From Thermomicrobium sp. CFH 73360 (GTDB lineage: Bacteria; Chloroflexota; Chloroflexia; Thermomicrobiales; Thermomicrobiaceae): a DNA stretch of 64,000 bases. Numbering within the stretch: position 1 is the first letter of the stretch; every line of letters begins with the position of its first letter. A model generated the notes under the pieces. It saw only the letters and a list, made by a program, of their open reading frames with translations. It ran no database searches and was not told where the DNA came from. Positions 1 to 64,000 of the stretch are shown here, one piece after another. The position numbers were made by a program, and so were the translations under genes. Where the stretch lies: the NCBI RefSeq assembly GCF_023806465.1, contig NZ_JAMSLS010000004.1, positions 74,498 to 138,497 of the forward strand, read 5' to 3'.

Positions 1-1254
1 CCGGATGTCGCAGAAGCAATCGCCTGTGAGGAGCGTCGGCAGAGTCGAACCATTGAGCTGATTGCGTCCGAAAACTTTGCGAGCCCAGCTGTACTGGCTG
101 CTGTTGGATCGGTTCTCACGAACAAATATGCCGAGGGGTATCCCGGGCGGCGGTACTACGGTGGTTGCGAATGCGTCGATCGGGTTGAGGAGCTGGCGAT
201 CGCGCGGGCGAAGCAGCTCTTCGGGGCCGAGCACGTGAACGTCCAACCACACTCAGGGGCGCAGGCCAATATGGCCGCGATGTTCGCAGTGCTTCGTCCC
301 GGTGATCGGATACTTGGGATGAGTCTGCAGCATGGGGGACACCTTTCGCACGGGGCGAAGGTGAACGTTTCTGGGCAGTGGTTTGATGCGTACTTTTACG
401 GGGTGAATCCCGAGACCGAGCGGATCGACTACGATGCCGTGTGGCGGATTGCCCAGGAAGTGAAGCCACGACTGATTATAGCTGGGGCGAGTGCGTACCC
501 ACGGATTATCGATTTTGCACGTTTCCGCGAGATTGCGGACGACGTCGGCGCGGTCTTGGTGGCGGATATCGCCCATATCGCCGGGATGGTGGCGGTTGGA
601 ATGCATCCGACCCCAGTGGGGGCTGCCCAGGTGGTGACAACGACGACGCACAAGACGCTACGCGGACCCCGCGGAGGCATGATTCTGTGTGATGCAGATT
701 GGGCAGAGGCGATCGACAAGGCGGTTTTCCCCGGAACGCAGGGTGGGCCATTGATGCATGTGATCGCAGGAAAGGCTGTCGCGTTCGGAGAAGCGCTGAA
801 ACCGTCTTTTCGGGTCTACATCACGCGCGTCCTCGAGAACGCTCAGGTCCTGGCAGAGACGCTCCAGAAGGAGGGGTTGCGACTCGTTTCTGGAGGGACG
901 GACAATCATCTGCTACTCGTTGATTTGCGGCCTTTGGGGATCAGCGGCCGTAAGGCGGAACGAGCTCTGGACGAGGTGGGGATCACCGTGAATAAGAACG
1001 CGATTCCCAACGACCCGAAGCCGCCGACGCAAACGAGTGGTATCCGCATTGGGACGCCGGCAATGACCACGCGTGGCTTTGGTCCGGAGGAGATGCGCTT
1101 GACCGGTCAGCTGATCGCGCAGGTGCTTCGAGCTCCAGACGATGTTGAGGTGAAGGAGCGTGTTCGAGCACAGGTCGCGGAGCTCGTGGCGCATTTTCCG
1201 GTCCCAGGCGTTACGATAGAGGTGATATCAGCAATTGATGAAGCCGGCCGTTGA
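1..1254 (+). CDS. glyA: Serine hydroxymethyltransferase, 5' end missing
   Basis: The gene interconverts serine plus tetrahydrofolate with glycine plus methylene-tetrahydrofolate, a cytosolic PLP enzyme that supplies one-carbon units. The reading frame is already open at base 1, so the start codon lies outside the window; only a short N-terminal piece is missing because the conserved ELIASENF segment is near the left edge. The PLP lysine sits in [13 protein letters not shown], with its codon at 652-654. The C-terminal [12 protein letters not shown] signature is present. It ends 20 bases before a membrane glycosyltransferase gene and is probably co-transcribed with it. The family call is secure. 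Confidence 0.97.
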
Positions 1255-1274
1255 GGAACCGGCCGTGACTGAGA

Positions 1275-2384
1275 GTGACGATGACCTTTGAGCGAGCACT
1301 CATCGCGGTCATGACGGCGGGCGTTGCGGCGGTCGTGAGTGCCGCGCTGATACCGCGTGTCATTCACGTCGCTCAGCGCTTTGATCTCCTGGCCTATCCA
1401 ACCGAAGCGCGGTGGGTGCATACGAAGCCGATACCCCGAATCGGGGGGGTGGCGATTTTTATCGGATTTCTGAGCGGACTTGCCTTAACGTTCGTGCTCC
1501 CGGTAGAACGCTTCCCGATCGAGATCGAACGAATTCTCCTCCTGGTGTTCGGTGCAACGCTGATTCTCGCTGCACACCTCTACGACGATCTCCTTGGGCT
1601 TTCCCCACTTGCCAAGCTTGCTTGGCAACTCGCAGGTGCTGCCGTCGCAATCCTTCCGCGCTTGCGCGGACCAGAGCATGGTTTGGTGATCGAACAGTTC
1701 AATAGTCCCTTTGGCGGTGTCGTCGTGCTACCGCTTGCCATTGCGATTCCATTCACGGTTTTTTGGATTGTGGGCATGATGAACACTGTCAACTTTCTGG
1801 ATGGGCTGGACGGTTTGGCAGGGTCTGTGACAGTTATCGCTGCACTCGTCATGTTCGTGCATACCTTTTTCCGTCCCGCTGGGAACCCACAGTTCACGAT
1901 CTCGCTTCTCGCGGCGTCATTAGCCGGTAGTGTTTTGGGATTCCTTCTCTTCAACTGGCATCCGGCACGGATTATGATGGGTGACTCTGGTGCCATGCTC
2001 CTCGGCTATACCCTCGCTATCTTGAGCATCATTGGGGGGGCGAAGATCGCTACGGCACTCCTTGTCCTGTGGGTTCCGATTCTCGACGTGGCATGGCTGA
2101 TCGTCTACCGATTGTGGAATGGGCGCTCACCTCTTGAGGCAGATCGTGGTCATTTGCACCACCGGTTGCTCGACCTTGGTTGGTCTCAGCAGCGGATCGC
2201 AGTGGCGTTCGTTGTTATTTCCTTGGTGTTCGGGGGAATGGCGCTATTGATGCCGGCCCCGGTTTACAAGTTCGTGACATTAGTAATCGCGGGGGTCACC
2301 GGACTGGTTGTTCTTTCCTGGCTTGCACGGTTGAAACCACTTTCGAGCATGCAACAGGGGAACGAGAAGGTGAAACCATTTTAG
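1275..2384 (+). CDS. WecA/TagO/MraY-family polyprenyl-phosphate sugar-1-phosphate transferase
   Basis: This integral membrane protein of 369 residues has about ten hydrophobic segments. The family transfers a sugar-1-phosphate from a UDP-sugar to undecaprenyl phosphate, the first membrane step of cell-wall or surface-glycan synthesis. Family motifs are clear: an acidic YDDLLGLSPLAKL loop, NTVNFLDGLDGLAGS, MMGDSGAMLLGY, and a histidine-rich RGHLHHRLLDLG loop. The last is typical of the WecA/TagO branch rather than MraY, so UDP-HexNAc is the more likely donor; the exact sugar cannot be read. The start is GTG at 1275, with an in-frame ATG two codons later. It follows glyA closely. Confidence 0.9.
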   Translation: MTMTFERALIAVMTAGVAAVVSAALIPRVIHVAQRFDLLAYPTEARWVHTKPIPRIGGVAIFIGFLSGLALTFVLPVERFPIEIERILLLVFGATLILAAHLYDDLLGLSPLAKLAWQLAGAAVAILPRLRGPEHGLVIEQFNSPFGGVVVLPLAIAIPFTVFWIVGMMNTVNFLDGLDGLAGSVTVIAALVMFVHTFFRPAGNPQFTISLLAASLAGSVLGFLLFNWHPARIMMGDSGAMLLGYTLAILSIIGGAKIATALLVLWVPILDVAWLIVYRLWNGRSPLEADRGHLHHRLLDLGWSQQRIAVAFVVISLVFGGMALLMPAPVYKFVTLVIAGVTGLVVLSWLARLKPLSSMQQGNEKVKPF

Positions 2385-2411
2385 CAATTGTAGAGCAAGT
2401 GGGGTGAGGGG

Positions 2412-2891
2412 ATGCCACTCTACGAGTACCGATGTCGATCCTGCCGTCGGCGTTTCACCAAGCTCTTCCGGTCTCTCTCCGCCGTAGGGGATCCAGGACC
2501 GTGCCCGCACTGCGGAGCACGCGATGCGGAACGGCTGCTTTCGCGCGTTTTCGTGCACCGAACCGTCACGGAACCATCACGGTCCGGGATCGCTGATGGG
2601 GATAACGGCATGGAGGACACGTTTGACCGCGCAGAAGAGGCGTGGGAGGACGAAGACGAATCTATTGTCCCTGACTTTCCTGATACAGAAGACCCACGGG
2701 AACTTGCGCGTTGGATGCGTGAGATGAGTGCTCAGACAGGCGAGCCACTCGATCCTTCATTGGAGCGCGTAGTCCAGGACCTTGAGCGTGGCGAAGATCC
2801 TGAACGTGTTTTGGAGCGGCTCGAGCAAGAAACGCTCCAGACAGACTCGCAAGAGTATCCTGCTGAGTCAACAGACTCGGGGCAGAGCTAA
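2412..2891 (+). CDS. FmdB-type zinc-ribbon protein
   Basis: This is a small protein of 159 residues. The first 45 residues are a zinc ribbon beginning MPLYEYRC, with cysteine pairs CRSC and CPHC, as in the FmdB family, which is often annotated as regulatory without firm function. The rest is strongly acidic and low in complexity, rich in Glu and Asp, and probably disordered. It starts 27 bases after the preceding glycosyltransferase. Its stop codon overlaps that of the convergent ABC1 kinase gene by 4 bases. The domain is recognised; the cellular role is unknown. Confidence 0.82.
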   Translation: MPLYEYRCRSCRRRFTKLFRSLSAVGDPGPCPHCGARDAERLLSRVFVHRTVTEPSRSGIADGDNGMEDTFDRAEEAWEDEDESIVPDFPDTEDPRELARWMREMSAQTGEPLDPSLERVVQDLERGEDPERVLERLEQETLQTDSQEYPAESTDSGQS

Positions 2892-4558
2892 CCTCCACGC
2901 CAGAACTGCCAGGCAAGGATAACAGTTGCAAGAACGATGCCGACCAGACTGAACGCGAGGAGCGGTCCCGCCCAGCGAACGAACCAGTCAGGGTGCCAGA
3001 CGTTGAGAAGGAGGCTGAAACTCGTCGCTGCGGCTGCGAGGAGGATGGCGACGATAAGTCGATTCACGAGCGCGCTCAAGCGATGCGTGACATCAGGAAG
3101 TTCTGCTAAATGCATCGTGACCTCGAGCTCAGCCTGTTCAATCCGGCGCAAGAGTCGGTCGACGCGACGGGGAAATTCAATCGCTCGGCGTGCGCCATCT
3201 TCAAGCATGCGGGCGACTTGCGGGAGCCATGAAGCGGGTAGATAGCGCTCGATGATAAGCCTGCGTACGTACGGTTCGGCAATTTCAAAGGGGCGGAAGC
3301 TTGGATCGAGGCGTTGGCCGACGCCCTCATGCATTGAGAGTGTCTTGGCAAGGAGGCTGAGTTCTGGCGGAAGTGTGAGACGCCAGCGACGCATGAAACG
3401 GTAGAAGTCGTCGACGATTTCCCCGAACCGATATTCCCCGAGCGAGAGGCCAAAGTAGCGGTCAACGAGGTGCTGAAGTTCCCGGCGCAGAGCTGGGCGG
3501 TCGGTCTCGTGGCGCACAATTCCCAATCGACCAAGAGCATCGATGACCGCATCAAGGTCACCACGCAGGACCGCGAGAAGAAGATCGAGCAGCTCTGTGC
3601 GATAGGCTGGATCGAGGCGACCGACCATGCCGAAATCGTACACGACGAGACGACCATCAGTGAGAATAGCGAAATTTCCCGGATGTGGATCAGCGTGAAA
3701 GAACCCGTGAACGAGCACGCACTCGAGGATGAAGCGTGCTGCGCGAACCGCGAGGGCGGATCGGTCGATTCCAGCACGATCCAGTTCCTCGATCTGGTCT
3801 ATCGGAATGCCGTCGATGCGGCGCATTGTTAGCACCGTCTCGGTCGTGCGGTGCCAGTAGACACGCGGGATCACGATATCCGGTTGATCCCGCAGCAGCA
3901 TCCGAAAACGATCGGCGTTCCGTCCCTCACGGCGATAATCGAGTTCGCTGCGAATTGTCCACGCGAACTCATCGACGAGGCCGACGAGGTCGTACTGGCG
4001 GGCCAACTGGCTGCGTCGGCTTGCGACCTCAGCAATATCTCGGAGAATGGCGAGATCTTCTTCAATGAGTTCGGCGATACCAGGTTTACGTACCTTGACG
4101 ATCACTGAGGTGCCGGTCGGGAGCGTTGCAGCATGTACTTGACCGATCGAAGCCGAGGCCAGCGGCACCGGGTCGAAATGTGCATAGAGTTCATTGAGTG
4201 GCCGCCCGAAACTGCGCTCAATTTCCGCGATGATCTGTTCGACCGGAACCGGAGGAACGCGATCGCGGAGCAACGCCAGTTGCTCGATGTAAGCGGGAGG
4301 CAGGAGATCATCGCGTGTCGAAAGAATTTGTCCGATCTTGATGAAGGTCGGCCCGAGCTCCTCGAGCGCGCGTCTCAGTCGCACCGCTGGCGGAACAGGA
4401 TGAGCGAGAGTAGCGCGACGTACGCGTGTCTGGAATGGAACTCCGAGCTGGTCAAGGATCCAACCCAACCCATGTTTCGACAGAACACTGGCGATTTCAG
4501 TGAGTCGCCGGCGATGGGCGAGCACGCGTCGTGGAATAGAGAGCCGTGATGTGACCAA
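2888..4558 (-). CDS. ABC1/UbiB-family atypical kinase
   Basis: This protein of 556 residues belongs to the ABC1/ADCK/UbiB family, whose members are ATP-binding kinase-like proteins tied to isoprenoid-quinone metabolism and membrane lipid traffic. Family signatures visible are TFIKIGQILSTRDDLLP (the KxGQ region, around residue 90), VIVKVRKPG (ATP-binding lysine), HADPHPGNFAI and VYDFGMVGRLD (metal-binding Asp). Two hydrophobic segments at the C-terminus would anchor it in the membrane. The start is TTG at 4558, preceded by GGAGG with 9-base spacing. It is divergent from htpX and convergent with the zinc-ribbon gene. Substrate is not deducible. Confidence 0.9.
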   Translation of the reverse strand: MVTSRLSIPRRVLAHRRRLTEIASVLSKHGLGWILDQLGVPFQTRVRRATLAHPVPPAVRLRRALEELGPTFIKIGQILSTRDDLLPPAYIEQLALLRDRVPPVPVEQIIAEIERSFGRPLNELYAHFDPVPLASASIGQVHAATLPTGTSVIVKVRKPGIAELIEEDLAILRDIAEVASRRSQLARQYDLVGLVDEFAWTIRSELDYRREGRNADRFRMLLRDQPDIVIPRVYWHRTTETVLTMRRIDGIPIDQIEELDRAGIDRSALAVRAARFILECVLVHGFFHADPHPGNFAILTDGRLVVYDFGMVGRLDPAYRTELLDLLLAVLRGDLDAVIDALGRLGIVRHETDRPALRRELQHLVDRYFGLSLGEYRFGEIVDDFYRFMRRWRLTLPPELSLLAKTLSMHEGVGQRLDPSFRPFEIAEPYVRRLIIERYLPASWLPQVARMLEDGARRAIEFPRRVDRLLRRIEQAELEVTMHLAELPDVTHRLSALVNRLIVAILLAAAATSFSLLLNVWHPDWFVRWAGPLLAFSLVGIVLATVILAWQFWRGG

Positions 4559-4611
4559 CGTCTCATTCCTCCGTTACGAAGAAACTCAGCCGATGTGCGG
4601 CTTCTCAGCAG

Positions 4612-4617
4612 TATAAT
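4612..4617 (+). promoter_or_regulatory. Likely -10 box for htpX-pspAB
   Basis: A perfect TATAAT lies in the divergent gap between the ABC1 kinase and htpX, 36 bases before the htpX start. No convincing -35 hexamer is seen at 16-18 bases upstream, so the promoter call rests on the -10 box and position. Confidence 0.45.
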
Positions 4618-4653
4618 CTGCGAGGCTGGCTAGTCGGCAGGAGGCGAGTCGCG

Positions 4654-5562
4654 GTGTATTCCATGCGTCGAATCGAGCGTTGGGCTCGTGATCCGGGGCT
4701 GACTGCGCGAATGGGGCTTGTTCTTTTCGGGCTGGGACTTCTCTACGTTCTGTTTTTGACGGCACTCATTGCGAGCGGTGTTGATGTGGTGACAGTGCTC
4801 GTTTTGGCCGTTGTGCTCGCCTTTTTCCAGGTTGTACTGTCCGAACCGTTAGCACTAGCGAGTGTGGGAGCGCGGATTCTGAAGCCTGGGGAGCAACCGC
4901 GTTTACAGGAGATGGTGGAACGAGTTGCGGCCTTGGCTGGTATCCCGCGCATTCGCGTCGGCATCATCGAGACGCCGATGCCGAATGCATTCGCGATTGG
5001 AAAAGGACTTCGCTCGTCCACCGTGGTGGTCACGCGAGGCTTGTTGGATCTCCTCAATGATGAGGAGCTTGAGGCAGTGATTGCCCATGAAATCGCACAT
5101 GTACGCAATCGTGATGTCCTTGTGATGACAATCGCGGGCTTTTTCGTCGTCGTAGCCCAGCTTGTTTTCCGCCTCCTCCTCTGGGGCAGTGGAGGGAGCT
5201 CTGATCGGAACCGTCGGGGGAGTGGGCTAGCAATCGCGTTCATTGTGTCTCTGCTGGTATGGATCCTTGGGCAGCTGTTGTTGCTGGCGCTCTCCCGATA
5301 CCGGGAATTCGTGGCAGATCGCATGGCCGGCATCCTCACTGGTCGACCACTGACGCTCGCTTCGGCACTGTTGAAGATCAGTGGTCAGATCAGCCGGATC
5401 CCAAGTCGTGATCTCCGAGAAGTCCAGGAGATGGCGGCGTTTTTCATTATTCCCCCGCTCCGGGGCGAGAATCTTCTCGCGCTCTTTTCGACGCATCCTC
5501 CCGTGAGTGAGCGTGTACGTCGGCTGGAACAACTGCAACGGCAACTCGAGGGACTTGCGTGA
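4654..5562 (+). CDS. htpX: HtpX-like M48 membrane metalloprotease
   Basis: HtpX is a zinc protease of the cytoplasmic membrane that degrades damaged membrane proteins under stress. The 302-residue product has two N-terminal membrane segments (about residues 20-65), the zinc site HEIAH at 145-149 inside AVIAHEIAHVRNRD, two further membrane segments, and the downstream REFVADRMAG motif that provides the third zinc ligand. The start is GTG at 4654; a nearby ATG at 4663 is possible. It overlaps the next gene, pspAB, by 4 bases, so the two are translationally coupled. Pairing of HtpX with PspAB fits a membrane-stress role. Confidence 0.93.
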   Translation: MYSMRRIERWARDPGLTARMGLVLFGLGLLYVLFLTALIASGVDVVTVLVLAVVLAFFQVVLSEPLALASVGARILKPGEQPRLQEMVERVAALAGIPRIRVGIIETPMPNAFAIGKGLRSSTVVVTRGLLDLLNDEELEAVIAHEIAHVRNRDVLVMTIAGFFVVVAQLVFRLLLWGSGGSSDRNRRGSGLAIAFIVSLLVWILGQLLLLALSRYREFVADRMAGILTGRPLTLASALLKISGQISRIPSRDLREVQEMAAFFIIPPLRGENLLALFSTHPPVSERVRRLEQLQRQLEGLA

Positions 5563-6134
5563 AGCGCCTGTTTGACATTCTGTTCGGGCGGGCAGCTCGG
5601 CCGGTACCGCCGCGGGTTGAGGGGCTCATCGCCATCAGTACTGCTGCGATTACGATGGAAGCGCAAGTGGGACTTGTCCCGCGACCGATTGCTGGCCTCG
5701 TCTTCAAGCCGATGGAGTCGGTCTATTTCCAACGGGCACAGGAAGAACTGGACGGGGTGCTTCAGATCGCTGTGAAGGAAACGAACAGTAGGTATCGCAT
5801 TTGGACCGACTCCTATCGGTATCGCTGGGTCATCCTTGAAGATCCTGACTTCGAGGATCTTGTGACAACAATCCAAGGGGCGAGCCAGATCCTGACAGAG
5901 CACGGTTTCGGCGAGCAGTTGCTGGCGGCAGTGTTCCGCTTTGATGACCGCGAGGGACGGCCATTCTACTGGATCTACCAGTTCAAGCTCGGGAAGTTTA
6001 CGCCCTTTGCTCCTCGAGACGGTCGTCGGCGTGACGAGACGCAGGAACTCCGTCTCGTCGCGCTGCTTGAACGTGAGCTCCCGGTGGAACGCCGTCCAGA
6101 CCATTGGTACGCGCTCTGGGATATTCCCGTGTAA
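5559..6134 (+). CDS. pspAB: PspA-associated protein PspAB
   Basis: This soluble-looking protein of 191 residues matches the PspAB family by its start (MKRLFDILFGR), the GLIAISTAAITMEAQ segment, the FxAVFRF stretch and the conserved YWIYQFKLGKFTPFAP segment. PspAB is a partner found with PspA, PspAA and HtpX in actinobacteria, archaea and related bacteria; its biochemical activity is not established. Here it overlaps htpX by 4 bases, and pspA-pspAA lie just beyond on the opposite strand. Assignment comes from recalled family features plus context. Confidence 0.8.
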   Translation: MKRLFDILFGRAARPVPPRVEGLIAISTAAITMEAQVGLVPRPIAGLVFKPMESVYFQRAQEELDGVLQIAVKETNSRYRIWTDSYRYRWVILEDPDFEDLVTTIQGASQILTEHGFGEQLLAAVFRFDDREGRPFYWIYQFKLGKFTPFAPRDGRRRDETQELRLVALLERELPVERRPDHWYALWDIPV

Positions 6135-6355
6135 ATGGTCACTGCACGAGGGAGGAAGGATCCCAGAGCGGCGATGCCTGTTCATCCACCAATCTCGCCA
6201 ACTGCGATTGCCGACGAAATGGTCGCGGTCGACTCTGGTAAAAGAACCCGAGCTCAGTGACCAATGCGAACGTCGAGCCACGACACGACACGACAGACCG
6301 AGAAAAGTCAGGCGCTACAACCTGCCTTCACTAACACTGTGCAAATAAGCCTCGG
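6135..6355. other. Convergent intergenic region with flanking inverted repeat
   Basis: This gap separates the 3' ends of pspAB and pspAA. No gene is seen. TGGTCACTG at 6136-6144 is the exact reverse complement of CAGTGACCA at 6255-6263, so the two could close a long stem-loop, but there is no T-tract and the 110-base loop is large. A short run of CGACA units lies near 6277-6294. Confidence 0.4.
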
Positions 6356-6634
6356 TCACCCTGGTAGCAGACCGTCCCCAGCGAAGAGATGGCGAGCCTC
6401 TTCCAGTGTGGTGTCCGGGGGTGGTAAGATCACGTCGGACTCAACAAATTCATCGGGTGACACTGGAATGCCGTGACGGCGCACCGTATCGAGCAGTTCT
6501 GTCAGTAACGACTGGAAACGGGCTTCGTCACCGGCGGCGACGGCCTCGACGATTGCGTTATCGAGTGCATTCAACTGGTCGTAGAGGCTGCTCTCAACCC
6601 GATATTGTCCTTCGGTGAGAATGCGCACGATCAC
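6356..6634 (-). CDS. pspAA: PspA-associated protein PspAA
   Basis: This 92-residue protein starts MIVRILTEGQYRV, contains LNALDNAIVEAV and ends with a SDVILPPPDTTLEEA stretch, as in PspAA, the small partner of PspA in the actinobacterial and archaeal Psp systems. It starts with GTG at 6634, overlapping the pspA stop codon (GTGA), so translation is coupled to pspA. It likely modulates PspA assembly at the membrane; the mechanism is inferred from association, not from sequence. Confidence 0.85.
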   Translation of the reverse strand: MIVRILTEGQYRVESSLYDQLNALDNAIVEAVAAGDEARFQSLLTELLDTVRRHGIPVSPDEFVESDVILPPPDTTLEEARHLFAGDGLLPG

Positions 6635-7371
6635 TGCTGTCCTCCCTCGGGCAGCTGCTTGGGTGACGCACCCTGTCCCAACTGTGCGCGCAATGTAGCA
6701 AGTTCGGCTTCAACTGACTCAGTCACACTCATTCGGGCCAGCTCGCGTTCGACGACGTCCTGACGAGTTCCGGTAAGATCCTCGAGGGCGCCTGAAGCGA
6801 GAAGCTCGTCGATTGCTGATGCCCGTGCCTGCATCTGCTCGGCCTTCTGCTCAGCTCGTTCGATTGCCAGGCCAACATCGGTCATCTCCTCTGAGACACC
6901 AGTGATGGCTTCATTAATACGGACTTGAGCTTCAGCAGCGGAGTACTGTGCTTTGATAACTTCCTTCCGTGTTCGGAAAGCCTCTACCTTAGCACGGAGA
7001 CGCATCTCTGCCTGTTCAAGTTTGGCCTGTTCTTGCTCAAGCGTTTGGATCTGTCGGTCCAGATCGGTAACCTGCTGTTGAGCGATCGCCTTGCGCTCCA
7101 ACGCGAGACGTGCCAGGTCTTCGCGACCCATACTTAGGGCCTGCCGTGCCTGGTCAGTAAGGCGGTCAAGCGACTCCTGAAGCTTGGCACGTTGGAGTTC
7201 TAATCGCCGCTTGGAAGTCGTGACATCGACGATACCTCGGCGAACCTCTTGGAGAAGCTGAAGCTGCCTTTCGTAGGCATAATCGAGCGTCTCGCGAGGG
7301 TCCTCAGCACGGTCAAGGAGGCGACTGAGCTTCACTTTGACGAATGTCGTCATACGGGAGATCAGGCCCAT
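6631..7371 (-). CDS. pspA: PspA/IM30 (Vipp1) membrane-stress protein
   Basis: The protein has 246 residues, almost all long heptad coiled coil, the ESCRT-III-like fold of PspA and Vipp1 that binds and stabilises stressed membranes. The N-terminus MGLISRMTTFVKVKLSRLLDRAEDP is the amphipathic helix plus the conserved DPRETLDYAYERQ region. The start at 7371 is chosen because GGAAAGGAG lies about six bases upstream and homologues begin at this point; an upstream in-frame codon at 7434 would add 21 unrelated residues. A housekeeping-type promoter lies at 7406-7434. It forms an operon with pspAA. Confidence 0.95.
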   Translation of the reverse strand: MGLISRMTTFVKVKLSRLLDRAEDPRETLDYAYERQLQLLQEVRRGIVDVTTSKRRLELQRAKLQESLDRLTDQARQALSMGREDLARLALERKAIAQQQVTDLDRQIQTLEQEQAKLEQAEMRLRAKVEAFRTRKEVIKAQYSAAEAQVRINEAITGVSEEMTDVGLAIERAEQKAEQMQARASAIDELLASGALEDLTGTRQDVVERELARMSVTESVEAELATLRAQLGQGASPKQLPEGGQQ

Positions 7372-7405
7372 CACGTGCTCCTTTCCGAGGTGCGTACCTG
7401 CCGCT

Positions 7406-7434
7406 AGTATAGGTGCGCGACGGTAGCTGGGCAA
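7406..7434 (-). promoter_or_regulatory. pspA-pspAA promoter
   Basis: On the minus strand, a -35 TTGCCC (7429-7434) and a -10 TATACT (7406-7411) are separated by 17 bases, ending about 35 bases before the pspA start. The form is that of the vegetative sigma factor. I see no -24/-12 sigma-54 element like that used by proteobacterial psp operons. Confidence 0.7.
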
Positions 7435-7467
7435 TCGAGGAAGGGTGCCAGGAAACAGGGGATAAGG

Positions 7468-8319
7468 ATGGACGTCACAGGGTTGTTGTTTTGGCTCTTG
7501 CTCCTGTTTTCCGTGTTGTCGCCAGCTCTACAACGTCGGCTGCTCGAGACGAACCGCTTGCGGCTAATCAATCGGCTTGAGCAGCGTCGTGGGACGCGAG
7601 TGATCACGCTTATTCACCGGCAAGAAGCGGTGTCGTTTCTGGGGATTCCGCTGGCTCGCTACATTGACATTGATGACGCAGAGGCAGTCCTGCGTGCTAT
7701 TCGGTTGACACCGGATGAGATGCCGATCGACTTCATTATTCATACCCCTGGCGGCCTAGTGCTGGCCGCGGAGCAGATTGCGTCGGCACTCGTGCGCCAT
7801 CGCGGGAAAGTGACGGTGTTCATCCCGCACTATGCGATGTCGGGTGGAACGCTCATTGCTCTCGCGGCTGACGAGATTGTAATGGACGAGAATGCAGTGC
7901 TGGGTCCGGTGGATCCACAGATAGGCCAGTTTCCAGCGGCATCGGTGCTGCGGGTGATCCGCGAGAAGCCGATTGCAGAAATCGAGGATGAAACGCTCAT
8001 CCTTGCTGATATCAGCGAGAAGGCCATGCGTCAGGTGAACGCAACGGTACGGAACATTCTGAAGGCAAACGGAATGCCAGAAATGGAGGCGCAACGAATC
8101 GCAGATTCGCTGACGTGCGGGCAATGGACGCACGATTATCCGATCGATGTGGAGGAAGCCCAGCAGTTGGGCCTTCCGGTAAGAGTCGGTATTCCGGAAG
8201 AGGTCTATCAGCTGATGGAGCTGTATCCGCAGGCGATGCAGCGGCGACCGTCCGTGCAATACATTCCCGTGCCGTACGAGACACCACGACAGCGGAATGG
8301 CGGTCAGCGGCGCGGGTAG
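7468..8319 (+). CDS. Membrane-anchored Clp-fold serine protease (SDH_sah family)
   Basis: This protein of 283 residues has one N-terminal membrane helix (about residues 4-20) followed by a ClpP/crotonase-fold domain. FIIHTPGGLVLAAEQIA supplies the oxyanion glycines, and HYAMSGGTLIAL holds the likely nucleophile Ser125; AADEIVMDENAVLGPVDPQ is another family signature. The family is annotated as serine dehydrogenase proteinase or ClpP-class protease; true substrates are unknown. It is transcribed divergently from pspA across a 96-base gap, which suggests a shared membrane quality-control role. The ATG start has GGGGATAAGG just upstream. Confidence 0.86.
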   Translation: MDVTGLLFWLLLLFSVLSPALQRRLLETNRLRLINRLEQRRGTRVITLIHRQEAVSFLGIPLARYIDIDDAEAVLRAIRLTPDEMPIDFIIHTPGGLVLAAEQIASALVRHRGKVTVFIPHYAMSGGTLIALAADEIVMDENAVLGPVDPQIGQFPAASVLRVIREKPIAEIEDETLILADISEKAMRQVNATVRNILKANGMPEMEAQRIADSLTCGQWTHDYPIDVEEAQQLGLPVRVGIPEEVYQLMELYPQAMQRRPSVQYIPVPYETPRQRNGGQRRG

Positions 8320-8589
8320 CGCTTGTTCTGTGCAAATCGAGTCTGGTCAATGTCTCGGCATTTCGGTGGCTGCGGTAGCGATGGAGGATTAAGCGACACC
8401 AGTGGAAGAGCGCCCCTTCAGAGGATTCGTAATAGAAGATGAAACGCAAGAAAGGGTCAGGGAGCGGTGAGGGTACCATGGGGACCGCTCTGGATGTAAG
8501 CGAAGGGGATGTCCGTTTGCGCTTGCTAAGCTGCGAGAGACTGATCGAGGGGAGCGGGTGAGTCTGGGGCGAGGCACGAGAAACAAAGG
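8320..8589 (+). other. Intergenic region, no gene seen
   Basis: About 270 bases between the protease gene and the tRNA promoter. The only structure noted is GAGCGGT near 8462-8468 paired with ACCGCTC near 8484-8490, a 7-bp stem with a 15-base loop and no T-run, possibly a weak transcript end for the protease gene. Confidence 0.35.
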
Positions 8590-8620
8590 TGGACAGCAGG
8601 GTAAGTGATCGTGCTATACT
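8590..8620 (+). promoter_or_regulatory. Promoter of the tRNA-Pro/tRNA-Gly unit
   Basis: A -35-like TGGACA (8590-8595) and a -10 TATACT (8615-8620) are 19 bases apart, and the -10 ends 18 bases before the tRNA-Pro. The spacing is long, but the -10 and the position are convincing. Confidence 0.55.
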
Positions 8621-8638
8621 ATGGCACTGGAAACGGAT

Positions 8639-8711
8639 CGGGGTGTGGCGCAGTTGGTAGCGCGCGGCGTTTGGGACGCTGAGGCCGGAGGTTCGAGTCC
8701 TCTCACCCCGA
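8639..8711 (+). tRNA. tRNA-Pro (anticodon UGG)
   Basis: The acceptor arm pairs CGGGGTG (8639-8645) with CACCCCG (8704-8710), with discriminator A at 8711. The anticodon stem is CGGCG/CGCTG around loop TTTGGGA, giving UGG. The T-loop GGTTCGAGTCC is canonical. The 3' CCA is not encoded. It lies five bases before tRNA-Gly and is probably co-transcribed with it. Confidence 0.97.
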
Positions 8712-8715
8712 CCGT

Positions 8716-8788
8716 GCGGGAGTAACTCAGTTGGTAGAGTGCCGGCCTTCCAAGCCGGTTGTCGCGGGTTCGAGTCCCGTCTCCCGCT
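8716..8788 (+). tRNA. tRNA-Gly (anticodon UCC)
   Basis: The acceptor arm pairs GCGGGAG (8716-8722) with CTCCCGC (8781-8787). The anticodon stem CCGGC/GCCGG encloses CTTCCAA, giving UCC. The T-arm GCGGGTTCGAGTCCCGT is standard. CCA is not encoded. A run of six T follows at 8790-8795. Confidence 0.97.
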
Positions 8789-8836
8789 CTTTTTTATTGC
8801 AGTGTGGATCTTCCCCAGGAATCCGGCTCTTCGCTT

Positions 8837-8875
8837 GCTCCCTGACTTCTCCACGGTGGTCAGGGAGCTTGTTTT
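8837..8875 (+). terminator. Rho-independent terminator after the tRNA pair
   Basis: A perfect 10-bp stem GCTCCCTGAC (8837-8846) / GTCAGGGAGC (8859-8868) with a 12-base loop is followed by TTGTTTTT. This is the cleanest intrinsic terminator in the window and ends the tRNA transcript. Confidence 0.85.
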
Positions 8876-9175
8876 TGCGCGGGAATCGTCGGGAGTTGGC
8901 AGTGACCGCGTCTGGGATTCGTTCAACCGCTTCCGAATCAAGAGACTTTTCGATCGCCGGACGAAGACGCAAGAGCTCCAAGCTACTGCACTTTGGAATC
9001 TGTCAGTGTTGTCTTTGTCGAACCGGATTTGTCTATTGGAAGGCACCGGGGCGCAGCGGGTCGTCTGAAGGAAATTAACCCCCGAAGGGTTGTGGTGCCC
9101 AGTTGGCATCAGCGAGGTGCTGTTTAGGCTGGTAAACTCGTGTATCGAATGCGAAACGAGGCTTTGAATCTCGCG
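8876..9175. other. Intergenic region, no recognised gene
   Basis: About 300 bases between the tRNA terminator and the alcohol dehydrogenase control region. A long minus-strand open frame crosses it but reads through both tRNAs and looks spurious. A short hairpin around AACCCCCGAAGGGTT near 9077-9091, followed on the minus strand by TAATTTCC, could end a transcript of the micro-ORF at 9176-9247. Confidence 0.35.
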
Positions 9176-9247
9176 TCACGTAGTCCAGGCGGGTCCGACT
9201 GGGCCCAGCGCGCGGCGCCATCCTGGCTTCACCACGGTTTGCGCCAT
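9176..9247 (-). CDS. Possible 23-codon micro-ORF divergent from adh
   Basis: This reading frame starts with ATG at 9247 and runs 23 codons to TGA. It is preceded by AAGGAG at a spacing of eight bases, one of the best ribosome sites in the window. The encoded peptide begins MAQTVVKPGWRR and is rich in Gly, Pro, Trp and Arg, with no membrane helix. It faces away from the alcohol dehydrogenase and shares its control region. It may be a real small protein, a leader peptide or chance; I recognise no family. Confidence 0.3.
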   Translation of the reverse strand: MAQTVVKPGWRRALGPVGPAWTT

Positions 9248-9267
9248 GATTGGTACTCCTTCACGTG

Positions 9268-9303
9268 ACACTGTTGACTCCTCAACACTGTGTGGGGGAT
9301 ACT
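9268..9303 (+). promoter_or_regulatory. adh promoter with direct repeats
   Basis: A -35 TTGACT (9274-9279) and -10 GATACT (9298-9303) are spaced by 18 bases. Two copies of ACACTGT (9268-9274 and 9285-9291), 17 bases apart, flank the -35 box on one DNA face approximately every 1.6 turns. They are candidate regulator sites. The ribosome site GGAGGGA of adh lies at 9324-9330. Confidence 0.6.
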
Positions 9304-9338
9304 GCGAGACCAGGATCATACACGGAGGGAGTACCGTG

Positions 9339-10442
9339 ATGCGCGCTCGTGCTGCCGTGCTGACAGAAGTCAAGAAGCCGTTGGAGATCTGGGAGGTGGA
9401 CATTGATCCACCCCGAGAAGGCGAAGTCTTGGTTCGCGTGGTCGCGGCGGGAGTCTGCCACAGTGACTTGCACTACATTCAAGGTGATCTCGAAGCCGTT
9501 CTTCCAGCGGTGCCAGGGCATGAGGGGGCTGGGGTGGTTGAGGCAGTTGGGTCAGGGGTGACGCGCTTCCAGCCCGGCGATCCGGTTCTCTTTGTCTTTC
9601 GCGCTTTCTGCGGGCAGTGTTTCTACTGTCTCAACGGTCGTCCGGCCCTCTGCGACTTCAGTAATCCGATCCGGCGAACTGGTCGCATGTTCGATGGGAC
9701 AACACGCTTCCATCGCGATGGGCAGGATGTTCATCACATTCTCGGAGTATCGTGCTTCGCCGAGTATACGGTCGTACCGGAGCAAGGTCTTCTGAAGTTG
9801 CCGGCCGATGTTCCGCTTGATCGGGCCGCGTTGGTGGGGTGTGGTGTAACCACTGGGGTCGGAGCAGTGCTGTTTGCAGCTGGAGTGCGACCCGGAGAAA
9901 GTGTCCTGGTCATCGGTTGTGGAGGAGTTGGGCTCAACGTCGTCCAAGGGGCCGCACTCGTCGGTGCTGGACCAATCATCGCCGCCGATATCGTGCCACA
10001 GAAACTCGAATGGGCTCGCCAACTCGGGGCGACACACACGGTGAATCCGAAGGAACAAGACCTCCTCGAGGCTGTGCGGTCGTTGACCGAGGGACGCGGC
10101 GCGGATTACGCTTTTGAGGTCATCGGTCGAGCAGAGACGATTCAGCAGGCATATGCCGCGACGCGCAAGGGCGGAACGATGGTCGTTGTTGGGTTGACCC
10201 CTATGGGGACCGCAATTCCACTTGATCCGCTCGATCTGCTGCGCTCCGAAAAGACGATTAAAGGTACCGTTTACGGTTCTGCGAATTTGCCGCGCGATAT
10301 CCCGCGGCTAATAGAGCTGTATCGACTCGGGCAACTCAAGCTGGATGAATTGATCTCACGCCGCCTACGTCTCGAGGAGATCAATCAGGGATTCGAAGCG
10401 ATGCTTGCTGGAAGTGTCGCCCGGAGCATCATCGTGTTGTGA
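9339..10442 (+). CDS. Zinc-dependent medium-chain alcohol dehydrogenase
   Basis: This NAD(P)-dependent oxidoreductase of 367 residues should interconvert an alcohol and an aldehyde in the cytosol. Catalytic-zinc ligands are the Cys and the following region of AAGVCHSDLHYIQGD and the His in GHEGAGVVEAVG; the structural-zinc cysteines are in CGQCFYCLNGRPALC. The Rossmann loop is VIGCGGVGLNVVQGA, followed by an acidic AADIV at the strand end, which favours NAD. The layout resembles the class III/mycothiol-type alcohol dehydrogenases; substrate is unassigned. The start at 9339 is set by GGAGGGA eight bases upstream; an earlier in-frame ATG at 9246 lies upstream of the promoter and is unlikely. 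Confidence 0.9.
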   Translation: MRARAAVLTEVKKPLEIWEVDIDPPREGEVLVRVVAAGVCHSDLHYIQGDLEAVLPAVPGHEGAGVVEAVGSGVTRFQPGDPVLFVFRAFCGQCFYCLNGRPALCDFSNPIRRTGRMFDGTTRFHRDGQDVHHILGVSCFAEYTVVPEQGLLKLPADVPLDRAALVGCGVTTGVGAVLFAAGVRPGESVLVIGCGGVGLNVVQGAALVGAGPIIAADIVPQKLEWARQLGATHTVNPKEQDLLEAVRSLTEGRGADYAFEVIGRAETIQQAYAATRKGGTMVVVGLTPMGTAIPLDPLDLLRSEKTIKGTVYGSANLPRDIPRLIELYRLGQLKLDELISRRLRLEEINQGFEAMLAGSVARSIIVL

Positions 10443-10455
10443 GTCGCAGGGTTGT

Positions 10456-11673
10456 TCAACCTTTCGGCAACTTGGGTACAAGACGGGCAAAACGTCGCTT
10501 GCCCACCTGGAGTACGATCGGTTCACGCAGTTCGAGCACTGCTTCGGGATCGTCGACCCGTTGTCCATCCAGGCGCACGCCGCCTTGGAGGACGAGGCGG
10601 CGTGCTTCGTTATTCGTTCGCGCGAAGCCAGCGCGGACGATGTAGTCGATGACGCGAGCTCTCGTTGGGACCGCAATCTCTGGGAGTTCCTCGGGAAGTT
10701 CGCGGAGTCGGTGTACTCGATGGAAATAGTCGCGCGCACGAGCAGCGGCTTCGGGTGAGTGCAGATCGCTGACAATGATTGTCGCGAGGCGTTCTTTGAC
10801 GTCACGTGGATTCAGCGAGCCGGTAGCCATCCGTGCGACCATGTCGTCAATTTCCTCATCCGGGAGATCAGTAAGGAGACGGAGGTAGTCGCCGAGCACA
10901 TGATCGGGGATTGACATAATTTTGCCGAACATCTCCTCAGGAAGTTCATTGACCGCGATATAATTCCCATAACTCTTACTCATCTTGAGGGTGCCGTCGG
11001 TGCCAACGAGCAGGGGAACCGTGAGCACATCTTGCGGCTCAAGCCCGTATTCGCGCATAATGTCACGCCCGACCAAGAGGTTGAATAACTGGTCGGTTCC
11101 ACCGATCTCGACGTCGGCTTGGATCGCAACAGAGTCGTAGGCCTGCAGAAGCGGGTAAAGGAGCTCGGTGATGCTAATTGCCGATCCCTGCTCGTAGCGT
11201 CGCGCGAAGTCCTCTCGGGTCAGGAGCTTGGCGACCGTGTATTTGCTCGCCAATCGGATAACGTCCTCCAGCGTGAATGTCCCAAACCAGGTACTTTGCC
11301 AAACGATCTCGGCTCGGCTCACGTCGACGACCTTGAAGAATTGGTCAAGGTACGTCTGTGCGTTGGCAGCAACCTCTTCCGCTGTGAGCATCGGGCGCTG
11401 CGCCGAGCGGCCGGAAGGATCCCCAATGCGAGCAGTCCAGTCACCAATGATGACGACGACCTGGTGGCCGAGTGACTGGAATTCTCGGAGCTTGCGGAAA
11501 CAGACATAATGACCGAGGTGGATGTCGGGGCGTGTGGGGTCGACGCCCAACTTGACGCGAAGCGGCCGATCACCAAGCAGACGGGCACGGAGCCGTTCGC
11601 GAACGACGACATCGACAGTACCACGTGTGAGGAGCCGATCGACCAGAACTTCACGTTCGGTCCGATAAACCAT
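10456..11673 (-). CDS. tyrS: Tyrosyl-tRNA synthetase
   Basis: The enzyme charges tRNA-Tyr. It has 405 residues: a class I catalytic domain with HLGH at 52-55 (the HIGH motif), IGDWTARIGDPSGR, and KMSKS in GTLKMSKSYGNYI, followed by a C-terminal S4 RNA-binding domain (ARTNNEARRLVLQGGVRLDG). It is the last gene of the nusA operon and its start overlaps the ribF end by 23 bases in a different frame, so translational coupling is likely. GGAAGGAG lies 12 bases before the ATG. No T-box leader is visible because the gene is internal to the operon. Confidence 0.97.
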   Translation of the reverse strand: MVYRTEREVLVDRLLTRGTVDVVVRERLRARLLGDRPLRVKLGVDPTRPDIHLGHYVCFRKLREFQSLGHQVVVIIGDWTARIGDPSGRSAQRPMLTAEEVAANAQTYLDQFFKVVDVSRAEIVWQSTWFGTFTLEDVIRLASKYTVAKLLTREDFARRYEQGSAISITELLYPLLQAYDSVAIQADVEIGGTDQLFNLLVGRDIMREYGLEPQDVLTVPLLVGTDGTLKMSKSYGNYIAVNELPEEMFGKIMSIPDHVLGDYLRLLTDLPDEEIDDMVARMATGSLNPRDVKERLATIIVSDLHSPEAAARARDYFHRVHRLRELPEELPEIAVPTRARVIDYIVRAGFARTNNEARRLVLQGGVRLDGQRVDDPEAVLELREPIVLQVGKRRFARLVPKLPKG

Positions 11674-12661
11674 AGGTCAAATGAACTCCTTCCAAAGGTG
11701 TGTGAAGAGCAGCGACGAGTGGCGGGGGCCAGCTCGACATGATCGATTCTAGTCGTTGGCGAGCTTGCTGCTCATCCTGTTGCATTTGATCGATCAGTTC
11801 CTGGACATTGGAGAAGGCACGATCCGGGCGCAGCCGATCGATAAAGTAGATCGTCAAAGTCTCACCCCGGAGATTCGGGACCGACTCCGCAAGCAAGTAC
11901 GCTTCTACGGCGTAGCCCGCGCCAGGAAAGGTCGGGCGATCTCCAATATACGCCAGTCCTGGATACCAGGTCTGACGTGTCCAAGCCATAGCGGCGTAGA
12001 TGCCGTGCGCTGGGGGGAGGAGACGATCGAACACCGCGAGATTCGCTGTTGGGAACCCAAGCTGTGACCCCCGTCCAGAACCAGCAACGATCTCGCCAAC
12101 GAGAGCATGTGGTCGTCCCAGAAGTTCTGCGGCCAGCCGTACATTGCCTTCGGTGATTGCTTGACGGATTCGCGTGGAAGAGATTGGCGTCGACCCATCT
12201 TCAACTCTGGTCACGACGGACACGGAGAAACCGAACTCGGAAGCGAGTTCGCGGAGGACGCGCGGATTTCCGCTCCGGCCACGGCCGAAGTGGAAGTCGT
12301 CACCGACGATGATTTCGGTGGGATGGGTCGCTGCGACAAGCAAATCGATAAACTCTCGAGGCGTGAGAGAAGCGAACTGGCGATCAAATCGAATCAGCAG
12401 GATCCGATCGATCCCGCAGGCCAGAAGGAGTCGCAAACGATGTTCAGTAAGCGTCAGTCGCAGCGGGGCGTGATCGGGAGCAAGCACTTCGGCTGGCAAC
12501 GGGTCGAAGGTGATGACCAGACTCGCGACACCATGATGGATAGCATGGTTGCGAACCGTCTCGAGGAGATGACGGTGTCCATAGTGAACCCCATCGAAAT
12601 TTCCAATTGTCACCACGTGTGGTTCAGCCGGGAGGTCGTCCCAATCAGTCACGATGCGCAT
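11651..12661 (-). CDS. ribF: Bifunctional riboflavin kinase/FAD synthetase
   Basis: The enzyme makes FMN from riboflavin and FAD from FMN. The 336-residue product has the nucleotidyltransferase domain first (TIGNFDGVHYGHRHLL near residue 15, ISSTRIRQAI near 160) and the flavokinase domain second (GRGSQLGFPTANL near 190, then LRGETLTIYF and FIDRLRPDRAF). The start at 12661 is chosen because homologues begin just before the TIGNFDGVH segment; the frame extends 32 codons upstream without family character. It sits between truB and tyrS, a common bacterial position after truB. Confidence 0.95.
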   Translation of the reverse strand: MRIVTDWDDLPAEPHVVTIGNFDGVHYGHRHLLETVRNHAIHHGVASLVITFDPLPAEVLAPDHAPLRLTLTEHRLRLLLACGIDRILLIRFDRQFASLTPREFIDLLVAATHPTEIIVGDDFHFGRGRSGNPRVLRELASEFGFSVSVVTRVEDGSTPISSTRIRQAITEGNVRLAAELLGRPHALVGEIVAGSGRGSQLGFPTANLAVFDRLLPPAHGIYAAMAWTRQTWYPGLAYIGDRPTFPGAGYAVEAYLLAESVPNLRGETLTIYFIDRLRPDRAFSNVQELIDQMQQDEQQARQRLESIMSSWPPPLVAALHTPLEGVHLTYGLSDRT

Positions 12662-12681
12662 TGCGCGATTCGTCTCCTCAG

Positions 12682-13575
12682 TCAGTGTCGTTCGTGATGA
12701 ACGAGTACGGGACGCCAGCAGGCCTGAACGGCATCGTATCGAGCGACTCCGACCCATGTACCGTCGGGCGCATATGCCCGTGCGAGGGTCTCAGGGAGTG
12801 CGGTCTCTGAAGACCGCACCGGTGCGCCATGATACCACGCCGTCATTTGCTGCTCCGGTATGAGCAGAACCGGAAGTGTTGAGACGAGCATGTCAGGATG
12901 TTGTGCGAGGAGAGACCAGGTTTCAGGACTAAGGCAGCGCTCCAGCTCCGGGATCGACCAGGCCTCACTCAGTGTGAGCGTGCCGATGCGCGTTCGAACG
13001 AGCCCGTGCAGGTATCCTCCCGTGCCGAGGAGTGCTCCCAGGTCGCGTGCCAAGGAACGGACGTAAAAACCCTTGCTGCAATCAATGGAGACAATAACGT
13101 CTGGATAGTCGTAGTGGAGGCATTGCAAGTCATGGACAAAGACCGTCCGGGGACGGAGTTCCGTGGGTATCTGTTCCCGAGCTCGACGATATGCCGGGGT
13201 GCCTCCGATCTTGACCGCAGAATAGGAAGGGGGACGTTGCTCGAACGAGCCGCGGAACCGCTCTAGAGCAGTATGGAGCTGAGCCAGACTTGGCGGTTGG
13301 CTCGCCGGTGAGACCTGAGATGGCTCACCCTCCAGGTCGTCGGTCGTGGTCGAAGCCCCGAGCACAATATGGGCAACGTATGACTTGTCTGCGTCGATCG
13401 CATACTGGATGAGCCGCGTCGCGATCCCAACCGCGATAAGGAGGAGTCCCTCGGCAGCGGGATCGAGCGTTCCGCCATGACCGACCCAGCGGGTACGGAG
13501 TCGCTTACGAACCCAGTTTACGACGTCGTGTGAAGTCCAACCTCGTGGCTTGTCGACGAGCAAAATACCGTGCAC
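12682..13575 (-). CDS. truB: tRNA pseudouridine-55 synthase
   Basis: TruB converts U55 to pseudouridine in the T-loop of tRNAs. The 297-residue product begins MHGILLVDKPRGWTSHDVV and has the catalytic aspartate in GHGGTLDPAAEGLLLIAVG, then KSYVAHIVLGASTTTDDLEG and the CSKGFYVRSLARDLG segment. The start is GTG at 13575, seven bases after the nrnA stop, with GAGGT as a plausible ribosome site. The C-terminal extension after residue 230 is weakly conserved. Confidence 0.96.
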   Translation of the reverse strand: MHGILLVDKPRGWTSHDVVNWVRKRLRTRWVGHGGTLDPAAEGLLLIAVGIATRLIQYAIDADKSYVAHIVLGASTTTDDLEGEPSQVSPASQPPSLAQLHTALERFRGSFEQRPPSYSAVKIGGTPAYRRAREQIPTELRPRTVFVHDLQCLHYDYPDVIVSIDCSKGFYVRSLARDLGALLGTGGYLHGLVRTRIGTLTLSEAWSIPELERCLSPETWSLLAQHPDMLVSTLPVLLIPEQQMTAWYHGAPVRSSETALPETLARAYAPDGTWVGVARYDAVQACWRPVLVHHERH

Positions 13576-13581
13576 TGCTCC

Positions 13582-14613
13582 TTACCTCGAGTGTGGCCGG
13601 GTTGCCAGGAGTTCCGTGACTATTGCACGAAGGTCGTTGAGGAACACCCGGCGAGCGGCTTCTCCAGGCGGCAAACGACAACCAGCAGCACGGGGATGTC
13701 CACCGCCACCGTACCGCTGGCAGAGTTGGGCAACGTCAACTAAGGAGTCAGCGGAGCGCAGACTCACACGCCAACCTTCGGGCTGTTCGTAAAAGAGCAG
13801 CGACACCACTGTGCCCTCAGCTCCGCTGAGAAAATTTACGATTCCTTCTCCCTCAAGGGGCCTCGCGCCAGTCTCGCGGAGCATGTCCCGCGTAATTTCG
13901 GTCCAAATCAACGGCGGTTCAACACGGATTCGACTCAATGCAGCGCCCCACAAACGAATCGTGGAAACGGGTTTCCGCCGAAAGAGGTTATTGACAATCT
14001 CTTCATGACGGGCACCAAGGCGCAGAAGGAGAGCAGCGAGTTCGAGTGCGCGGACGCTGGTGCTTGTTGTCTGAAAACTCAACGTGTCCCCATAGAGCCC
14101 CGTAAGCAAACAGGTCGCAATATCGGGCGTGATGGTGACACCAACTGTCAGGAACCATTGCGCTAATATCTCGGTCGTTGAAGCCGCGTTCGGATCGATG
14201 AGGTCGACGTGTCCGAAACGAGTATTCGTAATGTGATGGTCGATGTTCACCATTGGTATTTGGCCGTCGAACCAGTTGGAATGCAAGTGAAAGAACGGTC
14301 CGAGCCGACTTGGATCGGCGCAATCGAGGAGCGCGATACAGTCGGGTGTCTCGTGCACCGTTGCAGGCTCACGGATCAGTAGGTCGGCCGCTGGGAGAAA
14401 AGACAGACTTGAGGGGACTAGGCCATCTCCCGTCAAACAGATCAAGTTAGAGACCACTTCGGCGAGGGCTAAACGGAGAGCCAAGATCGATGCGACCGCG
14501 TCGGCATCGGGATTTGCGTGCGTGGCGATCAACACCGTGCGCGCGCTGGCAAGCAGTTGCCAGGCGGCGCGACCCTCGAAACCCGTACTGTGGTTCGGTT
14601 CACGAGTGGTCAT
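13582..14613 (-). CDS. nrnA: DHH-family oligoribonuclease / pAp phosphatase
   Basis: NrnA-type enzymes degrade nanoRNA from the 5' end and dephosphorylate pAp. The 343-residue product has an N-terminal DHH domain (THANPDADAVAS, LLDCADPSRLG, and NIDHHITNTRFG with the DHH motif) and a C-terminal DHHA1 domain ending in RYGGGGHPRAAGCRL. The start at 14613 overlaps the rbfA end by 14 bases; an upstream in-frame start at 14709 would lie deep inside rbfA. The order rbfA-nrnA-truB-ribF is common in bacteria, which supports the call. Confidence 0.93.
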   Translation of the reverse strand: MTTREPNHSTGFEGRAAWQLLASARTVLIATHANPDADAVASILALRLALAEVVSNLICLTGDGLVPSSLSFLPAADLLIREPATVHETPDCIALLDCADPSRLGPFFHLHSNWFDGQIPMVNIDHHITNTRFGHVDLIDPNAASTTEILAQWFLTVGVTITPDIATCLLTGLYGDTLSFQTTSTSVRALELAALLLRLGARHEEIVNNLFRRKPVSTIRLWGAALSRIRVEPPLIWTEITRDMLRETGARPLEGEGIVNFLSGAEGTVVSLLFYEQPEGWRVSLRSADSLVDVAQLCQRYGGGGHPRAAGCRLPPGEAARRVFLNDLRAIVTELLATRPHSR

Positions 14614-14989
14614 CGTCTTTACTCGTTCCTGCCATGTCAGTTTGTCGTTCTCGCTCAATCTGATACAGCAGGCGCGCGACCTGCTCCGCGTGTTCGAGCG
14701 AACGATCAAGCTTAAAATGCAGTTCAGGAATGTGTCTTGTGTGCAGATGAGGAGCGATCAACCGACGGATGAAGCCGGCGGCACCTTGGAGTGCCTGCAA
14801 TGCTGCCTCTTGTTCTTCGTGACTGCCGTACACGGAGACAAAAACACGCGCATGACGGAGGTCAGGGCTGAGTTCGACGCGTGTGACGCTGACGAAACCG
14901 AGGCGGGGATCGCGGAGTTCACGTTGGATGATGGCACTGATCTCGTCACGCAGGAACTCTGCTAGTCGCGCTTGTCGATAACCGGGCAT
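14600..14989 (-). CDS. rbfA: Ribosome-binding factor A
   Basis: RbfA is a small KH-like protein that binds the 30S subunit during late 16S rRNA maturation. The 129-residue product begins MPGYRQARLAEFLRDEISAII, carries LRDPRLGFVSVTRVELSPDLRHARVFVS, and ends its core with HTRHIPELHFKLDRSLEHAEQVARLL. Its length is typical of the family. It follows infB after 43 bases on the minus strand and overlaps nrnA. Confidence 0.95.
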   Translation of the reverse strand: MPGYRQARLAEFLRDEISAIIQRELRDPRLGFVSVTRVELSPDLRHARVFVSVYGSHEEQEAALQALQGAAGFIRRLIAPHLHTRHIPELHFKLDRSLEHAEQVARLLYQIERERQTDMAGTSKDDDHS

Positions 14990-15032
14990 CGCTTGCCCTC
15001 CCTTCCGCGCGGCCGGTTGCGCGGGCGCGTCA

Positions 15033-16895
15033 TCAACGCCCGCGCGGTACCTGTTCGATGTGATAGAACTCGATCTGATCGCCGACGCGGATATCGTTGA
15101 AGCCGTCGATGGTCACGCCACACTCGTAGCCCGCGGCGATTTCCCGGACATCTTCTTTGAATCGACGCAACGAGGCGACCGTGCCCTCGTGGATCACCTT
15201 GCCGTCCCGGATGACGCGGACGCGAGCATTGCGTAGAGCCTTACCACTCACAACGTAGAGACCGGCTGCGACCGCTCGGTTCGGGAGGCGGAACGTTTCT
15301 CGTACTTCGGCGACACCGTCAACGACTTCTCGCGTTTCAGGTGCGAGCAATCCGGTGACGGCACCACGAACTTCCTCCAGCAGGTGGTAGATGACATCGT
15401 AGTACCGAATGTCTACACCGGTCGCTTCCGCAGCACGTCGGGCGGCAACGTCAGGACGGACGTTGAAGCCAATGACGATCGCGCCGGTCGTCGCGGCAAG
15501 CATGACGTCCGACTCCGAGATGGCACCAGTGGCCGCATGGAGAACAGTGATACCAACACCTTCGAGCTCATCATTGAGCTTTGCCAGAGCGTTTTGGATC
15601 GCCTCCAGGCTTCCCTGAACGTCCGCTTTCAGGATGAGGCGCAGTTCGCGCGTCTCGCTAACCTGGAGCCCCTTGTGGAACTCGTCGAGCTTGATGACGC
15701 GCGTCTCAGCAAACGCCTCAGCGCGGCGCTTGAGTGCGCGCTGCGCGGCGATTTCCTTGGCGGTACGCTCATCCTCGACGACCTGGAGGTAGTCGCCTGC
15801 CTCCGGCACTTCCTCGAGACCGAGAATCTCAACTGGCATGGAGGGTTCGGCGCGACGTACCTTTCGGCCGCGGTCGTCGAACATGGCGCGGACACGTCCC
15901 CACGTTGCACCAGCGACCACGATATCGTTGAGTTTGAGGGTGCCCGTCTGGACCAAGACCGTCGCGATGGGGCCCCGCTTCTGATCGATCTTGGCCTCGA
16001 TGATCACACCGATGGCTGGCCGGTTCGGGTTAGCCTTGAGTTCGTGCAAATCAGCGACTAGCAAAATCATTTCCAACAGATCCTCGATGCCAAGTCGCTG
16101 TTTCGCCGACACCTCGACGACAGGCACGTCACCGCCGTACTCCTCCGGGATGACGCCGATTTCTGCCAGCTGCTGCTTGACGCGGGCTGGGTTGGCCGTG
16201 GGTAGATCAATCTTGTTGATCGCGACAATGATCGGCACATTCGCCGCACGGGCGTGAGCGACTGCTTCCCGTGTCTGCGGCATCACCCCGTCGTCAGCTG
16301 CAACCACCAAGACCGCGATGTCCGTGACCTGGGCACCGCGGGCGCGCATGGCGGTGAAGGCCTCGTGTCCAGGGGTGTCGAGGAAAGTAATCTTGCGGCC
16401 CTGGACCTCGACTTGGTACGCACCGATGTGCTGCGTAATCCCGCCAGCCTCACCCTCGGCGACATTTGTGTGCCGAATGGCGTCGAGCAGCTTCGTCTTC
16501 CCGTGGTCGACGTGCCCCATGATTGTGACAACAGGAGGACGCGGCACGGCCCCGGGCTCCTGTGCGCTCAGCCGGACGATCTCGGCCAAGCTCTTCTCCT
16601 GTTGGACGGCTTCGGGAGTCCGTTCAACGAGCTCGACGCCGAAGTCGGCGGCGACGGCTGCGGCGGTTTCAAAGTCGATCTGCTGGTTAATGCTCGCCAT
16701 GACGCGTCGCTGCATGAGTGCCTTGATCAATTCGACTGCGCTGACACCAATCGCCTCAGCGAGCTCGCCGACCGTGATGACACTACCGATCTCGATCGGC
16801 CCCTTGACTGTGGCGATGCCGCTACCGCTGCGCTGCGTTGCTGGTGTCGGGCGCTCAGGCCTCGTGGGAGCTTGCTTCTTCGCTTTCGTACTCAT
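15033..16895 (-). CDS. infB: Translation initiation factor IF-2
   Basis: IF-2 is a GTPase that places initiator tRNA on the ribosome. The 620-residue product is a short form: a brief basic N-terminus, an IF2_N helix bundle ([21 protein letters not shown], about residues 40-60), the G domain with [16 protein letters not shown] (G1), DTPGHEA (G3) and AINKIDLP (G4), then domains II to IV ending in [19 protein letters not shown]. It lacks the long N-terminal repeats of enterobacterial IF-2. The start at 16895 overlaps the ylxR stop (ATGA); the 52 codons upstream are simply ylxR read in another frame. Confidence 0.97.
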
Positions 16896-17251
16896 GGTTG
16901 TTCCTCCTGTTCGAGTACTGTCTCGTTGGCGGGCGGCTCCTCGCGGCGAATGTGGAGATCGGCCCAGCGCAAGAGTTCTGCCCGAAATTCCGGTGGTACC
17001 GGCACGCGGAGCGCGCGTTCCAGCACGTCCGTCGTGGCAGCGCGCTCCCAACAGCTGAACCGTCGGCAGAGATAGGCACCGCGGCCGCTCCGCTTGCCAG
17101 TCGGATCGATGGCGAGCGTCCCGTCCGGTGTCCGGACGATACGAACGAATGTACGCTTCAAGTCACGGGCGCGGCACGCGACACAGGTGCGTACCGGCAG
17201 ATGCTTGAGGCGCGGTCCACGCCCTTTCGTTCGGTCGGGACGCTCGCTCAT
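16892..17251 (-). CDS. ylxR: YlxR-family RNA-binding protein
   Basis: This 119-residue basic protein carries the YlxR signatures [11 protein letters not shown] (residues about 18-28) and [10 protein letters not shown]. YlxR proteins are small nucleic-acid binders encoded between nusA and infB; a role in nucleoid or RNase P regulation has been proposed. A start at ATG 17251 is preferred; an in-frame TTG at 17281 overlaps the nusA stop and would add ten residues. It overlaps infB by 4 bases. Confidence 0.9.
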
Positions 17252-17277
17252 CGTCACGATCCCCTGCGAAACGGGTG

Positions 17278-18597
17278 TCAACGGACATTGGCCGTTTCGT
17301 CATCAGTCAATGGTAGCTCACGGCCACTCTCGAAATCGTAGCGGGCGCGGAGTTCACGGTCGTAATAAACGTTCACGACACCGTTGACGATTTCGACATC
17401 GACACTCTTCATGATGAGATCGCTGGGCAACGGACCGAACTCCCGCTCGCGGATGCTGAAGGTACCATCGGCTCGGACGAGGCGCGGCTGGCGACCGAGT
17501 GCCATGAGGTCAGGAGGGAGCTCGGGCAAGCTCGTCGCAGCGCGGACGAGCAAGGCTTCCTCGCCCTTCAACGAGTCTGGATCCTTAATGTCGATCCGCC
17601 AACCAGTCAACTTGTAGGCGAGCCGTGCGTTCTGCCCATCCTTACCAATGGCCTGCGACATCTGCTCGGGCGGGACAACGACCCGTGCGACCTTCTCATC
17701 CTCATTCAGGATCACTGTGATCGGCTTCGCGGGGCTGAGTGCGTTCGCGATGAATGTGCGGATGTCCGAGGACCACTCGATCACGTCGATCTTCTCGCCC
17801 GAAAGCTCGGTGACGATGCTCTGGATTCGCACGCCACGAACGCCGACACAGGCCCCGACGGGGTCGACCTTGTCCTGCCGAGCAGCCACAGCGACCTTGG
17901 AGCGCTGACCCGGCTCGCGGGCGATTGCCATCACCTCAACCGCGCCGCTTGCCACCTCTGGCACCTCCAGCTCGAGCAGGCGCTTAATCAGGTTTGGATG
18001 CGTGCGCGAGACCAAGAGCTGTGGTCCCTTGGCGTCCTTGGTAACCTCGACGAGGTACACCTTGAGGCGCTGGCCAGGACGATAGCGTTCACCTGGAATC
18101 TGCTCGCGAGCGGGCATGATCGCCTCTGCCTTGCCGAAGCTCAAGATCACGGCGCGCGGATCGACTCGCTGGACAGTACCAGTCAGGACTTCCCCGACTC
18201 GGTCGATGAACTCGTTGTAAATCGTTTCGCGCTCAAAGTCGCGGATCCGCTGCAAGATTACCTGCTTCGCCGTTTGTGCTGCGATCCGGCCAAAGTTGGT
18301 GGGCTGGCGCTCCACGCGGACAATATCTCCCACAATTGCGCGCGGATCGATCTTGCGTGCCTCCTCGATTGAAATCTCGGTCAGCGGATCGCGTACGGTT
18401 TCGACGACACGCTTCGGCGCGAAGATGCGAATCCGACCCGTGTTCACATCAAGTTCGATCTCAACTTCCTCGTCCGAGCCAGTAGCCTTCTTATACACTG
18501 TCCGCAGGGCCTGCTGGACGGACTCCATGACCGCTTCGCGCGGAATGCCGCGCTCTGCTGCGATCTGTGCAATAGCAGTGTAGAGATCGCTCTTCAT
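17278..18597 (-). CDS. nusA: Transcription termination/antitermination factor NusA
   Basis: NusA binds RNA polymerase and governs pausing, termination and antitermination. The 439-residue product has the N-terminal polymerase-binding domain (1-125), an S1 domain (about 130-200, GEVLTGTVQRVDPRAVILSFGKAEA), and two KH domains (DPVGACVGVRGVRIQSIV and QAIGKDGQNARLAYKLTGW). It lacks the C-terminal acidic repeats, as in many non-proteobacteria. It is the first gene of its operon; rimP, its usual upstream partner, is absent. A promoter and a terminator-like hairpin precede it (18659-18741). Confidence 0.97.
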   Translation of the reverse strand: MKSDLYTAIAQIAAERGIPREAVMESVQQALRTVYKKATGSDEEVEIELDVNTGRIRIFAPKRVVETVRDPLTEISIEEARKIDPRAIVGDIVRVERQPTNFGRIAAQTAKQVILQRIRDFERETIYNEFIDRVGEVLTGTVQRVDPRAVILSFGKAEAIMPAREQIPGERYRPGQRLKVYLVEVTKDAKGPQLLVSRTHPNLIKRLLELEVPEVASGAVEVMAIAREPGQRSKVAVAARQDKVDPVGACVGVRGVRIQSIVTELSGEKIDVIEWSSDIRTFIANALSPAKPITVILNEDEKVARVVVPPEQMSQAIGKDGQNARLAYKLTGWRIDIKDPDSLKGEEALLVRAATSLPELPPDLMALGRQPRLVRADGTFSIREREFGPLPSDLIMKSVDVEIVNGVVNVYYDRELRARYDFESGRELPLTDDETANVR

Positions 18598-18658
18598 TGT
18601 TGATCGCCCCCCTCATTTCGCGCTCCGGGGTCCCGGGCGGTAGGCTGCCGACCGGGGC

Positions 18659-18685
18659 AAAAATTAAAGTGGGCATTGCCCACTT
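18659..18685 (-). terminator. Terminator-like hairpin in the nusA leader (candidate attenuator)
   Basis: On the minus strand an 8-bp stem AAGTGGGC/GCCCACTT with a 3-base loop (18667-18685) is followed at once by TAATTTTTG. It lies downstream of the nusA promoter and about 70 bases upstream of the nusA start, so it would act on nusA's own transcript. The interrupted U-tract is what a weak, factor-dependent terminator looks like. Confidence 0.6.
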
Positions 18686-18712
18686 GTCCGGGGCGCTCCG
18701 TTTACCATAGAC

Positions 18713-18741
18713 AGTATAGCAGTCGACTCGCGTTGTTGCAA
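18713..18741 (-). promoter_or_regulatory. Promoter of the nusA operon
   Basis: On the minus strand, -35 TTGCAA (18736-18741) and -10 TATACT (18713-18718) are spaced exactly 17 bases. The predicted start of transcription is near 18706, giving a leader of about 110 bases. Confidence 0.78.
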
Positions 18742-18790
18742 GACAGAGCCAGGACTTGACGGCCTTCCCGATGAGAGTGACCGCCACTGT

Positions 18791-18796
18791 TATACT
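18791..18796 (+). promoter_or_regulatory. Likely -10 box for yvcK
   Basis: TATACT lies 34 bases before the yvcK start in the gap divergent from nusA. No good -35 is seen at 16-18 bases; TTGACG at 18756-18761 is too far at 29 bases. Confidence 0.4.
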
Positions 18797-18830
18797 GGGG
18801 CGGGGCTGCGGGACGGGAAACGGGGGACCG

Positions 18831-21274
<2,444 letters not shown>

Positions 21275-21299
21275 GTCTGTGGAGGGCTGGTCGACCACA

Positions 21300-22493
21300 A
21301 TGGCGAGACGAATGCGGACACTACGCGATCTCGACGTGACTGAACGTCGAGTGCTGGTGCGGGTCGATTACAACGTCCCTCTCGAGAATGGACGGGTTAC
21401 CGACGATACGCGGATTCGCGCGACCGTCGAGACTATCCGATGGCTCCTCGATCAGCGAGCGCGCATCATTCTCTGCACCCATCTCGGGCGACCAAAGGGG
21501 CAAGTGCGGGAAGAACTCCGACTTGCTCCAGTCGCTGCGGCCCTGAGCACGGTATTGGGGCAATCGGTTCGCTATGTCCGCGACATCGTTGGACCAGAGG
21601 CGCGGGAAATGGCGCGGCGACTCCAGCCTGGTGAGGTCGGCCTGCTAGAAAATCTGCGGTTCGATCGGCGAGAGGAACAGAACGACCCCGAGTTTGCGGC
21701 TGCACTTGCCAGCTTGGCGGAGCGCTACGTGAATGACGCGTTTGGGGCTGCGCATCGTGCCCATGCGTCCGTCGTGGGTGTAGCGAAGCTGTTACCGAGA
21801 GCTGCTGGATTTCTCATGGAGCGCGAGGTAGCAGCGCTCGAGCGCGTCCTGCACAGCACCGAGCGGCCCTTTGTGCTCGTACTCGGCGGAGCGAAGGTCT
21901 CAGACAAGATCGGTGTGATCGAGAACTTGCTTCCCCGAGCCGATGCATTGTTGCTCGGGGGTGGTATGGCGAATACATTCCTGCGCGCACAGGGGTTCGA
22001 GGTCGGCCGATCACTTGTCGAAGAAGACAAGGTCGAAGAGGCGAGGCGATTGTTCGCTCTTGCAGCGCAGCACGGCGTTCGCGTGGAACTCCCGGTGGAT
22101 GTCGTCGTTGCGCCTTCCCTCAGTGCAGTCGATGCGCGCCAGATTCTTCGCGTAGCGGAGATGTCTGCCGATCAGGCGATCTACGACATCGGACCAGAGA
22201 CTGTCCGTCACTTTGCAGCGGTCATCGCTACCGCGCAGCTCCTCGTCTGGAATGGTCCAATGGGTGTCTATGAGGTACCCGAGTTCCGGGAGGGAACGCG
22301 CGGGGTGGCCGAAGCGGTGGCAGCATGCCCCGGTTTTACGTTGGTCGGAGGTGGCGATTCGGTAGCAGCGCTCAAGGAACTCGGGTTGGCTGACCGGGTC
22401 GATCATCTTTCGACCGGTGGTGGGGCCACGCTTGAGTACCTGGAAGGGCGGGAACTTCCAGGCGTTGCGGTGCTCATGGAGGGCGGCGAGTGA
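21300..22493 (+). CDS. pgk: Phosphoglycerate kinase
   Basis: The enzyme transfers phosphate between 1,3-bisphosphoglycerate and ADP. The 397-residue product has the N-terminal signature VLVRVDYNVPLENGRVTDDTRI, the substrate loop CTHLGRPKG, and the nucleotide-binding end VGGGDSVAALKELGL. The start at ATG 21300 is preferred, with GGAGGG about 13 bases upstream; GTG at 21279 would add seven residues. It follows gap within 26 bases and overlaps tpiA by 4 bases. Confidence 0.97.
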   Translation: MARRMRTLRDLDVTERRVLVRVDYNVPLENGRVTDDTRIRATVETIRWLLDQRARIILCTHLGRPKGQVREELRLAPVAAALSTVLGQSVRYVRDIVGPEAREMARRLQPGEVGLLENLRFDRREEQNDPEFAAALASLAERYVNDAFGAAHRAHASVVGVAKLLPRAAGFLMEREVAALERVLHSTERPFVLVLGGAKVSDKIGVIENLLPRADALLLGGGMANTFLRAQGFEVGRSLVEEDKVEEARRLFALAAQHGVRVELPVDVVVAPSLSAVDARQILRVAEMSADQAIYDIGPETVRHFAAVIATAQLLVWNGPMGVYEVPEFREGTRGVAEAVAACPGFTLVGGGDSVAALKELGLADRVDHLSTGGGATLEYLEGRELPGVAVLMEGGE

Positions 22494-23272
22494 CGGCAGG
22501 GGAGCGACGGTGGCTCATCGCTGGTAACTGGAAGATGCATACAACATATGAGGAGGCGCTGGAGCTTGCAGAGGCGATCCAGCGACGCTGTCCCTCTCTC
22601 CCGAATGTCGAGGTTATCCTGATCCCACCGTTTCCGTGGATCGTTCCGCTGGTGGAACGGTTACGCGGGAGTTCGATTGCTCTCGGTGGTCAGACGTGCA
22701 GCGCATATGACCAAGGGGCCTATACCGGAGAGGTTTCTGCTCGTATGATTGCCCCGTTCTGCCGGTATGTTATCGTCGGGCACAGCGAGCGTCGTCGCCT
22801 CTTCGGTGAAACGGACGAGGTCGTCGCAGCAAAATTGCGTGTCGCACTTCGTTATGGGCTTCGACCGATTCTTTGTGTCGGTGAGAGCCTGGAGGAACGC
22901 GAGGCCGGAGCGACGCTCCACGTGGTTGAGCGGCAGCTCCGATCGGCCTGTGAGTCTTTGTCTCTGGCAGAGTGTGAGCGCGTTGTTATCGCGTACGAAC
23001 CTGTGTGGGCGATCGGAACTGGGAAACCGGCGACTCCCTCGGATGCCCAGTCAGTGGCAGAGTGGATCCGTCGCTGGTTTGTCTTGCGCTTTGGGGATGT
23101 TGGCAAGGAGCTCCGGATTCTTTATGGGGGAAGCGTCACGGCGGAGAATGCGCCTGGATTCTTCAAGGCGCCGGATATCGATGGAGCTCTTGTTGGCGGG
23201 GCGAGTTTGGATGCGACGCAGTTTTGTGGCATCGTCGAAGCAACGCAGAGTGTGGAAGCACGCTCGGAATAG
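22490..23272 (+). CDS. tpiA: Triosephosphate isomerase
   Basis: The enzyme interconverts dihydroxyacetone phosphate and glyceraldehyde-3-phosphate. The 260-residue barrel shows the substrate lysine in IAGNWKMHTT, the catalytic His in IVGHSERRRLFGE, and the catalytic Glu in IAYEPVWAIGTGKPATP, with LYGGSVTAENA at the phosphate site. It starts with GTG overlapping the pgk stop. Its end is followed by AGGAGG for secG. Confidence 0.98.
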   Translation: MTAGERRWLIAGNWKMHTTYEEALELAEAIQRRCPSLPNVEVILIPPFPWIVPLVERLRGSSIALGGQTCSAYDQGAYTGEVSARMIAPFCRYVIVGHSERRRLFGETDEVVAAKLRVALRYGLRPILCVGESLEEREAGATLHVVERQLRSACESLSLAECERVVIAYEPVWAIGTGKPATPSDAQSVAEWIRRWFVLRFGDVGKELRILYGGSVTAENAPGFFKAPDIDGALVGGASLDATQFCGIVEATQSVEARSE

Positions 23273-23286
23273 GAGGCGGTCACTCA

Positions 23287-23508
23287 ATGGAAGCGGCTTT
23301 CTATATCGCAATAATCCTCGTTTCGCTTCTCCTTATGATGGTCATCCTCCTGCAGACCAAGGCGTCAGGCTTTAGCGGTGCGTTCGGTGGTGATACCTCA
23401 GCCATCTATCGAACCAGGCGAGGGCTCGAAAGAACGCTTTTCCAGCTCACCATCGGCGTGGCAATCGTCTTCGTGGTGCTGTCGATCATTGGGCAGTGGC
23501 TCCTGTAA
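23287..23508 (+). CDS. secG: Preprotein translocase subunit SecG
   Basis: SecG is the small accessory subunit of the SecYEG channel. The 73-residue product has two membrane helices (about 4-22 and 52-70) flanking the conserved loop VILLQTKASGFSGAFGG. AGGAGG (23271-23276) lies ten bases before the ATG, which fixes the start; the open frame upstream is inside tpiA. The position after tpiA is common in bacteria. Confidence 0.93.
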   Translation: MEAAFYIAIILVSLLLMMVILLQTKASGFSGAFGGDTSAIYRTRRGLERTLFQLTIGVAIVFVVLSIIGQWLL

Positions 23509-23534
23509 AGACTGGAAAGCGGAGGGCCAGAGCG

Positions 23535-25253
23535 TTGCTCGGATCACCGCCACGACATCCAACGGTGCGACGCTCGTGGGGACGTCGGTGGCCGGTGTGG
23601 CTGGTAACCTCGATTCTTCTCATCGCGTTCAGTGCCGGTCTGACGGTTTTCCGTTTCCAGCCGACCGGGGAGGCAAGTTCAGGATCGCCAGTTCCGACAC
23701 CGGGAGAAGGCACCAGGCAACCGACAGTTTCGGTCGCCGCTGTAAGCGGTGGCACGTTCCGCCAAGGATTCATTGGGCGGATCGAGACACTGAATCCGCT
23801 CCTGGTGCGGTCGACCGCAGAGAGAGCCGTGTCTGTTTTGTTGTTTGAGGGACTAGTGTGGGTTGATGGTAGCGGTATCCCCCAGCCAGCCTTGGCTGAT
23901 CGGTGGGAAACGAGCGGGGATGGGCTTGAGTACACAGTTCACTTGCGTGACGACGCTCTTTGGCATGACGGACAGCCGGTAACGGCGCGGGATGTGCTCT
24001 TTACGGTGCGGCTGATACAGGCACCGGATTTCCCCGGCGATCCAACACTGGCTGACTTTTGGCGCAGTGTTCAGGTCGCAGTCATCGACGCGCATACGGT
24101 GCGGTTCCGTTTGGCGGAACCTTATGCCCCTTTCCCAACATACTTAGCTCTACCAATCGTTCCAGAGCATTTGCTGGAGGGGACGTTGCCTACAGACCTT
24201 TCGGAGAGCTCGTTCTCTGTGCATCCGATCGGCTCGGGGCCATATCGGCTGGAACGGGCCGATCTCCGAACGGGAATGATCCAGTTGGTACGGTTTGACG
24301 GATACCAGCGGCCCCAGCTGATATTCGAGCGTGTTACGATTCGTTTGTTTGAGTCCGCTGAAGAGGCACTTGCTGCGTTCAGGGAGGGAGAGCTGGACGC
24401 ACTTGAGCCTGTTCCGTGGAAGGCTATCCAGGATGGTCAACTTTTGGGGAAGCATGCTCGCATTTATGCTCCGTCGCTTGCTGGATTCACCGCGTTGTTC
24501 TTGAACGGCCAGGCACAATTCTTCACTGATGTACGAGTGCGTCAGGCACTCTCGCTTGCGATTGATCGAGAGCGGCTGATTCGTGACGTTTTGGGGGGGC
24601 AGGCAGAACCAGGGAATGGGCCGATTCCACCGGCGTCGTGGGCGTATCAAGAACAGGACTACCGGTATGATCCGGCTGTAGCAGTCAGGCTCCTGCGCGA
24701 TGCCGGATGGGAAGATCGGGATGGCGATGGGGTCCTGGACAAGGAAGGATTAAACTTCCGCTTCACACTTCTCGTGAATGTGGACGATCCACAGCGGGTC
24801 GCAGTCGCACAGGCTGTGGCGCAACAGCTCGCTGAAGTCGGTTTGAGTGTCACAGTCCAACCGATCGCTGCACCATCGCTTGAGCGGCAACTCCTCGATC
24901 GGGAGTTTACCGCAGCAGTTTTTGGTTGGATGTCGACATCAGGCGATCCGGACATGTTCGAAATGTGGCACTCAACTCAAGCCGAAGGAGGAGCGAATAT
25001 CACCAGTTTTCGTAGTAGGACCGTAGACATCTTACTCGAGCAGGCTCGTCACTCGCTGGATCGTTCAGAACGTCGTTCACTCTATGTCGAGTTCCAGCGA
25101 CTTTTTGCAGAGTACGTTCCCGCTATCGTTCTCTACTATCCTCGGTACTGCTTCGTCGTGAGCGATCGTATTGGTGGGGTAGATGCGTCACCGCTGGTCG
25201 CTCCGGAGGACCACTTCCGACAACTCCCACGCTGGTATCGCGTCGAGCGCTAG
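23535..25253 (+). CDS. ABC transporter substrate-binding protein, family 5 (peptide/nickel type)
   Basis: This extracytoplasmic solute-binding protein of about 572 residues has a basic N-terminus, one membrane helix (WLVTSILLIAFSAGLTVF), a Pro/Ser/Thr linker and the SBP_bac_5 fold (ETLNPLLVRSTAERAVSVLLFEGLVW, YTVHLRDDALWHDGQPVTARDVLFT, VRQALSLAIDRERLI). There is no lipobox cysteine, so it appears to be anchored by its helix. DRDGDGVLD is a calcium-type loop. A TTG at 23535 with GGAGGG eight bases upstream is preferred; GTG at 23496, inside the secG end, has no ribosome site. No permease or ATPase genes are adjacent. The ligand is unknown. Confidence 0.85.
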   Translation: MLGSPPRHPTVRRSWGRRWPVWLVTSILLIAFSAGLTVFRFQPTGEASSGSPVPTPGEGTRQPTVSVAAVSGGTFRQGFIGRIETLNPLLVRSTAERAVSVLLFEGLVWVDGSGIPQPALADRWETSGDGLEYTVHLRDDALWHDGQPVTARDVLFTVRLIQAPDFPGDPTLADFWRSVQVAVIDAHTVRFRLAEPYAPFPTYLALPIVPEHLLEGTLPTDLSESSFSVHPIGSGPYRLERADLRTGMIQLVRFDGYQRPQLIFERVTIRLFESAEEALAAFREGELDALEPVPWKAIQDGQLLGKHARIYAPSLAGFTALFLNGQAQFFTDVRVRQALSLAIDRERLIRDVLGGQAEPGNGPIPPASWAYQEQDYRYDPAVAVRLLRDAGWEDRDGDGVLDKEGLNFRFTLLVNVDDPQRVAVAQAVAQQLAEVGLSVTVQPIAAPSLERQLLDREFTAAVFGWMSTSGDPDMFEMWHSTQAEGGANITSFRSRTVDILLEQARHSLDRSERRSLYVEFQRLFAEYVPAIVLYYPRYCFVVSDRIGGVDASPLVAPEDHFRQLPRWYRVER

Positions 25254-25319
25254 TCCGGAGCAGGGTGTCCCGGGTATACTGCATTCCAATGTGCGGATGT
25301 CCTTGACGGGAGGTTCTCG
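25254..25319 (+). promoter_or_regulatory. Candidate promoter region of tatA
   Basis: TATACT at 25275-25280 is a good -10 box 40 bases before tatA; the -35 is not convincing. GGGAGG (25308-25313) is the tatA ribosome site. Confidence 0.4.
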
Positions 25320-25508
25320 ATGTTCCCTCTGTTATTGCCATCGCTCGGTTGGCAAGAACTGCTGCTTGTGCTTCTGATTGTCGTGATCGTCTTCGGTGCA
25401 GGACGGCTGCCAGAGATTGGAGGCGCGATTGGACGAACGATCCGGGAATTTCGTGCGGCAACGAAGGAGGTTTCGGCTGACATCCCTGCAGAAGAGCAGC
25501 GAAGTTAA
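25320..25508 (+). CDS. tatA: Sec-independent translocase component TatA
   Basis: TatA forms the protein-conducting assembly of the twin-arginine pathway. The 62-residue product has one N-terminal helix (WQELLLVLLIVVIVF), the hinge GAGRLPEIGGAIG, and an amphipathic helix IREFRAATKEV. The usual FGPGKLP hinge here reads FGAGRLP. It is a compact TatA; a longer Tat family gene lies at 44766, and tatC is not in the window. Its end faces the small gene at 25521. Confidence 0.88.
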   Translation: MFPLLLPSLGWQELLLVLLIVVIVFGAGRLPEIGGAIGRTIREFRAATKEVSADIPAEEQRS

Positions 25509-25520
25509 GAACTCCGTCTG

Positions 25521-25787
25521 TCAGCGGGAAGTAGCCGGGTCGTCACGGAAAATCGTGAGAAGCTCTTCCCCAGCGGGGGAGCGTTCTGTATCAAGGAGTT
25601 CGATGAAGGTAATTCGGTGCCAGGGATAGAGAATCGTCGTGACCCCATCGGCGATAGTTGGGAGGCGCTTGCCATCGCGTCGCCGTGGATTACGGAGCAC
25701 GAGATAGCTGTCCCGTGGATCAGGAAGATCATCAATTTCGGCAACAAATGGATCATCGTTCATGACGTGAACGATCACGCGCAGCAT
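25521..25787 (-). CDS. Conserved-looking hypothetical protein, 88 residues
   Basis: I recognise no family. The product is soluble, starts MLRVIVHVMNDDPFVAEIDDLPDP and contains a basic RRRDGKRLP stretch. It looks like a compact beta-rich domain with no cysteines and no membrane segment. The gene is supported by a strong ribosome site (GAGAGGAG eight bases before ATG) and by a 13-base overlap with the end of the kinase gene, so it is translationally coupled and probably functionally linked to it. Confidence 0.65.
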   Translation of the reverse strand: MLRVIVHVMNDDPFVAEIDDLPDPRDSYLVLRNPRRRDGKRLPTIADGVTTILYPWHRITFIELLDTERSPAGEELLTIFRDDPATSR

Positions 25788-27643
25788 GCCGATGTCTCCT
25801 CTCTCTCCGTCAAGTCCAGGGCATAGAGTCGACCGTCAAGCGCGCCGATATACACGAGTGACCCATCAATAGCGGGAGTTGCGACGATAGGGGTGCCAAG
25901 GTCGTCGGTCCGGATAATCTCGCCGTTCCGAGTGATGGAGAGCAGCTTTCCGGTTCCAGTGGCAACCAGCAGTGTAGCGCGGTACGGGACTGGTGTGCTG
26001 GCGATACGCCCCTCGACATCGAGTTCCCAGACTTTTTCACCTGACTGCGGATAACAGGCGAAGATATGGCCTGCATTTCCGGCTAGGATAAGCAGTTTCC
26101 CCCAAAGTACAGCGCTCGCGACGAACGCATCGTCGAAATGCTTTACCCAGAGGGGATCACCCCCCTCGAGAGGAAGACGCATGACCGTTCCGTCGAGAGA
26201 GGCAACGATAATGCTCGTTCCGTCGAGAACAGGACGACTCCAGATGGGAGCCACGAGGCGAGAACGCCAGAGGAGTTGACCGTCGCTGAGGGCGCGGAGG
26301 GTGATAGTTCCGTCGTCGGCAGCGATCACGACGCGGTCACTGACAACGAGCGGCGTCGCACGCACCGGGCTACCAGCTTGCCAACGCCAGATCAATCCCC
26401 CCGAGTGCGAAGCGAGAACGTAAAGGAAGCCGTCATCACTGCCGATTGCAACGAGTTTACCAGCCGCCGTTGGCGACGCGCGGACTGGGCCAGCCGTACG
26501 GTATCGCCAGAGGAAGACCCCCTCGTTACGCTCGAGGCAGTAGATGGCCCCGTCATCGGAACCAAAAACGATCGCGCCGCCAAGGTCGCAAGGTGTCGTT
26601 GCAATGCCTCTCCCGGTCGGGAAGCGCCAACGGAGGTAACCGGTTCGAGCCTCGAGAGCATAAAGTGTTCCGTCGTAGGAGCCGAATACCACAAGATCGT
26701 CAGTGAGCAGTGGGGATCCGCGAACCTCATCACTGGTGCGAAAGCTCCAGCGAATACGGAATGATCCCTCAGCACCAAAATCCGGTCGGGTTAGTGACGG
26801 TGGACGGGGATGAGGTGAAACGGCGAGCGGTTCACGGAGTGCGCGTACTGCCTGTGCCATCGCAGAGGCGCTGGGAAACCGCTCAGCTGGATCGTAGGCG
26901 AGTGCTCGCAAGATGATGGCCTCGAACGAGGAGGAGAGCGCAGGATTGACGGATCGAGGAAGACGTTTGGTCAGTGAGAAGGGCGGCTGGTCGCGGGGGT
27001 CAATACCAGTTGCGAGATGATAAAGTGTTGCGCCGAGCGCGTAGAGATCACTGCGCGGATCGGCGACGCCGCGATATTGCTCGGGGGAAGCGTAGCCCTC
27101 GGTACCGATCATGGTGCCGCGGGTTTGGGGCTGAAAGAGGCGAGCGATCCCGAAATCGATGAGGCAAAGCGAACCATCTTGCCGTCGCATGATGTTGGAA
27201 GGCTTGAGATCACGAAAGACGATCGGTTGAGGATGCTGAGAGTGCAAGTACTCGAGCACATCAAGGAGTTCGAGTGTCCACTCGATGAGAAGCGGCTCGG
27301 GAATGGGACTGCCAAGACGCGCAAGATAGCATTCCAGATCTTCACCATCGATGTATTCGAGGACGAGGCAGCAGCGGTCATCTTCGGAAAAGAAGTCGTA
27401 GACTTGCGGAATCGCAGGGTGGCGGAGCGTAGCCAAAAGGCTGGCTTCTCGTTCAAAGGCGATGCGCTGAAGCTCAGCAAGCGTGGGATCCTCACTGGCG
27501 CGTATGATCTTAAGGGCACAGAGACGCTGGACATGCGGGAAATGTTCATCACGAGCCAAAAACACCGTGCTCATGCCACCACGGCCGAGTTCACGGAGGA
27601 TCCGGTACCGTCTCGCAAGAATCATGCCGCTCTGCAGGTTCAT
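25775..27643 (-). CDS. Serine/threonine protein kinase fused to a PQQ-type beta-propeller
   Basis: The 622-residue product has a Hanks-type kinase domain (about 1-270): LGRGGMSTVFLAR (glycine loop), CALKII (ATP lysine), FRDLKPSNIM (catalytic loop, with Phe in place of the usual His of HRD), LIDFGIAR (metal Asp) and GTEGYASPEQY (activation segment). After a proline-rich linker, about 330 residues form repeated units such as FGSYDGTLYALEARTG and FGSDDGAIYCLERNEG, the PQQ/PKD-type propeller blades that bind ligands or proteins. No membrane segment is seen between them, so sensing would be in the cytosol. The start at 27643 is preferred over 27664. It is coupled to the 88-residue gene. Confidence 0.9.
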   Translation of the reverse strand: MNLQSGMILARRYRILRELGRGGMSTVFLARDEHFPHVQRLCALKIIRASEDPTLAELQRIAFEREASLLATLRHPAIPQVYDFFSEDDRCCLVLEYIDGEDLECYLARLGSPIPEPLLIEWTLELLDVLEYLHSQHPQPIVFRDLKPSNIMRRQDGSLCLIDFGIARLFQPQTRGTMIGTEGYASPEQYRGVADPRSDLYALGATLYHLATGIDPRDQPPFSLTKRLPRSVNPALSSSFEAIILRALAYDPAERFPSASAMAQAVRALREPLAVSPHPRPPSLTRPDFGAEGSFRIRWSFRTSDEVRGSPLLTDDLVVFGSYDGTLYALEARTGYLRWRFPTGRGIATTPCDLGGAIVFGSDDGAIYCLERNEGVFLWRYRTAGPVRASPTAAGKLVAIGSDDGFLYVLASHSGGLIWRWQAGSPVRATPLVVSDRVVIAADDGTITLRALSDGQLLWRSRLVAPIWSRPVLDGTSIIVASLDGTVMRLPLEGGDPLWVKHFDDAFVASAVLWGKLLILAGNAGHIFACYPQSGEKVWELDVEGRIASTPVPYRATLLVATGTGKLLSITRNGEIIRTDDLGTPIVATPAIDGSLVYIGALDGRLYALDLTEREETSACCA

Positions 27644-27744
27644 ACTTGTGAGTTCGCCCTCCATGGCAGTGATTCCAACTCACCCACAGGATATAATCGG
27701 CGCCCGGGCGAGCGCTGGAGAGAGTGGGGATAGGACCAGAATCG

Positions 27745-28416
27745 ATGAACCATATCGCCGGTAAATCTGATCAGTTCCAGGAAAATGAGATGGCTCATCC
27801 AGCGCGACAGCGATCACTGATTTGGGATCTTGCTGAGACGCTGCTGATCGCCCTGGTTCTCTTCGTCGCGATTCGTGGTGTCATCCTGAATTACCGTGTC
27901 GACGGGTCGAGTATGGAGCCGACCCTGCACAATGGCGAAATGTTGATTGTGAATCGCCGCGCGTATGTGGCGATTCCGCTAGGACGATGGCTGAATGCCA
28001 TTCCGGGAGTGGACGTGGACGAAGGGTGGGTGTGGTACCCATTCGGGCAACCACAGCGCGGTGATATCGTTGTGTTTCGTCCGCCCAATGGCGGGAGTGA
28101 GCCGTATGTGAAGCGGATCATCGCCTTACCTGGGGAGCACGTGGAGATTCGGGAAGGGGCGGTGTTCATCAACGGGAAACGGCTGATTGAGCCATACCTC
28201 GTCGAACCAACAGTTTGGCGTGGGATGACATTGAACCACGAGTATGTCGTGAAGCCTGGTCATGTGTTTGTGATGGGGGACAATCGGAATAACTCGAGTG
28301 ACTCCCGAATTTTCGGGGCTATACCGATGTCGAGCATCATTGGAAAGGCGTGGCTGACCTACTGGCCGCCGGACGAAGCAAAACTCCTCGGTACCCCGGC
28401 CTACGCCTTGGAGTGA
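27745..28416 (+). CDS. lepB: Signal peptidase I
   Basis: This membrane protease removes Sec and Tat signal peptides. The 223-residue product has one N-terminal helix (TLLIALVLFVAIRGVI), the catalytic serine in VDGSSMEPTL, the catalytic lysine in YVKRIIALPGEHVEI, and the box GHVFVMGDNRNNSSDSR. The start is placed at ATG 27745; a later ATG at 27790 has AGGA upstream and is also possible. TATAAT at 27692-27697 is a likely -10. It is divergent from the kinase gene. Confidence 0.94.
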   Translation: MNHIAGKSDQFQENEMAHPARQRSLIWDLAETLLIALVLFVAIRGVILNYRVDGSSMEPTLHNGEMLIVNRRAYVAIPLGRWLNAIPGVDVDEGWVWYPFGQPQRGDIVVFRPPNGGSEPYVKRIIALPGEHVEIREGAVFINGKRLIEPYLVEPTVWRGMTLNHEYVVKPGHVFVMGDNRNNSSDSRIFGAIPMSSIIGKAWLTYWPPDEAKLLGTPAYALE

Positions 28417-28523
28417 GAAGAGGATGGGTGTAGAATCGAGTTGACGCGAGCGGGACAATGGGCGGGTGTGGCCGGAGGACGCCCTGTACGAAAATCTGAG
28501 CGTGCCAGAGGAAGGTGCAGGGT

Positions 28524-29069
28524 ATGATCGAGACGGTAGTCGATAGCATTCGAGTCAGTTTGGTGACGCAGCATCGAGTCGTCCTGCTGAAGGAAGTCCA
28601 TGGAGACCGGCACCTGCCGATCTGGATCGGCCCGTTCGAAGCCGAGGCGATCGCGATGGCGATACAGGGGATGACCCCGGCTCGCCCGCTACCGTACGAC
28701 CTCCTGCGGACAGTCATTAGCGAACTGGGTGCGGAGATCCGCGAGGTTGCGGTTACCGATCTCTCTCAGGAGATCTTCTATGCGCGGATCGTGCTCGCGG
28801 TGAATGGGCGTAGGATCGAGATCGACAGTCGACCCAGTGATGCCATCGCGCTGGCGGTGCGGGCCAAAGTGCCGATCTACGTTGACGAGTCGGTGATGGA
28901 GCGAGCAGGGGTCCGCCTCGAAAGTGAAGAAGAGACGGAGAGCGAAGGCGAGCTGGAGCCTCCGGAGATCGAACGGGTCGAATCCGAGGAGTCGATTTCT
29001 GAGGCTGATCTCTCGGTATTTCGTGAAGTGATCGAGTCGCTTGACTTAGATGATTTGGACAAGAAGTAG
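28524..29069 (+). CDS. Bifunctional nuclease (BFN/DUF151) family protein
   Basis: This 181-residue protein has the DUF151 core: VVLLKEVHGDRHLPIWIGPFEAEAIAM, RPLPYDLLRTVI and IDSRPSDAIALAVRAKVPIYV. The family is annotated as bifunctional nuclease from plant work; the bacterial role is unsettled. After about residue 130 comes a long acidic tail rich in Glu and Ser. The start at ATG 28524 follows GAGGAAGG. A zinc-ribbon gene follows within seven bases, and both probably share a transcript with lepB. Confidence 0.87.
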   Translation: MIETVVDSIRVSLVTQHRVVLLKEVHGDRHLPIWIGPFEAEAIAMAIQGMTPARPLPYDLLRTVISELGAEIREVAVTDLSQEIFYARIVLAVNGRRIEIDSRPSDAIALAVRAKVPIYVDESVMERAGVRLESEEETESEGELEPPEIERVESEESISEADLSVFREVIESLDLDDLDKK

Positions 29070-29075
29070 GACGGC

Positions 29076-29414
29076 ATGGATCCGCGTTGGGAACGTGTGC
29101 GCGCAATTGTGCTGAATCTAGTCGAACGGTGTGCCGTTTGTGGAGAGCGCTTCAGCGCCGAGGATCTGCAGGCGCTGGGGCGTTCACGATCGACGTGGGC
29201 ATTTCGCTTAACCTGTCAGTATTGTGGGGCATCAAGCTTAATTGCTGCGGTGATCGGTGAGGAACAGTTCGCTGACCTTGCACCTGTGCGGCGAGACGAG
29301 CCGGTCACCGAACGGGACGTTGAGGAAATCCGCGAGTTTCTCGAGCGCTTCGACGGAGATTTCCAGCGCCTCTTTGGGTATGAGCGCTGGGGACGTGGAG
29401 CGCGCGAGGAGTGA
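29076..29414 (+). CDS. Small zinc-ribbon-like hypothetical protein
   Basis: This 112-residue protein has two cysteine pairs, CAVCGERFS and CQYCGASS, separated by about 35 residues, a likely zinc site, followed by a helical acidic C-terminus (VTERDVEEIREFLERFDGDFQRLF). I do not recognise a named family. It begins seven bases after the DUF151 gene, so the two are likely made together. Its end faces the DUF1992 gene eight bases away. Confidence 0.7.
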   Translation: MDPRWERVRAIVLNLVERCAVCGERFSAEDLQALGRSRSTWAFRLTCQYCGASSLIAAVIGEEQFADLAPVRRDEPVTERDVEEIREFLERFDGDFQRLFGYERWGRGAREE

Positions 29415-29422
29415 TGTGTTTC

Positions 29423-29872
29423 TCACTCCGGGGGAGTACCACCGCGTCGGCGCCATTCGCGTTCGATCATGTCCTCAGGAAACCGCACGAGTTCGTGAGC
29501 CATCGACGGACAGCGGAGATTGTGCTGATCGATCTTGCGATTCAAGGCGCGGGCGAGTTCACGGTAGCGCCAGGCAAGACGACGAAGAAGTGCGGCATGT
29601 GCCGGATCAGCGAGATCGAGTTCGTCGACGGCGCGCCAGTACTCGTCCCAAGCCTGGCGAACGATTTGACGTTCACTGTAGATCTCTTTGCGAAGTTGAA
29701 GCCAATCAGGAAGTAGGCCATGCCTTTTCAGTAAACGATGAGCCGCCCACGCTTCGGTAGACGGTTCATGGTCATCAGGTAACGGTCGCCCTTCGCCCGG
29801 GAGATTTTGGAAGGCTCCCTGCTCCTGCGCGGTGCGGATTCGTTCCTCGACCAGCCGATCAAGCCAAAACAC
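29423..29872 (-). CDS. DUF1992 / DnaJ-homologue-C28-like protein
   Basis: This 149-residue protein matches DUF1992 by its opening MFWLDRLVEERIRTAQEQGAFQNLPGEGRPL and the RLLKRHGLLPDWLQLRKEI segment. The family occurs in DNAJC28-like eukaryotic proteins, but the bacterial function is unknown; no J-domain is present here. The start is GTG at 29872 with AAGGAG seven bases upstream. A promoter at 29893-29922 drives it, divergent from nuoE. Confidence 0.85.
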   Translation of the reverse strand: MFWLDRLVEERIRTAQEQGAFQNLPGEGRPLPDDHEPSTEAWAAHRLLKRHGLLPDWLQLRKEIYSERQIVRQAWDEYWRAVDELDLADPAHAALLRRLAWRYRELARALNRKIDQHNLRCPSMAHELVRFPEDMIEREWRRRGGTPPE

Positions 29873-29892
29873 ATGATTACTCCTTGTGCCAC

Positions 29893-29933
29893 AGTATAGC
29901 TGCAGCAGAGTGCGTGTGTCAGCGCGGTATACT
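29893..29933. promoter_or_regulatory. Divergent promoters for the DUF1992 gene and nuoE
   Basis: Minus strand: -35 CTGACA (29917-29922) and -10 TATACT (29893-29898) with 18-base spacing, reading toward the DUF1992 gene. Plus strand: TATACT at 29928-29933, 36 bases before the nuoE start, with no clear -35. The two units overlap, so they may compete for polymerase. Confidence 0.55.
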
Positions 29934-29969
29934 GGCGGCCAGGGCGTGGTCGCTGGGAGGGAAATGCCG

Positions 29970-30512
29970 ATGAAGCCGACGAAGGCAGGGCAGACGGTAG
30001 ACCTGGAACCATTGCGGCGGGTACTGGAAGAACGGTTTCGGCCGCGGGACTACCGCGAAGCGCAAGAACTTGTAGTGGGGGCTTGCCAGGAAGCCCAGCG
30101 ACTCTTCGGTTGGGTTCCGCCGGAGGCCGCGCAATTGATTGCAGAGCATCTCGGAGTGACGACCAACCGGATCTATGGACTCTTGACATTCTATGCTGAC
30201 TTTCGGACAGAACCGCCAGGGAGGCATTTTCTGTGGATTTGCCATGGAGCGGCATGCTATGTTGCAGGGGCAGGTAGATTGGTCGAGTTTCTGCACGAGC
30301 GCTATGGGATCACTGGACAGGGGACAACTCCCGATGGCGCACTCACAGTTCACGTCTTCAACGGGTGTCTTGGGGTCTGTGACTTGGCTCCGGTCGCCCA
30401 ACTGGATCATCACGAGTATGTGGGCCTTCTGAGCCTCGAGCGACTACAAGCCCTCATCGCGGAATTACAGGGCGAAGCGCAGACGGAGGCAGCCGATGGG
30501 TCGACTGAGTGA
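29970..30512 (+). CDS. nuoE: NuoE-like 2Fe-2S (thioredoxin-fold) subunit
   Basis: The product is the 24-kDa-type subunit of NADH-oxidising diaphorase modules. The 180 residues comprise a helical N-terminus and a thioredoxin-like ferredoxin domain with four cysteines, C91, C96, C133 and C137 (CHGAAC and FNGCLGVC), which is the complete [2Fe-2S] set. GGGAGG lies nine bases before ATG 29970; an ATG six bases earlier is too near the ribosome site. It overlaps nuoF by 17 bases. No other Complex I gene is in the window. Confidence 0.9.
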   Translation: MKPTKAGQTVDLEPLRRVLEERFRPRDYREAQELVVGACQEAQRLFGWVPPEAAQLIAEHLGVTTNRIYGLLTFYADFRTEPPGRHFLWICHGAACYVAGAGRLVEFLHERYGITGQGTTPDGALTVHVFNGCLGVCDLAPVAQLDHHEYVGLLSLERLQALIAELQGEAQTEAADGSTE

Positions 30513-32214
30513 CCGAAGGGCGTTTGAGCAATATGCAGCGCAGGCGGAGCAGCGGTGGGAGACGCTCTGGTCTGGTGATCGATGGGTGATCTCGGTCGGC
30601 ATCAGCGAGTGCAGTATTGCCAAGGGGGCGTTAGAAACGTACCGTCACCTCGAGTTGCTGCTCTCCGACGGACATATCCCTGGTGTGCTCCGACGAGTCG
30701 GTTGCGCCGGATGGTGCTTTGCCGAACCATTTGTTGAAATCAAACTGCCAGGTCAGCCACCGATCGTCTATGGCTGGATGACTACCGACCGAGTTCCCGA
30801 CCTCCTCGACGCGCTCCGGCGAGGTGAGCTGCGTCCCGAGTGGGCCCTTGGTGTCCGTGCAGGAGAAAGCTGGCGAGGCATTCCTGCTCTACGAGAACAC
30901 CCGTTCCTCCGTTCTCAGCGGCGCCTACTGCTTGAACAGGCCGGCATCATCGACCCAGAATCGATCGATGACTACATTGCGACAGGGGGATACCGGGCTT
31001 TTCTGAAGGCATTGTTGGAGATGACGCCGGAAGAGGTCGTCAACGAGGTGAAGACGTCCAACCTCCGGGGTCGCGGTGGGGCAGGTTTCCCGACGGGTAT
31101 CAAGTGGGAAAGCGGTCGCCGTACACCAGCATGGCCGAAATACGTGGTGGTCAACAGCCACGAGGGAGAACCGAACGTCTTTAAAGATCGTCGACTGCTC
31201 GAGACAAATCCGCATCTTGTCCTTGAAGGCCTCCTGATTGGTTGCTACGCTCTGGAGACGCAGCATGGATACAACTACATCGGTGGTGAGCACGCACTCG
31301 CCTTGCGGCGATTTCAGAAGGCGGTTGAGCAAGCGTACGAGCTGGGACTTCTTGGGGATAACATCCTCGGGAGCGGCTTCTCGTGCCACGTCCGTGTCCG
31401 AACGGGAGGTGGAGCGTACATCTGTGGCGAAGGATCTGCGCTCATGTATGCCATCATGGGCCAACGAGGTCAACCGCGTACCAAGCCGCCCCGCTCCGTA
31501 GAGGAAGGACTTTGGAAGCGACCAACGGTGCTGAATAATACCGAGACGTTTGCATCGATCCCGGCAATCATCCGCAACGGTGGTTCCTGGTATGCTGCGC
31601 TCGGGACCAAGGAGAGTACGGGAACGAAACTTGTCACGATGCAAGGACCGGTGAGGTATCTCGGGGTCGCTGAGATCGAGCTGGGGATGCCCATGCGCCA
31701 GCTGATATTTGAGGTATTCGGCGGTCTGCGCGACGGCTATCGGTTCAAAGGTGTCCAAACTGGGGGTGTCTCAGCCGGACCACTACGGGAGGAAGAACTT
31801 GATGTTCCAGTGGACTTCGATGCGTTGACCCCCCGTGGTGCAATGTTGGGATCGGGTGGGTTTGTAGTCTTCGACGACACGGTCTGCGCAGTTGACTTCG
31901 CACGGTACCTGGTGGCATTCAGCCGATTTGAATCTTGCGGAAAATGCACTCCGTGTCGCTTAGGAACTCCTGCCCTGGTGGAGATCCTCGATCGGATTCG
32001 GCATGGATTCGGTAGACCCGAGGATCTCGATGTGATCCGGTACGCGAGTAAGCACATTATCGATCTCTCGCTGTGTGGCCTTGGGCAGGTCGCACCAATG
32101 CCGCTCCTGGGAATGTTGGAGCGCTTTCGCGAGGAATTCATTGAGCACATTACCGAGCGACGCTGCCGCGCTGGAGTGTGTCCAATGACAGCCGTAGCGC
32201 CGATAGCGCTCTAA
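30496..32214 (+). CDS. nuoF: NuoF-like NADH-binding flavoprotein with N-terminal ferredoxin-like domain
   Basis: The 572-residue product carries a thioredoxin-like [2Fe-2S] domain (about 30-120; C39, C70, C74), then the NuoF core: NADH/FMN glycine loop GRGGAGFPTGIKWE (192-205), NSHEGEPNVFKDRRLLE, YICGEGSALMYAIMG, and the [4Fe-4S] ligands C481, C484, C487 (CGKCTPCRLGTP) with C527. It ends at CRAGVCP, just where hydrogenase-type subunits continue into a ferredoxin domain. This architecture is that of diaphorase subunits of NAD-dependent hydrogenases and formate dehydrogenases (HndC/FdsB type), not of standard Complex I. The catalytic partner is not nearby. Confidence 0.9.
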   Translation: MGRLSDRRAFEQYAAQAEQRWETLWSGDRWVISVGISECSIAKGALETYRHLELLLSDGHIPGVLRRVGCAGWCFAEPFVEIKLPGQPPIVYGWMTTDRVPDLLDALRRGELRPEWALGVRAGESWRGIPALREHPFLRSQRRLLLEQAGIIDPESIDDYIATGGYRAFLKALLEMTPEEVVNEVKTSNLRGRGGAGFPTGIKWESGRRTPAWPKYVVVNSHEGEPNVFKDRRLLETNPHLVLEGLLIGCYALETQHGYNYIGGEHALALRRFQKAVEQAYELGLLGDNILGSGFSCHVRVRTGGGAYICGEGSALMYAIMGQRGQPRTKPPRSVEEGLWKRPTVLNNTETFASIPAIIRNGGSWYAALGTKESTGTKLVTMQGPVRYLGVAEIELGMPMRQLIFEVFGGLRDGYRFKGVQTGGVSAGPLREEELDVPVDFDALTPRGAMLGSGGFVVFDDTVCAVDFARYLVAFSRFESCGKCTPCRLGTPALVEILDRIRHGFGRPEDLDVIRYASKHIIDLSLCGLGQVAPMPLLGMLERFREEFIEHITERRCRAGVCPMTAVAPIAL

Positions 32215-32247
32215 GAGCGACAATCCTGAGAAGACCATGGGTGAGAA

Positions 32248-32274
32248 GCCTGAGGATCGCACAGATCCTCAGGC
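32248..32274. terminator. Perfect 11-bp hairpin between convergent genes
   Basis: GCCTGAGGATC (32248-32258) and GATCCTCAGGC (32264-32274) form a perfect stem with a 5-base loop between nuoF and the cyclodeaminase-family gene. No T-run follows on either strand, so it is a transcript end or RNA-stabilising stem rather than a classic terminator. Confidence 0.6.
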
Positions 32275-32311
32275 ATTGGTCTGGCTCCGTGTTGGATGAG
32301 TGAAGCGTGAA

Positions 32312-33301
32312 TCAAAGCTCGATCTCTTGTCCGTATCCTTCAGCCTGAGCACGCCGGACTGCCTCAGCTGCGACAGCGAGGTCTTGTACAGCATTGCCGA
32401 CCGACTTGAACAAGGTGATTTGCTCAGGGGACGTTCTGGCCGGCTTGAAACCGGCCACAATTTCACCAAGTTCTGTCTGGATATGGGATTCATCGATTGA
32501 CCCAGCGCGCAATGGTTTAATGAGATCTCCAGCTTCGGCCAACGCGGCAGCGACGGAGTCGACCACCACGTAGGCCCGAGCAACCGTTTCCGGTGGAATC
32601 TCCTGCATCTCGGGCGTGAACGCACCGATCGCATTGATGTGAACGCCAGCGGGAACATGGGCATCGTGAAACAAGGGCTCGCGTGCAGTTGTGGCGGTAC
32701 AAATGATGTCAACCGTCGGAAGAACTGATGTCATGTCGTCGATCGGAATCACCTCGGCCTGATGATCTGGTGCTAATTCACGCAGGCGCTGCGCGAAGGT
32801 CGCACTTGCTTCTGGAACTCGGTCATAGACATAAATTGTTTCAATTGGGCGAACGGTGAGAACTGCCCACGCTTGTGTCGGTCCTTGGGCGCCTGCACCG
32901 ATGACGAGGAGTCGGTGTGAGTCAGGACGCGCCAAAAGCTTCGTTGCTGCACCGGACGCTGCTCCAGTGCGAAGCGCAGTGAGGTAGGTGCCGTCTAAGA
33001 GCGCAGTAGGTTCACCCGTTTCTGGGGAGACAGTGAGAACCGCCGCATGGATGGTAGGTTTCTGATAGCGCGAGGGATTCTCAGGGAAGACGGAAACCAC
33101 CTTCAGGCCGAGTCCACCGGAGGAAGGAACATAAGCCGGCATAAAAAGTGTTGTCCCGAGATGATCGGGGATTTCGATTGGCGTGCGGAGCGGCGCATGT
33201 GCTTGGCCGAGAGAGAGATCGCGGAATGCCCGTGTGACAAGCTCGATGGCAACTGACATTGGGACGAGACGATAGACGTCATGCCGCGTCAGGATGCGCA
33301 T
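32312..33301 (-). CDS. Ornithine cyclodeaminase / mu-crystallin family protein
   Basis: This NAD(P)-binding protein of 329 residues belongs to the OCD/mu-crystallin family, which includes ornithine cyclodeaminase, alanine dehydrogenase and ketimine reductases. It starts MRILTRHDVYRLVPMSVAIELV, contains LGLKVVSVFPENP, the substrate-binding TALRTGAASGAAT, and the Rossmann loop LLVIGAGAQGPTQAWAV. Substrate cannot be assigned. ATG 33301 with AAGGA ten bases upstream sets the start; the open frame reaches 100 codons further without family features. Confidence 0.88.
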   Translation of the reverse strand: MRILTRHDVYRLVPMSVAIELVTRAFRDLSLGQAHAPLRTPIEIPDHLGTTLFMPAYVPSSGGLGLKVVSVFPENPSRYQKPTIHAAVLTVSPETGEPTALLDGTYLTALRTGAASGAATKLLARPDSHRLLVIGAGAQGPTQAWAVLTVRPIETIYVYDRVPEASATFAQRLRELAPDHQAEVIPIDDMTSVLPTVDIICTATTAREPLFHDAHVPAGVHINAIGAFTPEMQEIPPETVARAYVVVDSVAAALAEAGDLIKPLRAGSIDESHIQTELGEIVAGFKPARTSPEQITLFKSVGNAVQDLAVAAEAVRRAQAEGYGQEIEL

Positions 33302-33547
33302 GTCTAGGAGTCCTTTCACAACGTCACCGGCTCGATCCTTGTCAGCCGCAGTGTAACACGGCGACGTGAGTATGGGGGACGATAGGGGGGCGTGACGGGA
33401 AGGCAAAGGTTGAGTAGGGGAGGCGGGGAGAAAGGGGGATGGAGAAAGGAAGTCGGCGGAGGCGAAGTGAAGGGGAGACGCGGACAATGGCCTTGGACGA
33501 CATATCCCTGCAACGCTAACGACGCCGTTCCCCCCACACAGAAACCC
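33302..33547. other. Intergenic region with long purine-rich tract
   Basis: No gene is seen. From about 33394 to 33485 the plus strand is nearly all A and G, with runs such as GGGGAGG, GGGGAGAAAGGGGGA and GAAAGGAAG. On the minus strand this is the far leader of the cyclodeaminase-family gene. Confidence 0.5.
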
Positions 33548-33577
33548 TTGACGAACTGCCAAGACCTGTGGCAGAAT
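33548..33577 (+). promoter_or_regulatory. tRNA-Asn promoter
   Basis: -35 TTGACG (33548-33553) and -10 CAGAAT (33572-33577) are spaced by 18 bases, ending 24 bases before the tRNA. Confidence 0.6.
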
Positions 33578-33601
33578 CCGAGTGCGACAATCGAGGAGCG
33601 G

Positions 33602-33673
33602 TCCCCGATAGCTCAACGGTAGAGCAGGCGGCTGTTAACCGCAAGGTTGCAGGTTCGAATCCTGCTCGGGGAG
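33602..33673 (+). tRNA. tRNA-Asn (anticodon GUU)
   Basis: The acceptor arm pairs TCCCCGA (33602-33608) with TCGGGGA (33666-33672), discriminator G at 33673. The anticodon loop CTGTTAA gives GUU. One mismatch (G-A) closes the anticodon stem at positions 27-43. The T-arm GCAGGTTCGAATCCTGC is canonical; CCA is not encoded. Confidence 0.97.
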
Positions 33674-33709
33674 CCGGTATTCCAGGTCAGGCCTCGACAG
33701 CAAAGCGCT

Positions 33710-33746
33710 CACCTCGCTGACATCCTGCGAGGTGTTTTCTTTTCTT
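33710..33746 (+). terminator. Terminator of tRNA-Asn
   Basis: CACCTCGC (33710-33717) and GCGAGGTG (33727-33734) form an 8-bp stem with a 9-base loop, followed by TTTTCTTTTCTT. Confidence 0.8.
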
Positions 33747-34313
33747 CCAGAAGCGACGGAACAGATTTGACCGACCTTCCGGAGACGACGTGCGGACGAT
33801 CCCGTGCTCACGTTGGAGGTGAGGAAGAGATGCTCTGTTCCCCACCAACTTCGGAGCCGCTCGGCCTCCTTACTGGAGGTAAGTCCCGGTCCACTTCCGG
33901 TCCTTGGTACGAGTGAAGTTGGTCTCTTGCACCAGGGAAGGCATCCGCTATCGAAGTCACTTGGCCACGCCGCTCCGCGAGCCTCGGCAATATCGCTATC
34001 TCTTCACAAGCGCACTCTTAATCTGCCGACGGAACGACCACATCAGGAGACAGAGTACCGGCAAAGTGGCTGCTCATCCTTCCCTTTCGCGCTGCTGGTG
34101 TCACACCGCTGTTCAGTACCCACTCGGCAGAACCACCAGAGCCGTCCCTACTCGTAAAGGTTCGCCACCACCGGCATCAGTGGCACTTCTGAGCTCAAAT
34201 TGTGACCGTCTCTTACCATCAAGAGCCGCAGAGGGCGATAGAATCCGATCAGTCCGATCGCGTGTCGGACGACAGAGAGGCCGAAAGTGGCAATTGGGAA
34301 GAAGGAGACGAGC
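33747..34313. other. 567-base intergenic region, nothing recognised
   Basis: Between the tRNA-Asn terminator and the glyoxylate reductase gene I find no supported gene. The open frames here have no ribosome sites or family motifs. I looked for a T-box, RNase P RNA, SRP RNA and tmRNA signatures and found none. Confidence 0.45.
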
Positions 34314-35297
34314 GTGCGAGTAGTCGTCACCAGACGAATCCCCGAAACGGGAATCGAGGTACTCCGGCGCGCAGGATACGAGGTCAGGATCTGGCCTGGA
34401 CCATTACCGCCGACGCGTGAAGAACTCCTCCAATTCGCCAAAGATGCTGATGGTCTCCTCACCCTCCTCACCGAACGAATCGACGCCAAACTCCTTGATG
34501 CCTTACCATCAATCAAAGCCGTCAGTAACATGGCCGTCGGCTTTGACAACATCGATGTCGAGGCGTGCACCGCTCGGGGTGTCGTCGTCTGTATCACGCC
34601 AGATGTTCTGACGGAGACGACCGCAGACTTCACCTGGGCTCTCATCCTTGCCGTCGCACGGCATGTCTGTGAAGCTGCAGACGCTGTCCATCGCGGCCAG
34701 TGGCGAACTTGGGAGCCGCTCGGCTTCCTCGGGCAAGATGTGGCAGGAGCGACGCTGGGCATTGTTGGTTTCGGTCGCATCGGCCAGGCTGTCGCACGAC
34801 GTGCGAGCGGTTTCCGGATGCGCGTGGTCTATACCGACCGGGAGCAACGACCGCCCGAGATTGAACAGCAACTACGAGCAACCTTTCTGCCACTCGATCA
34901 GCTGCTAGCTGAGAGTGATATCGTTACACTACACGTGCCGCTAACGCCTGAGACCAGGAAACTCATTGGGGCTCGTGAATTGGCTCTCATGAAACCGAAC
35001 GCCATGCTGATCAACACAGCGCGAGGAGCAGTCGTGGATACAGACGCCCTCGTGGCAGCACTTCGTGACCGACGCTTGTGGGGTGCCGGACTTGACGTCA
35101 CGGATCCGGAGCCGCTGCCGGCCGACCATCCACTCTTGCAGTGCCCCAACGTCATCGTCACCCCGCACATCGCGAGCGCTAGTGAGGTCACACGAGCACG
35201 GATGGCTCAGCTCGCTGCTGAAAACCTGGTCGCCGCACTGCGAGGTGAACGCCCACCCCGTTCGCTCAATTGGGACGAACTGCATCGGAAAGGATAA
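34314..35297 (+). CDS. gyaR: D-2-hydroxyacid dehydrogenase (glyoxylate/hydroxypyruvate reductase type)
   Basis: The 327-residue product is an NAD(P)-dependent dehydrogenase of the glyoxylate reductase (GyaR) group of D-2-hydroxyacid dehydrogenases. It has the substrate segment MAVGFDNIDVEACTARGV, the Rossmann loop TLGIVGFGRIGQAVARRA, the catalytic Arg in INTARGAVVDTDAL, the Glu of TDPEPLPADHPLL and the His in VTPHIASASEVTR. It is shorter than SerA and lacks an ACT domain. GTG 34314 with AAGGAG six bases upstream is preferred; GTG at 34287 is possible. fabF follows after four bases. Confidence 0.88.
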   Translation: MRVVVTRRIPETGIEVLRRAGYEVRIWPGPLPPTREELLQFAKDADGLLTLLTERIDAKLLDALPSIKAVSNMAVGFDNIDVEACTARGVVVCITPDVLTETTADFTWALILAVARHVCEAADAVHRGQWRTWEPLGFLGQDVAGATLGIVGFGRIGQAVARRASGFRMRVVYTDREQRPPEIEQQLRATFLPLDQLLAESDIVTLHVPLTPETRKLIGARELALMKPNAMLINTARGAVVDTDALVAALRDRRLWGAGLDVTDPEPLPADHPLLQCPNVIVTPHIASASEVTRARMAQLAAENLVAALRGERPPRSLNWDELHRKG

Positions 35298-35301
35298 CAA
35301 G

Positions 35302-36543
35302 GTGCGCCGACGCGTCGTGGTGACCGGTCTTGGCTTCGTCACCCCTATCGGGAACGACGCAGTCAGTGTTTGGACGTCCCTTATGGAGGGTCGATCAGGA
35401 ACGAGAATACTCACGAGAATCGATCCCGCAGATCTGCCGAGTCGCGTCGCAGGAGAGGTGAAGGAATTTGAGGCCGAGCGCTTTCTTCCCCCAAAAGAAG
35501 CGCGACGGACCGACCGCTTCATCCAGTTCGCAGTCGTAGCGGCCATGCAGGCACTCCAAGCAGCCCGGCTTGAATTGACTCCGGCAGTCGCCGAACGCAC
35601 TGCCGTCGTGATTGGGTCAGCACTGGGTGGCGTCGAGACGTTCGAGGCAGGCGTTGAAACACTCCAGGCGCGTGGGCCCGCACGGGTGAGTCCATTCCTG
35701 ATTCCGATGTTTCTTGCCGACATGGCCGCAGGATACGTCGCGATTCTCACCGGAGCCCGGGGACCGAACTTCGCTACGTTGTCAGCCTGCGCCAGTGGTG
35801 CGAATGCGATCGGCGAGGCTGCGCGGATGATCCGAGAGGAACGCGCCGACATTGCGCTTGCAGGCGGTAGCGAGGCCCCTCTCACACGCACGGTCATCGC
35901 CGGGTTTGCCGCACTGCAAGCACTTTCACGACGGAACGACGAGCCAGAGACAGCAAGCCGCCCGTTCGATCGCACACGCGATGGCTTCGTCATCGCTGAA
36001 GGTGCGGCGGTGCTCGTCTTGGAGTCGGAGGACCATGCTCGGCGGCGCGGAGCACCGATCCTCGCGGAGGTCCTCGGCTACGGTACGACTGCCGACGCCT
36101 ACCACATCGTCCAACCTTGCGTGGATGGATCCGGTGCAGTCGCTGCCATGAAGTCTGCATTGGACGATGCAGGACTTCTGACGCGAGACATCGACTATAT
36201 TAACGCTCACGGCACAAGTACACCCCTCAACGACACGGTGGAGACCGCCGCAATAAAACAGCTGTTCGGCTCTGGCCAGGCGGTGCCGCCCGTTAGTTCG
36301 ACAAAGGCACTTACTGGTCACCTGCTCGGTGCAGCAGGTGCACTGGAAGCGGCCATCTGCATCTTAGCACTTCAGCACCAAATGATTCCGCCAACATGGC
36401 ATCTGCGCGAACCTGATCCGGAGTGTGACCTCGACTATGTTCCGAACCAACCGCGCGCAGCATCCCTTCACTACGTCATGACGAACGCCTTCGGGTTCGG
36501 TGGGCATAATGCTGTGTTGATTCTCAGCCGCTATTCCTCTTGA
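35302..36543 (+). CDS. fabF: 3-oxoacyl-ACP synthase II
   Basis: FabF condenses malonyl-ACP with acyl-ACP in fatty acid elongation. The 413-residue product opens with RRRVVVTGLGFVTPIGN, has the nucleophile Cys in TLSACASGANAIGEA, the catalytic His pair in NAHGTSTPLNDTVE and KALTGHLLGAAGALE, and ends NAFGFGGHNAVLIL. The start is GTG at 35302; longer open frame upstream is the dehydrogenase gene. It is isolated from other fab genes here. Its last 13 bases overlap the convergent DsbA-like gene. Confidence 0.95.
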   Translation: MRRRVVVTGLGFVTPIGNDAVSVWTSLMEGRSGTRILTRIDPADLPSRVAGEVKEFEAERFLPPKEARRTDRFIQFAVVAAMQALQAARLELTPAVAERTAVVIGSALGGVETFEAGVETLQARGPARVSPFLIPMFLADMAAGYVAILTGARGPNFATLSACASGANAIGEAARMIREERADIALAGGSEAPLTRTVIAGFAALQALSRRNDEPETASRPFDRTRDGFVIAEGAAVLVLESEDHARRRGAPILAEVLGYGTTADAYHIVQPCVDGSGAVAAMKSALDDAGLLTRDIDYINAHGTSTPLNDTVETAAIKQLFGSGQAVPPVSSTKALTGHLLGAAGALEAAICILALQHQMIPPTWHLREPDPECDLDYVPNQPRAASLHYVMTNAFGFGGHNAVLILSRYSS

Positions 36544-37196
36544 TGTCCGCCCGTAACTTCTCTCCACGCAAGATGAAGCCACTTCAACAGATAGTCGGGA
36601 TCATCCTGAACGATAATGGGATATCCATGAGACGATTGTCGAATTTCAATTCCCGGGTTATGGACGTCACGTTGTCCACTAACGACGAAGAGGTGAGGAC
36701 TTCCCTGAATCGGCCGCTGCTGACTTGCCTGCCAATCATCCCACAAACGACGCCAGCCATGACCCAACCAGAAGTCGTGTTCCAGGCGAGCCAGATCGAC
36801 GGATGTTTGGCTTACAATTTCAAAGAGCTCCGGGATAAGCGCAACATTGCGCTGATAAAGAAAGAATCCCTCACGTATCGCGAAGTCGACCTCACCCGCA
36901 ACTTCCTCTCCCTGGAAACTTGCCGCCTTCGCGATGGCCATTGCAGGCAAAAACGTGACGGGATAATCATCACGCTGCCACAAGGCAAAAGCGTCCGGTT
37001 CGACCTGGGAAAGAATAGCGCGCTCTGCTTCAACTGCAGCACGCGGTGTGCCAACACGGTCCACTAACTCCAGAGGCCAATAGCGCCAGTACACCCGTAC
37101 CGGGTGCGGAAACCGCTGTAGCGCACGGCGCAGCCGCCTTGCGGTTACATAGGCCCAAGGACAGTGGAGATCGGACCAAAACTCGATCTCGAGCAC
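36531..37196 (-). CDS. DsbA-family (FrnE-like) thioredoxin-fold oxidoreductase
   Basis: This 221-residue cytosolic-looking protein has a DsbA fold with helical insertion: EIEFWSDLHCPWAYVTARRL at the N-terminus and SPHLFVVSGQRDVHNPGIE near the cis-Pro region. The active site reads CPWA rather than CxxC, so only one redox cysteine is present. That points to the FrnE / 2-hydroxychromene-2-carboxylate isomerase-like group, possibly a glutathione- or thiol-linked isomerase, not a disulfide oxidase. The start is GTG at 37196. No signal peptide is seen. Confidence 0.83.
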   Translation of the reverse strand: MLEIEFWSDLHCPWAYVTARRLRRALQRFPHPVRVYWRYWPLELVDRVGTPRAAVEAERAILSQVEPDAFALWQRDDYPVTFLPAMAIAKAASFQGEEVAGEVDFAIREGFFLYQRNVALIPELFEIVSQTSVDLARLEHDFWLGHGWRRLWDDWQASQQRPIQGSPHLFVVSGQRDVHNPGIEIRQSSHGYPIIVQDDPDYLLKWLHLAWREVTGGHQEE

Positions 37197-37286
37197 CGCC
37201 GCACCGCCTTGCTCACGTCGTGAACTGACACAGGCCTAAGGTTAGCAAGACGGTAGACTCGAGAACATGCGCGAAGCATACACGAA

Positions 37287-38411
37287 TCAGTCGAGGTAGC
37301 CACGGAGCATGCGGCTGCAGCTTGGGTGGCGGAGCTTCCGGAGAGCCTTGGCCTCGATTTGCCGGATGCGCTCGCGTGTGATACCGAACTCTCGACCGAC
37401 CTCTTCGAGTGTCCGGAACTGACCGTCCTCCAAGCCGTAGCGGAGCACGATAATACGACGCTCGCGCTCCGTAAGGCGGCTCAGCGCCTCTTCCAGCTGC
37501 TGCCGGAGTAACTGCTGGGATGCGACCTCGATTGGCGGTGGCTGCGTCTCGTCTTCAATGAAATCACCCAAGAACGCATCACCGTCCTGTCCGATCGGAG
37601 CTTCGAGGGAAACCGGGAGACGTGCTGCTTCCAGGATCTGACGAATCTTTTCTTCTGGCATGTCGAGCGCTCGGGCGACCTCGAGCTGAGTTGGCTCACG
37701 CTCCAAGATTTGCTGAAGCCGATGGCTCATTTTCTTGATCCGATTAATCGTTTCGCCAACGTGCACTGGGAGACGGATTGTCCGGCTCTGATCGGAGATG
37801 GCTCGGGTGATCGCTTGTCGAATCCACCAAGTTGCATACGTGGAAAACTTGTACCCGCGCTTGTAATCAAACTTTTCGGTGGCCTTCATGAGGCCGATGT
37901 TGCCTTCCTGGATCAGATCCAGAAAGGACAAACCACGGCCGATGTATTTCTTCGCAACGCTGACAACTAGACGCAAGTTCGCTTGGATAAGGTGAGCACG
38001 TGCACGCTCGCCGTCCTCTTTGTCATGGAGGAGCGCCTGCCGCTCCTCCTCGGACGCATAGTCCCCTCGCTCGAGGCGAGCCTGAGCGATCTTGCCGCGT
38101 TCGATCCGTTGTGCGAGCCAAACCTCTTCCTGTGGTGTGAGCAGAGCCGTCTCACCGATCTCCTGCAAATACAGTCGCACCGTGTCGCTGATTCCGATAC
38201 CGTCCTCGAGGTCAAGACGCTCATGTTGATCACGCAGTCGGCGATGGAGAAGCGAGGTGCGTGGGGGTGCAAGACTGGTTTCACTCTCGAGGACGCTCAA
38301 GCTGTCATCGAGTGAGGAATCGTCAAGATCAGCCAAGGAAGGAAGGGTCTCATCGGGACCGAAGTACGATTCGGTCAACCCATCCAGCGCATGCAGGTCC
38401 ATCGAATCCAT
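37287..38411 (-). CDS. rpoD: Principal RNA polymerase sigma factor (sigma-70)
   Basis: The 374-residue product is the group 1 (or very close group 2) sigma factor. Region 1.2 begins [23 protein letters not shown]; region 2 has [29 protein letters not shown] and [22 protein letters not shown]; region 3 [11 protein letters not shown]; region 4 has [18 protein letters not shown] and [19 protein letters not shown]. The short acidic N-terminus lacks a long region 1.1. It ends LRGYLD. The start at 38411 follows a G-rich ribosome site; the open frame runs 13 codons farther. Its promoter matches the TTGAAA/TATACT form seen elsewhere here, so it may drive itself. Confidence 0.95.
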
Positions 38412-38577
38412 GATCAGACCCCCACTCACCGGTCGGCACCTGCTCAACACGCCCTGCAGAGCGAAGAAGATAACGAGGGCCGGTCACTGGCGAGTGGTTC
38501 TGGCGAGTCTCGTTCGCCTTTCACCCGCTGTCCTTTCCGCTTGTTGACGCGGCGATCCAGCGTACACTCCGCCCGAA

Positions 38578-38606
38578 AGTATACTGCGTTTTTGCTATCA
38601 TTTCAA
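38578..38606 (-). promoter_or_regulatory. rpoD promoter
   Basis: On the minus strand, -35 TTGAAA (38601-38606) and -10 TATACT (38578-38583) are 17 bases apart. The -10 lies in AGTATACT, a palindrome, so the same bases also offer a TATACT on the plus strand facing ruvC, though without a good -35 there. Confidence 0.75.
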
Positions 38607-38644
38607 GCGATTGTCGACGAAGCACATCCATATCCGTGTTCGAA

Positions 38645-39199
38645 ATGTCGGAAACGGCAGCTCTACAAAGAGAGGTTCGTGATCCGTTGCGTGTACTCGG
38701 TATCGATCCGGGAATGGCTCTCCTGGGATACGGGATCGTTGCCGACCCCGAGACTCCCCGAGCTCTAACCTATGGGGTGGTGAGCACAGCGGCACAGCTC
38801 AGACCAGAACGACGATTGGTGTTCTTATACGAGGAGCTTCGTCGAGTACTTCAACAGTGGCAACCTGATGTTGTCGCCCTGGAACAGCTCTTCTTCGCAC
38901 GGAATGTGACGACTGCGCTTGCAGTCGGCCAAGCTCGCGGAGTCGTCTTGCTGCTCTGTGGCCAATTCAGCATCCCTGTCGTCGAGTACACCCCAGCGCA
39001 AGTAAAACAGGCCATCGGTGGCTACGGACGCGCAGGAAAGCGCCAAATGCAAGAAATGGTTCGTTTACTCTTGCAACTACCCACGATTCCCCAGCCGGAC
39101 GATGCAGCTGACGCCCTCGCAATTGCTCTCTGCCACCTGCATCATCTCCGCTCTCCGTGGATCAAAGAGAGCCATGAGCAAGCGCCGGGTCCGGGCTGA
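38645..39199 (+). CDS. ruvC: Holliday junction resolvase RuvC
   Basis: RuvC cuts Holliday junctions in recombination. The 184-residue product has the acidic active site: Asp in RVLGIDPGMALLGYG, Glu in VVALEQLFFARN and the Asp pair in PDDAADALAIALCH; the KQAIGGYGRAGKRQMQEMV helix is also typical. The start is uncertain: ATG 38645 is shown, but TTG 38687 with AGAGAGG upstream would begin directly at LRVLGIDPG as in most family members. ruvA and ruvB are not adjacent. tlyA follows with a 26-base overlap. Confidence 0.93.
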   Translation: MSETAALQREVRDPLRVLGIDPGMALLGYGIVADPETPRALTYGVVSTAAQLRPERRLVFLYEELRRVLQQWQPDVVALEQLFFARNVTTALAVGQARGVVLLLCGQFSIPVVEYTPAQVKQAIGGYGRAGKRQMQEMVRLLLQLPTIPQPDDAADALAIALCHLHHLRSPWIKESHEQAPGPG

Positions 39200-39971
39200 C
39201 GAACTCCTTCTGACGCGAGGGTTGGCGACGACACGAAGCCAGGCACGTGCACTCATCATGGCTGGCCGTGTCTGGCACGGTGATCGCCGTGTCGAGAAGC
39301 CAGGAGAGCTCTTGCCGCCCGATACCGAACTCCGGCTGACCCAAGAGCCGCGCTACGTGAGTCGTGGCGGCGAAAAGCTCGAATACGCCTTGCGCATGTT
39401 TGCCATCGACGTGAATGGCCTTGTCTGCGCCGATTTTGGAGCATCCACAGGCGGGTTCACTGACGCACTCCTTCAGCATGGGGCACGCCGTGTCTACGCC
39501 ATTGATGTCGGGTACGGCCAGTTACACTACCGACTTCGGCAGGATCCACGTGTCCTCGTCATGGAACGCACCAATGTGCGTTATCTTGAATCCCTCCCTG
39601 AACCGATCGATCTAGTGACAATCGATGTTTCGTTCATTTCTCTGCGACTTGTACTTCCCGCTGCCCGTCGTGTCCTGCGGCCGGGCGGTCGAGTCATCGC
39701 GCTCGTCAAGCCGCAGTTCGAGGCAGGGAAGGGGAAAGTAGGGAAGGGAGGTATCGTCCGTGACCCCGCGGTCCACCGCGAAGTGCTGGAACGTATCATT
39801 GCGACAGCGCTGGAACTCGGCTTCAGCGTGGAAGGTCTCGTACGGTCACCGATCAGGGGGGCGGAAGGAAACATCGAATTCCTGCTACTCTTGCGGCGTG
39901 ATGGAGTGACTTCGCTTGACCCGGAGTCACTCATTTCGAGTGTGTTAGGCGAGATGGAATCGGATCGATGA
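39174..39971 (+). CDS. tlyA: TlyA-family rRNA 2'-O-methyltransferase (hemolysin-like)
   Basis: TlyA enzymes methylate ribose in 16S and 23S rRNA. The 265-residue product has an N-terminal S4 domain (VRADELLLTRGLATTRSQARALIMAG) and an FtsJ-type methyltransferase domain (YVSRGGEKLEYAL, CADFGASTGGFTDALLQHGA for SAM, VDLVTIDVSFISL-like IDLVTIDVSFISL, ALVKPQFEAG). The start at ATG 39174 lies inside the ruvC end. It overlaps larB by 4 bases. Confidence 0.92.
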   Translation: MSKRRVRADELLLTRGLATTRSQARALIMAGRVWHGDRRVEKPGELLPPDTELRLTQEPRYVSRGGEKLEYALRMFAIDVNGLVCADFGASTGGFTDALLQHGARRVYAIDVGYGQLHYRLRQDPRVLVMERTNVRYLESLPEPIDLVTIDVSFISLRLVLPAARRVLRPGGRVIALVKPQFEAGKGKVGKGGIVRDPAVHREVLERIIATALELGFSVEGLVRSPIRGAEGNIEFLLLLRRDGVTSLDPESLISSVLGEMESDR

Positions 39972-40765
39972 ACGAACGTTCACGATGCGACCCCTTCCGT
40001 ACACTGCGGGCAGCACTCTCTGGCGAAATGCTGAGCGCTCGCTCGAATCCTGGAGTGTGGGTGGATCCGGAGCGAGAGATCCGTACGGGTATTCCCGAGA
40101 TCGTCCTTGCCGAAGGGAAAACGCACGAGCAACTCGTCGCAAGTGTCACGCTCTTACTCGAACGGCGAGGCCGCGTCTTGATTAGCCGATTGGCAGCACA
40201 TCAGCGCGATCATTTGCTCGCCGCCTTTCCAGATGTCCAGGCACGGTACACCGAGTCAGGTCGTACCGTCGTGCTGTGGCACGAGGGCGCTGTTCCGACA
40301 CCCAGCGGGGGACGAGTTGGAATTCTGACGGCTGGTGCTTCGGACCTCCCCGCTGCAGAAGAGGCTCAATTCGTCGCGGAGGAACTTGGTTGTACCGTGC
40401 GTGTCGTGCATGACGTCGGTGTCGCCGGTCTGCATCGACTAGTGCCGGCGCTTGAGGAGCTGATCGTCGCGTGGGATGCCGACGTACTCATTGTCGCCGC
40501 AGGAATGGATGGAGTTTTGCCGAGCGTCGTGGCAGGACTCGTGGACGTTCCCGTGATCGGCTTGCCAACGCCCACCGGCTACGGTTTTGGCGGTGGTGGA
40601 GTAGCAGCGCTGCAGAGTATGCTGCAGACCTGCGCTCCCGGCCTCGTCGTCGTCAATATTGACAACGGAGTCGGCGCTGCCGCAGCTGCCGCCAAGATCG
40701 CCAACCGCTGCGCTGCACTACGGCGTCAGTCTGAATCTGCTCTGATTGACTCGGCCAACACCTGA
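39968..40765 (+). CDS. larB: LarB-like nickel-pincer cofactor carboxylase
   Basis: LarB carboxylates and hydrolyses nicotinic acid adenine dinucleotide, the first step to the nickel-pincer cofactor of lactate racemase. The 265-residue product has the N-terminal FRTLRAALSGEML region and a PurE-like domain: GILTAGASDLPAAEEAQFVAE, DVGVAGLHRLVPAL, AAGMDGVLPSVVAGLV, PVIGLPTPTGYG, and NIDNGVGAAAAAAKI. No larA, larC or larE is in the window. It is coupled to tlyA. Its last 40 bases overlap the convergent meaB gene. Confidence 0.9.
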   Translation: MNERSRCDPFRTLRAALSGEMLSARSNPGVWVDPEREIRTGIPEIVLAEGKTHEQLVASVTLLLERRGRVLISRLAAHQRDHLLAAFPDVQARYTESGRTVVLWHEGAVPTPSGGRVGILTAGASDLPAAEEAQFVAEELGCTVRVVHDVGVAGLHRLVPALEELIVAWDADVLIVAAGMDGVLPSVVAGLVDVPVIGLPTPTGYGFGGGGVAALQSMLQTCAPGLVVVNIDNGVGAAAAAAKIANRCAALRRQSESALIDSANT

Positions 40766-41691
40766 AGGCGCTGCGCAAGCTCGCGATAGAATCGCGCCTC
40801 CAGCGCTCGCCAGCGTCCCGTCCCGCGGTCCTCCGCCAAGAACTCGTTGAGGAGCTCCGTAATCAAGAGATGACAGCGGTGTCGGACACGCACCTCCCAC
40901 GACCGCGCTGCCTGCTCCTCACGGTGCTGCTCCGGTATCCCTGCAGCGGCGCGTCGGTCACGGAGCTCAATTAGAGCCTCTGCAATCTCAGTCACCCCTT
41001 CGCCTGCAGAAGCGATTGCTCGGAGAATTGGAGGAGCAGACTCTGGGGACTCGGCGATGAGTCGGTAATACGCCGAGAGATCACGGACCACATCCTCGGC
41101 TCCTGGTCGGTCGGCCTTGTTGACGACCACGATGTCAGCCAACTCCAGGACGCCGGCCTTCAGTGTCTGGATGCTGTCCCCCAACCCAGGGACGAGGACA
41201 AGGAGAACGACATCCGCGACCTGAACAAGCGGAGAAGCTTCCTGACCAGCGCCGACCGATTCCAGGAAAATGAAATCGAAACCGTATGCATCGAGCAGCG
41301 CGAGTAAGGTCGGCAGTTGTGGAGTACCCGCTCCATAGGGATCACGCGCCGCCAGAGAACGAACGAAGACCTGGGGGTGATGCGCCGACTCTAACATCCG
41401 GATACGATCGCCCAGGATCGCGCCACCAGACCGCGGACTGATCGGATCAAAAGCCAGGATCGCGACAGTCGCATCGCGGCGCGTCATTTCACTCGCGAGC
41501 GCTCCCAGAAGGGTACTCTTCCCAGCCCCTGGCGGACCGGCAACAGCCACAACCAGCGCTTGCCGTGATCGCTCGATATCGAGGTCATGCCCGAGTTCGG
41601 GATTCCGCTCCAGCAACGAGATCGCACGAGCAAGTGCTAACCGATCTCGCAAACGTACACGCTCGAGCAGCGAGTCCCACTGCGCAATCAT
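40726..41691 (-). CDS. meaB: Methylmalonyl-CoA mutase-associated GTPase MeaB
   Basis: MeaB is a G3E-type GTPase chaperone that gates adenosylcobalamin loading into, and protects, methylmalonyl-CoA mutase. The 321-residue product has the P-loop VAVAGPPGAGKSTLLGAL, AILAFDPISPRSGGAILGDRIRM, FLESVGAGQEA (Switch region) and VVNKADRPGAEDV (NKxD). The start at ATG 41691 is where homologues begin. It follows the B12-binding subunit gene after seven bases in the same operon. Confidence 0.94.
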   Translation of the reverse strand: MIAQWDSLLERVRLRDRLALARAISLLERNPELGHDLDIERSRQALVVAVAGPPGAGKSTLLGALASEMTRRDATVAILAFDPISPRSGGAILGDRIRMLESAHHPQVFVRSLAARDPYGAGTPQLPTLLALLDAYGFDFIFLESVGAGQEASPLVQVADVVLLVLVPGLGDSIQTLKAGVLELADIVVVNKADRPGAEDVVRDLSAYYRLIAESPESAPPILRAIASAGEGVTEIAEALIELRDRRAAAGIPEQHREEQAARSWEVRVRHRCHLLITELLNEFLAEDRGTGRWRALEARFYRELAQRLQVLAESIRADSD

Positions 41692-41698
41692 CGCCGAT

Positions 41699-42112
41699 TT
41701 ACCCGTTGGGCACGACGTCCGGAACACGCGATTCGATGTACCGCACAATCTCAGCCAGCGAGGTTCCCGGGCCAAAGACTTCCGCCACTCCTTGAACCTT
41801 CAAAAAGGGGATGTCGTCCTGAGGGATAATGCCACCGACAAGTATCAGTGCGTCACCCTTTCCGTGTTCGCGCAGAGCGCGGATCACTTCTGGCACAAGC
41901 TGGTTGTGGGCACCAGACAAGATGCTCAACCCCACCACGTCGACATCTTCATCGACAGCGGTCTGCGCGATCGACTCAGGGGTCTGGAATAAACCTGTGT
42001 AAATGACTTCCATTCCGGCATCCCGAAGTGCACGAGCGAGCACTTTTGCCCCACGATCATGTCCGTCCAAACCAGGCTTGGCGATGAGAACACGAATCGG
42101 TCTGCGACGCAT
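41699..42112 (-). CDS. Methylmalonyl-CoA mutase small (B12-binding) subunit
   Basis: This 137-residue protein is a free-standing cobalamin-binding domain. It has the DxHxxG motif in [22 protein letters not shown], then [33 protein letters not shown] and [14 protein letters not shown]. Such subunits pair with a separate large barrel subunit in split mutases of archaea and some bacteria; the large subunit is not in the window. It lies between the CobO-like gene and meaB, consistent with B12 handling. Confidence 0.92.
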
Positions 42113-42129
42113 CGTCCAAAGCCTCCTTA

Positions 42130-42675
42130 TCAGTAGTGCAGGCCTCGACGTAGTGGTTCGTGTTCCCGAACTTTGATTGTTTGCATTAGCGTGACGCTAT
42201 CCGCTGCATCGTGCAGGGCTGGACTCGCTGCACGTCCGGTCAACACGATATCGGTCCAGGGAGCAGCCCGTTCGACGAGCTCCAGAATCGCCTTATCCTC
42301 TACCATACCTTCGTCGACCAGTGTTAGCAGACCATCCAGAATGAGGATATTGGTGACCCGGCGCAGCACGTGGTCACGGGCCTCACGGAGTGCCGCCTGC
42401 AACCGTTCCGGCGAGATAGCCGGACCGCGGAATTCTTCCGGACGCGTGCGCACGTCGATCATCCCATATTGGGAGAGTGTGACACCTGTGAGGAAGGAGA
42501 CAGCGGCAACCTCACCGCGCTCACGTCCGGTTTTGAGAAACTCGATGATGTGCACGCGCAAACCATGTCCGGCACCGCGCAACGCGATGCCGAGCGCAGC
42601 ATCCGAAGTGCGACGCTCGTCCCCGACTAACAGCATCATGTATCCGCGCCCATTCTGTCCTGGTTCCGCACCCAT
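42130..42675 (-). CDS. CobO/BtuR-like cobalamin adenosyltransferase homologue with destroyed P-loop
   Basis: The 181-residue product aligns with Cob[36 protein letters not shown] corresponds to the usual opening, [24 protein letters not shown] to the central helix, and [18 protein letters not shown] to the DEI strand region. However the P-loop GDGKGKTTAALG of the family reads [12 protein letters not shown] at residues 18-29, losing the conserved Gly, Lys and Thr that bind ATP phosphates. It is therefore unlikely to use ATP in the standard way. The start at 42675 follows GGGGGAA; TTG at 42765 would overlap the leader hairpin. It heads the B12-subunit/meaB operon. A chaperone or sensor role is possible. 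Confidence 0.75.
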
Positions 42676-42703
42676 TGCGTTCCCCCGTTTCGCGCTTCCG
42701 CTT

Positions 42704-42756
42704 CCTCGTATCCGACCGGAAGGCAGCACCCATCCATGGGTCGGGTGAATACGAGG
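42704..42756 (-). promoter_or_regulatory. Bulged hairpin in the leader of the CobO-like operon
   Basis: Two stacked stems, CCTCGTAT (42704-42711) with ATACGAGG (42749-42756) and CCGACC (42712-42717) with GGTCGG (42739-42744), make 14 base pairs with a 4-base bulge (42745-42748) and a 21-base loop. On the transcript the structure ends 28 bases before the ATG. No T-tract follows. The pairing is too good for chance, but no known riboswitch class matches. Confidence 0.5.
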
Positions 42757-42843
42757 TCTTGGCAACCGACTGTTTTGCTACCACCTCATTGCAGCAGCGA
42801 CGCTAGCTCTCTGTCGTTGCGTCCGCGTCTCCCTGCTTTACTA

Positions 42844-42877
42844 GCCGCAGGCTGCCGAGTGCGAGACGCCCTGCGGC
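42844..42877 (-). terminator. Hairpin downstream of pth
   Basis: GCCGCAGG (42844-42851) and CCTGCGGC (42870-42877) form a perfect 8-bp stem with an 18-base loop, 21 bases beyond the pth stop. No T-run follows; it probably marks or protects the pth transcript end. Confidence 0.45.
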
Positions 42878-42897
42878 AATTGTCGCTTTGACGGCGT

Positions 42898-43506
42898 TCA
42901 GTCAGCAAGCGAGGACTCGTCGAGACGAATACGGAGCCCGTTGAACCGATTCATCGCGGCGGTTAAACCTTCACGATGCCAAACGAGCACAGCCTGTGCT
43001 GCAACGAACGCAACACGCTCAGCGAGCGGCCGTTCTGCTGCAGGAAATGGACTCAAGACATAGGAGCGGCCCTCGTTTTTAACCGCTGGACGCCCAATAC
43101 CGACACGAAGCCGTGCAAACCGGTCGCTCCCAAGCTCACTGATCACCGACTCGACGCCATGATGACCTGCCGCGCTACCGCCTTGTCGTAGTCTGATCAC
43201 GCCGAGCGGAAGATCCATATCATCATGAATGATGAGTACGCGTTCCAAAGGAAGCTTGTACCACTGGACCGCTTTTCGCACCGCTCGACCGCTCAAGTTC
43301 ATAAACGTCAGTGGCTTCAGCAGGAGCAATTGACCTCGATCGGTATGAATGGAGGCAAACTCTCCGTCAAAACGACGCTCGTAGCTGGGAATCCTGAATT
43401 CTCTTGCTAACGCGTCGATTACGCAGAATCCGACGTTGTGCCTCGTGTCGGCATACCTCGGCCCCGGATTCCCGAGGCCGACAGCAAGCCATTGGTCATC
43501 TCCCAT
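42898..43506 (-). CDS. pth: Peptidyl-tRNA hydrolase
   Basis: Pth frees peptides from tRNAs dropped by ribosomes. The 202-residue product starts MGDDQWLAVGLGNPGPRYADTRHNVGF with the catalytic His of RHNVGF, then KPLTFMNLSGRAV, IHDDMDLPLG (catalytic Asp) and GSAAGHHGVESVI. The start at 43506 is where the family begins; 69 further codons upstream lie inside the glycosyltransferase gene, which it overlaps by 11 bases. Confidence 0.96.
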   Translation of the reverse strand: MGDDQWLAVGLGNPGPRYADTRHNVGFCVIDALAREFRIPSYERRFDGEFASIHTDRGQLLLLKPLTFMNLSGRAVRKAVQWYKLPLERVLIIHDDMDLPLGVIRLRQGGSAAGHHGVESVISELGSDRFARLRVGIGRPAVKNEGRSYVLSPFPAAERPLAERVAFVAAQAVLVWHREGLTAAMNRFNGLRIRLDESSLAD

Positions 43507-44647
43507 CCTCAAGTGCCTCCCGATACACCGTAAGGGTTTGTTCCGCTGCACGAGCCCAGGAGAACTGCCTTGCGCGTGCGCGACCTCGCCTGGCGTAGGT
43601 TTGCCGTAAGCTCTCGTTCTGGAGGAGAACCCTGCATGCTTCAGCCAACGCCTCAATGGTCTGATCGTGGACCAGCAGCGCAGCATCGCCGACCACCTCC
43701 GGCAGGGCCCCAACTGCGAAGGCTACCACGGGTACGCCAGCAGCAAGCGCCTCCAGTGCCGGAAGACAGAAACCCTCATCGCGACTCGGTACAACAAGTA
43801 CTGCTGCAATGGAATAAAGGGCATGCAAAAGGCCATCGTCCGCGTCAGGAAACCAGCGCAAGATGCCTCGTTCTTGGTAGCTTCGTATTCGCAATACAGT
43901 TTCGGTAGCATTCCAACCTTCTTGGCCGACGATCACAAGGAATGGAGCGCTTTCAAGCGAGCGATGAAGCGCAAGAAAAGCATCCAGAAGAAGGTCATAC
44001 CGTTTGCGAGGTTCGATGGTACCCACAGCCAGAACGATTGGACGTGCACTGAGGAACAAGCTGGGTTCCCGCCCAAACACCGAAGTAAGTTGACCGATCG
44101 GATCAGGGTGAGGATGAAACCACCGCTCATCAACCCCGTGATGGATGACGCGGATACGAGGAGCCACATCTGGAACGAATTCGGCGATTCGCCGGGCAGT
44201 TGCATGCGAAACGGCTATGATCCGGTCTGCGCGCCGTAAAGTGGGTAGAGTGCGTGCATAGTACCGAGCTGCGTCGGGAGCGAGTTCACCAGGAGCGTCA
44301 AGGAAAGCGAGATCGTGGATGGTCACGACGCCACGAATTCGCTTCGGTAGGCGGGGAAGAACAAAATCGGTCGCATGGACAAGAGAGACCGGTTGTCGCG
44401 CGAGTTCCCACCCGAGCGTCCACTCCTCAAGTGCATGGTGAGGTGGAGTCCAGACGCGGACAAGTGGAAGCGGGGAATCGACGATCGGGCGGTTAGCAAT
44501 GAGGAAGAATGTCAAGCCACTTGTGGCGTACACGTTTGCTTCACTCGTGGCGATCGCCGCCGCCAGGCAGCGGATGTAGCGGCTGATCCCCCCGCGGCGG
44601 TAGGCGAGCAGACGCCCGTCAATCGCGATGTTTTCCTGATGACTCAT
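43496..44647 (-). CDS. GT4-family glycosyltransferase
   Basis: This 383-residue GT-B enzyme transfers a hexose, often mannose, from a nucleotide sugar. The N-terminal half begins IAIDGRLLAYRRGGISRYIRCL and has TIHDLAFLDAPGEL and IIAVSHATARRIAEF; the C-terminal half has VLAVGTIEPRKRYDLLLDAF, the donor site DEGFCLPALEALAAGVPVVAF with the ExFxLxxxE pattern, and VGDAALLV. No membrane segment. It may serve cell-envelope glycan synthesis. It overlaps pth and is probably co-transcribed with it; the substrate is unknown. Confidence 0.9.
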   Translation of the reverse strand: MSHQENIAIDGRLLAYRRGGISRYIRCLAAAIATSEANVYATSGLTFFLIANRPIVDSPLPLVRVWTPPHHALEEWTLGWELARQPVSLVHATDFVLPRLPKRIRGVVTIHDLAFLDAPGELAPDAARYYARTLPTLRRADRIIAVSHATARRIAEFVPDVAPRIRVIHHGVDERWFHPHPDPIGQLTSVFGREPSLFLSARPIVLAVGTIEPRKRYDLLLDAFLALHRSLESAPFLVIVGQEGWNATETVLRIRSYQERGILRWFPDADDGLLHALYSIAAVLVVPSRDEGFCLPALEALAAGVPVVAFAVGALPEVVGDAALLVHDQTIEALAEACRVLLQNESLRQTYARRGRARARQFSWARAAEQTLTVYREALEDGR

Positions 44648-44678
44648 GCATCCCCCGAGCCACTGTTCCCAGGGCTGT

Positions 44679-44684
44679 TATACT
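44679..44684 (+). promoter_or_regulatory. Likely -10 box of the second tat gene
   Basis: TATACT 81 bases before the start codon, in the gap divergent from the glycosyltransferase gene. A -35 is not convincing. Confidence 0.35.
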
Positions 44685-44765
44685 CTCCACCGTAGCTCGA
44701 TGCCTCAGCATCTGGGACGTCGATGCTTGGTCCGGAGCGCACGCGCCAACGAATGAGGAAGAGCC

Positions 44766-45263
44766 ATGGACTTCTTTGGAATGGGAATTGGGGAAATCCT
44801 CGTGATTATGATGCTCGCGCTCATTCTGTTCGGGCCTGGCAAGTTGCCCGAGATTGCTGCAGGAATCGGGCGAGCTGTGCGCGAGTTCCGCAACGCAACA
44901 CGCGAACTGACAAGTGAGTTCGAACAAGCGTTCCGCGAGGTTCAGACGAGTACTGCTGAAGTGACGACCTCCGTGCTCTCCGTGCAGCAAGAGACGCGTG
45001 CCGCATTGAGTGAAGTCGCGACAACGACACAGCAAGCCGCGCAGGCGATCACCGCTGACCAGGCACCAGCGCCAGTCACGACCCCTGCGGAAGCATCGGT
45101 TCCACCCCCGTCGCCCGTTCTCTCAACTGCAACACACGTCACAGTTGCGAACGGCCGGCGTGAGCCGACAAAGGAAGATCCCCTAGCCGATCTCGTTGAT
45201 TTAGACGATCTCCTGAACGATACATCGTCGTTCAAGGCTACTGAGAGTCATTGGGAGCACTGA
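44766..45263 (+). CDS. TatA/TatB-family twin-arginine translocase protein, long tail
   Basis: The 165-residue product begins MDFFGMGIGEILVIMMLALILFGPGKLPEI, the membrane helix plus hinge of TatA/TatB, followed by an amphipathic helix GRAVREFRNATRELTSEFEQAF. Then comes a long Thr/Ala/Gln coiled stretch and a Pro-rich linker ending in an acidic segment. The length and long helix favour a TatB role, complementing the short TatA at 25320. The gene is convergent with a methyltransferase gene and overlaps it by 26 bases. Confidence 0.85.
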   Translation: MDFFGMGIGEILVIMMLALILFGPGKLPEIAAGIGRAVREFRNATRELTSEFEQAFREVQTSTAEVTTSVLSVQQETRAALSEVATTTQQAAQAITADQAPAPVTTPAEASVPPPSPVLSTATHVTVANGRREPTKEDPLADLVDLDDLLNDTSSFKATESHWEH

Positions 45264-45930
45264 GCGGATCAATCGGCTCTTCCTCGTGCACTTTCCGCGC
45301 AACCCAGAGGCAAAGCACACCGTTCGGAAGCTCCACGCGCACCCAGTCTCCCTTGAGTCTGGTATTGTTCCGTGGTTGTGGCATCGTTTCACAATTGTTT
45401 GCCGGCAACGGGCCAAGGAGACGCTGGAGGATTGGAGACCAAGGGCGCATCCAGAGCGGCCACCATGTCGGACGAACGGCGACGAGCGCGATGTAGCGGC
45501 CACCGGGGCGTAGGACGCGCGCGACCTCTTCGTTCGTTGTCTCCTCGAGGAAGAACGTGGTCGGAAATGTCGTGATCACAGCATCGACAGTCGAATCGCG
45601 CACAGGAAGAGCCCTAGCATCCGCCCGGACAATACAGACTTCTCGCAAGCCGGCTGTTCGGCGGTGGGCGATTCGCGTCATCCGTCGTGAAAGGTCCACC
45701 GCAACCACCGCTCGCCCCGGTCTGGCCAACCATGCGGCAAGATCGCCCGGGCCGCTACCGAGCTCAACGATGCACGCTGCGGAAACGAGCCACATCGCAA
45801 CCGTTCGTTGCCAATCGGCCCATGCTCCACCAAAGAGCACATGCGTGAGCAGCGGATACAGTGGAGAGAGAGGGCCATCATAGAAAAGTTCGAGCAACCG
45901 AGCCAGGAACCTTCTCAAACCCTGATGCAT
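45238..45930 (-). CDS. Class I SAM-dependent methyltransferase
   Basis: This 230-residue protein has the SAM-binding motif CIVELGSGPGDLAAWLA (about residues 52-68), VVAVDLSRRM for motif II, ADARALPVRDSTVDAVITTF for motif III, and EVARVLRPGGRYIALV for the post-motif. Hydrophobic patches at the start (LLTHVLFGGAWADW) suggest membrane association. It resembles UbiE/phospholipid-type methyltransferases, but the substrate is not deducible. Confidence 0.85.
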   Translation of the reverse strand: MHQGLRRFLARLLELFYDGPLSPLYPLLTHVLFGGAWADWQRTVAMWLVSAACIVELGSGPGDLAAWLARPGRAVVAVDLSRRMTRIAHRRTAGLREVCIVRADARALPVRDSTVDAVITTFPTTFFLEETTNEEVARVLRPGGRYIALVAVRPTWWPLWMRPWSPILQRLLGPLPANNCETMPQPRNNTRLKGDWVRVELPNGVLCLWVARKVHEEEPIDPLSAPNDSQ

Positions 45931-46017
45931 ACGCCTTTCCGCCTCACTCAGTTGTCATGGTATACCCGTTCAGGAACAGCCTCGCGGCGGTCAGCACCGA
46001 GGCGAGGAGGACGAACG

Positions 46018-47193
46018 ATGCAATCGTTTAGGATCGTGAGACGTGAGAGCACAACTTCTGCCCGCCTTGGGCTGCTCAGGACGCGTCGCGGTATCGTACA
46101 CACTCCGGCGTTCATGCCGGTCGGAACGCAAGCGACCGTCAAATCGCTGACTCCGGAGGAGATCCGGGCGACCGGCAGCGAGATTATCCTTGCAAACACC
46201 TATCACCTTTCCCTGCGTCCTGGTCCCCAGGTGCTCGAGGCGGTCGGTGGGCTGCACATTTTCATGAGGTGGGATGGACCAATCCTGACGGACTCGGGAG
46301 GTTTCCAAGTCTACAGTCTGGCGAAGTTGCGGCAGGTGACGGAACGCGGGGTCATCTTTCGCTCTCACATCGACGGATCACTCTGCGAACTGACGCCGGA
46401 ATCTGTGATCGATCTTCAGTTCATCTTCGGCTCCGACATTGTGATGCCGCTGGATGACGTCGTAGGATACGGGGAACCTGAGCAGCGGCAACGCGACGCG
46501 ATGGAGCGGACGCACCGGTGGTTACGTCGGAGCATCGAGCGATTCCAGGAGCGGACAGCGAAGATGTCCGCGGAAGAGCACCCTTTACTCTTCGGCATCG
46601 CCCAAGGAGGTTTCGACGCGACACGCCGCCAGCAGAGCGCGGCGATCGTCGCCGCGCTTCCAGTAGACGGGTTCGCAATTGGTGGCTTGAGCGTCGGTGA
46701 GCCGAAACCGCTGTTGGAAGCGATGCTTGCAGCGAGCCTGCAGGCCCTCCCGGAAGATCGTCCGCGGTACTTGATGGGGGTTGGCGCGCCGGAAGATCTG
46801 TGGCGAGCGGTCGCACTTGGCGTCGATCTCTTCGATTGTGTATTGCCAACACGGCTCGCCCGTCATGGCGCACTCTTTACGCCGAGCGGCCGCATTGACA
46901 TTACCTCAGCACGTTTCAAGTTTCTGACCGCCCCCGTGGACGAGACGTGTGACTGCTATACCTGTCGTCATTTCAGTGCTGCGTATCTCCACCATCTTTT
47001 CCGGGCGAAAGAACTCCTTGCCTATCGACTGGCGACCATTCACAATTTACGGTTTATCCAAAATCTTATGCAGAAAATGCGAGCAGCAATCGCTGAGGGC
47101 ACCTTCGCCGCGGCGTGGGAGCAATTCCTTGCTGCATACCGGTCGACAGAAAATGCACGGGAAGAAGCCGTGCTGCTTGAGGGGGAAGGATGA
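46018..47193 (+). CDS. tgt: tRNA-guanine transglycosylase
   Basis: Tgt swaps the wobble guanine of GUN tRNAs for the queuosine precursor preQ1. The 391-residue barrel shows TPAFMPVGTQATVKSLTPEE, the catalytic Asp in LTDSGGFQVYSLAKL, the specificity loop GIAQGGFDATRRQQSA with GFAIGGLSVGEPK, and the zinc site CDCYTCRHFSAAYLHHLF. The start at ATG 46018 follows GGCGAGGAGG by seven bases; open frame upstream is inside the divergent methyltransferase gene region. Queuosine synthesis genes are not nearby. Confidence 0.96.
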   Translation: MQSFRIVRRESTTSARLGLLRTRRGIVHTPAFMPVGTQATVKSLTPEEIRATGSEIILANTYHLSLRPGPQVLEAVGGLHIFMRWDGPILTDSGGFQVYSLAKLRQVTERGVIFRSHIDGSLCELTPESVIDLQFIFGSDIVMPLDDVVGYGEPEQRQRDAMERTHRWLRRSIERFQERTAKMSAEEHPLLFGIAQGGFDATRRQQSAAIVAALPVDGFAIGGLSVGEPKPLLEAMLAASLQALPEDRPRYLMGVGAPEDLWRAVALGVDLFDCVLPTRLARHGALFTPSGRIDITSARFKFLTAPVDETCDCYTCRHFSAAYLHHLFRAKELLAYRLATIHNLRFIQNLMQKMRAAIAEGTFAAAWEQFLAAYRSTENAREEAVLLEGEG

Positions 47194-47474
47194 GCGAACG
47201 CGCTGCTCTGCATTGTGTCGTGTATGGTCGTGTGCAGGGCGTCGGATTCCGCTTCTTCGTGGTGGACGAAGCAGAACGACTGGGACTGGTCGGTTGGGTT
47301 CGTAACCGCCCCGATGGGAGATCGGTGGAATTGTGGGCCGAGGGCCCGCGTTCTACCTTGGAGCACCTACAAGATCGTGTCCGCGTCGGGCCTCCGGGCG
47401 CGTGGGTAGAGCGGGTGGAGTGTACCTGGGTCGAGCCGACTGGTGGTTACACGGACTTCACTATCCGACGCTAA
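47190..47474 (+). CDS. acyP: Acylphosphatase
   Basis: The enzyme hydrolyses carboxyl phosphates such as acetyl phosphate and 1,3-bisphosphoglycerate. The 94-residue product has the signature CVVYGRVQGVGFRFFVVDEA (catalytic Arg in the phosphate loop) and GWVRNRPDGRSVELWAEG (catalytic Asn). It overlaps the tgt stop by four bases. Confidence 0.95.
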   Translation: MSERAALHCVVYGRVQGVGFRFFVVDEAERLGLVGWVRNRPDGRSVELWAEGPRSTLEHLQDRVRVGPPGAWVERVECTWVEPTGGYTDFTIRR

Positions 47475-47495
47475 GGTGAGGGAAGAGGAGCAACC

Positions 47496-48794
47496 GTGGC
47501 GACAATCGCAATTGTGGGACTTGGATACGTGGGGCTTGTGTATGGAGGAGCGTTCGCCGATCTCGGGAATTTTGTCCGAGGCGTCGATATCGACGCGGAG
47601 AAGATCGCGAAGCTGCGCGAGGGGATCATTCCTATCTACGAACCTGGTCTCAACGAATTGATACGGCGCAACCTTGAAGCAGGACGGTTGCACTTTACGA
47701 CGGACTACGCAGAGGCAATACCGGACGCGGAATTCGTCTTTATCTGCGTGGGGACCCCTTCAACAGTCGACGGCGATGCGGACATGCGTGCAGTGCGCGC
47801 AGCGGCTGAGGCGATCGGGCGTCACTTACGGGGACACACGATCATCGTCAACAAGAGTACTATGCCGATCGGCTCAGGTGATTTCGTCTCGACGCTCATT
47901 GAGCAGGTGAAACCGCCTGATGCGACGTTCGCGGTTGTGAGCAACCCGGAGTTCTTGCGAGAAGGCTCAGCCGTCCATGATGTATTCCATCCGAGCCGAA
48001 TTGTCCTAGGAGCAGAGGATCGTGAGGCAGCGGAGCGAGTCGCGGAACTCTATCGAGTCCTCAATACCCCGATCTTGATAACCGATCGGCGAACCGCTGA
48101 GATGATCAAGTACGCATCAAATGCTATTCTCGCCACCCGGATCAGTTTCATCAACGAGATCGCGCAGATCTGCGAGCAGCTAGGCGCCGACGTGAAGGTT
48201 GTCGCGCAAGGGATGGGGTACGACCCACGAATCGGCCCCTTGTTTCTGGAGGCTGGGCTCGGATTCGGTGGAAGCTGTTTTCCAAAAGATGTCCGGGCAT
48301 TAGCCTACATGGCTGAGGAAGTCGGCTGCCATCCACAGCTGCTCCATGCTGTCCTCGAGATCAATCAGGATCAGCGACGGCGTTTCGTCAGGAAGTTACA
48401 GGAACTCCTCGGTGACTTGCACGGACGTCCCATTGCACTTTGGGGTCTCGCATTTAAACAAGATACCGACGATGTGCGCGAGTCACCGGCGCTCGACGTC
48501 CTGCGAATGCTCCTCCAGCGAGGAGCAGTGGTCACTGCCTATGACCCAGCAGCGATGCCGAATGCGGCCCGTGAGGTTCCAGAAGCACGCTATGTTCCCG
48601 ATCCGTATACAGCAGTCACAGGGGCTGATGCGTTACTCATTGCCACGCCGTGGAACGAGTTCAAGCAAGCCGACCTCCGCCGAGTACGTGAGCTGATGCG
48701 CACACCGATCATTCTCGACGGCCGCAACATCTATGAGCCTGCTGAAGTGCGGAGTCTCGGTTTCATTTACATGGGAGTCGGACGTGGTCATTGA
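47496..48794 (+). CDS. ugd: UDP-glucose/nucleotide-sugar 6-dehydrogenase
   Basis: The enzyme oxidises UDP-glucose (or a related sugar) at C6 to the uronic acid, a precursor for surface glycans. The 432-residue product has the NAD fold [31 protein letters not shown], and [12 protein letters not shown] in the first half, the catalytic Cys in [14 protein letters not shown], and the second Rossmann [23 protein letters not shown]. The start is GTG at 47496. It follows acyP after 21 bases and overlaps acpS by 11 bases. UDP-glucose is the usual substrate but other nucleotide sugars cannot be excluded. Confidence 0.9.
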
Positions 48795-49215
48795 GCCGAT
48801 CTGGGACCCTGATGCAGCTGGCCCCGTCGAGGTGGGCGTCGATGCCATCGAGATTTGGCGTATCGAGAGGGCGCTGTCTCGTTTCGGGGAACGTTTCCTC
48901 TTGCGTATTTATACCGAGGCTGAGCGAATCCGTTATGCAGGGCGAGTGAGCGAACTGGCTGCACGTTTTGCCGCAAAAGAAGCGGTCATGAAGGCCCTCG
49001 GGACGGGTGTACGCGGTGTGCGGTGGCGAGACATCGAGGTGCTCCCAAACCGGCGTGGGAAGCCAGTTGTTCGCCTGTACGCGACGGCTGCCGAGCGGGC
49101 ACAGCTTCTCGGACTCCAGCATATTGCGGTGTCGCTCACTCACGCGCGAGATCTTGCTATCGCGGTCGTTGTCGCCGTGTTCACACCTTCGCATTCTAGA
49201 GATCCAAGACATTGA
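48784..49215 (+). CDS. acpS: Holo-[acyl-carrier-protein] synthase
   Basis: AcpS attaches the 4'-phosphopantetheine arm to ACP, needed by FabF. The 143-residue product has [20 protein letters not shown] (metal Asp), [27 protein letters not shown] (catalytic region with the second acidic ligand), and [16 protein letters not shown]. The start is GTG 48784, giving a short N-terminal extension; it overlaps ugd. nnr follows, as in many bacteria (acpS-nnr pairs). Confidence 0.94.
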
Positions 49216-49233
49216 TCGGGAGGAGCACCAGCG

Positions 49234-50898
49234 ATGGAAAAGCTTTGCCGCGTAGCAGAGGTTCGGCGAGCAGAGGAAGAAGCGGTCACCCAGGGCACAT
49301 CGCTCGCTGAACTGATGGCACGCGCTGGCCGAGCGGTCGCCGAGGTGATCGACGAACTTGTTGGTACCAGCGACAGAAAATCTCGGCGCGCACTCTTCTT
49401 CGTTGGCCCGGGCAACAACGGCAGCGATGGTCTCGTTGCCGCTGGGCACCTGGCGGCTCGCGGGTGGGACTGCAAGATCTGGGCCTGGAATCGCTCTGAA
49501 CCAGGTGATGTTCCCGTGGAAACTGAGTGGCTCGCTCGCTGTGAATGGCTTACGAACGAACAACTGGAGGAAGCACTCTCGCGAGCTGACGTCATCGTCG
49601 ACGCTGTGTTTGGGATCGGCAGTCGGCCCGAGCTCCCCGATCCAGTAGCGAGTGTCTTTGAAGTGGCGAGTGAGGCACGGCGCCAACGGGGCACCCTGCT
49701 AGTCGCAGTCGACGTACCGTCAGGTATTGACAGTGACACGGGCGCAGCCGATCGGCGCGCATTCCGAGCTGACCTGACTGTCATGCTGGGACTCCCCAAG
49801 CTTGGCGCCTATCTGGCACCAGCGTTACGGTATACAGGTCTCATCCGTTTGGTCGATATTGGGTTACCACGACCGCCGATCACCCGTGGGAGCGTTGCCG
49901 TACTCACTGAGGCGGACGTCCGCAAGTGGCTCCCTCGGCGTGAGGCGGATACGCACAAATGGGCCGTCGGTGCTCTCATGGTCGTCGGCGGCGCTCCGGG
50001 CTACTACGGGGCACCCCGTCTCGCCGCTACTGCTGCCCTCCGTGTTGGAGCCGGTCTCGTGACGCTTGCGGTGCCACGCTCTCTGATACCCGCGATTGCC
50101 GCCGCCCAAGCCGAGGTAACATTTCTTCCAGCCCCAGATGGCGATGTTGGTGCTGGTCGGCGCTGGGCGGAACTCGTCCGAGAAGCCCTGCCGCGGTATC
50201 GCGTGCTACTTCTCGGTCCAGGATTGGGTCAAGACCGTCCGGCAGAGGAACTCGTCCGGTTTCTCCTTGGGATCGGGAAGCAACGGCGTGGTTCGCTCGG
50301 TTTCGCTCACGCGAGCGAGGAAGCGCCGCTGCAGCCGTTCACCGGCTATGCAGTCATCGATGCGGATGGCCTCAACTGGCTGGCCAAGTCCGGTGCGTGG
50401 TGGGAAGAACTCCGAGAAGCTCGACTAATCCTGACGCCACACCCCGGAGAACTTGCTCGCTTACTTGACATAGAGGTCTCGACGATTCTTGAAGATCCGT
50501 GGGGAGTCGCGGCCGAAGCGGCACTGAGGTTCGGCCAATATCTTGTTCTAAAGTACGGGCATACGTCGGTCGCCTGCCCAGACGGTACGCTCCTCCTTGC
50601 ACCGCAGGTTCACCCAGGACTCGCCTCAGCCGGGACTGGCGATGTGCTTGCTGGAGTGATCGCTGGCTTGGCTGCCCAGGGTTTGGAGCCGAGAGACGCC
50701 GCGGCGGCAGGAGTCTTCATTGCGGGGCAAGCCGCGCTGGCTGCGATCGCGACGAAGGGGACGCTTTCGCTGGTGGCCTCCGATATTATCGCTGTGCTGC
50801 CTCGCATACTCCGAACCCTGTACGATCCACGATGGTCTCCAGAGGAATGCGTTCTCTCAGGAATGCAACCTTTCCTTGAAGGAGCAGACGAGCGTTGA
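49234..50898 (+). CDS. nnr: Bifunctional NAD(P)HX epimerase/dehydratase
   Basis: Nnr repairs hydrated NADH and NADPH. The 554-residue product is a fusion: the YjeF_N epimerase domain (about 1-220; FFVGPGNNGSDGLVAAGHLA, VIVDAVFGIGSRPELPDPV, VAVDVPSGIDSDTG) then the ribokinase-like ADP/ATP-dependent dehydratase domain (about 235-540; MVVGGAPGYYGAPRLAA, VLLLGPGLGQDRPAE, GYAVIDADGLN, LTPHPGELARLL, SAGTGDVLAGVIAGL). Both halves look complete. A 60-residue insertion-like segment after LLGIG is basic and atypical. Confidence 0.95.
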   Translation: MEKLCRVAEVRRAEEEAVTQGTSLAELMARAGRAVAEVIDELVGTSDRKSRRALFFVGPGNNGSDGLVAAGHLAARGWDCKIWAWNRSEPGDVPVETEWLARCEWLTNEQLEEALSRADVIVDAVFGIGSRPELPDPVASVFEVASEARRQRGTLLVAVDVPSGIDSDTGAADRRAFRADLTVMLGLPKLGAYLAPALRYTGLIRLVDIGLPRPPITRGSVAVLTEADVRKWLPRREADTHKWAVGALMVVGGAPGYYGAPRLAATAALRVGAGLVTLAVPRSLIPAIAAAQAEVTFLPAPDGDVGAGRRWAELVREALPRYRVLLLGPGLGQDRPAEELVRFLLGIGKQRRGSLGFAHASEEAPLQPFTGYAVIDADGLNWLAKSGAWWEELREARLILTPHPGELARLLDIEVSTILEDPWGVAAEAALRFGQYLVLKYGHTSVACPDGTLLLAPQVHPGLASAGTGDVLAGVIAGLAAQGLEPRDAAAAGVFIAGQAALAAIATKGTLSLVASDIIAVLPRILRTLYDPRWSPEECVLSGMQPFLEGADER

Positions 50899-50938
50899 GT
50901 ACGCCTTCGTGTGGTCCGTTGAAGAGAGGAGTATGAGA

Positions 50939-51439
50939 ATGGCACAAGAGCTTCGTGTCCGGGCGTTGATGACACGAGACGTCATTGCGATCGGTCCGAA
51001 TACCCCTGTTGGAGAAATTGCCAGACTCCTGTGGGAACACGCGATTTCGGGGTTGCCGGTCATTGACGCAGAGCGGCGCGTGGTGGGAATTGTGACAGAA
51101 TTTGACCTGATCGCGCGCGAGGCAAGTTTTAATGCTCCGCTCTATGTTCCATTTTTAGATGCCTTTTTCAAGCTTCCCGGCACCGGTGATGAAACGCAGC
51201 TGCGCAAGATCCTGGCCACCCGAGCTGCCGAGATCATGTCGTCGCCGGCGGTCACGATCGGTCCTGAGGAGACCATCGAAGCGTTGGCCACGCTCATGTA
51301 CCGCCGGCGTGTGAACCCTGTTCCGGTCGTCGACGACGAAGGGAAACTTCTCGGTATCGTCTCTCGCTCTGACCTCGTCTGGCTCATGACGCTTGAAGAG
51401 CGGGGTGAGCTGCCGACACTCTTGGCGAGTCGCTCATAA
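50939..51439 (+). CDS. CBS-domain pair protein
   Basis: The 166-residue product is two CBS repeats, about residues 1-60 (RALMTRDVIAIGPNTPVGEI, GLPVIDAERRVVGIVTEFDLI) and 95-155 (EIMSSPAVTIGPEETIEAL, VNPVPVVDDEGKLLGIVSRSDLV). Such modules bind adenine nucleotides such as AMP, ATP or SAM. There is no other catalytic domain. The start at 50939 follows GAGAGGAG by about seven bases; an ATG two codons upstream is too close to the ribosome site. It follows nnr after 40 bases and is likely in the same transcript. Confidence 0.87.
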   Translation: MAQELRVRALMTRDVIAIGPNTPVGEIARLLWEHAISGLPVIDAERRVVGIVTEFDLIAREASFNAPLYVPFLDAFFKLPGTGDETQLRKILATRAAEIMSSPAVTIGPEETIEALATLMYRRRVNPVPVVDDEGKLLGIVSRSDLVWLMTLEERGELPTLLASRS

Positions 51440-51452
51440 CCAGGTGGGCACA

Positions 51453-51992
51453 TCAGGCCGACTCTTGCAACTGCTGCCGCAGGTGTTCTACGTCGCGACG
51501 AATAATGAACGTGCGTCCCGAATGCTCGTCGCGGACGTACTCGAGCTTGCGCTCGTCCATCCAGCGGTAAATCGTCGGCCGAGTCACGCCGAGGTCTTGG
51601 GCCGCCTTCCCAATGCTGACGAGTTCACTCGGCTCGTAGGCCCGGAACTTGGCCTGTGAGAGCAGCCGGCCGAGGTCGCTCTCCCAGAAGCTCCGCGGTA
51701 CAGAGTAGTCCTCGGCTCCAGGGGCCCAAAAGAGCAACTGCAACACCAGCTCAATGTTCTCCAAAATCCGCTCACGCTGCTCGACGAGCTTCCCCTGCGC
51801 AACCGCAGCCAACCGCTGGAGCACTTGGCCCAGTGGGCTCTCACGGAGATCTGCCATGAGCGCCTCTTCACTCAGATTCAACTGCTCCAGGGCTCGGGGG
51901 AGCAGACGAGATAAGAGCCGGTAGTGATGCGTGTAGAGGAGCCGTAGTGCCTCGTCGATCACCCTCTGGTAGACCAGTGTCTGGGAGTCCAC
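51453..51992 (-). CDS. Helix-turn-helix (MerR/excisionase-type) DNA-binding protein
   Basis: This 179-residue protein has a C-terminal DNA-binding domain, SIGKAAQDLGVTRPTIYRWMDERKLEYVRD followed by GRTFIIRRDVEHL, the winged helix of the MerR/excisionase (HTH_17) type. The N-terminal 110 residues are helical and leucine-rich (LLYTHHYRLLSRLLPRALEQL, LEQLNLSEEALMADL) and may dimerise or bind a ligand. GTG 51992 with AGGAGG close upstream is preferred over TTG 52019. A strong promoter at 52038-52066 drives it, with repeats overlapping the -10. Targets are unknown. Confidence 0.85.
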   Translation of the reverse strand: MDSQTLVYQRVIDEALRLLYTHHYRLLSRLLPRALEQLNLSEEALMADLRESPLGQVLQRLAAVAQGKLVEQRERILENIELVLQLLFWAPGAEDYSVPRSFWESDLGRLLSQAKFRAYEPSELVSIGKAAQDLGVTRPTIYRWMDERKLEYVRDEHSGRTFIIRRDVEHLRQQLQESA

Positions 51993-52026
51993 GGGGCCTC
52001 CTCTCGCCCAACAAACCAACTACCGG

Positions 52027-52066
52027 TGTACGTACCCATTGTACGGAAACCGTTGGTGGACGTCAA
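52027..52066 (-). promoter_or_regulatory. Promoter of the helix-turn-helix gene with repeats over the -10
   Basis: Minus strand: -35 TTGACG (52061-52066) and -10 TACAAT (52038-52043) at 17 bases. TGTACG occurs at 52027-52032 and again at 52040-52045, one copy overlapping the -10, the other at the expected start of transcription. A repressor bound there would block initiation. Confidence 0.6.
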
Positions 52067-52174
52067 CTGACAGTCGGATACAAGGTGTCCGCACGATGTT
52101 CAGAATCCGCTCTGTGCCAACTAGACACTACCTCGTCCCTGTTCAATTCATCTCAGCAGAGATCACACGGAAAC

Positions 52175-52948
52175 TCATCCGCCGAAGTCTGTAGCATCAG
52201 AGCACCACCGATGGAAGCCCCGCTGGGTCAAGAGAACGATGGGAAGCACATGACGAGAGACGAGTCGTTCTCGGACTGCTGCTTCCGCAAGCTCCGGCCG
52301 GTTCGTCTCTTCCGAGAGGTGCGCCAACCAGACGGCTTGGGTAGACGGCCCGCACTCCTGAGCGACTCGTGCCGCCTCATCGTTACTTAAATGCCCGTAA
52401 GGCGAGGCAATCCGCCGTTTCAGCCAGTCGGGATACGATCCTCCTTTGAGGAGAGTTCGATCATGGTTCGCCTCGATGACAGCTAAGGTAGCATTTCGCA
52501 CACTCTCGATGACTTCGTGTGTGGGCGAACCGAGATCGGTAAAAAGCGCAATTTCTGCTTCCCGCGAGGCAATACGGAGACCGACAGGCTCGTTAGCATC
52601 GTGCCAAACAGCGATGGGGCAAATCGCAAGATCGCCAACCTCGACCCACCGATCAGCGGTAATCTGTACGCGGCGGGCTCCGTTCAGTTTGAGAGCCGCA
52701 AACGTCCCACCTGTTGCAAAGACCGGGCAGGAGTGCCAACGGAGGAGTCCGGCAAGTCCTCGTACGTGATCGTGGTGTTCGTGAGTGATCACAATAGCTG
52801 AGAGCTCATGATCACGAATACCACACCTCGCTAGCTGGCTCCGGAGTACACTTGGAGGAAAACCTGCATCGATCAACAGCACTGTCCGGCGCGTCCGGAC
52901 GGCAAATGCGTTCCCTCGGCTCCCACTCCCGAAACAGAACACTTCCAT
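52175..52948 (-). CDS. Metallo-beta-lactamase-fold hydrolase (WalJ/YycJ-like)
   Basis: The 257-residue protein has FCFGSGSRGNAFAV at the N-terminus, the metal motif VITHEHHDHVRGLAGL (HxHxDH), ALFTDLGSPTHEV (metal Asp) and AHLSEETNRPELA (last His). It resembles the YycJ/WalJ and RNase Z-like group, some of which act as 5'-exonucleases. It follows yggS after four bases and is the last gene of the ThDP enzyme operon. Substrate is uncertain. Confidence 0.87.
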   Translation of the reverse strand: MEVFCFGSGSRGNAFAVRTRRTVLLIDAGFPPSVLRSQLARCGIRDHELSAIVITHEHHDHVRGLAGLLRWHSCPVFATGGTFAALKLNGARRVQITADRWVEVGDLAICPIAVWHDANEPVGLRIASREAEIALFTDLGSPTHEVIESVRNATLAVIEANHDRTLLKGGSYPDWLKRRIASPYGHLSNDEAARVAQECGPSTQAVWLAHLSEETNRPELAEAAVRERLVSRHVLPIVLLTQRGFHRWCSDATDFGG

Positions 52949-52952
52949 AGCC

Positions 52953-53645
52953 CTATGCTCCGAACAACGCTCGTCCGATACGAACCATCGTTGCCCCTTC
53001 CTCAACGGCGATCTCGAAGTCGTTGGTCATGCCCATCGAGAGCTCCGGAAGCGAGTAAGAGAAGTAATCCTCAAGTTGATCGCGCAGGGTGCGCAAAGCT
53101 GCAAATACTCGCCGGATTTCGGACTCGCACGATGTTAGCGGAGCTACTGTAATAAGGCCGCGGAGTTCCAAGTGAGGAGCCTCGAGGAGGGCGCGCACGA
53201 CCTCGGCCGCTTCAAGAGGATCGCAACCATGTTTCTGCGGCTCACGCGCCAGGTTGACTTGAACGAGTACCGGGATTCGCCGTCCTTGGCCTTCCGCCCG
53301 TCGCTCGAGTTCCTCAACCAGTGAGAGGCGATCAACAGACTGAATCATGGAGAAGAGCTTCACCACGTGCCGAACCTTGTTCGTCTGCAGATAGCCAATG
53401 AGGTGGAGCTCAGTATCTGAGGGAAGCGGATCTGTCCCGAACTTCTGCAGCGCCTCTTGCACACGGTTCTCACCAAAGGCACGCAGACCGAGATCGTACG
53501 CAAGTTGTACTGTCGCGCGAGGCACACCTTTCGTCACAGCCACAATTTTCACGGTGGCCGGATCACGCCCAGCTCGCTCAGCAGCCTGTGCGATTCTGCG
53601 TCGTACTCGTTCCAGATTCGCAGCCAGACGATCTCGCTCGATCAT
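52953..53645 (-). CDS. yggS: YggS/PROSC-family PLP homeostasis protein
   Basis: This 230-residue protein is a PLP-binding barrel homologous to the alanine racemase N-domain. It has the PLP lysine in [64 protein letters not shown], and [28 protein letters not shown]. YggS proteins buffer free PLP and affect amino acid metabolism. The start at ATG 53645 is two bases past the pgeF stop codon region; the extra upstream frame is inside pgeF. Confidence 0.94.
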
Positions 53646-53647
53646 CC

Positions 53648-54433
53648 TTACCCCACTTGCTTTGCAGGAAGTGCGATGACGGCAGCTTGCGCACCAGAAC
53701 GAGGGCCAGCAGCGCGATAGGAAAACCAGTCGCTTGCATGACACCGTGTACAGATGCCAGCTATTTCAATGTGCTGTGGGAGGACACCTGCCTCAAGCAA
53801 GAGAAGGCGGTTCGATTCCCAGAGATCGAAAAGGTACCGACTTTCGCGGTGGGAAAAAGCCCGTTCCCCATCTGCCGGAGCCATCGTGAGCCACTGCTCG
53901 ACAACCTCATCACCAACCTCGTAGCAACAAGGACCGATCGACGGTCCAAGCGCTGCTCTGAGCTTTCTGGGCTCTGCGCCCAAATGCTCCACCAGCACCT
54001 CGATTGCACGGAGGGCAATCAATTGCGTTGTTCCACGCCAGCCAGCATGGACCGCGGCGACAGCCGGTACATCCGGCGCGTAGAGCAGGATCGGCACGCA
54101 GTCAGCGCATTGGACGACCAGTGGCAGGCCGCGCTCCGCAGTGACGAGGGCATCAGTGTCTGGAATGGCTGTGCTTGACTCTAGAGCTCCTCGGCCAGCG
54201 TCCTTTCTCATGACGATGGCGACCCGAGCTCCGTGGACTTGCCGACCGAACACTGTCGACTCCAGCGGGAGTCCCAGTTTCTTCCACCAGTGACGACGAT
54301 TCTGCAGGGCCACGTCACAGCCTGCGTTCCAGCTCACCGTCCCTTGTCCTGGCAGGGAAGGGTCACGTCGCGTCATTCCGTGTGGAATACCCAGTTGTGT
54401 CAGTGTCACGAAACGGTAGGGTTCAATCATCAT
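53648..54433 (-). CDS. pgeF: Purine nucleoside phosphorylase / laccase-domain protein YfiH
   Basis: The YfiH/PgeF (DUF152) family cleaves purine nucleosides and is also linked to peptidoglycan editing; older entries call it polyphenol oxidase. The 261-residue product has FGRQVHGARVAIV, VVQCADCVPILLYA, AVHAGWRGTTQLIA, LGPSIGPCCYEVGDEV, and ICTRCHASDWFSYRA. Metal-binding His and Cys residues are all present. ATG 54433 overlaps the stop of the ThDP gene, so translation is coupled. pgeF-yggS adjacency is common. Confidence 0.93.
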   Translation of the reverse strand: MMIEPYRFVTLTQLGIPHGMTRRDPSLPGQGTVSWNAGCDVALQNRRHWWKKLGLPLESTVFGRQVHGARVAIVMRKDAGRGALESSTAIPDTDALVTAERGLPLVVQCADCVPILLYAPDVPAVAAVHAGWRGTTQLIALRAIEVLVEHLGAEPRKLRAALGPSIGPCCYEVGDEVVEQWLTMAPADGERAFSHRESRYLFDLWESNRLLLLEAGVLPQHIEIAGICTRCHASDWFSYRAAGPRSGAQAAVIALPAKQVG

Positions 54434-56040
54434 GGCTCATCACGCAAAAGAACATGCACGAGCGTTGGAGTTGATCGCTCGATGGCATGCGACAACGCTT
54501 GGGTGAGTTCTTCCGGCACTGTGACTCGCACCGATTCGATTTCATAGGCACGTGCCAGTGCGACAAAATCGGGATTGATCAGATCAACATCGCGCGGTTG
54601 CATCTCCCGTCCATGCATTGCCCGCTTCACAGCAGTGTGGGTGTGATCATCAAAGACGACAACGATTACTGGGAGACGGTACTGTGCCAACGTTCCCAGC
54701 TCTTGGATTGTGAATTGGATCCCACCATCACCGCAAATCGCGACCGCTGGTCGCTCGGGGCGCGCAAACTTTGCCCCGATTGCCATCGGCAGCGCTGACC
54801 CGAGCGTGCCGAAGCCGCGTGGAAAGGTGTAGGTTCTCGGGAGAAAGACCGGAAAGAACCGAACACCGGCGTAGCAGACCATCGTCATGTCGTGGGCGGT
54901 GAAGGCTTCACGAGGAAGGGCACTGCGCAGTGCCTGAACCCAAGATTTGTACCGATCGTAGGTATCCTGCGAGTAATTACGCAAGGATTCGCGCGTCTTT
55001 GCTATGGTTTCTTGATCCCAACCTTCACGGGGGCGGAAATTCCCTCGCATCCGCTCGAGTAAGGCAGCAACAAACTTACGGACATCAGCTAAAACAGCGA
55101 GTGTCGGACAATAAGGGCTACTGAACTCCATTGGATCGATATCGACGTGAATCAGAGTCCGTGGAAGAGGCAGTGTGCCTCCGGCAGTCGTCCGCGTACC
55201 GAGTCCCGTGCCAAGGGCAAGAACCACGTCAGAATCGCGAAACAGGTCGGCAGCTGGATTGTCGCTTGTCCATCGGTATCCCCACGAGCCGACCGCAAAG
55301 GGATGGTCCTCAGGAATGGCCCCCTTGCCCGTAACGGTCATGAACACCGGCGCCCGGATCTCGCTCGCAAGTTCCGCCAGAAGTGGACTCACCTCCTCGG
55401 CGACCGCCCCGCCACCGGCCAAGATCACCGCCCGTCTTGCTGCCGCAAGCAGTTCGGCGGCACGATCAACATCGGCTTGGTTCGGCGCACGTGGCTGACG
55501 GCGTGCAGTGTATTGGTCACACGAAGGCGCTTGTTCGCGCAACACATCGAGTGGAACTTCCAGATAAACGGGACGTGGCCGGCCATTCCACAGCTGGTCA
55601 AAGGCAGCAGCGACCGCCGGTTCGATCTCGCTTGCACTCATCACGCGGTAAGCCCACTTGACCACGGGGCGGATTACAGCCAGCTGATCGGGCATCGCAT
55701 GGAGTTCTCCATGCATCCGACCGAGTTGGTGTCGCTCAAGAGAAGTGCTGATCACGAAGAGGGAAACACTATCGGCAAACGCTTGCGCGACCGGCGTTAG
55801 GATATTTGTGAGACCTGGGCCAGAGATGGTGAGAGCGACTCCAACGCGGCCGCTGGCTCGAGCGTATCCATCAGCCATGTACCCTGCACCTTGCTCGTGC
55901 CGGGGAAGGATCGTGCGGAGAGAACTCCTTTCTAACGCGGCGTAAATATCCAACGTGTGTACCCCAGGGATACTGAAGACAAGGTCGACATGGTGTCGTT
56001 CCAAGGCTTTGACAAGCAGCTCGGCACCTGTAAGCAGCAT
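54430..56040 (-). CDS. Thiamine-diphosphate-dependent enzyme of the acetolactate-synthase family
   Basis: The 536-residue protein has three ThDP-family domains. The N-terminal domain has the catalytic Glu in PRHEQGAGYMADGYARASG; the middle domain has AVILAGGGAVAEEVSPLLAEL; the C-terminal domain has ICGDGGIQFTIQELGTLAQYRLP for ThDP and magnesium. The family includes acetolactate synthase, glyoxylate carboligase, and ketoacid decarboxylases such as 5-guanidino-2-oxopentanoate decarboxylase. No acetolactate synthase small subunit or ilv gene is nearby, so a ketoacid decarboxylase or other lyase is as likely as acetolactate synthase. The start at 56040 is where the family begins. Confidence 0.8.
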   Translation of the reverse strand: MLLTGAELLVKALERHHVDLVFSIPGVHTLDIYAALERSSLRTILPRHEQGAGYMADGYARASGRVGVALTISGPGLTNILTPVAQAFADSVSLFVISTSLERHQLGRMHGELHAMPDQLAVIRPVVKWAYRVMSASEIEPAVAAAFDQLWNGRPRPVYLEVPLDVLREQAPSCDQYTARRQPRAPNQADVDRAAELLAAARRAVILAGGGAVAEEVSPLLAELASEIRAPVFMTVTGKGAIPEDHPFAVGSWGYRWTSDNPAADLFRDSDVVLALGTGLGTRTTAGGTLPLPRTLIHVDIDPMEFSSPYCPTLAVLADVRKFVAALLERMRGNFRPREGWDQETIAKTRESLRNYSQDTYDRYKSWVQALRSALPREAFTAHDMTMVCYAGVRFFPVFLPRTYTFPRGFGTLGSALPMAIGAKFARPERPAVAICGDGGIQFTIQELGTLAQYRLPVIVVVFDDHTHTAVKRAMHGREMQPRDVDLINPDFVALARAYEIESVRVTVPEELTQALSHAIERSTPTLVHVLLRDEP

Positions 56041-56536
56041 CTCTGGCTCACCCCAGTTTCCGTACCCACCGTCGTCATGCCTGAAAGAGGACGCAGTCCG
56101 TCCCCCGCGCAGTGTAGGCGATGCCGCAGAGACGAGCAACGCGATCACCGCTACGTGGAGCGGAGCCACCTGCAGACACCGATACTGCGCTCAGCGATAA
56201 CAGAGAGAACTTAATCCCTCGGGACACGGTCAGCCGTGAGAAGTCGACTGCAGTTACGGCCGAATGAATGTCTGACATGCCTCTGAGCTTTCCCTGGGGA
56301 GGTAGCCGTACCACAATCGTTGATGGCCGTCAGCGAACGTTGCTCAACGCAGACGGAAGCAGTGCATCTTCGCATCCGAAATACGATGTTGCAGAGCCAA
56401 CCTGAGGAACCGCGTTCGATGCCAGAAACGAGTGATAAGCGTCCTCATTTGCCAACAACCAACGGCGTCTTGCGAACGTACGACTCAGCACAGTCACACA
56501 GACAGCGTGAGTGAGGACGAGGTGGCGGACCGCTGC

Positions 56537-56560
56537 AGCGGCGTCACCAGTAACGCCGCT
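56537..56560. repeat. GC-rich hairpin
   Basis: AGCGGCGT (56537-56544) and ACGCCGCT (56553-56560) form a perfect 8-bp stem with an 8-base loop. On neither strand is it followed by a T-run. Confidence 0.5.
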
Positions 56561-56598
56561 CCGGGGGGTAAGTAACTGGCGTCGAAGGCGTGGTCTGA

Positions 56599-56628
56599 AT
56601 ATACGCATAAGGATTCTTATGCGCATAT
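56599..56628. repeat. AT-rich near-palindrome with two TATRCGCATA units
   Basis: Two 13-base arms, ending ATAAG and starting CTTAT around a GATT loop, match with a single mismatch. Each arm holds a near-palindrome itself: TATACGCATA at 56600-56609 and TATGCGCATA at 56618-56627, 18 bases apart centre to centre. This looks like a paired protein-binding site or a stable RNA stem. Confidence 0.55.
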
Positions 56629-57085
56629 CTAGAGAGCCGGCTCCACCGCCTGGAATTTCGCGACCACGCCCGTACAGACTGCCACCCCGTTACGCAGTAC
56701 GCGCAGTTCGGCACGTACACGGTAGTTCTGCACTGTGGCACACTGATACACTGGCGTTATTACGTTCATTGTCTATCGGCCTGGGATGGTCCGAGGCAGA
56801 CCCCTGCCCATGGCTGTGATAGAACTGCGTGAGACTTTCCGAGACAGCGTGGTTGCGCGGTTGCGAGAAGACCATCCGCTACCAACTGGTTACACGATCC
56901 ACTCTCGTGTGTGCGAGTCGCGAAAACCAAGGCGCGGCGACGAAACGGAGAGTCCGTTCTGTCCCCGGCGCGAACGTTTCTGTCAGGTGTTTGCTTGCTG
57001 GTGCACCTCCCGCTAGGGGCAAGTCGCGGGAATCACCGAAACCTGAAAAGAGATATGGTGTTGTACTCCGCACGACACTTCCCAC

Positions 57086-57850
57086 TCACATCCCCGGTGC
57101 ACTGCTCTCGTCCAGGTGTGCGGCGGCGTCCCTTGCATAGCGATGAGCCCAACGAGTTGGCTCCGGGAGACGATAGCGACTGAGCCGAAGCACCCACGTG
57201 ATCGCTTCCTGCAACGTGATGCGATGCCCAACGGAGACGATAATCGGCTTGGTGTCCACGCGTGTCCGCACCGCGGCACCGATCACTTGGTGATCGCCGA
57301 TGACAGGTGTCCACGCGCCGCGCACATTGGACGGCTCCTGATATCGGCCGTACAGACGCGACTTCGCGGCACCGATTGTCGGCAAATCAAGCAGGACCCC
57401 AACATGACTGGCGAGGCCGCAGCCACGCGGATGCGCCCGTCCTTGTCCATCGATAAGGAGTAGATCTGGTGTTCGCCGCAACGCCCGTATCGCTTCGACA
57501 ATTGCCGGCGCTTCTCGAAAACTTAGGTAGCCAGGAATGTAAGGGAAAGCGACGACCGTCTGCACTTCGGCTCGTTCGACCTCCTGGAGCGGCAACGGTC
57601 GAATATCCTCATCGTCCTCAGGAAGCGTAAGAAGTTCGAAATTCACCGCGATAGCCACTGCATGCTCGCCACGAACATGCAGGTCTGCGCCCGCGATCAG
57701 TCGAGGTGGACCGGGTAAAGGGCACTCGAGAATCCGTTGCGCGAGCTGCTGTTGAAGCTGTACCAGACGCTCCAGCTCTTCCTGCCAACTCGTCGCGGTG
57801 AAAGCCCACTGACGTGGCCGCCGCGTCTGCGTTGAGCTGTCATCACACAT
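57086..57850 (-). CDS. nfi: Endonuclease V
   Basis: Endonuclease V nicks DNA 3' to deaminated bases such as hypoxanthine. The 254-residue product has the metal Asp in IAGADLHVRGEHAVA, the wedge motif FPYIPGYLSFREAPAIVEA with its Glu, and the third acidic ligand in LLLIDGQGRAHPRGCGLASHVGV; KSRLYG follows. The C-terminal ISVGHRITLQEAI segment is also present. It starts inside the fmt stop (8-base overlap), so fmt and nfi are translationally coupled. Confidence 0.94.
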   Translation of the reverse strand: MCDDSSTQTRRPRQWAFTATSWQEELERLVQLQQQLAQRILECPLPGPPRLIAGADLHVRGEHAVAIAVNFELLTLPEDDEDIRPLPLQEVERAEVQTVVAFPYIPGYLSFREAPAIVEAIRALRRTPDLLLIDGQGRAHPRGCGLASHVGVLLDLPTIGAAKSRLYGRYQEPSNVRGAWTPVIGDHQVIGAAVRTRVDTKPIIVSVGHRITLQEAITWVLRLSRYRLPEPTRWAHRYARDAAAHLDESSAPGM

Positions 57851-58787
57851 CGAAGCAACTCCCTGGCGCGAGCCGAGCTCCGCGCCACCAGTCGAGGCCC
57901 ATCATGGGCTTTTTCCCCTCTGGCTGCACAATGTCCAAGGCAAGGGAGCAGCTTCCGGTCCCAACAAGTAACTCGGTACTTCTCGGGGCAAGGCAGCCAG
58001 GTGCGAGCCGCTGTTCGTTCTGGGTGAGATGTGCGCGAAGCAGAATCAAGCGACGCCCACGGATCACTGTCCAGGCACAGGGCCATGGTTGCAGTGCACG
58101 GATCGCCCGCTCGATCTGCTCCGCCGGCAGGGACCAGTCGACTCTCCCGTCCTCTTTACTCAAGGGCCGAGTATAGGTCGCTTGTTGTTCGTCTTGAGGG
58201 ACAGCAGCGCTTTTCCCCTTGACCCAATCGCGAACCGTCTCAGGGAGAATCTCGGCAGCAAGCGCGGCGAGCCGACTGCTGAGGGTCTGACCGGTGTCCT
58301 CCGGCAAAATTGGCACCGCAACTTGTCGAACAATCGGACCTGCGTCCAGCTCAGGCGTAAGAAGGATGACCGTCACACCGGTCATCTCGTCCCCGTTGAG
58401 TAGCGCGGTCTGAATCGGACTTGCTCCGCGATAGCGGGGTAGCAACGATGGGTGCACGTTCAGAAAGCCATGCGGTACGAGCTCCAAGAGCCGACGGGGA
58501 ATCAATTCCCCATAGGCGACCACAACGCCGACTGCCGGAGAGACCACGCGAAAGCGCTCTTCCACTTCAGCCCCACGCAAAGACGTTGGTTGCCATAGAG
58601 GCAAGCCCAACTCGAGCGCGGCCATCTTTACCGGCGGTGGCTGCAACGCACGGCCCCGGCCAGCGGGGCGGTCCGGCTGTGTCACCACTAGAACAATCTC
58701 CATATCGGGTTGAGCAACGAGTGCGCGGAGCGATGGGACAGCAAAATCAGGTGTACCAAGAAATAGAATGCGAATCGACTCCGCCAT
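57843..58787 (-). CDS. fmt: Methionyl-tRNA formyltransferase
   Basis: Fmt formylates initiator Met-tRNA using 10-formyl-THF. The 314-residue product has IRILFLGTPDFAVPSLRALVA, QPDRPAGRGRALQPPPVK, the folate/formyl site NVHPSLLPRYRGASPIQTALLNGD (Asn, His), and a C-terminal OB-like domain with RPLSKEDGRVDWSLPAEQIERAIRAL. The usual def gene is not adjacent. It is divergent from the large YYY gene. Confidence 0.96.
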   Translation of the reverse strand: MAESIRILFLGTPDFAVPSLRALVAQPDMEIVLVVTQPDRPAGRGRALQPPPVKMAALELGLPLWQPTSLRGAEVEERFRVVSPAVGVVVAYGELIPRRLLELVPHGFLNVHPSLLPRYRGASPIQTALLNGDEMTGVTVILLTPELDAGPIVRQVAVPILPEDTGQTLSSRLAALAAEILPETVRDWVKGKSAAVPQDEQQATYTRPLSKEDGRVDWSLPAEQIERAIRALQPWPCAWTVIRGRRLILLRAHLTQNEQRLAPGCLAPRSTELLVGTGSCSLALDIVQPEGKKPMMGLDWWRGARLAPGSCFDV

Positions 58788-58887
58788 GTCGTGTAGCGCT
58801 CCGATTGATCGGTCGACACTCTTCTACATCGAACCCTACCATGACCGGCCGTGCTCAGGCATCATTGCCCGGTCAGGAGCGGGAGCG

Positions 58888-61800
58888 ATGGCTCAACAGC
58901 TGACGGTCACCACTCCTCAAACGGTAGGACAGAAGAGGCGCAGACTGGCGGCGCTCCAAGCCACGGGGTTCATCGCGGTCATCGTCCTCGCTCTCACCCT
59001 TCGCCTCTATGGCATTAGTTGGGATCAATGGCATCTCTTGCATCCCGATGAGCGTTTCCAGCTGATGGTCGCAGTCGACCGCATCCACACCCCGAGGGAG
59101 TTCTCCGAGCTTCTTGATCCCACGGGGAGCCCATGGAACCCACGATCGGCGGGGGCCGATGGTCGTCCACAAGCGTTTGCGTATGGGGCGCTGCCGCTTT
59201 ATACGCTGGAGGCGACAAGTTGGCTAGTGGATCGCGTTCGTTCGTTGCTTGGTCTGTTATCCCTCGGAAGTCTCGATCCGTATCGCACGCTTGCCTTTCG
59301 GGGACGCGTATTAAGCGCCTTGGTCGATCTCATCGGCATTCTCTTCGCCATGGCAGTCGCACGGCGTGCATTCGGAACGGCCGCCGCTCTGACAACTGGT
59401 GCCCTCATCGCGATGAGCGTGATCGCTATCCAACAGGCCCATTTCTTCGTCGTCGACCCATGGGCATCGACGTTTAGCATGATCACGCTCTGGAGTGCTC
59501 TCCAACTCGCACGGAGAGGAACGCGCGGTTGGGGTATCGCCACCGGAGTTGCGTATGGAGCTGCACTCGCCTGCAAAGCGAGCATGTGGCCACTGGTAGT
59601 TCCCATTGTTGTCGCCCTTGGATGGAACGCAACGAAGGGTGTTCCAAAGCCGTGGCGCATGGGCACACTTTTGAGTTCCCTCGTTACCGGCGCTCCGTGG
59701 GGCGCCGTTGCAGTGGCAGCGATCATTGCCTTTGCGGTGTTCGAACCATATACGGTTCTTGACCCCAGATCAACACTTCGGGACATCCTACGTGAATGGC
59801 AGATTGCGCGTGGAGAGCTGGATGTTCCGTACACCCGGCAATACGTTGACACGGTGCCGGTCATCTATCACATTGTGCAGCTCTGGCGCTGGGGCGTTGG
59901 ACCAGCATTTGCTACGGTCGCCCTTTTCATTGTCGGAAGGGAAGCTATCAGCCTCGGTAAGGCTCTCCGAGCGCGGAACGTTGTACGAGACGTAGAGGCT
60001 GCAGGTAGTTCCGATGCTAGGCTCGCGAGAGTACTCATGCTTGCCTGGATCGGCGCCTACGTGCTTACCACTTGGACTGCAGAGACAAAGTACTTGCGCT
60101 ACTCCTTACCCCTCGTGCCGCCGCTTGCAATTCTCGTGAGTGGTAGGCTGATCGAGCAGGTGCGGTGGGCGCAGCAGCCGATTCGCCGAATCTTTGCTGC
60201 TGTACTTATCGTGATCCTCTTCGCTGGTACTGGAATCTGGGCATTTGCGTTTAGCAGCATCTACGCGCAACCGCACACCCGAGTCCGTGCCTCGGAGTGG
60301 ATGTATGCTTACGTTCCAAGCGGTGCCACACTTGGCATCGAACACTGGGATGATCGCCTGCCATTGGCATTCCCAGACCAGCATCCAGATCAGCAGTACC
60401 GGTTCGTCACATTAAACTGGTATGACGACCGTGCGCCAGACGATGCACTCCAATATCTTGCAGAATCCCTCGCTCAAGTCGACTACCTCGTGCTGTCGTC
60501 AGATCGCCTGGCAGGATCCATTCCACGACTCCCGTGGCGCTATCCGGTCGTCAGCGAGTATTACCGGCTGCTCGCCTCGGGTGAACTGGGTTTCGAGCTG
60601 GTCTATGAGGGAAAACAGGAATCACGCCTCGGACCACTCAGCCTGGATGACTACGCAGCGGACGAAAGCTTCACTGTCTACGATCATCCACGCGTGCGAA
60701 TCTACCGCAAGACGCGGACGCTGACCATCGAAGAGCTCCGCACCCTCTTCTCCTGGGCACTCCAACAGCCGTATGTACCACAGCGCGAACGACCGGAGGC
60801 ATACAAGCAGCTGCTGGGTCTACCCGCGAGCGCCGTCGAAGTGACCCATGACGTCGGCTGGAGTGAGCGCTGGCTACAGCACGACGCCTTGGCACTTCTT
60901 TGGTGGGTGGTCATCCTGGTCGTAATCGGTCTCGCCGGCTTACCGCTTGCGGTACGTGTCGCGGGGCAGCTATCCGACCGGGGTTGGGGACTTGCCCGAC
61001 CGCTAGGTCTGGCACTGCTGGCCTATCCGGTGTGGTTAGCGGCGAGCTGGCACCTCCTCCCGTTCGAGCTTCCATGGCTATTACTGGTTATTGCTCTGGC
61101 CGTTATCGTGTCGTGGATCCTCGGCTGGCCACAGCTCCGCCAAATCGACTGGCGAGCAAGCGCACGACCTGTCATCACCAACGAATTCGTATTTTGGTTC
61201 ACGTTCGGTATTTTCCTCTCGTTGCGTTGGCGATACCCAGATCTTTGGCACCCCTTCTTCGGCGGTGAAAAACCGATGGAGCTTGCCTACACGAATGCGG
61301 TAGCCCGGAGTCGCTGGTTACCACCGTACGACCCCTGGTTCGCCGATGGCATTCAGAACTATTACTACTACGGTTTTTTCCTCACAGCGTTGCTGTGGAA
61401 GCTGAGCGGACTTCTTCCTGAACGTGCTTTTCAGCTGACGCTGGCCACCTTCGCGGCGCTGGTGGCCGGTGTTGTCGCATCGCTCGGCATGGACCTTGCT
61501 CGGCGGATCGTAGCTCGTGTCTCATGGGGTAACGAACAAAAACGGTTAGTGCCAAGTGGCTGGATTCTGGCTGGCGGCTTCGGAGCAGTTGGTTGGGTAC
61601 TCTTTGCGGGAAATATCGATCCAGCCTTCCAGATCCTCGGTCGCCGCTCGGTAGCCATCGATTTTTGGCAAAGCTCGCGCACCATCACCAACACCATCAC
61701 CGAGTTTCCCTACTTTTCGTTCCTCTATGCCGATCTCCATCCGCACATGCTTGCGCTCCCCTTCTGGCTGGCGGTGATTGCCCTTGTTTTGGCTGCGCAT

Positions 61801-63396
61801 GGAGAGGGAGACGAGGAAAGAACACGTTGGCTCCGAATTGGGTGCGCAGTCCTGCTCGGTGGAACTGCAGCCGTGACCAACAGCTGGGATTTTCCACTTG
61901 TTGCACTTCTGCTCGCCGTGCTCTCCTTGGCAAGCTTCTGGTCAATACGTCGGAACATTCTTTTTCCGCTGACGGTGGGATTTGCGTCAATTGTCCTTGC
62001 GCGACTCGCCTTCCAGCCATTCTATGATCGCTTTGTAAGTCCTGTGACCACCATACGCCCGACTTCGGCGGGAAGTCCGATCACGGAATTCTTTGTCCAC
62101 TTCGGCTTGCTCTTGATTCTGCCCGCGGTTGCCATTCTGACGCATCGTCGGCGGCTCCAGCTCCAGCATTGGTTCTTGGGCATTGCAGCCATGGGAGCTT
62201 CGGCCGCAGGATATGGCATCGGAGCGCTGATAAGAGGCGGGAACTTCTTCTCAACAACTCTACTTGCTCAGGATCGTTGGCTCTTGGTCCTTCTCATCCT
62301 CGTTTTTGTGGTCGTCGCCCTCGGCACAGCCGTATTGCAGTTCGATGCCTCAAACAATGAATCACTTGCTTTCGCGCTGATGACTGGAACAGCGGTCGGA
62401 CTCTTGGCAGCAACCCACTGGACTGCAGCGCTGATGCTCGCCCCTGCCATACCGGCTGCTGCGTGGGTTCTCCTGCACCAGCGGCGTCCAGAAGTAGCGA
62501 TTCCAACTCTTTGGCTTATGGCTCTTGGAGTGATCGCTTTGGCGGAACTCTTCATTGTTGTCGACGACCTCTATGGATCGCCATGGGAACGCATGAACAC
62601 AGTATTTAAGTTCTACTTCGAGGCCTGGCCACTGCTCGCATTGAGCGGCTGGGCAGCGTTTCTCTGGGCTCTGGCACGACCGACGAATGCTTTTCAACCA
62701 TCAGCTCGGCCCATCATGGTTGGAGCGCTCGTGGTGCTTGCTTCTCTTGCCGCCCTCTACCCGCTTCTCGGAACTCCTGCACGATTAGCATTGCGCCTTC
62801 CGTCGACCCCAACTCCTGGCAGCCTCGACGGGTATGCCTGGATGATTGGAGGAACTTATACAAACAGTCGTGGTGAAGTAATCGACACCACCGAGGACTG
62901 GCAGGTCGTTCACTGGCTCCGCACGCATGCTCGGGGCAACCAGGTGATCTTGGAGGCGTCGATCGGGCCCTATCGAGGCAACGGGTCGCGGATCTCAAGT
63001 GCAACCGGTCTTCCTACTATTCTGGGCTGGGACCGCCACGAGCGGCAGCAGCGGACTGCGATTGCACCGATTGATCACAGTGTCATCGGGCTCTCTCCGC
63101 TTGGGGATGCCGTCGATCGAAGACTGCGCGAGGTTCGCGAACTCTATACGACCACAGACCTTGAAAGGAAGCAGCAGCTGTTGTACGCGTACGGCGTGCA
63201 CTATGTCATCGTCGGTCAAGTCGAGAAGCGTTGGCGCGTCCAACCAGGATTTGCCGGCGCGACGCAGCCAGATGAGCTATACGCTTCGCCAGAAGGTATC
63301 GCAGCCTTCCAAGCTCTCGAAGGGTCGACTCTCAGGCGTGTGGCTGTTTTCGGCGAGACAGTTATCTACGAGGTGCTCCCATCGGTGAAGGGATGA
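58888..63396 (+). CDS. Giant membrane protein: GT39-like domain fused to YYY (DUF2298) domain
   Basis: This 1502-residue integral membrane protein has roughly twenty-five hydrophobic segments. The N-terminal third is a PMT/GT39-like glycosyltransferase region with the acidic loop LLHPDERFQLM near residue 52, suggesting a polyprenyl-phosphate sugar donor. After a soluble stretch and a second membrane block, the C-terminal half is the Chlor_Arch_YYY/DUF2298 domain, with GGEKPMELAYTNAVARS, YDPWFADGIQNYYYYGFF (near residue 825) and SSATGLPTILGWDRHE near the end. DUF2298 has no assigned function. The start at ATG 58888 follows GGGAGCG; the open frame begins 40 codons earlier within the divergent fmt promoter region. 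It is followed by a second YYY gene. Confidence 0.88.
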   Translation: MAQQLTVTTPQTVGQKRRRLAALQATGFIAVIVLALTLRLYGISWDQWHLLHPDERFQLMVAVDRIHTPREFSELLDPTGSPWNPRSAGADGRPQAFAYGALPLYTLEATSWLVDRVRSLLGLLSLGSLDPYRTLAFRGRVLSALVDLIGILFAMAVARRAFGTAAALTTGALIAMSVIAIQQAHFFVVDPWASTFSMITLWSALQLARRGTRGWGIATGVAYGAALACKASMWPLVVPIVVALGWNATKGVPKPWRMGTLLSSLVTGAPWGAVAVAAIIAFAVFEPYTVLDPRSTLRDILREWQIARGELDVPYTRQYVDTVPVIYHIVQLWRWGVGPAFATVALFIVGREAISLGKALRARNVVRDVEAAGSSDARLARVLMLAWIGAYVLTTWTAETKYLRYSLPLVPPLAILVSGRLIEQVRWAQQPIRRIFAAVLIVILFAGTGIWAFAFSSIYAQPHTRVRASEWMYAYVPSGATLGIEHWDDRLPLAFPDQHPDQQYRFVTLNWYDDRAPDDALQYLAESLAQVDYLVLSSDRLAGSIPRLPWRYPVVSEYYRLLASGELGFELVYEGKQESRLGPLSLDDYAADESFTVYDHPRVRIYRKTRTLTIEELRTLFSWALQQPYVPQRERPEAYKQLLGLPASAVEVTHDVGWSERWLQHDALALLWWVVILVVIGLAGLPLAVRVAGQLSDRGWGLARPLGLALLAYPVWLAASWHLLPFELPWLLLVIALAVIVSWILGWPQLRQIDWRASARPVITNEFVFWFTFGIFLSLRWRYPDLWHPFFGGEKPMELAYTNAVARSRWLPPYDPWFADGIQNYYYYGFFLTALLWKLSGLLPERAFQLTLATFAALVAGVVASLGMDLARRIVARVSWGNEQKRLVPSGWILAGGFGAVGWVLFAGNIDPAFQILGRRSVAIDFWQSSRTITNTITEFPYFSFLYADLHPHMLALPFWLAVIALVLAAHGEGDEERTRWLRIGCAVLLGGTAAVTNSWDFPLVALLLAVLSLASFWSIRRNILFPLTVGFASIVLARLAFQPFYDRFVSPVTTIRPTSAGSPITEFFVHFGLLLILPAVAILTHRRRLQLQHWFLGIAAMGASAAGYGIGALIRGGNFFSTTLLAQDRWLLVLLILVFVVVALGTAVLQFDASNNESLAFALMTGTAVGLLAATHWTAALMLAPAIPAAAWVLLHQRRPEVAIPTLWLMALGVIALAELFIVVDDLYGSPWERMNTVFKFYFEAWPLLALSGWAAFLWALARPTNAFQPSARPIMVGALVVLASLAALYPLLGTPARLALRLPSTPTPGSLDGYAWMIGGTYTNSRGEVIDTTEDWQVVHWLRTHARGNQVILEASIGPYRGNGSRISSATGLPTILGWDRHERQQRTAIAPIDHSVIGLSPLGDAVDRRLREVRELYTTTDLERKQQLLYAYGVHYVIVGQVEKRWRVQPGFAGATQPDELYASPEGIAAFQALEGSTLRRVAVFGETVIYEVLPSVKG

Positions 63397-63405
63397 AGGG
63401 GGCGG

Positions 63406-64000
63406 ATGAACGAGATCGCCGTGGCAGTGCTCTGGCAGGCTGCTTGGCTGTCATGTGCTCTTGCTGTCTTCCCTGCTATACGGAGTGCTTGCGGTGACGA
63501 GAAGCTTGCCATTGGCATTTCATTGGCAGTCGGCCCAGCGCTGATCGCCCTACCCGTGTGGTGGCTTAGTACCCTCCTCCGTCTTCCCTTCACTCCGACC
63601 ACACTTCTTGTCAGCTTCAGTCTGCTAGCGGTTGGCAGCTGGAGTACCGCACTCCTGACTCGTGATTTGGCTGCACTAGGCCGTGACACTGGGCAGGGGT
63701 GGCCGTTCCTCCTTCTGCATACCGGAGCCTTTGCAGGGTATGCCGTGTTCCGCAGCTTTAATCCAGCTATTCGCTACACCGAAAAACCGATGGAACTCGC
63801 TATTCTGTCAAGCACAATCGTTGCCTCACACCTTCCCTCTCCGGATCCCTGGTTTGCGAGCAAACCGGTCAATTACTACATCTTTGGTTATGTCGAAATG
63901 GCAGGGCTGGCGAAGATCCTGGGCACCGCGCCGGAAGTGGCGTTTAATCTGGCGCTTGCCTCCTTGTTCGCGAGCGCGATCGTGAGTATTGGCGCGGCAG
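63406..64000 (+). CDS. Second YYY (DUF2298) membrane protein, 3' end beyond window
   Basis: The frame opens with ATG 63406, nine bases after the preceding stop with GGGGGCGG upstream, and stays open to the window edge (198 residues shown). It starts directly with membrane helices (VAVLWQAAWLSCALAVF and others) and then shows the YYY-domain signatures YTEKPMELAILSSTIV and PSPDPWFASKPVNYYIFGYVE, which match GGEKPMELAYTNAVARS and YDPWFADGIQNYYYYGFF of the upstream protein. It lacks the GT39-like N-terminal part. It is a tandem paralogue of the C-terminal half of its neighbour. Confidence 0.88.
   Translation, partial: MNEIAVAVLWQAAWLSCALAVFPAIRSACGDEKLAIGISLAVGPALIALPVWWLSTLLRLPFTPTTLLVSFSLLAVGSWSTALLTRDLAALGRDTGQGWPFLLLHTGAFAGYAVFRSFNPAIRYTEKPMELAILSSTIVASHLPSPDPWFASKPVNYYIFGYVEMAGLAKILGTAPEVAFNLALASLFASAIVSIGAA

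Follow-up and report, generated by a model that had tools for sequence, protein, structure and literature searches.

What role does a hairpin play when it lies between a promoter and nusA, the first gene of its operon? The question is raised by a 64,000-nucleotide stretch of DNA from Thermomicrobium sp. CFH 73360 (contig NZ_JAMSLS010000004.1, positions 74,498 to 138,497), hereafter the window, in which the genes nusA, ylxR, infB, rbfA and that of a DHH phosphoesterase follow each other on the minus strand according to Pfam. The initial annotation had placed here a TTGCAA/TATACT promoter with 17-bp spacing, an 8-bp stem about 20 bases past the predicted start, an interrupted U-tract and then about 60 bases to nusA. 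All of these were recovered. The promoter scan returned both hexamers with a 17-nt spacer and an extended -10 box (18741-18713, minus strand), the hairpin begins approximately 20 nt past the putative start, and 61 bases separate the end of the U-tract from the nusA ATG (Table 1). The terminated RNA would have a predicted length of approximately 47-49 nt; this length and the 20-nt distance both follow from placing the start 7 nt past the -10 box. No start-site paper for Thermomicrobium roseum was found in the literature. The neighbour upstream of nusA, a CofD/YvcK-like gene, is on the plus strand and divergent, so the hairpin cannot serve as 3' terminator for an upstream gene read in the same direction.

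Table 1. Features of the nusA operon and its leader (positions in the window).
Feature	Position	Strand	Basis
nusA, operon gene 1 (NusA_N, S1, KH domains)	17278..18597	-	ORF and Pfam
ylxR (DUF448), operon gene 2	16892..17281	-	Pfam
infB (IF-2), operon gene 3; real start probably 3' of listed TTG	15033..17051	-	Pfam
rbfA, operon gene 4	14600..14989	-	Pfam
-35-like hexamer TTGCAA	18736..18741	-	promoter scan of window; near chance alone (0.5 expected)
-10 hexamer TATACT, extended (TG one base upstream)	18713..18718	-	promoter scan; box in same place in relatives
Putative transcription start	18706	-	7 nt past -10, from -10 position
Terminator hairpin AAGTGGGC-AAT-GCCCACTT, 8 bp, 3-nt loop	18667..18685	-	terminator scan, fold, relatives, covariation
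Stem arm AAGTGGGC	18685-18678	-	read from sequence
Loop AAT	18677-18675	-	read from sequence
Stem arm GCCCACTT	18674-18667	-	read from sequence
Interrupted U-tract TAATTTTT (T-AA-TTTTT)	18659..18666	-	read from sequence

The hairpin is fairly strong, with a stability of approximately -12 kcal/mol. NusA-dependent terminators are often weak, and the interrupted U-tract is the sole feature of the site that would point to NusA dependence. A direct repeat, GCCCCGG(A/T)C, was observed to flank the hairpin and U-tract on both sides (18694-18651, minus strand), and GCCCGG-like flanks are also present in several relatives.

Comparison with relatives was needed because the scans of the window were near chance, with one promoter found against 0.5 expected and two terminators against 1.7 expected, and because the fold of the 49-nt leader had a z-score of only -1.5. 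The window alone thus gave nothing beyond chance, and it is conservation that establishes the element as real. A chance hairpin devoid of function would agree with these window-only numbers; it is contradicted by the conservation, covariation and nusA specificity given below, and its probability is negligible.

We compared 110 nusA loci from Thermomicrobia and other Chloroflexota, with six from Bacillota, the last being the whole of the Bacillota evidence. In 106 of the 110 loci a GTGGG...CCCAC stem with a T-rich tail was found in the 1500 bases that precede nusA, standing before nusA or rimP, and the remaining four carry stems of other sequence in the same place (GTCGG/CCGAC or GGGGCGC/GCGCCCC). 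Further stem variants in the phylum are GTGGC/GCCAC, CTGGG/CCCAG and GCGGG/CCCGC. When the approximately 1.27 million strand-bases of these loci were searched with the pattern, 33 extra matches appeared, 32 of them the opposite strand of the leader itself and one unrelated. Within the genus and family, the nusA leaders vary in their loop and flanks but hardly at all in the GTGGGC/GCCCAC stem and its TTTAATTTTT tail. Both non-T positions of the family U-tract are kept in 18/18 leaders (AA in 17, CA in the other one), a hint that the terminator is weakened and tuned.

The same stem with covarying pairs, which the initial annotation had proposed to look for in the nusA leaders of related genomes, was indeed present. 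Across 67 aligned leaders, the pairs at the outer end of the stem change between A-U, C-G and G-C with G-U intermediates; GTGGG/CCCAC was fixed in the pattern used to choose these leaders, so that the invariance of the five core pairs is partly by construction and 106/110 is the unselected figure. The covariation score of this alignment was 0.272, as compared to 0.145 after shuffling (0 of 500); with the partners slid it did not exceed 0.096. Of 104 leader windows, 78 hold a -10 box (five or more matches) at the corresponding position, as compared to 27 of 602 control windows, and the distance from this box to GTGGG is 26-34 nt in most leaders. In several relatives the modelled element stops 10-14 nt short of the nusA start. 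A promoter could not be fitted between hairpin and gene there, so nusA transcripts must cross the terminator. This arrangement fits an attenuator; it does not fit an insulated upstream terminator.

A covariance model built on the hairpin and its tail was then used to search the genome itself and 151 genomes of the phylum. In its own genome the model matched this site alone (E 2e-6), the next hit (E 1.1) being its palindrome as seen from the other strand. At E ≤ 1e-3 the phylum gave 77 matches immediately upstream of nusA versus 2 elsewhere, and at E ≤ 0.05 a nusA-adjacent match was present in 96 of the 131 phylum genomes with a placed nusA. About 35 of the 131 had no model match beside nusA; among ten of these that were inspected, most have a variant hairpin and a few have none. 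One strong second match (E 7e-6) lies away from nusA at 1501-1543 of locus L137 (G071:C603:2741-2783), on a 3.4-kb contig that may be misbinned. The palindrome occurs as one copy in the genome, and a dispersed operator or repeat was rejected on this ground. It is also a perfect 19-bp palindrome just past the start, as would be expected if it acted in DNA, as the operator of a repressor controlling the promoter, and not as an RNA hairpin. An operator of this kind is very improbable: relatives differ in half-site spacing (4 to 9 nt), G-U wobble pairs are tolerated in the stem, the U-tract is conserved on the nusA side, and the genome holds no second copy.

Taken with the promoter-adjacent hairpin and U-tract, the conserved position, the covarying outer pairs, the nusA specificity and the lack of room for a second promoter in some relatives make a leader attenuator on the nusA operon well supported by the comparative data. 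RNA polymerase would start at the adjacent promoter, make approximately 20 nt of 5' RNA and then transcribe the GUGGGC/GCCCAC hairpin and its weakened U-tract. The outcome would be either termination, giving the short RNA, or readthrough into nusA-ylxR-infB-rbfA. Our preferred reading, to which we assign a probability of roughly 0.7, is a rimP-leader-type transcription attenuator at which NusA most likely stimulates termination, so that high NusA would lead to less of its own operon in a negative feedback. The attenuator part of the earlier proposal stands on position, covariation and nusA specificity. Its NusA part, and the feedback in Thermomicrobium sp. CFH 73360, would be drawn from the precedent in B. 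subtilis, as cited in PMC12288461, and from the loss of rimP described below.

The same anatomy fits equally well a constitutive partial terminator that fixes a low expression of the operon with no feedback by NusA, and neither a regulator binding site nor an antiterminator was supported. For the latter we considered a GCCC of the family, approximately 10 nt upstream, that could pair with the GGGC of the 5' arm. All 5' segments of the family fold with this GCCC-GGGC pairing, but shuffled 5' segments pair nearly as stably, and pairing of the 5' segment with the stem was no better than in shuffles (mean z -0.72 in the family and about 0 elsewhere). Still, the promoter could by itself hold expression at a constant level, which would make a stem sequence shared across phyla and confined to nusA operons needless, and there are reports of NusA feedback in B. 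subtilis and E. coli (PMC12288461; PMC2965389). We therefore consider a constitutive terminator unlikely.

The identity of the sensing protein was approached through rimP. RimP was not found in the genome even at E 10. Its N-terminal Pfam domain was detected in 0/61 genomes of the order to which the window belongs and its C-terminal domain in 0/21 genomes of the order searched, the controls being detected in both cases. Across the phylum rimP is present in only 17 of 151 genomes and undetectable in 134, and none of the 17 rimP-bearing genomes has a model match at its rimP-nusA operon. In the Bacillota loci the leader precedes rimP-nusA, with RimP confirmed by Pfam. Since rimP is mostly lost and the rimP-bearing genomes of the phylum show no model match, the leader belongs with nusA and not with rimP. 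RimP feedback cannot explain the retention of the leader, because RimP is undetectable in the genome itself and in 60 relatives. The leader that was kept without rimP argues against RimP as the regulator and points to NusA.

Eight of the 17 rimP-bearing genomes were inspected, and two have a related AGGGGCC/GGCCCTT terminator at the rimP-nusA operon. The rimP-bearing Chloroflexota families (G064, G087, G096, G105, G114, G131, G194 and others) are mostly without the GTGGG leader, a pattern inverse to that of Bacillota, where both co-occur. At one Clostridia locus (L053, 2918-2960) the leader is directly 5' of nusA with no rimP in between, and a glycyl-tRNA synthetase gene adjoins.

Another factor that recognizes the stem (NusG, IF2, RbfA, a ribosomal protein, or one tied to cold or stress) could also govern termination. 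The core stem is conserved beyond the needs of pairing, GTGGG being kept in 106/110 loci, and the 2010 paper argued likewise (PMC2965389). However, RimP is set aside for this clade by its absence, nothing singles out any other factor, and NusA acts directly on terminators, which leaves such control improbable. For NusA itself we tentatively go one step further. The GUGGG/CCCAC leader could be an ancestral NusA attenuator that predates the split of Chloroflexota and Bacillota and is held, independently of RimP, by NusA or NusA-bound polymerase touching the stem's 5' arm in a sequence-specific way; rimP would then have been lost in most of the phylum and the leader not. The initial annotation had suggested that the feedback logic had either arisen or persisted here. 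The core stem in the Bacillota rimP-nusA loci and a related terminator in E. coli K-12 speak for persistence and against a separate origin.

The idea of an attenuator at this operon is not new, since the rimP-leader, which this element matches, was already described in 2010 (PMC2965389). Naville and Gautheret called it the most ubiquitous attenuator and proposed feedback by NusA, preferring NusA over RimP as the sensor while leaving the choice open (PMC2965389). What is added here is the rimP-less setting with the leader kept on nusA; with rimP lost from most Chloroflexota, nature has in effect removed the gene, and the outcome favours NusA. The conservation of the stem beyond pairing also makes direct recognition of the terminator stem by NusA testable. 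Chloroflexi are not mentioned in the main text of that paper (PMC2965389). Rfam RF01770 (rimP) is named after the same leader, but its model is narrower; it gave no match in the region at E ≤ 5 and none in 21 genomes (this one and 20 relatives) at E ≤ 1, and the present covariance model detects the element where it fails.

The rimP-leader is a short GGGc...gCCC-stem terminator with a U-stretch in the 5' UTR of rimP-nusA-infB, with no larger structure and no general antiterminator. Here the stem GTGGGC-AAT-GCCCAC is followed by TTTAATTTTT and lies directly 5' of nusA-ylxR-infB-rbfA, at 61 nt from the gene, within the 4-130 nt of the known leaders. The signature is specific to the operon (sole match in the genome; 77 versus 2 in the phylum at E ≤ 1e-3), and no antiterminator of general form pairs better than shuffles. 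By the features tested the element is a rimP-leader and thus of a known kind. It differs in that the operon starts with nusA, rimP being undetectable, and in the family-specific U-tract UUUAAUUUUU.

In B. subtilis the NusA-autoregulated leader (Mondal et al. 2016, as cited in PMC12288461) likewise terminates transcription ahead of the nusA operon genes, reportedly with no antiterminator structures; the evidence is experimental there and inferred here. In E. coli K-12 the metY-rimP-nusA leader has a shorter stem, is longer, includes metY and holds an extra upstream terminator, but it carries CTGGGC-TTTAG-GCCC-TTTTTTT 5' of rimP, a related GGGC/GCCC terminator. The rimP-nusA leader of S. agalactiae is from another phylum and has rimP, and its RNA ends 31 nt past the start (PMC4448216), as compared to the predicted 47-49 nt here. 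In both, the terminator is near the start, and in S. agalactiae one start gives a short terminated RNA and a long transcript (PMC4448216), as would be expected for the nusA leader of Thermomicrobium.
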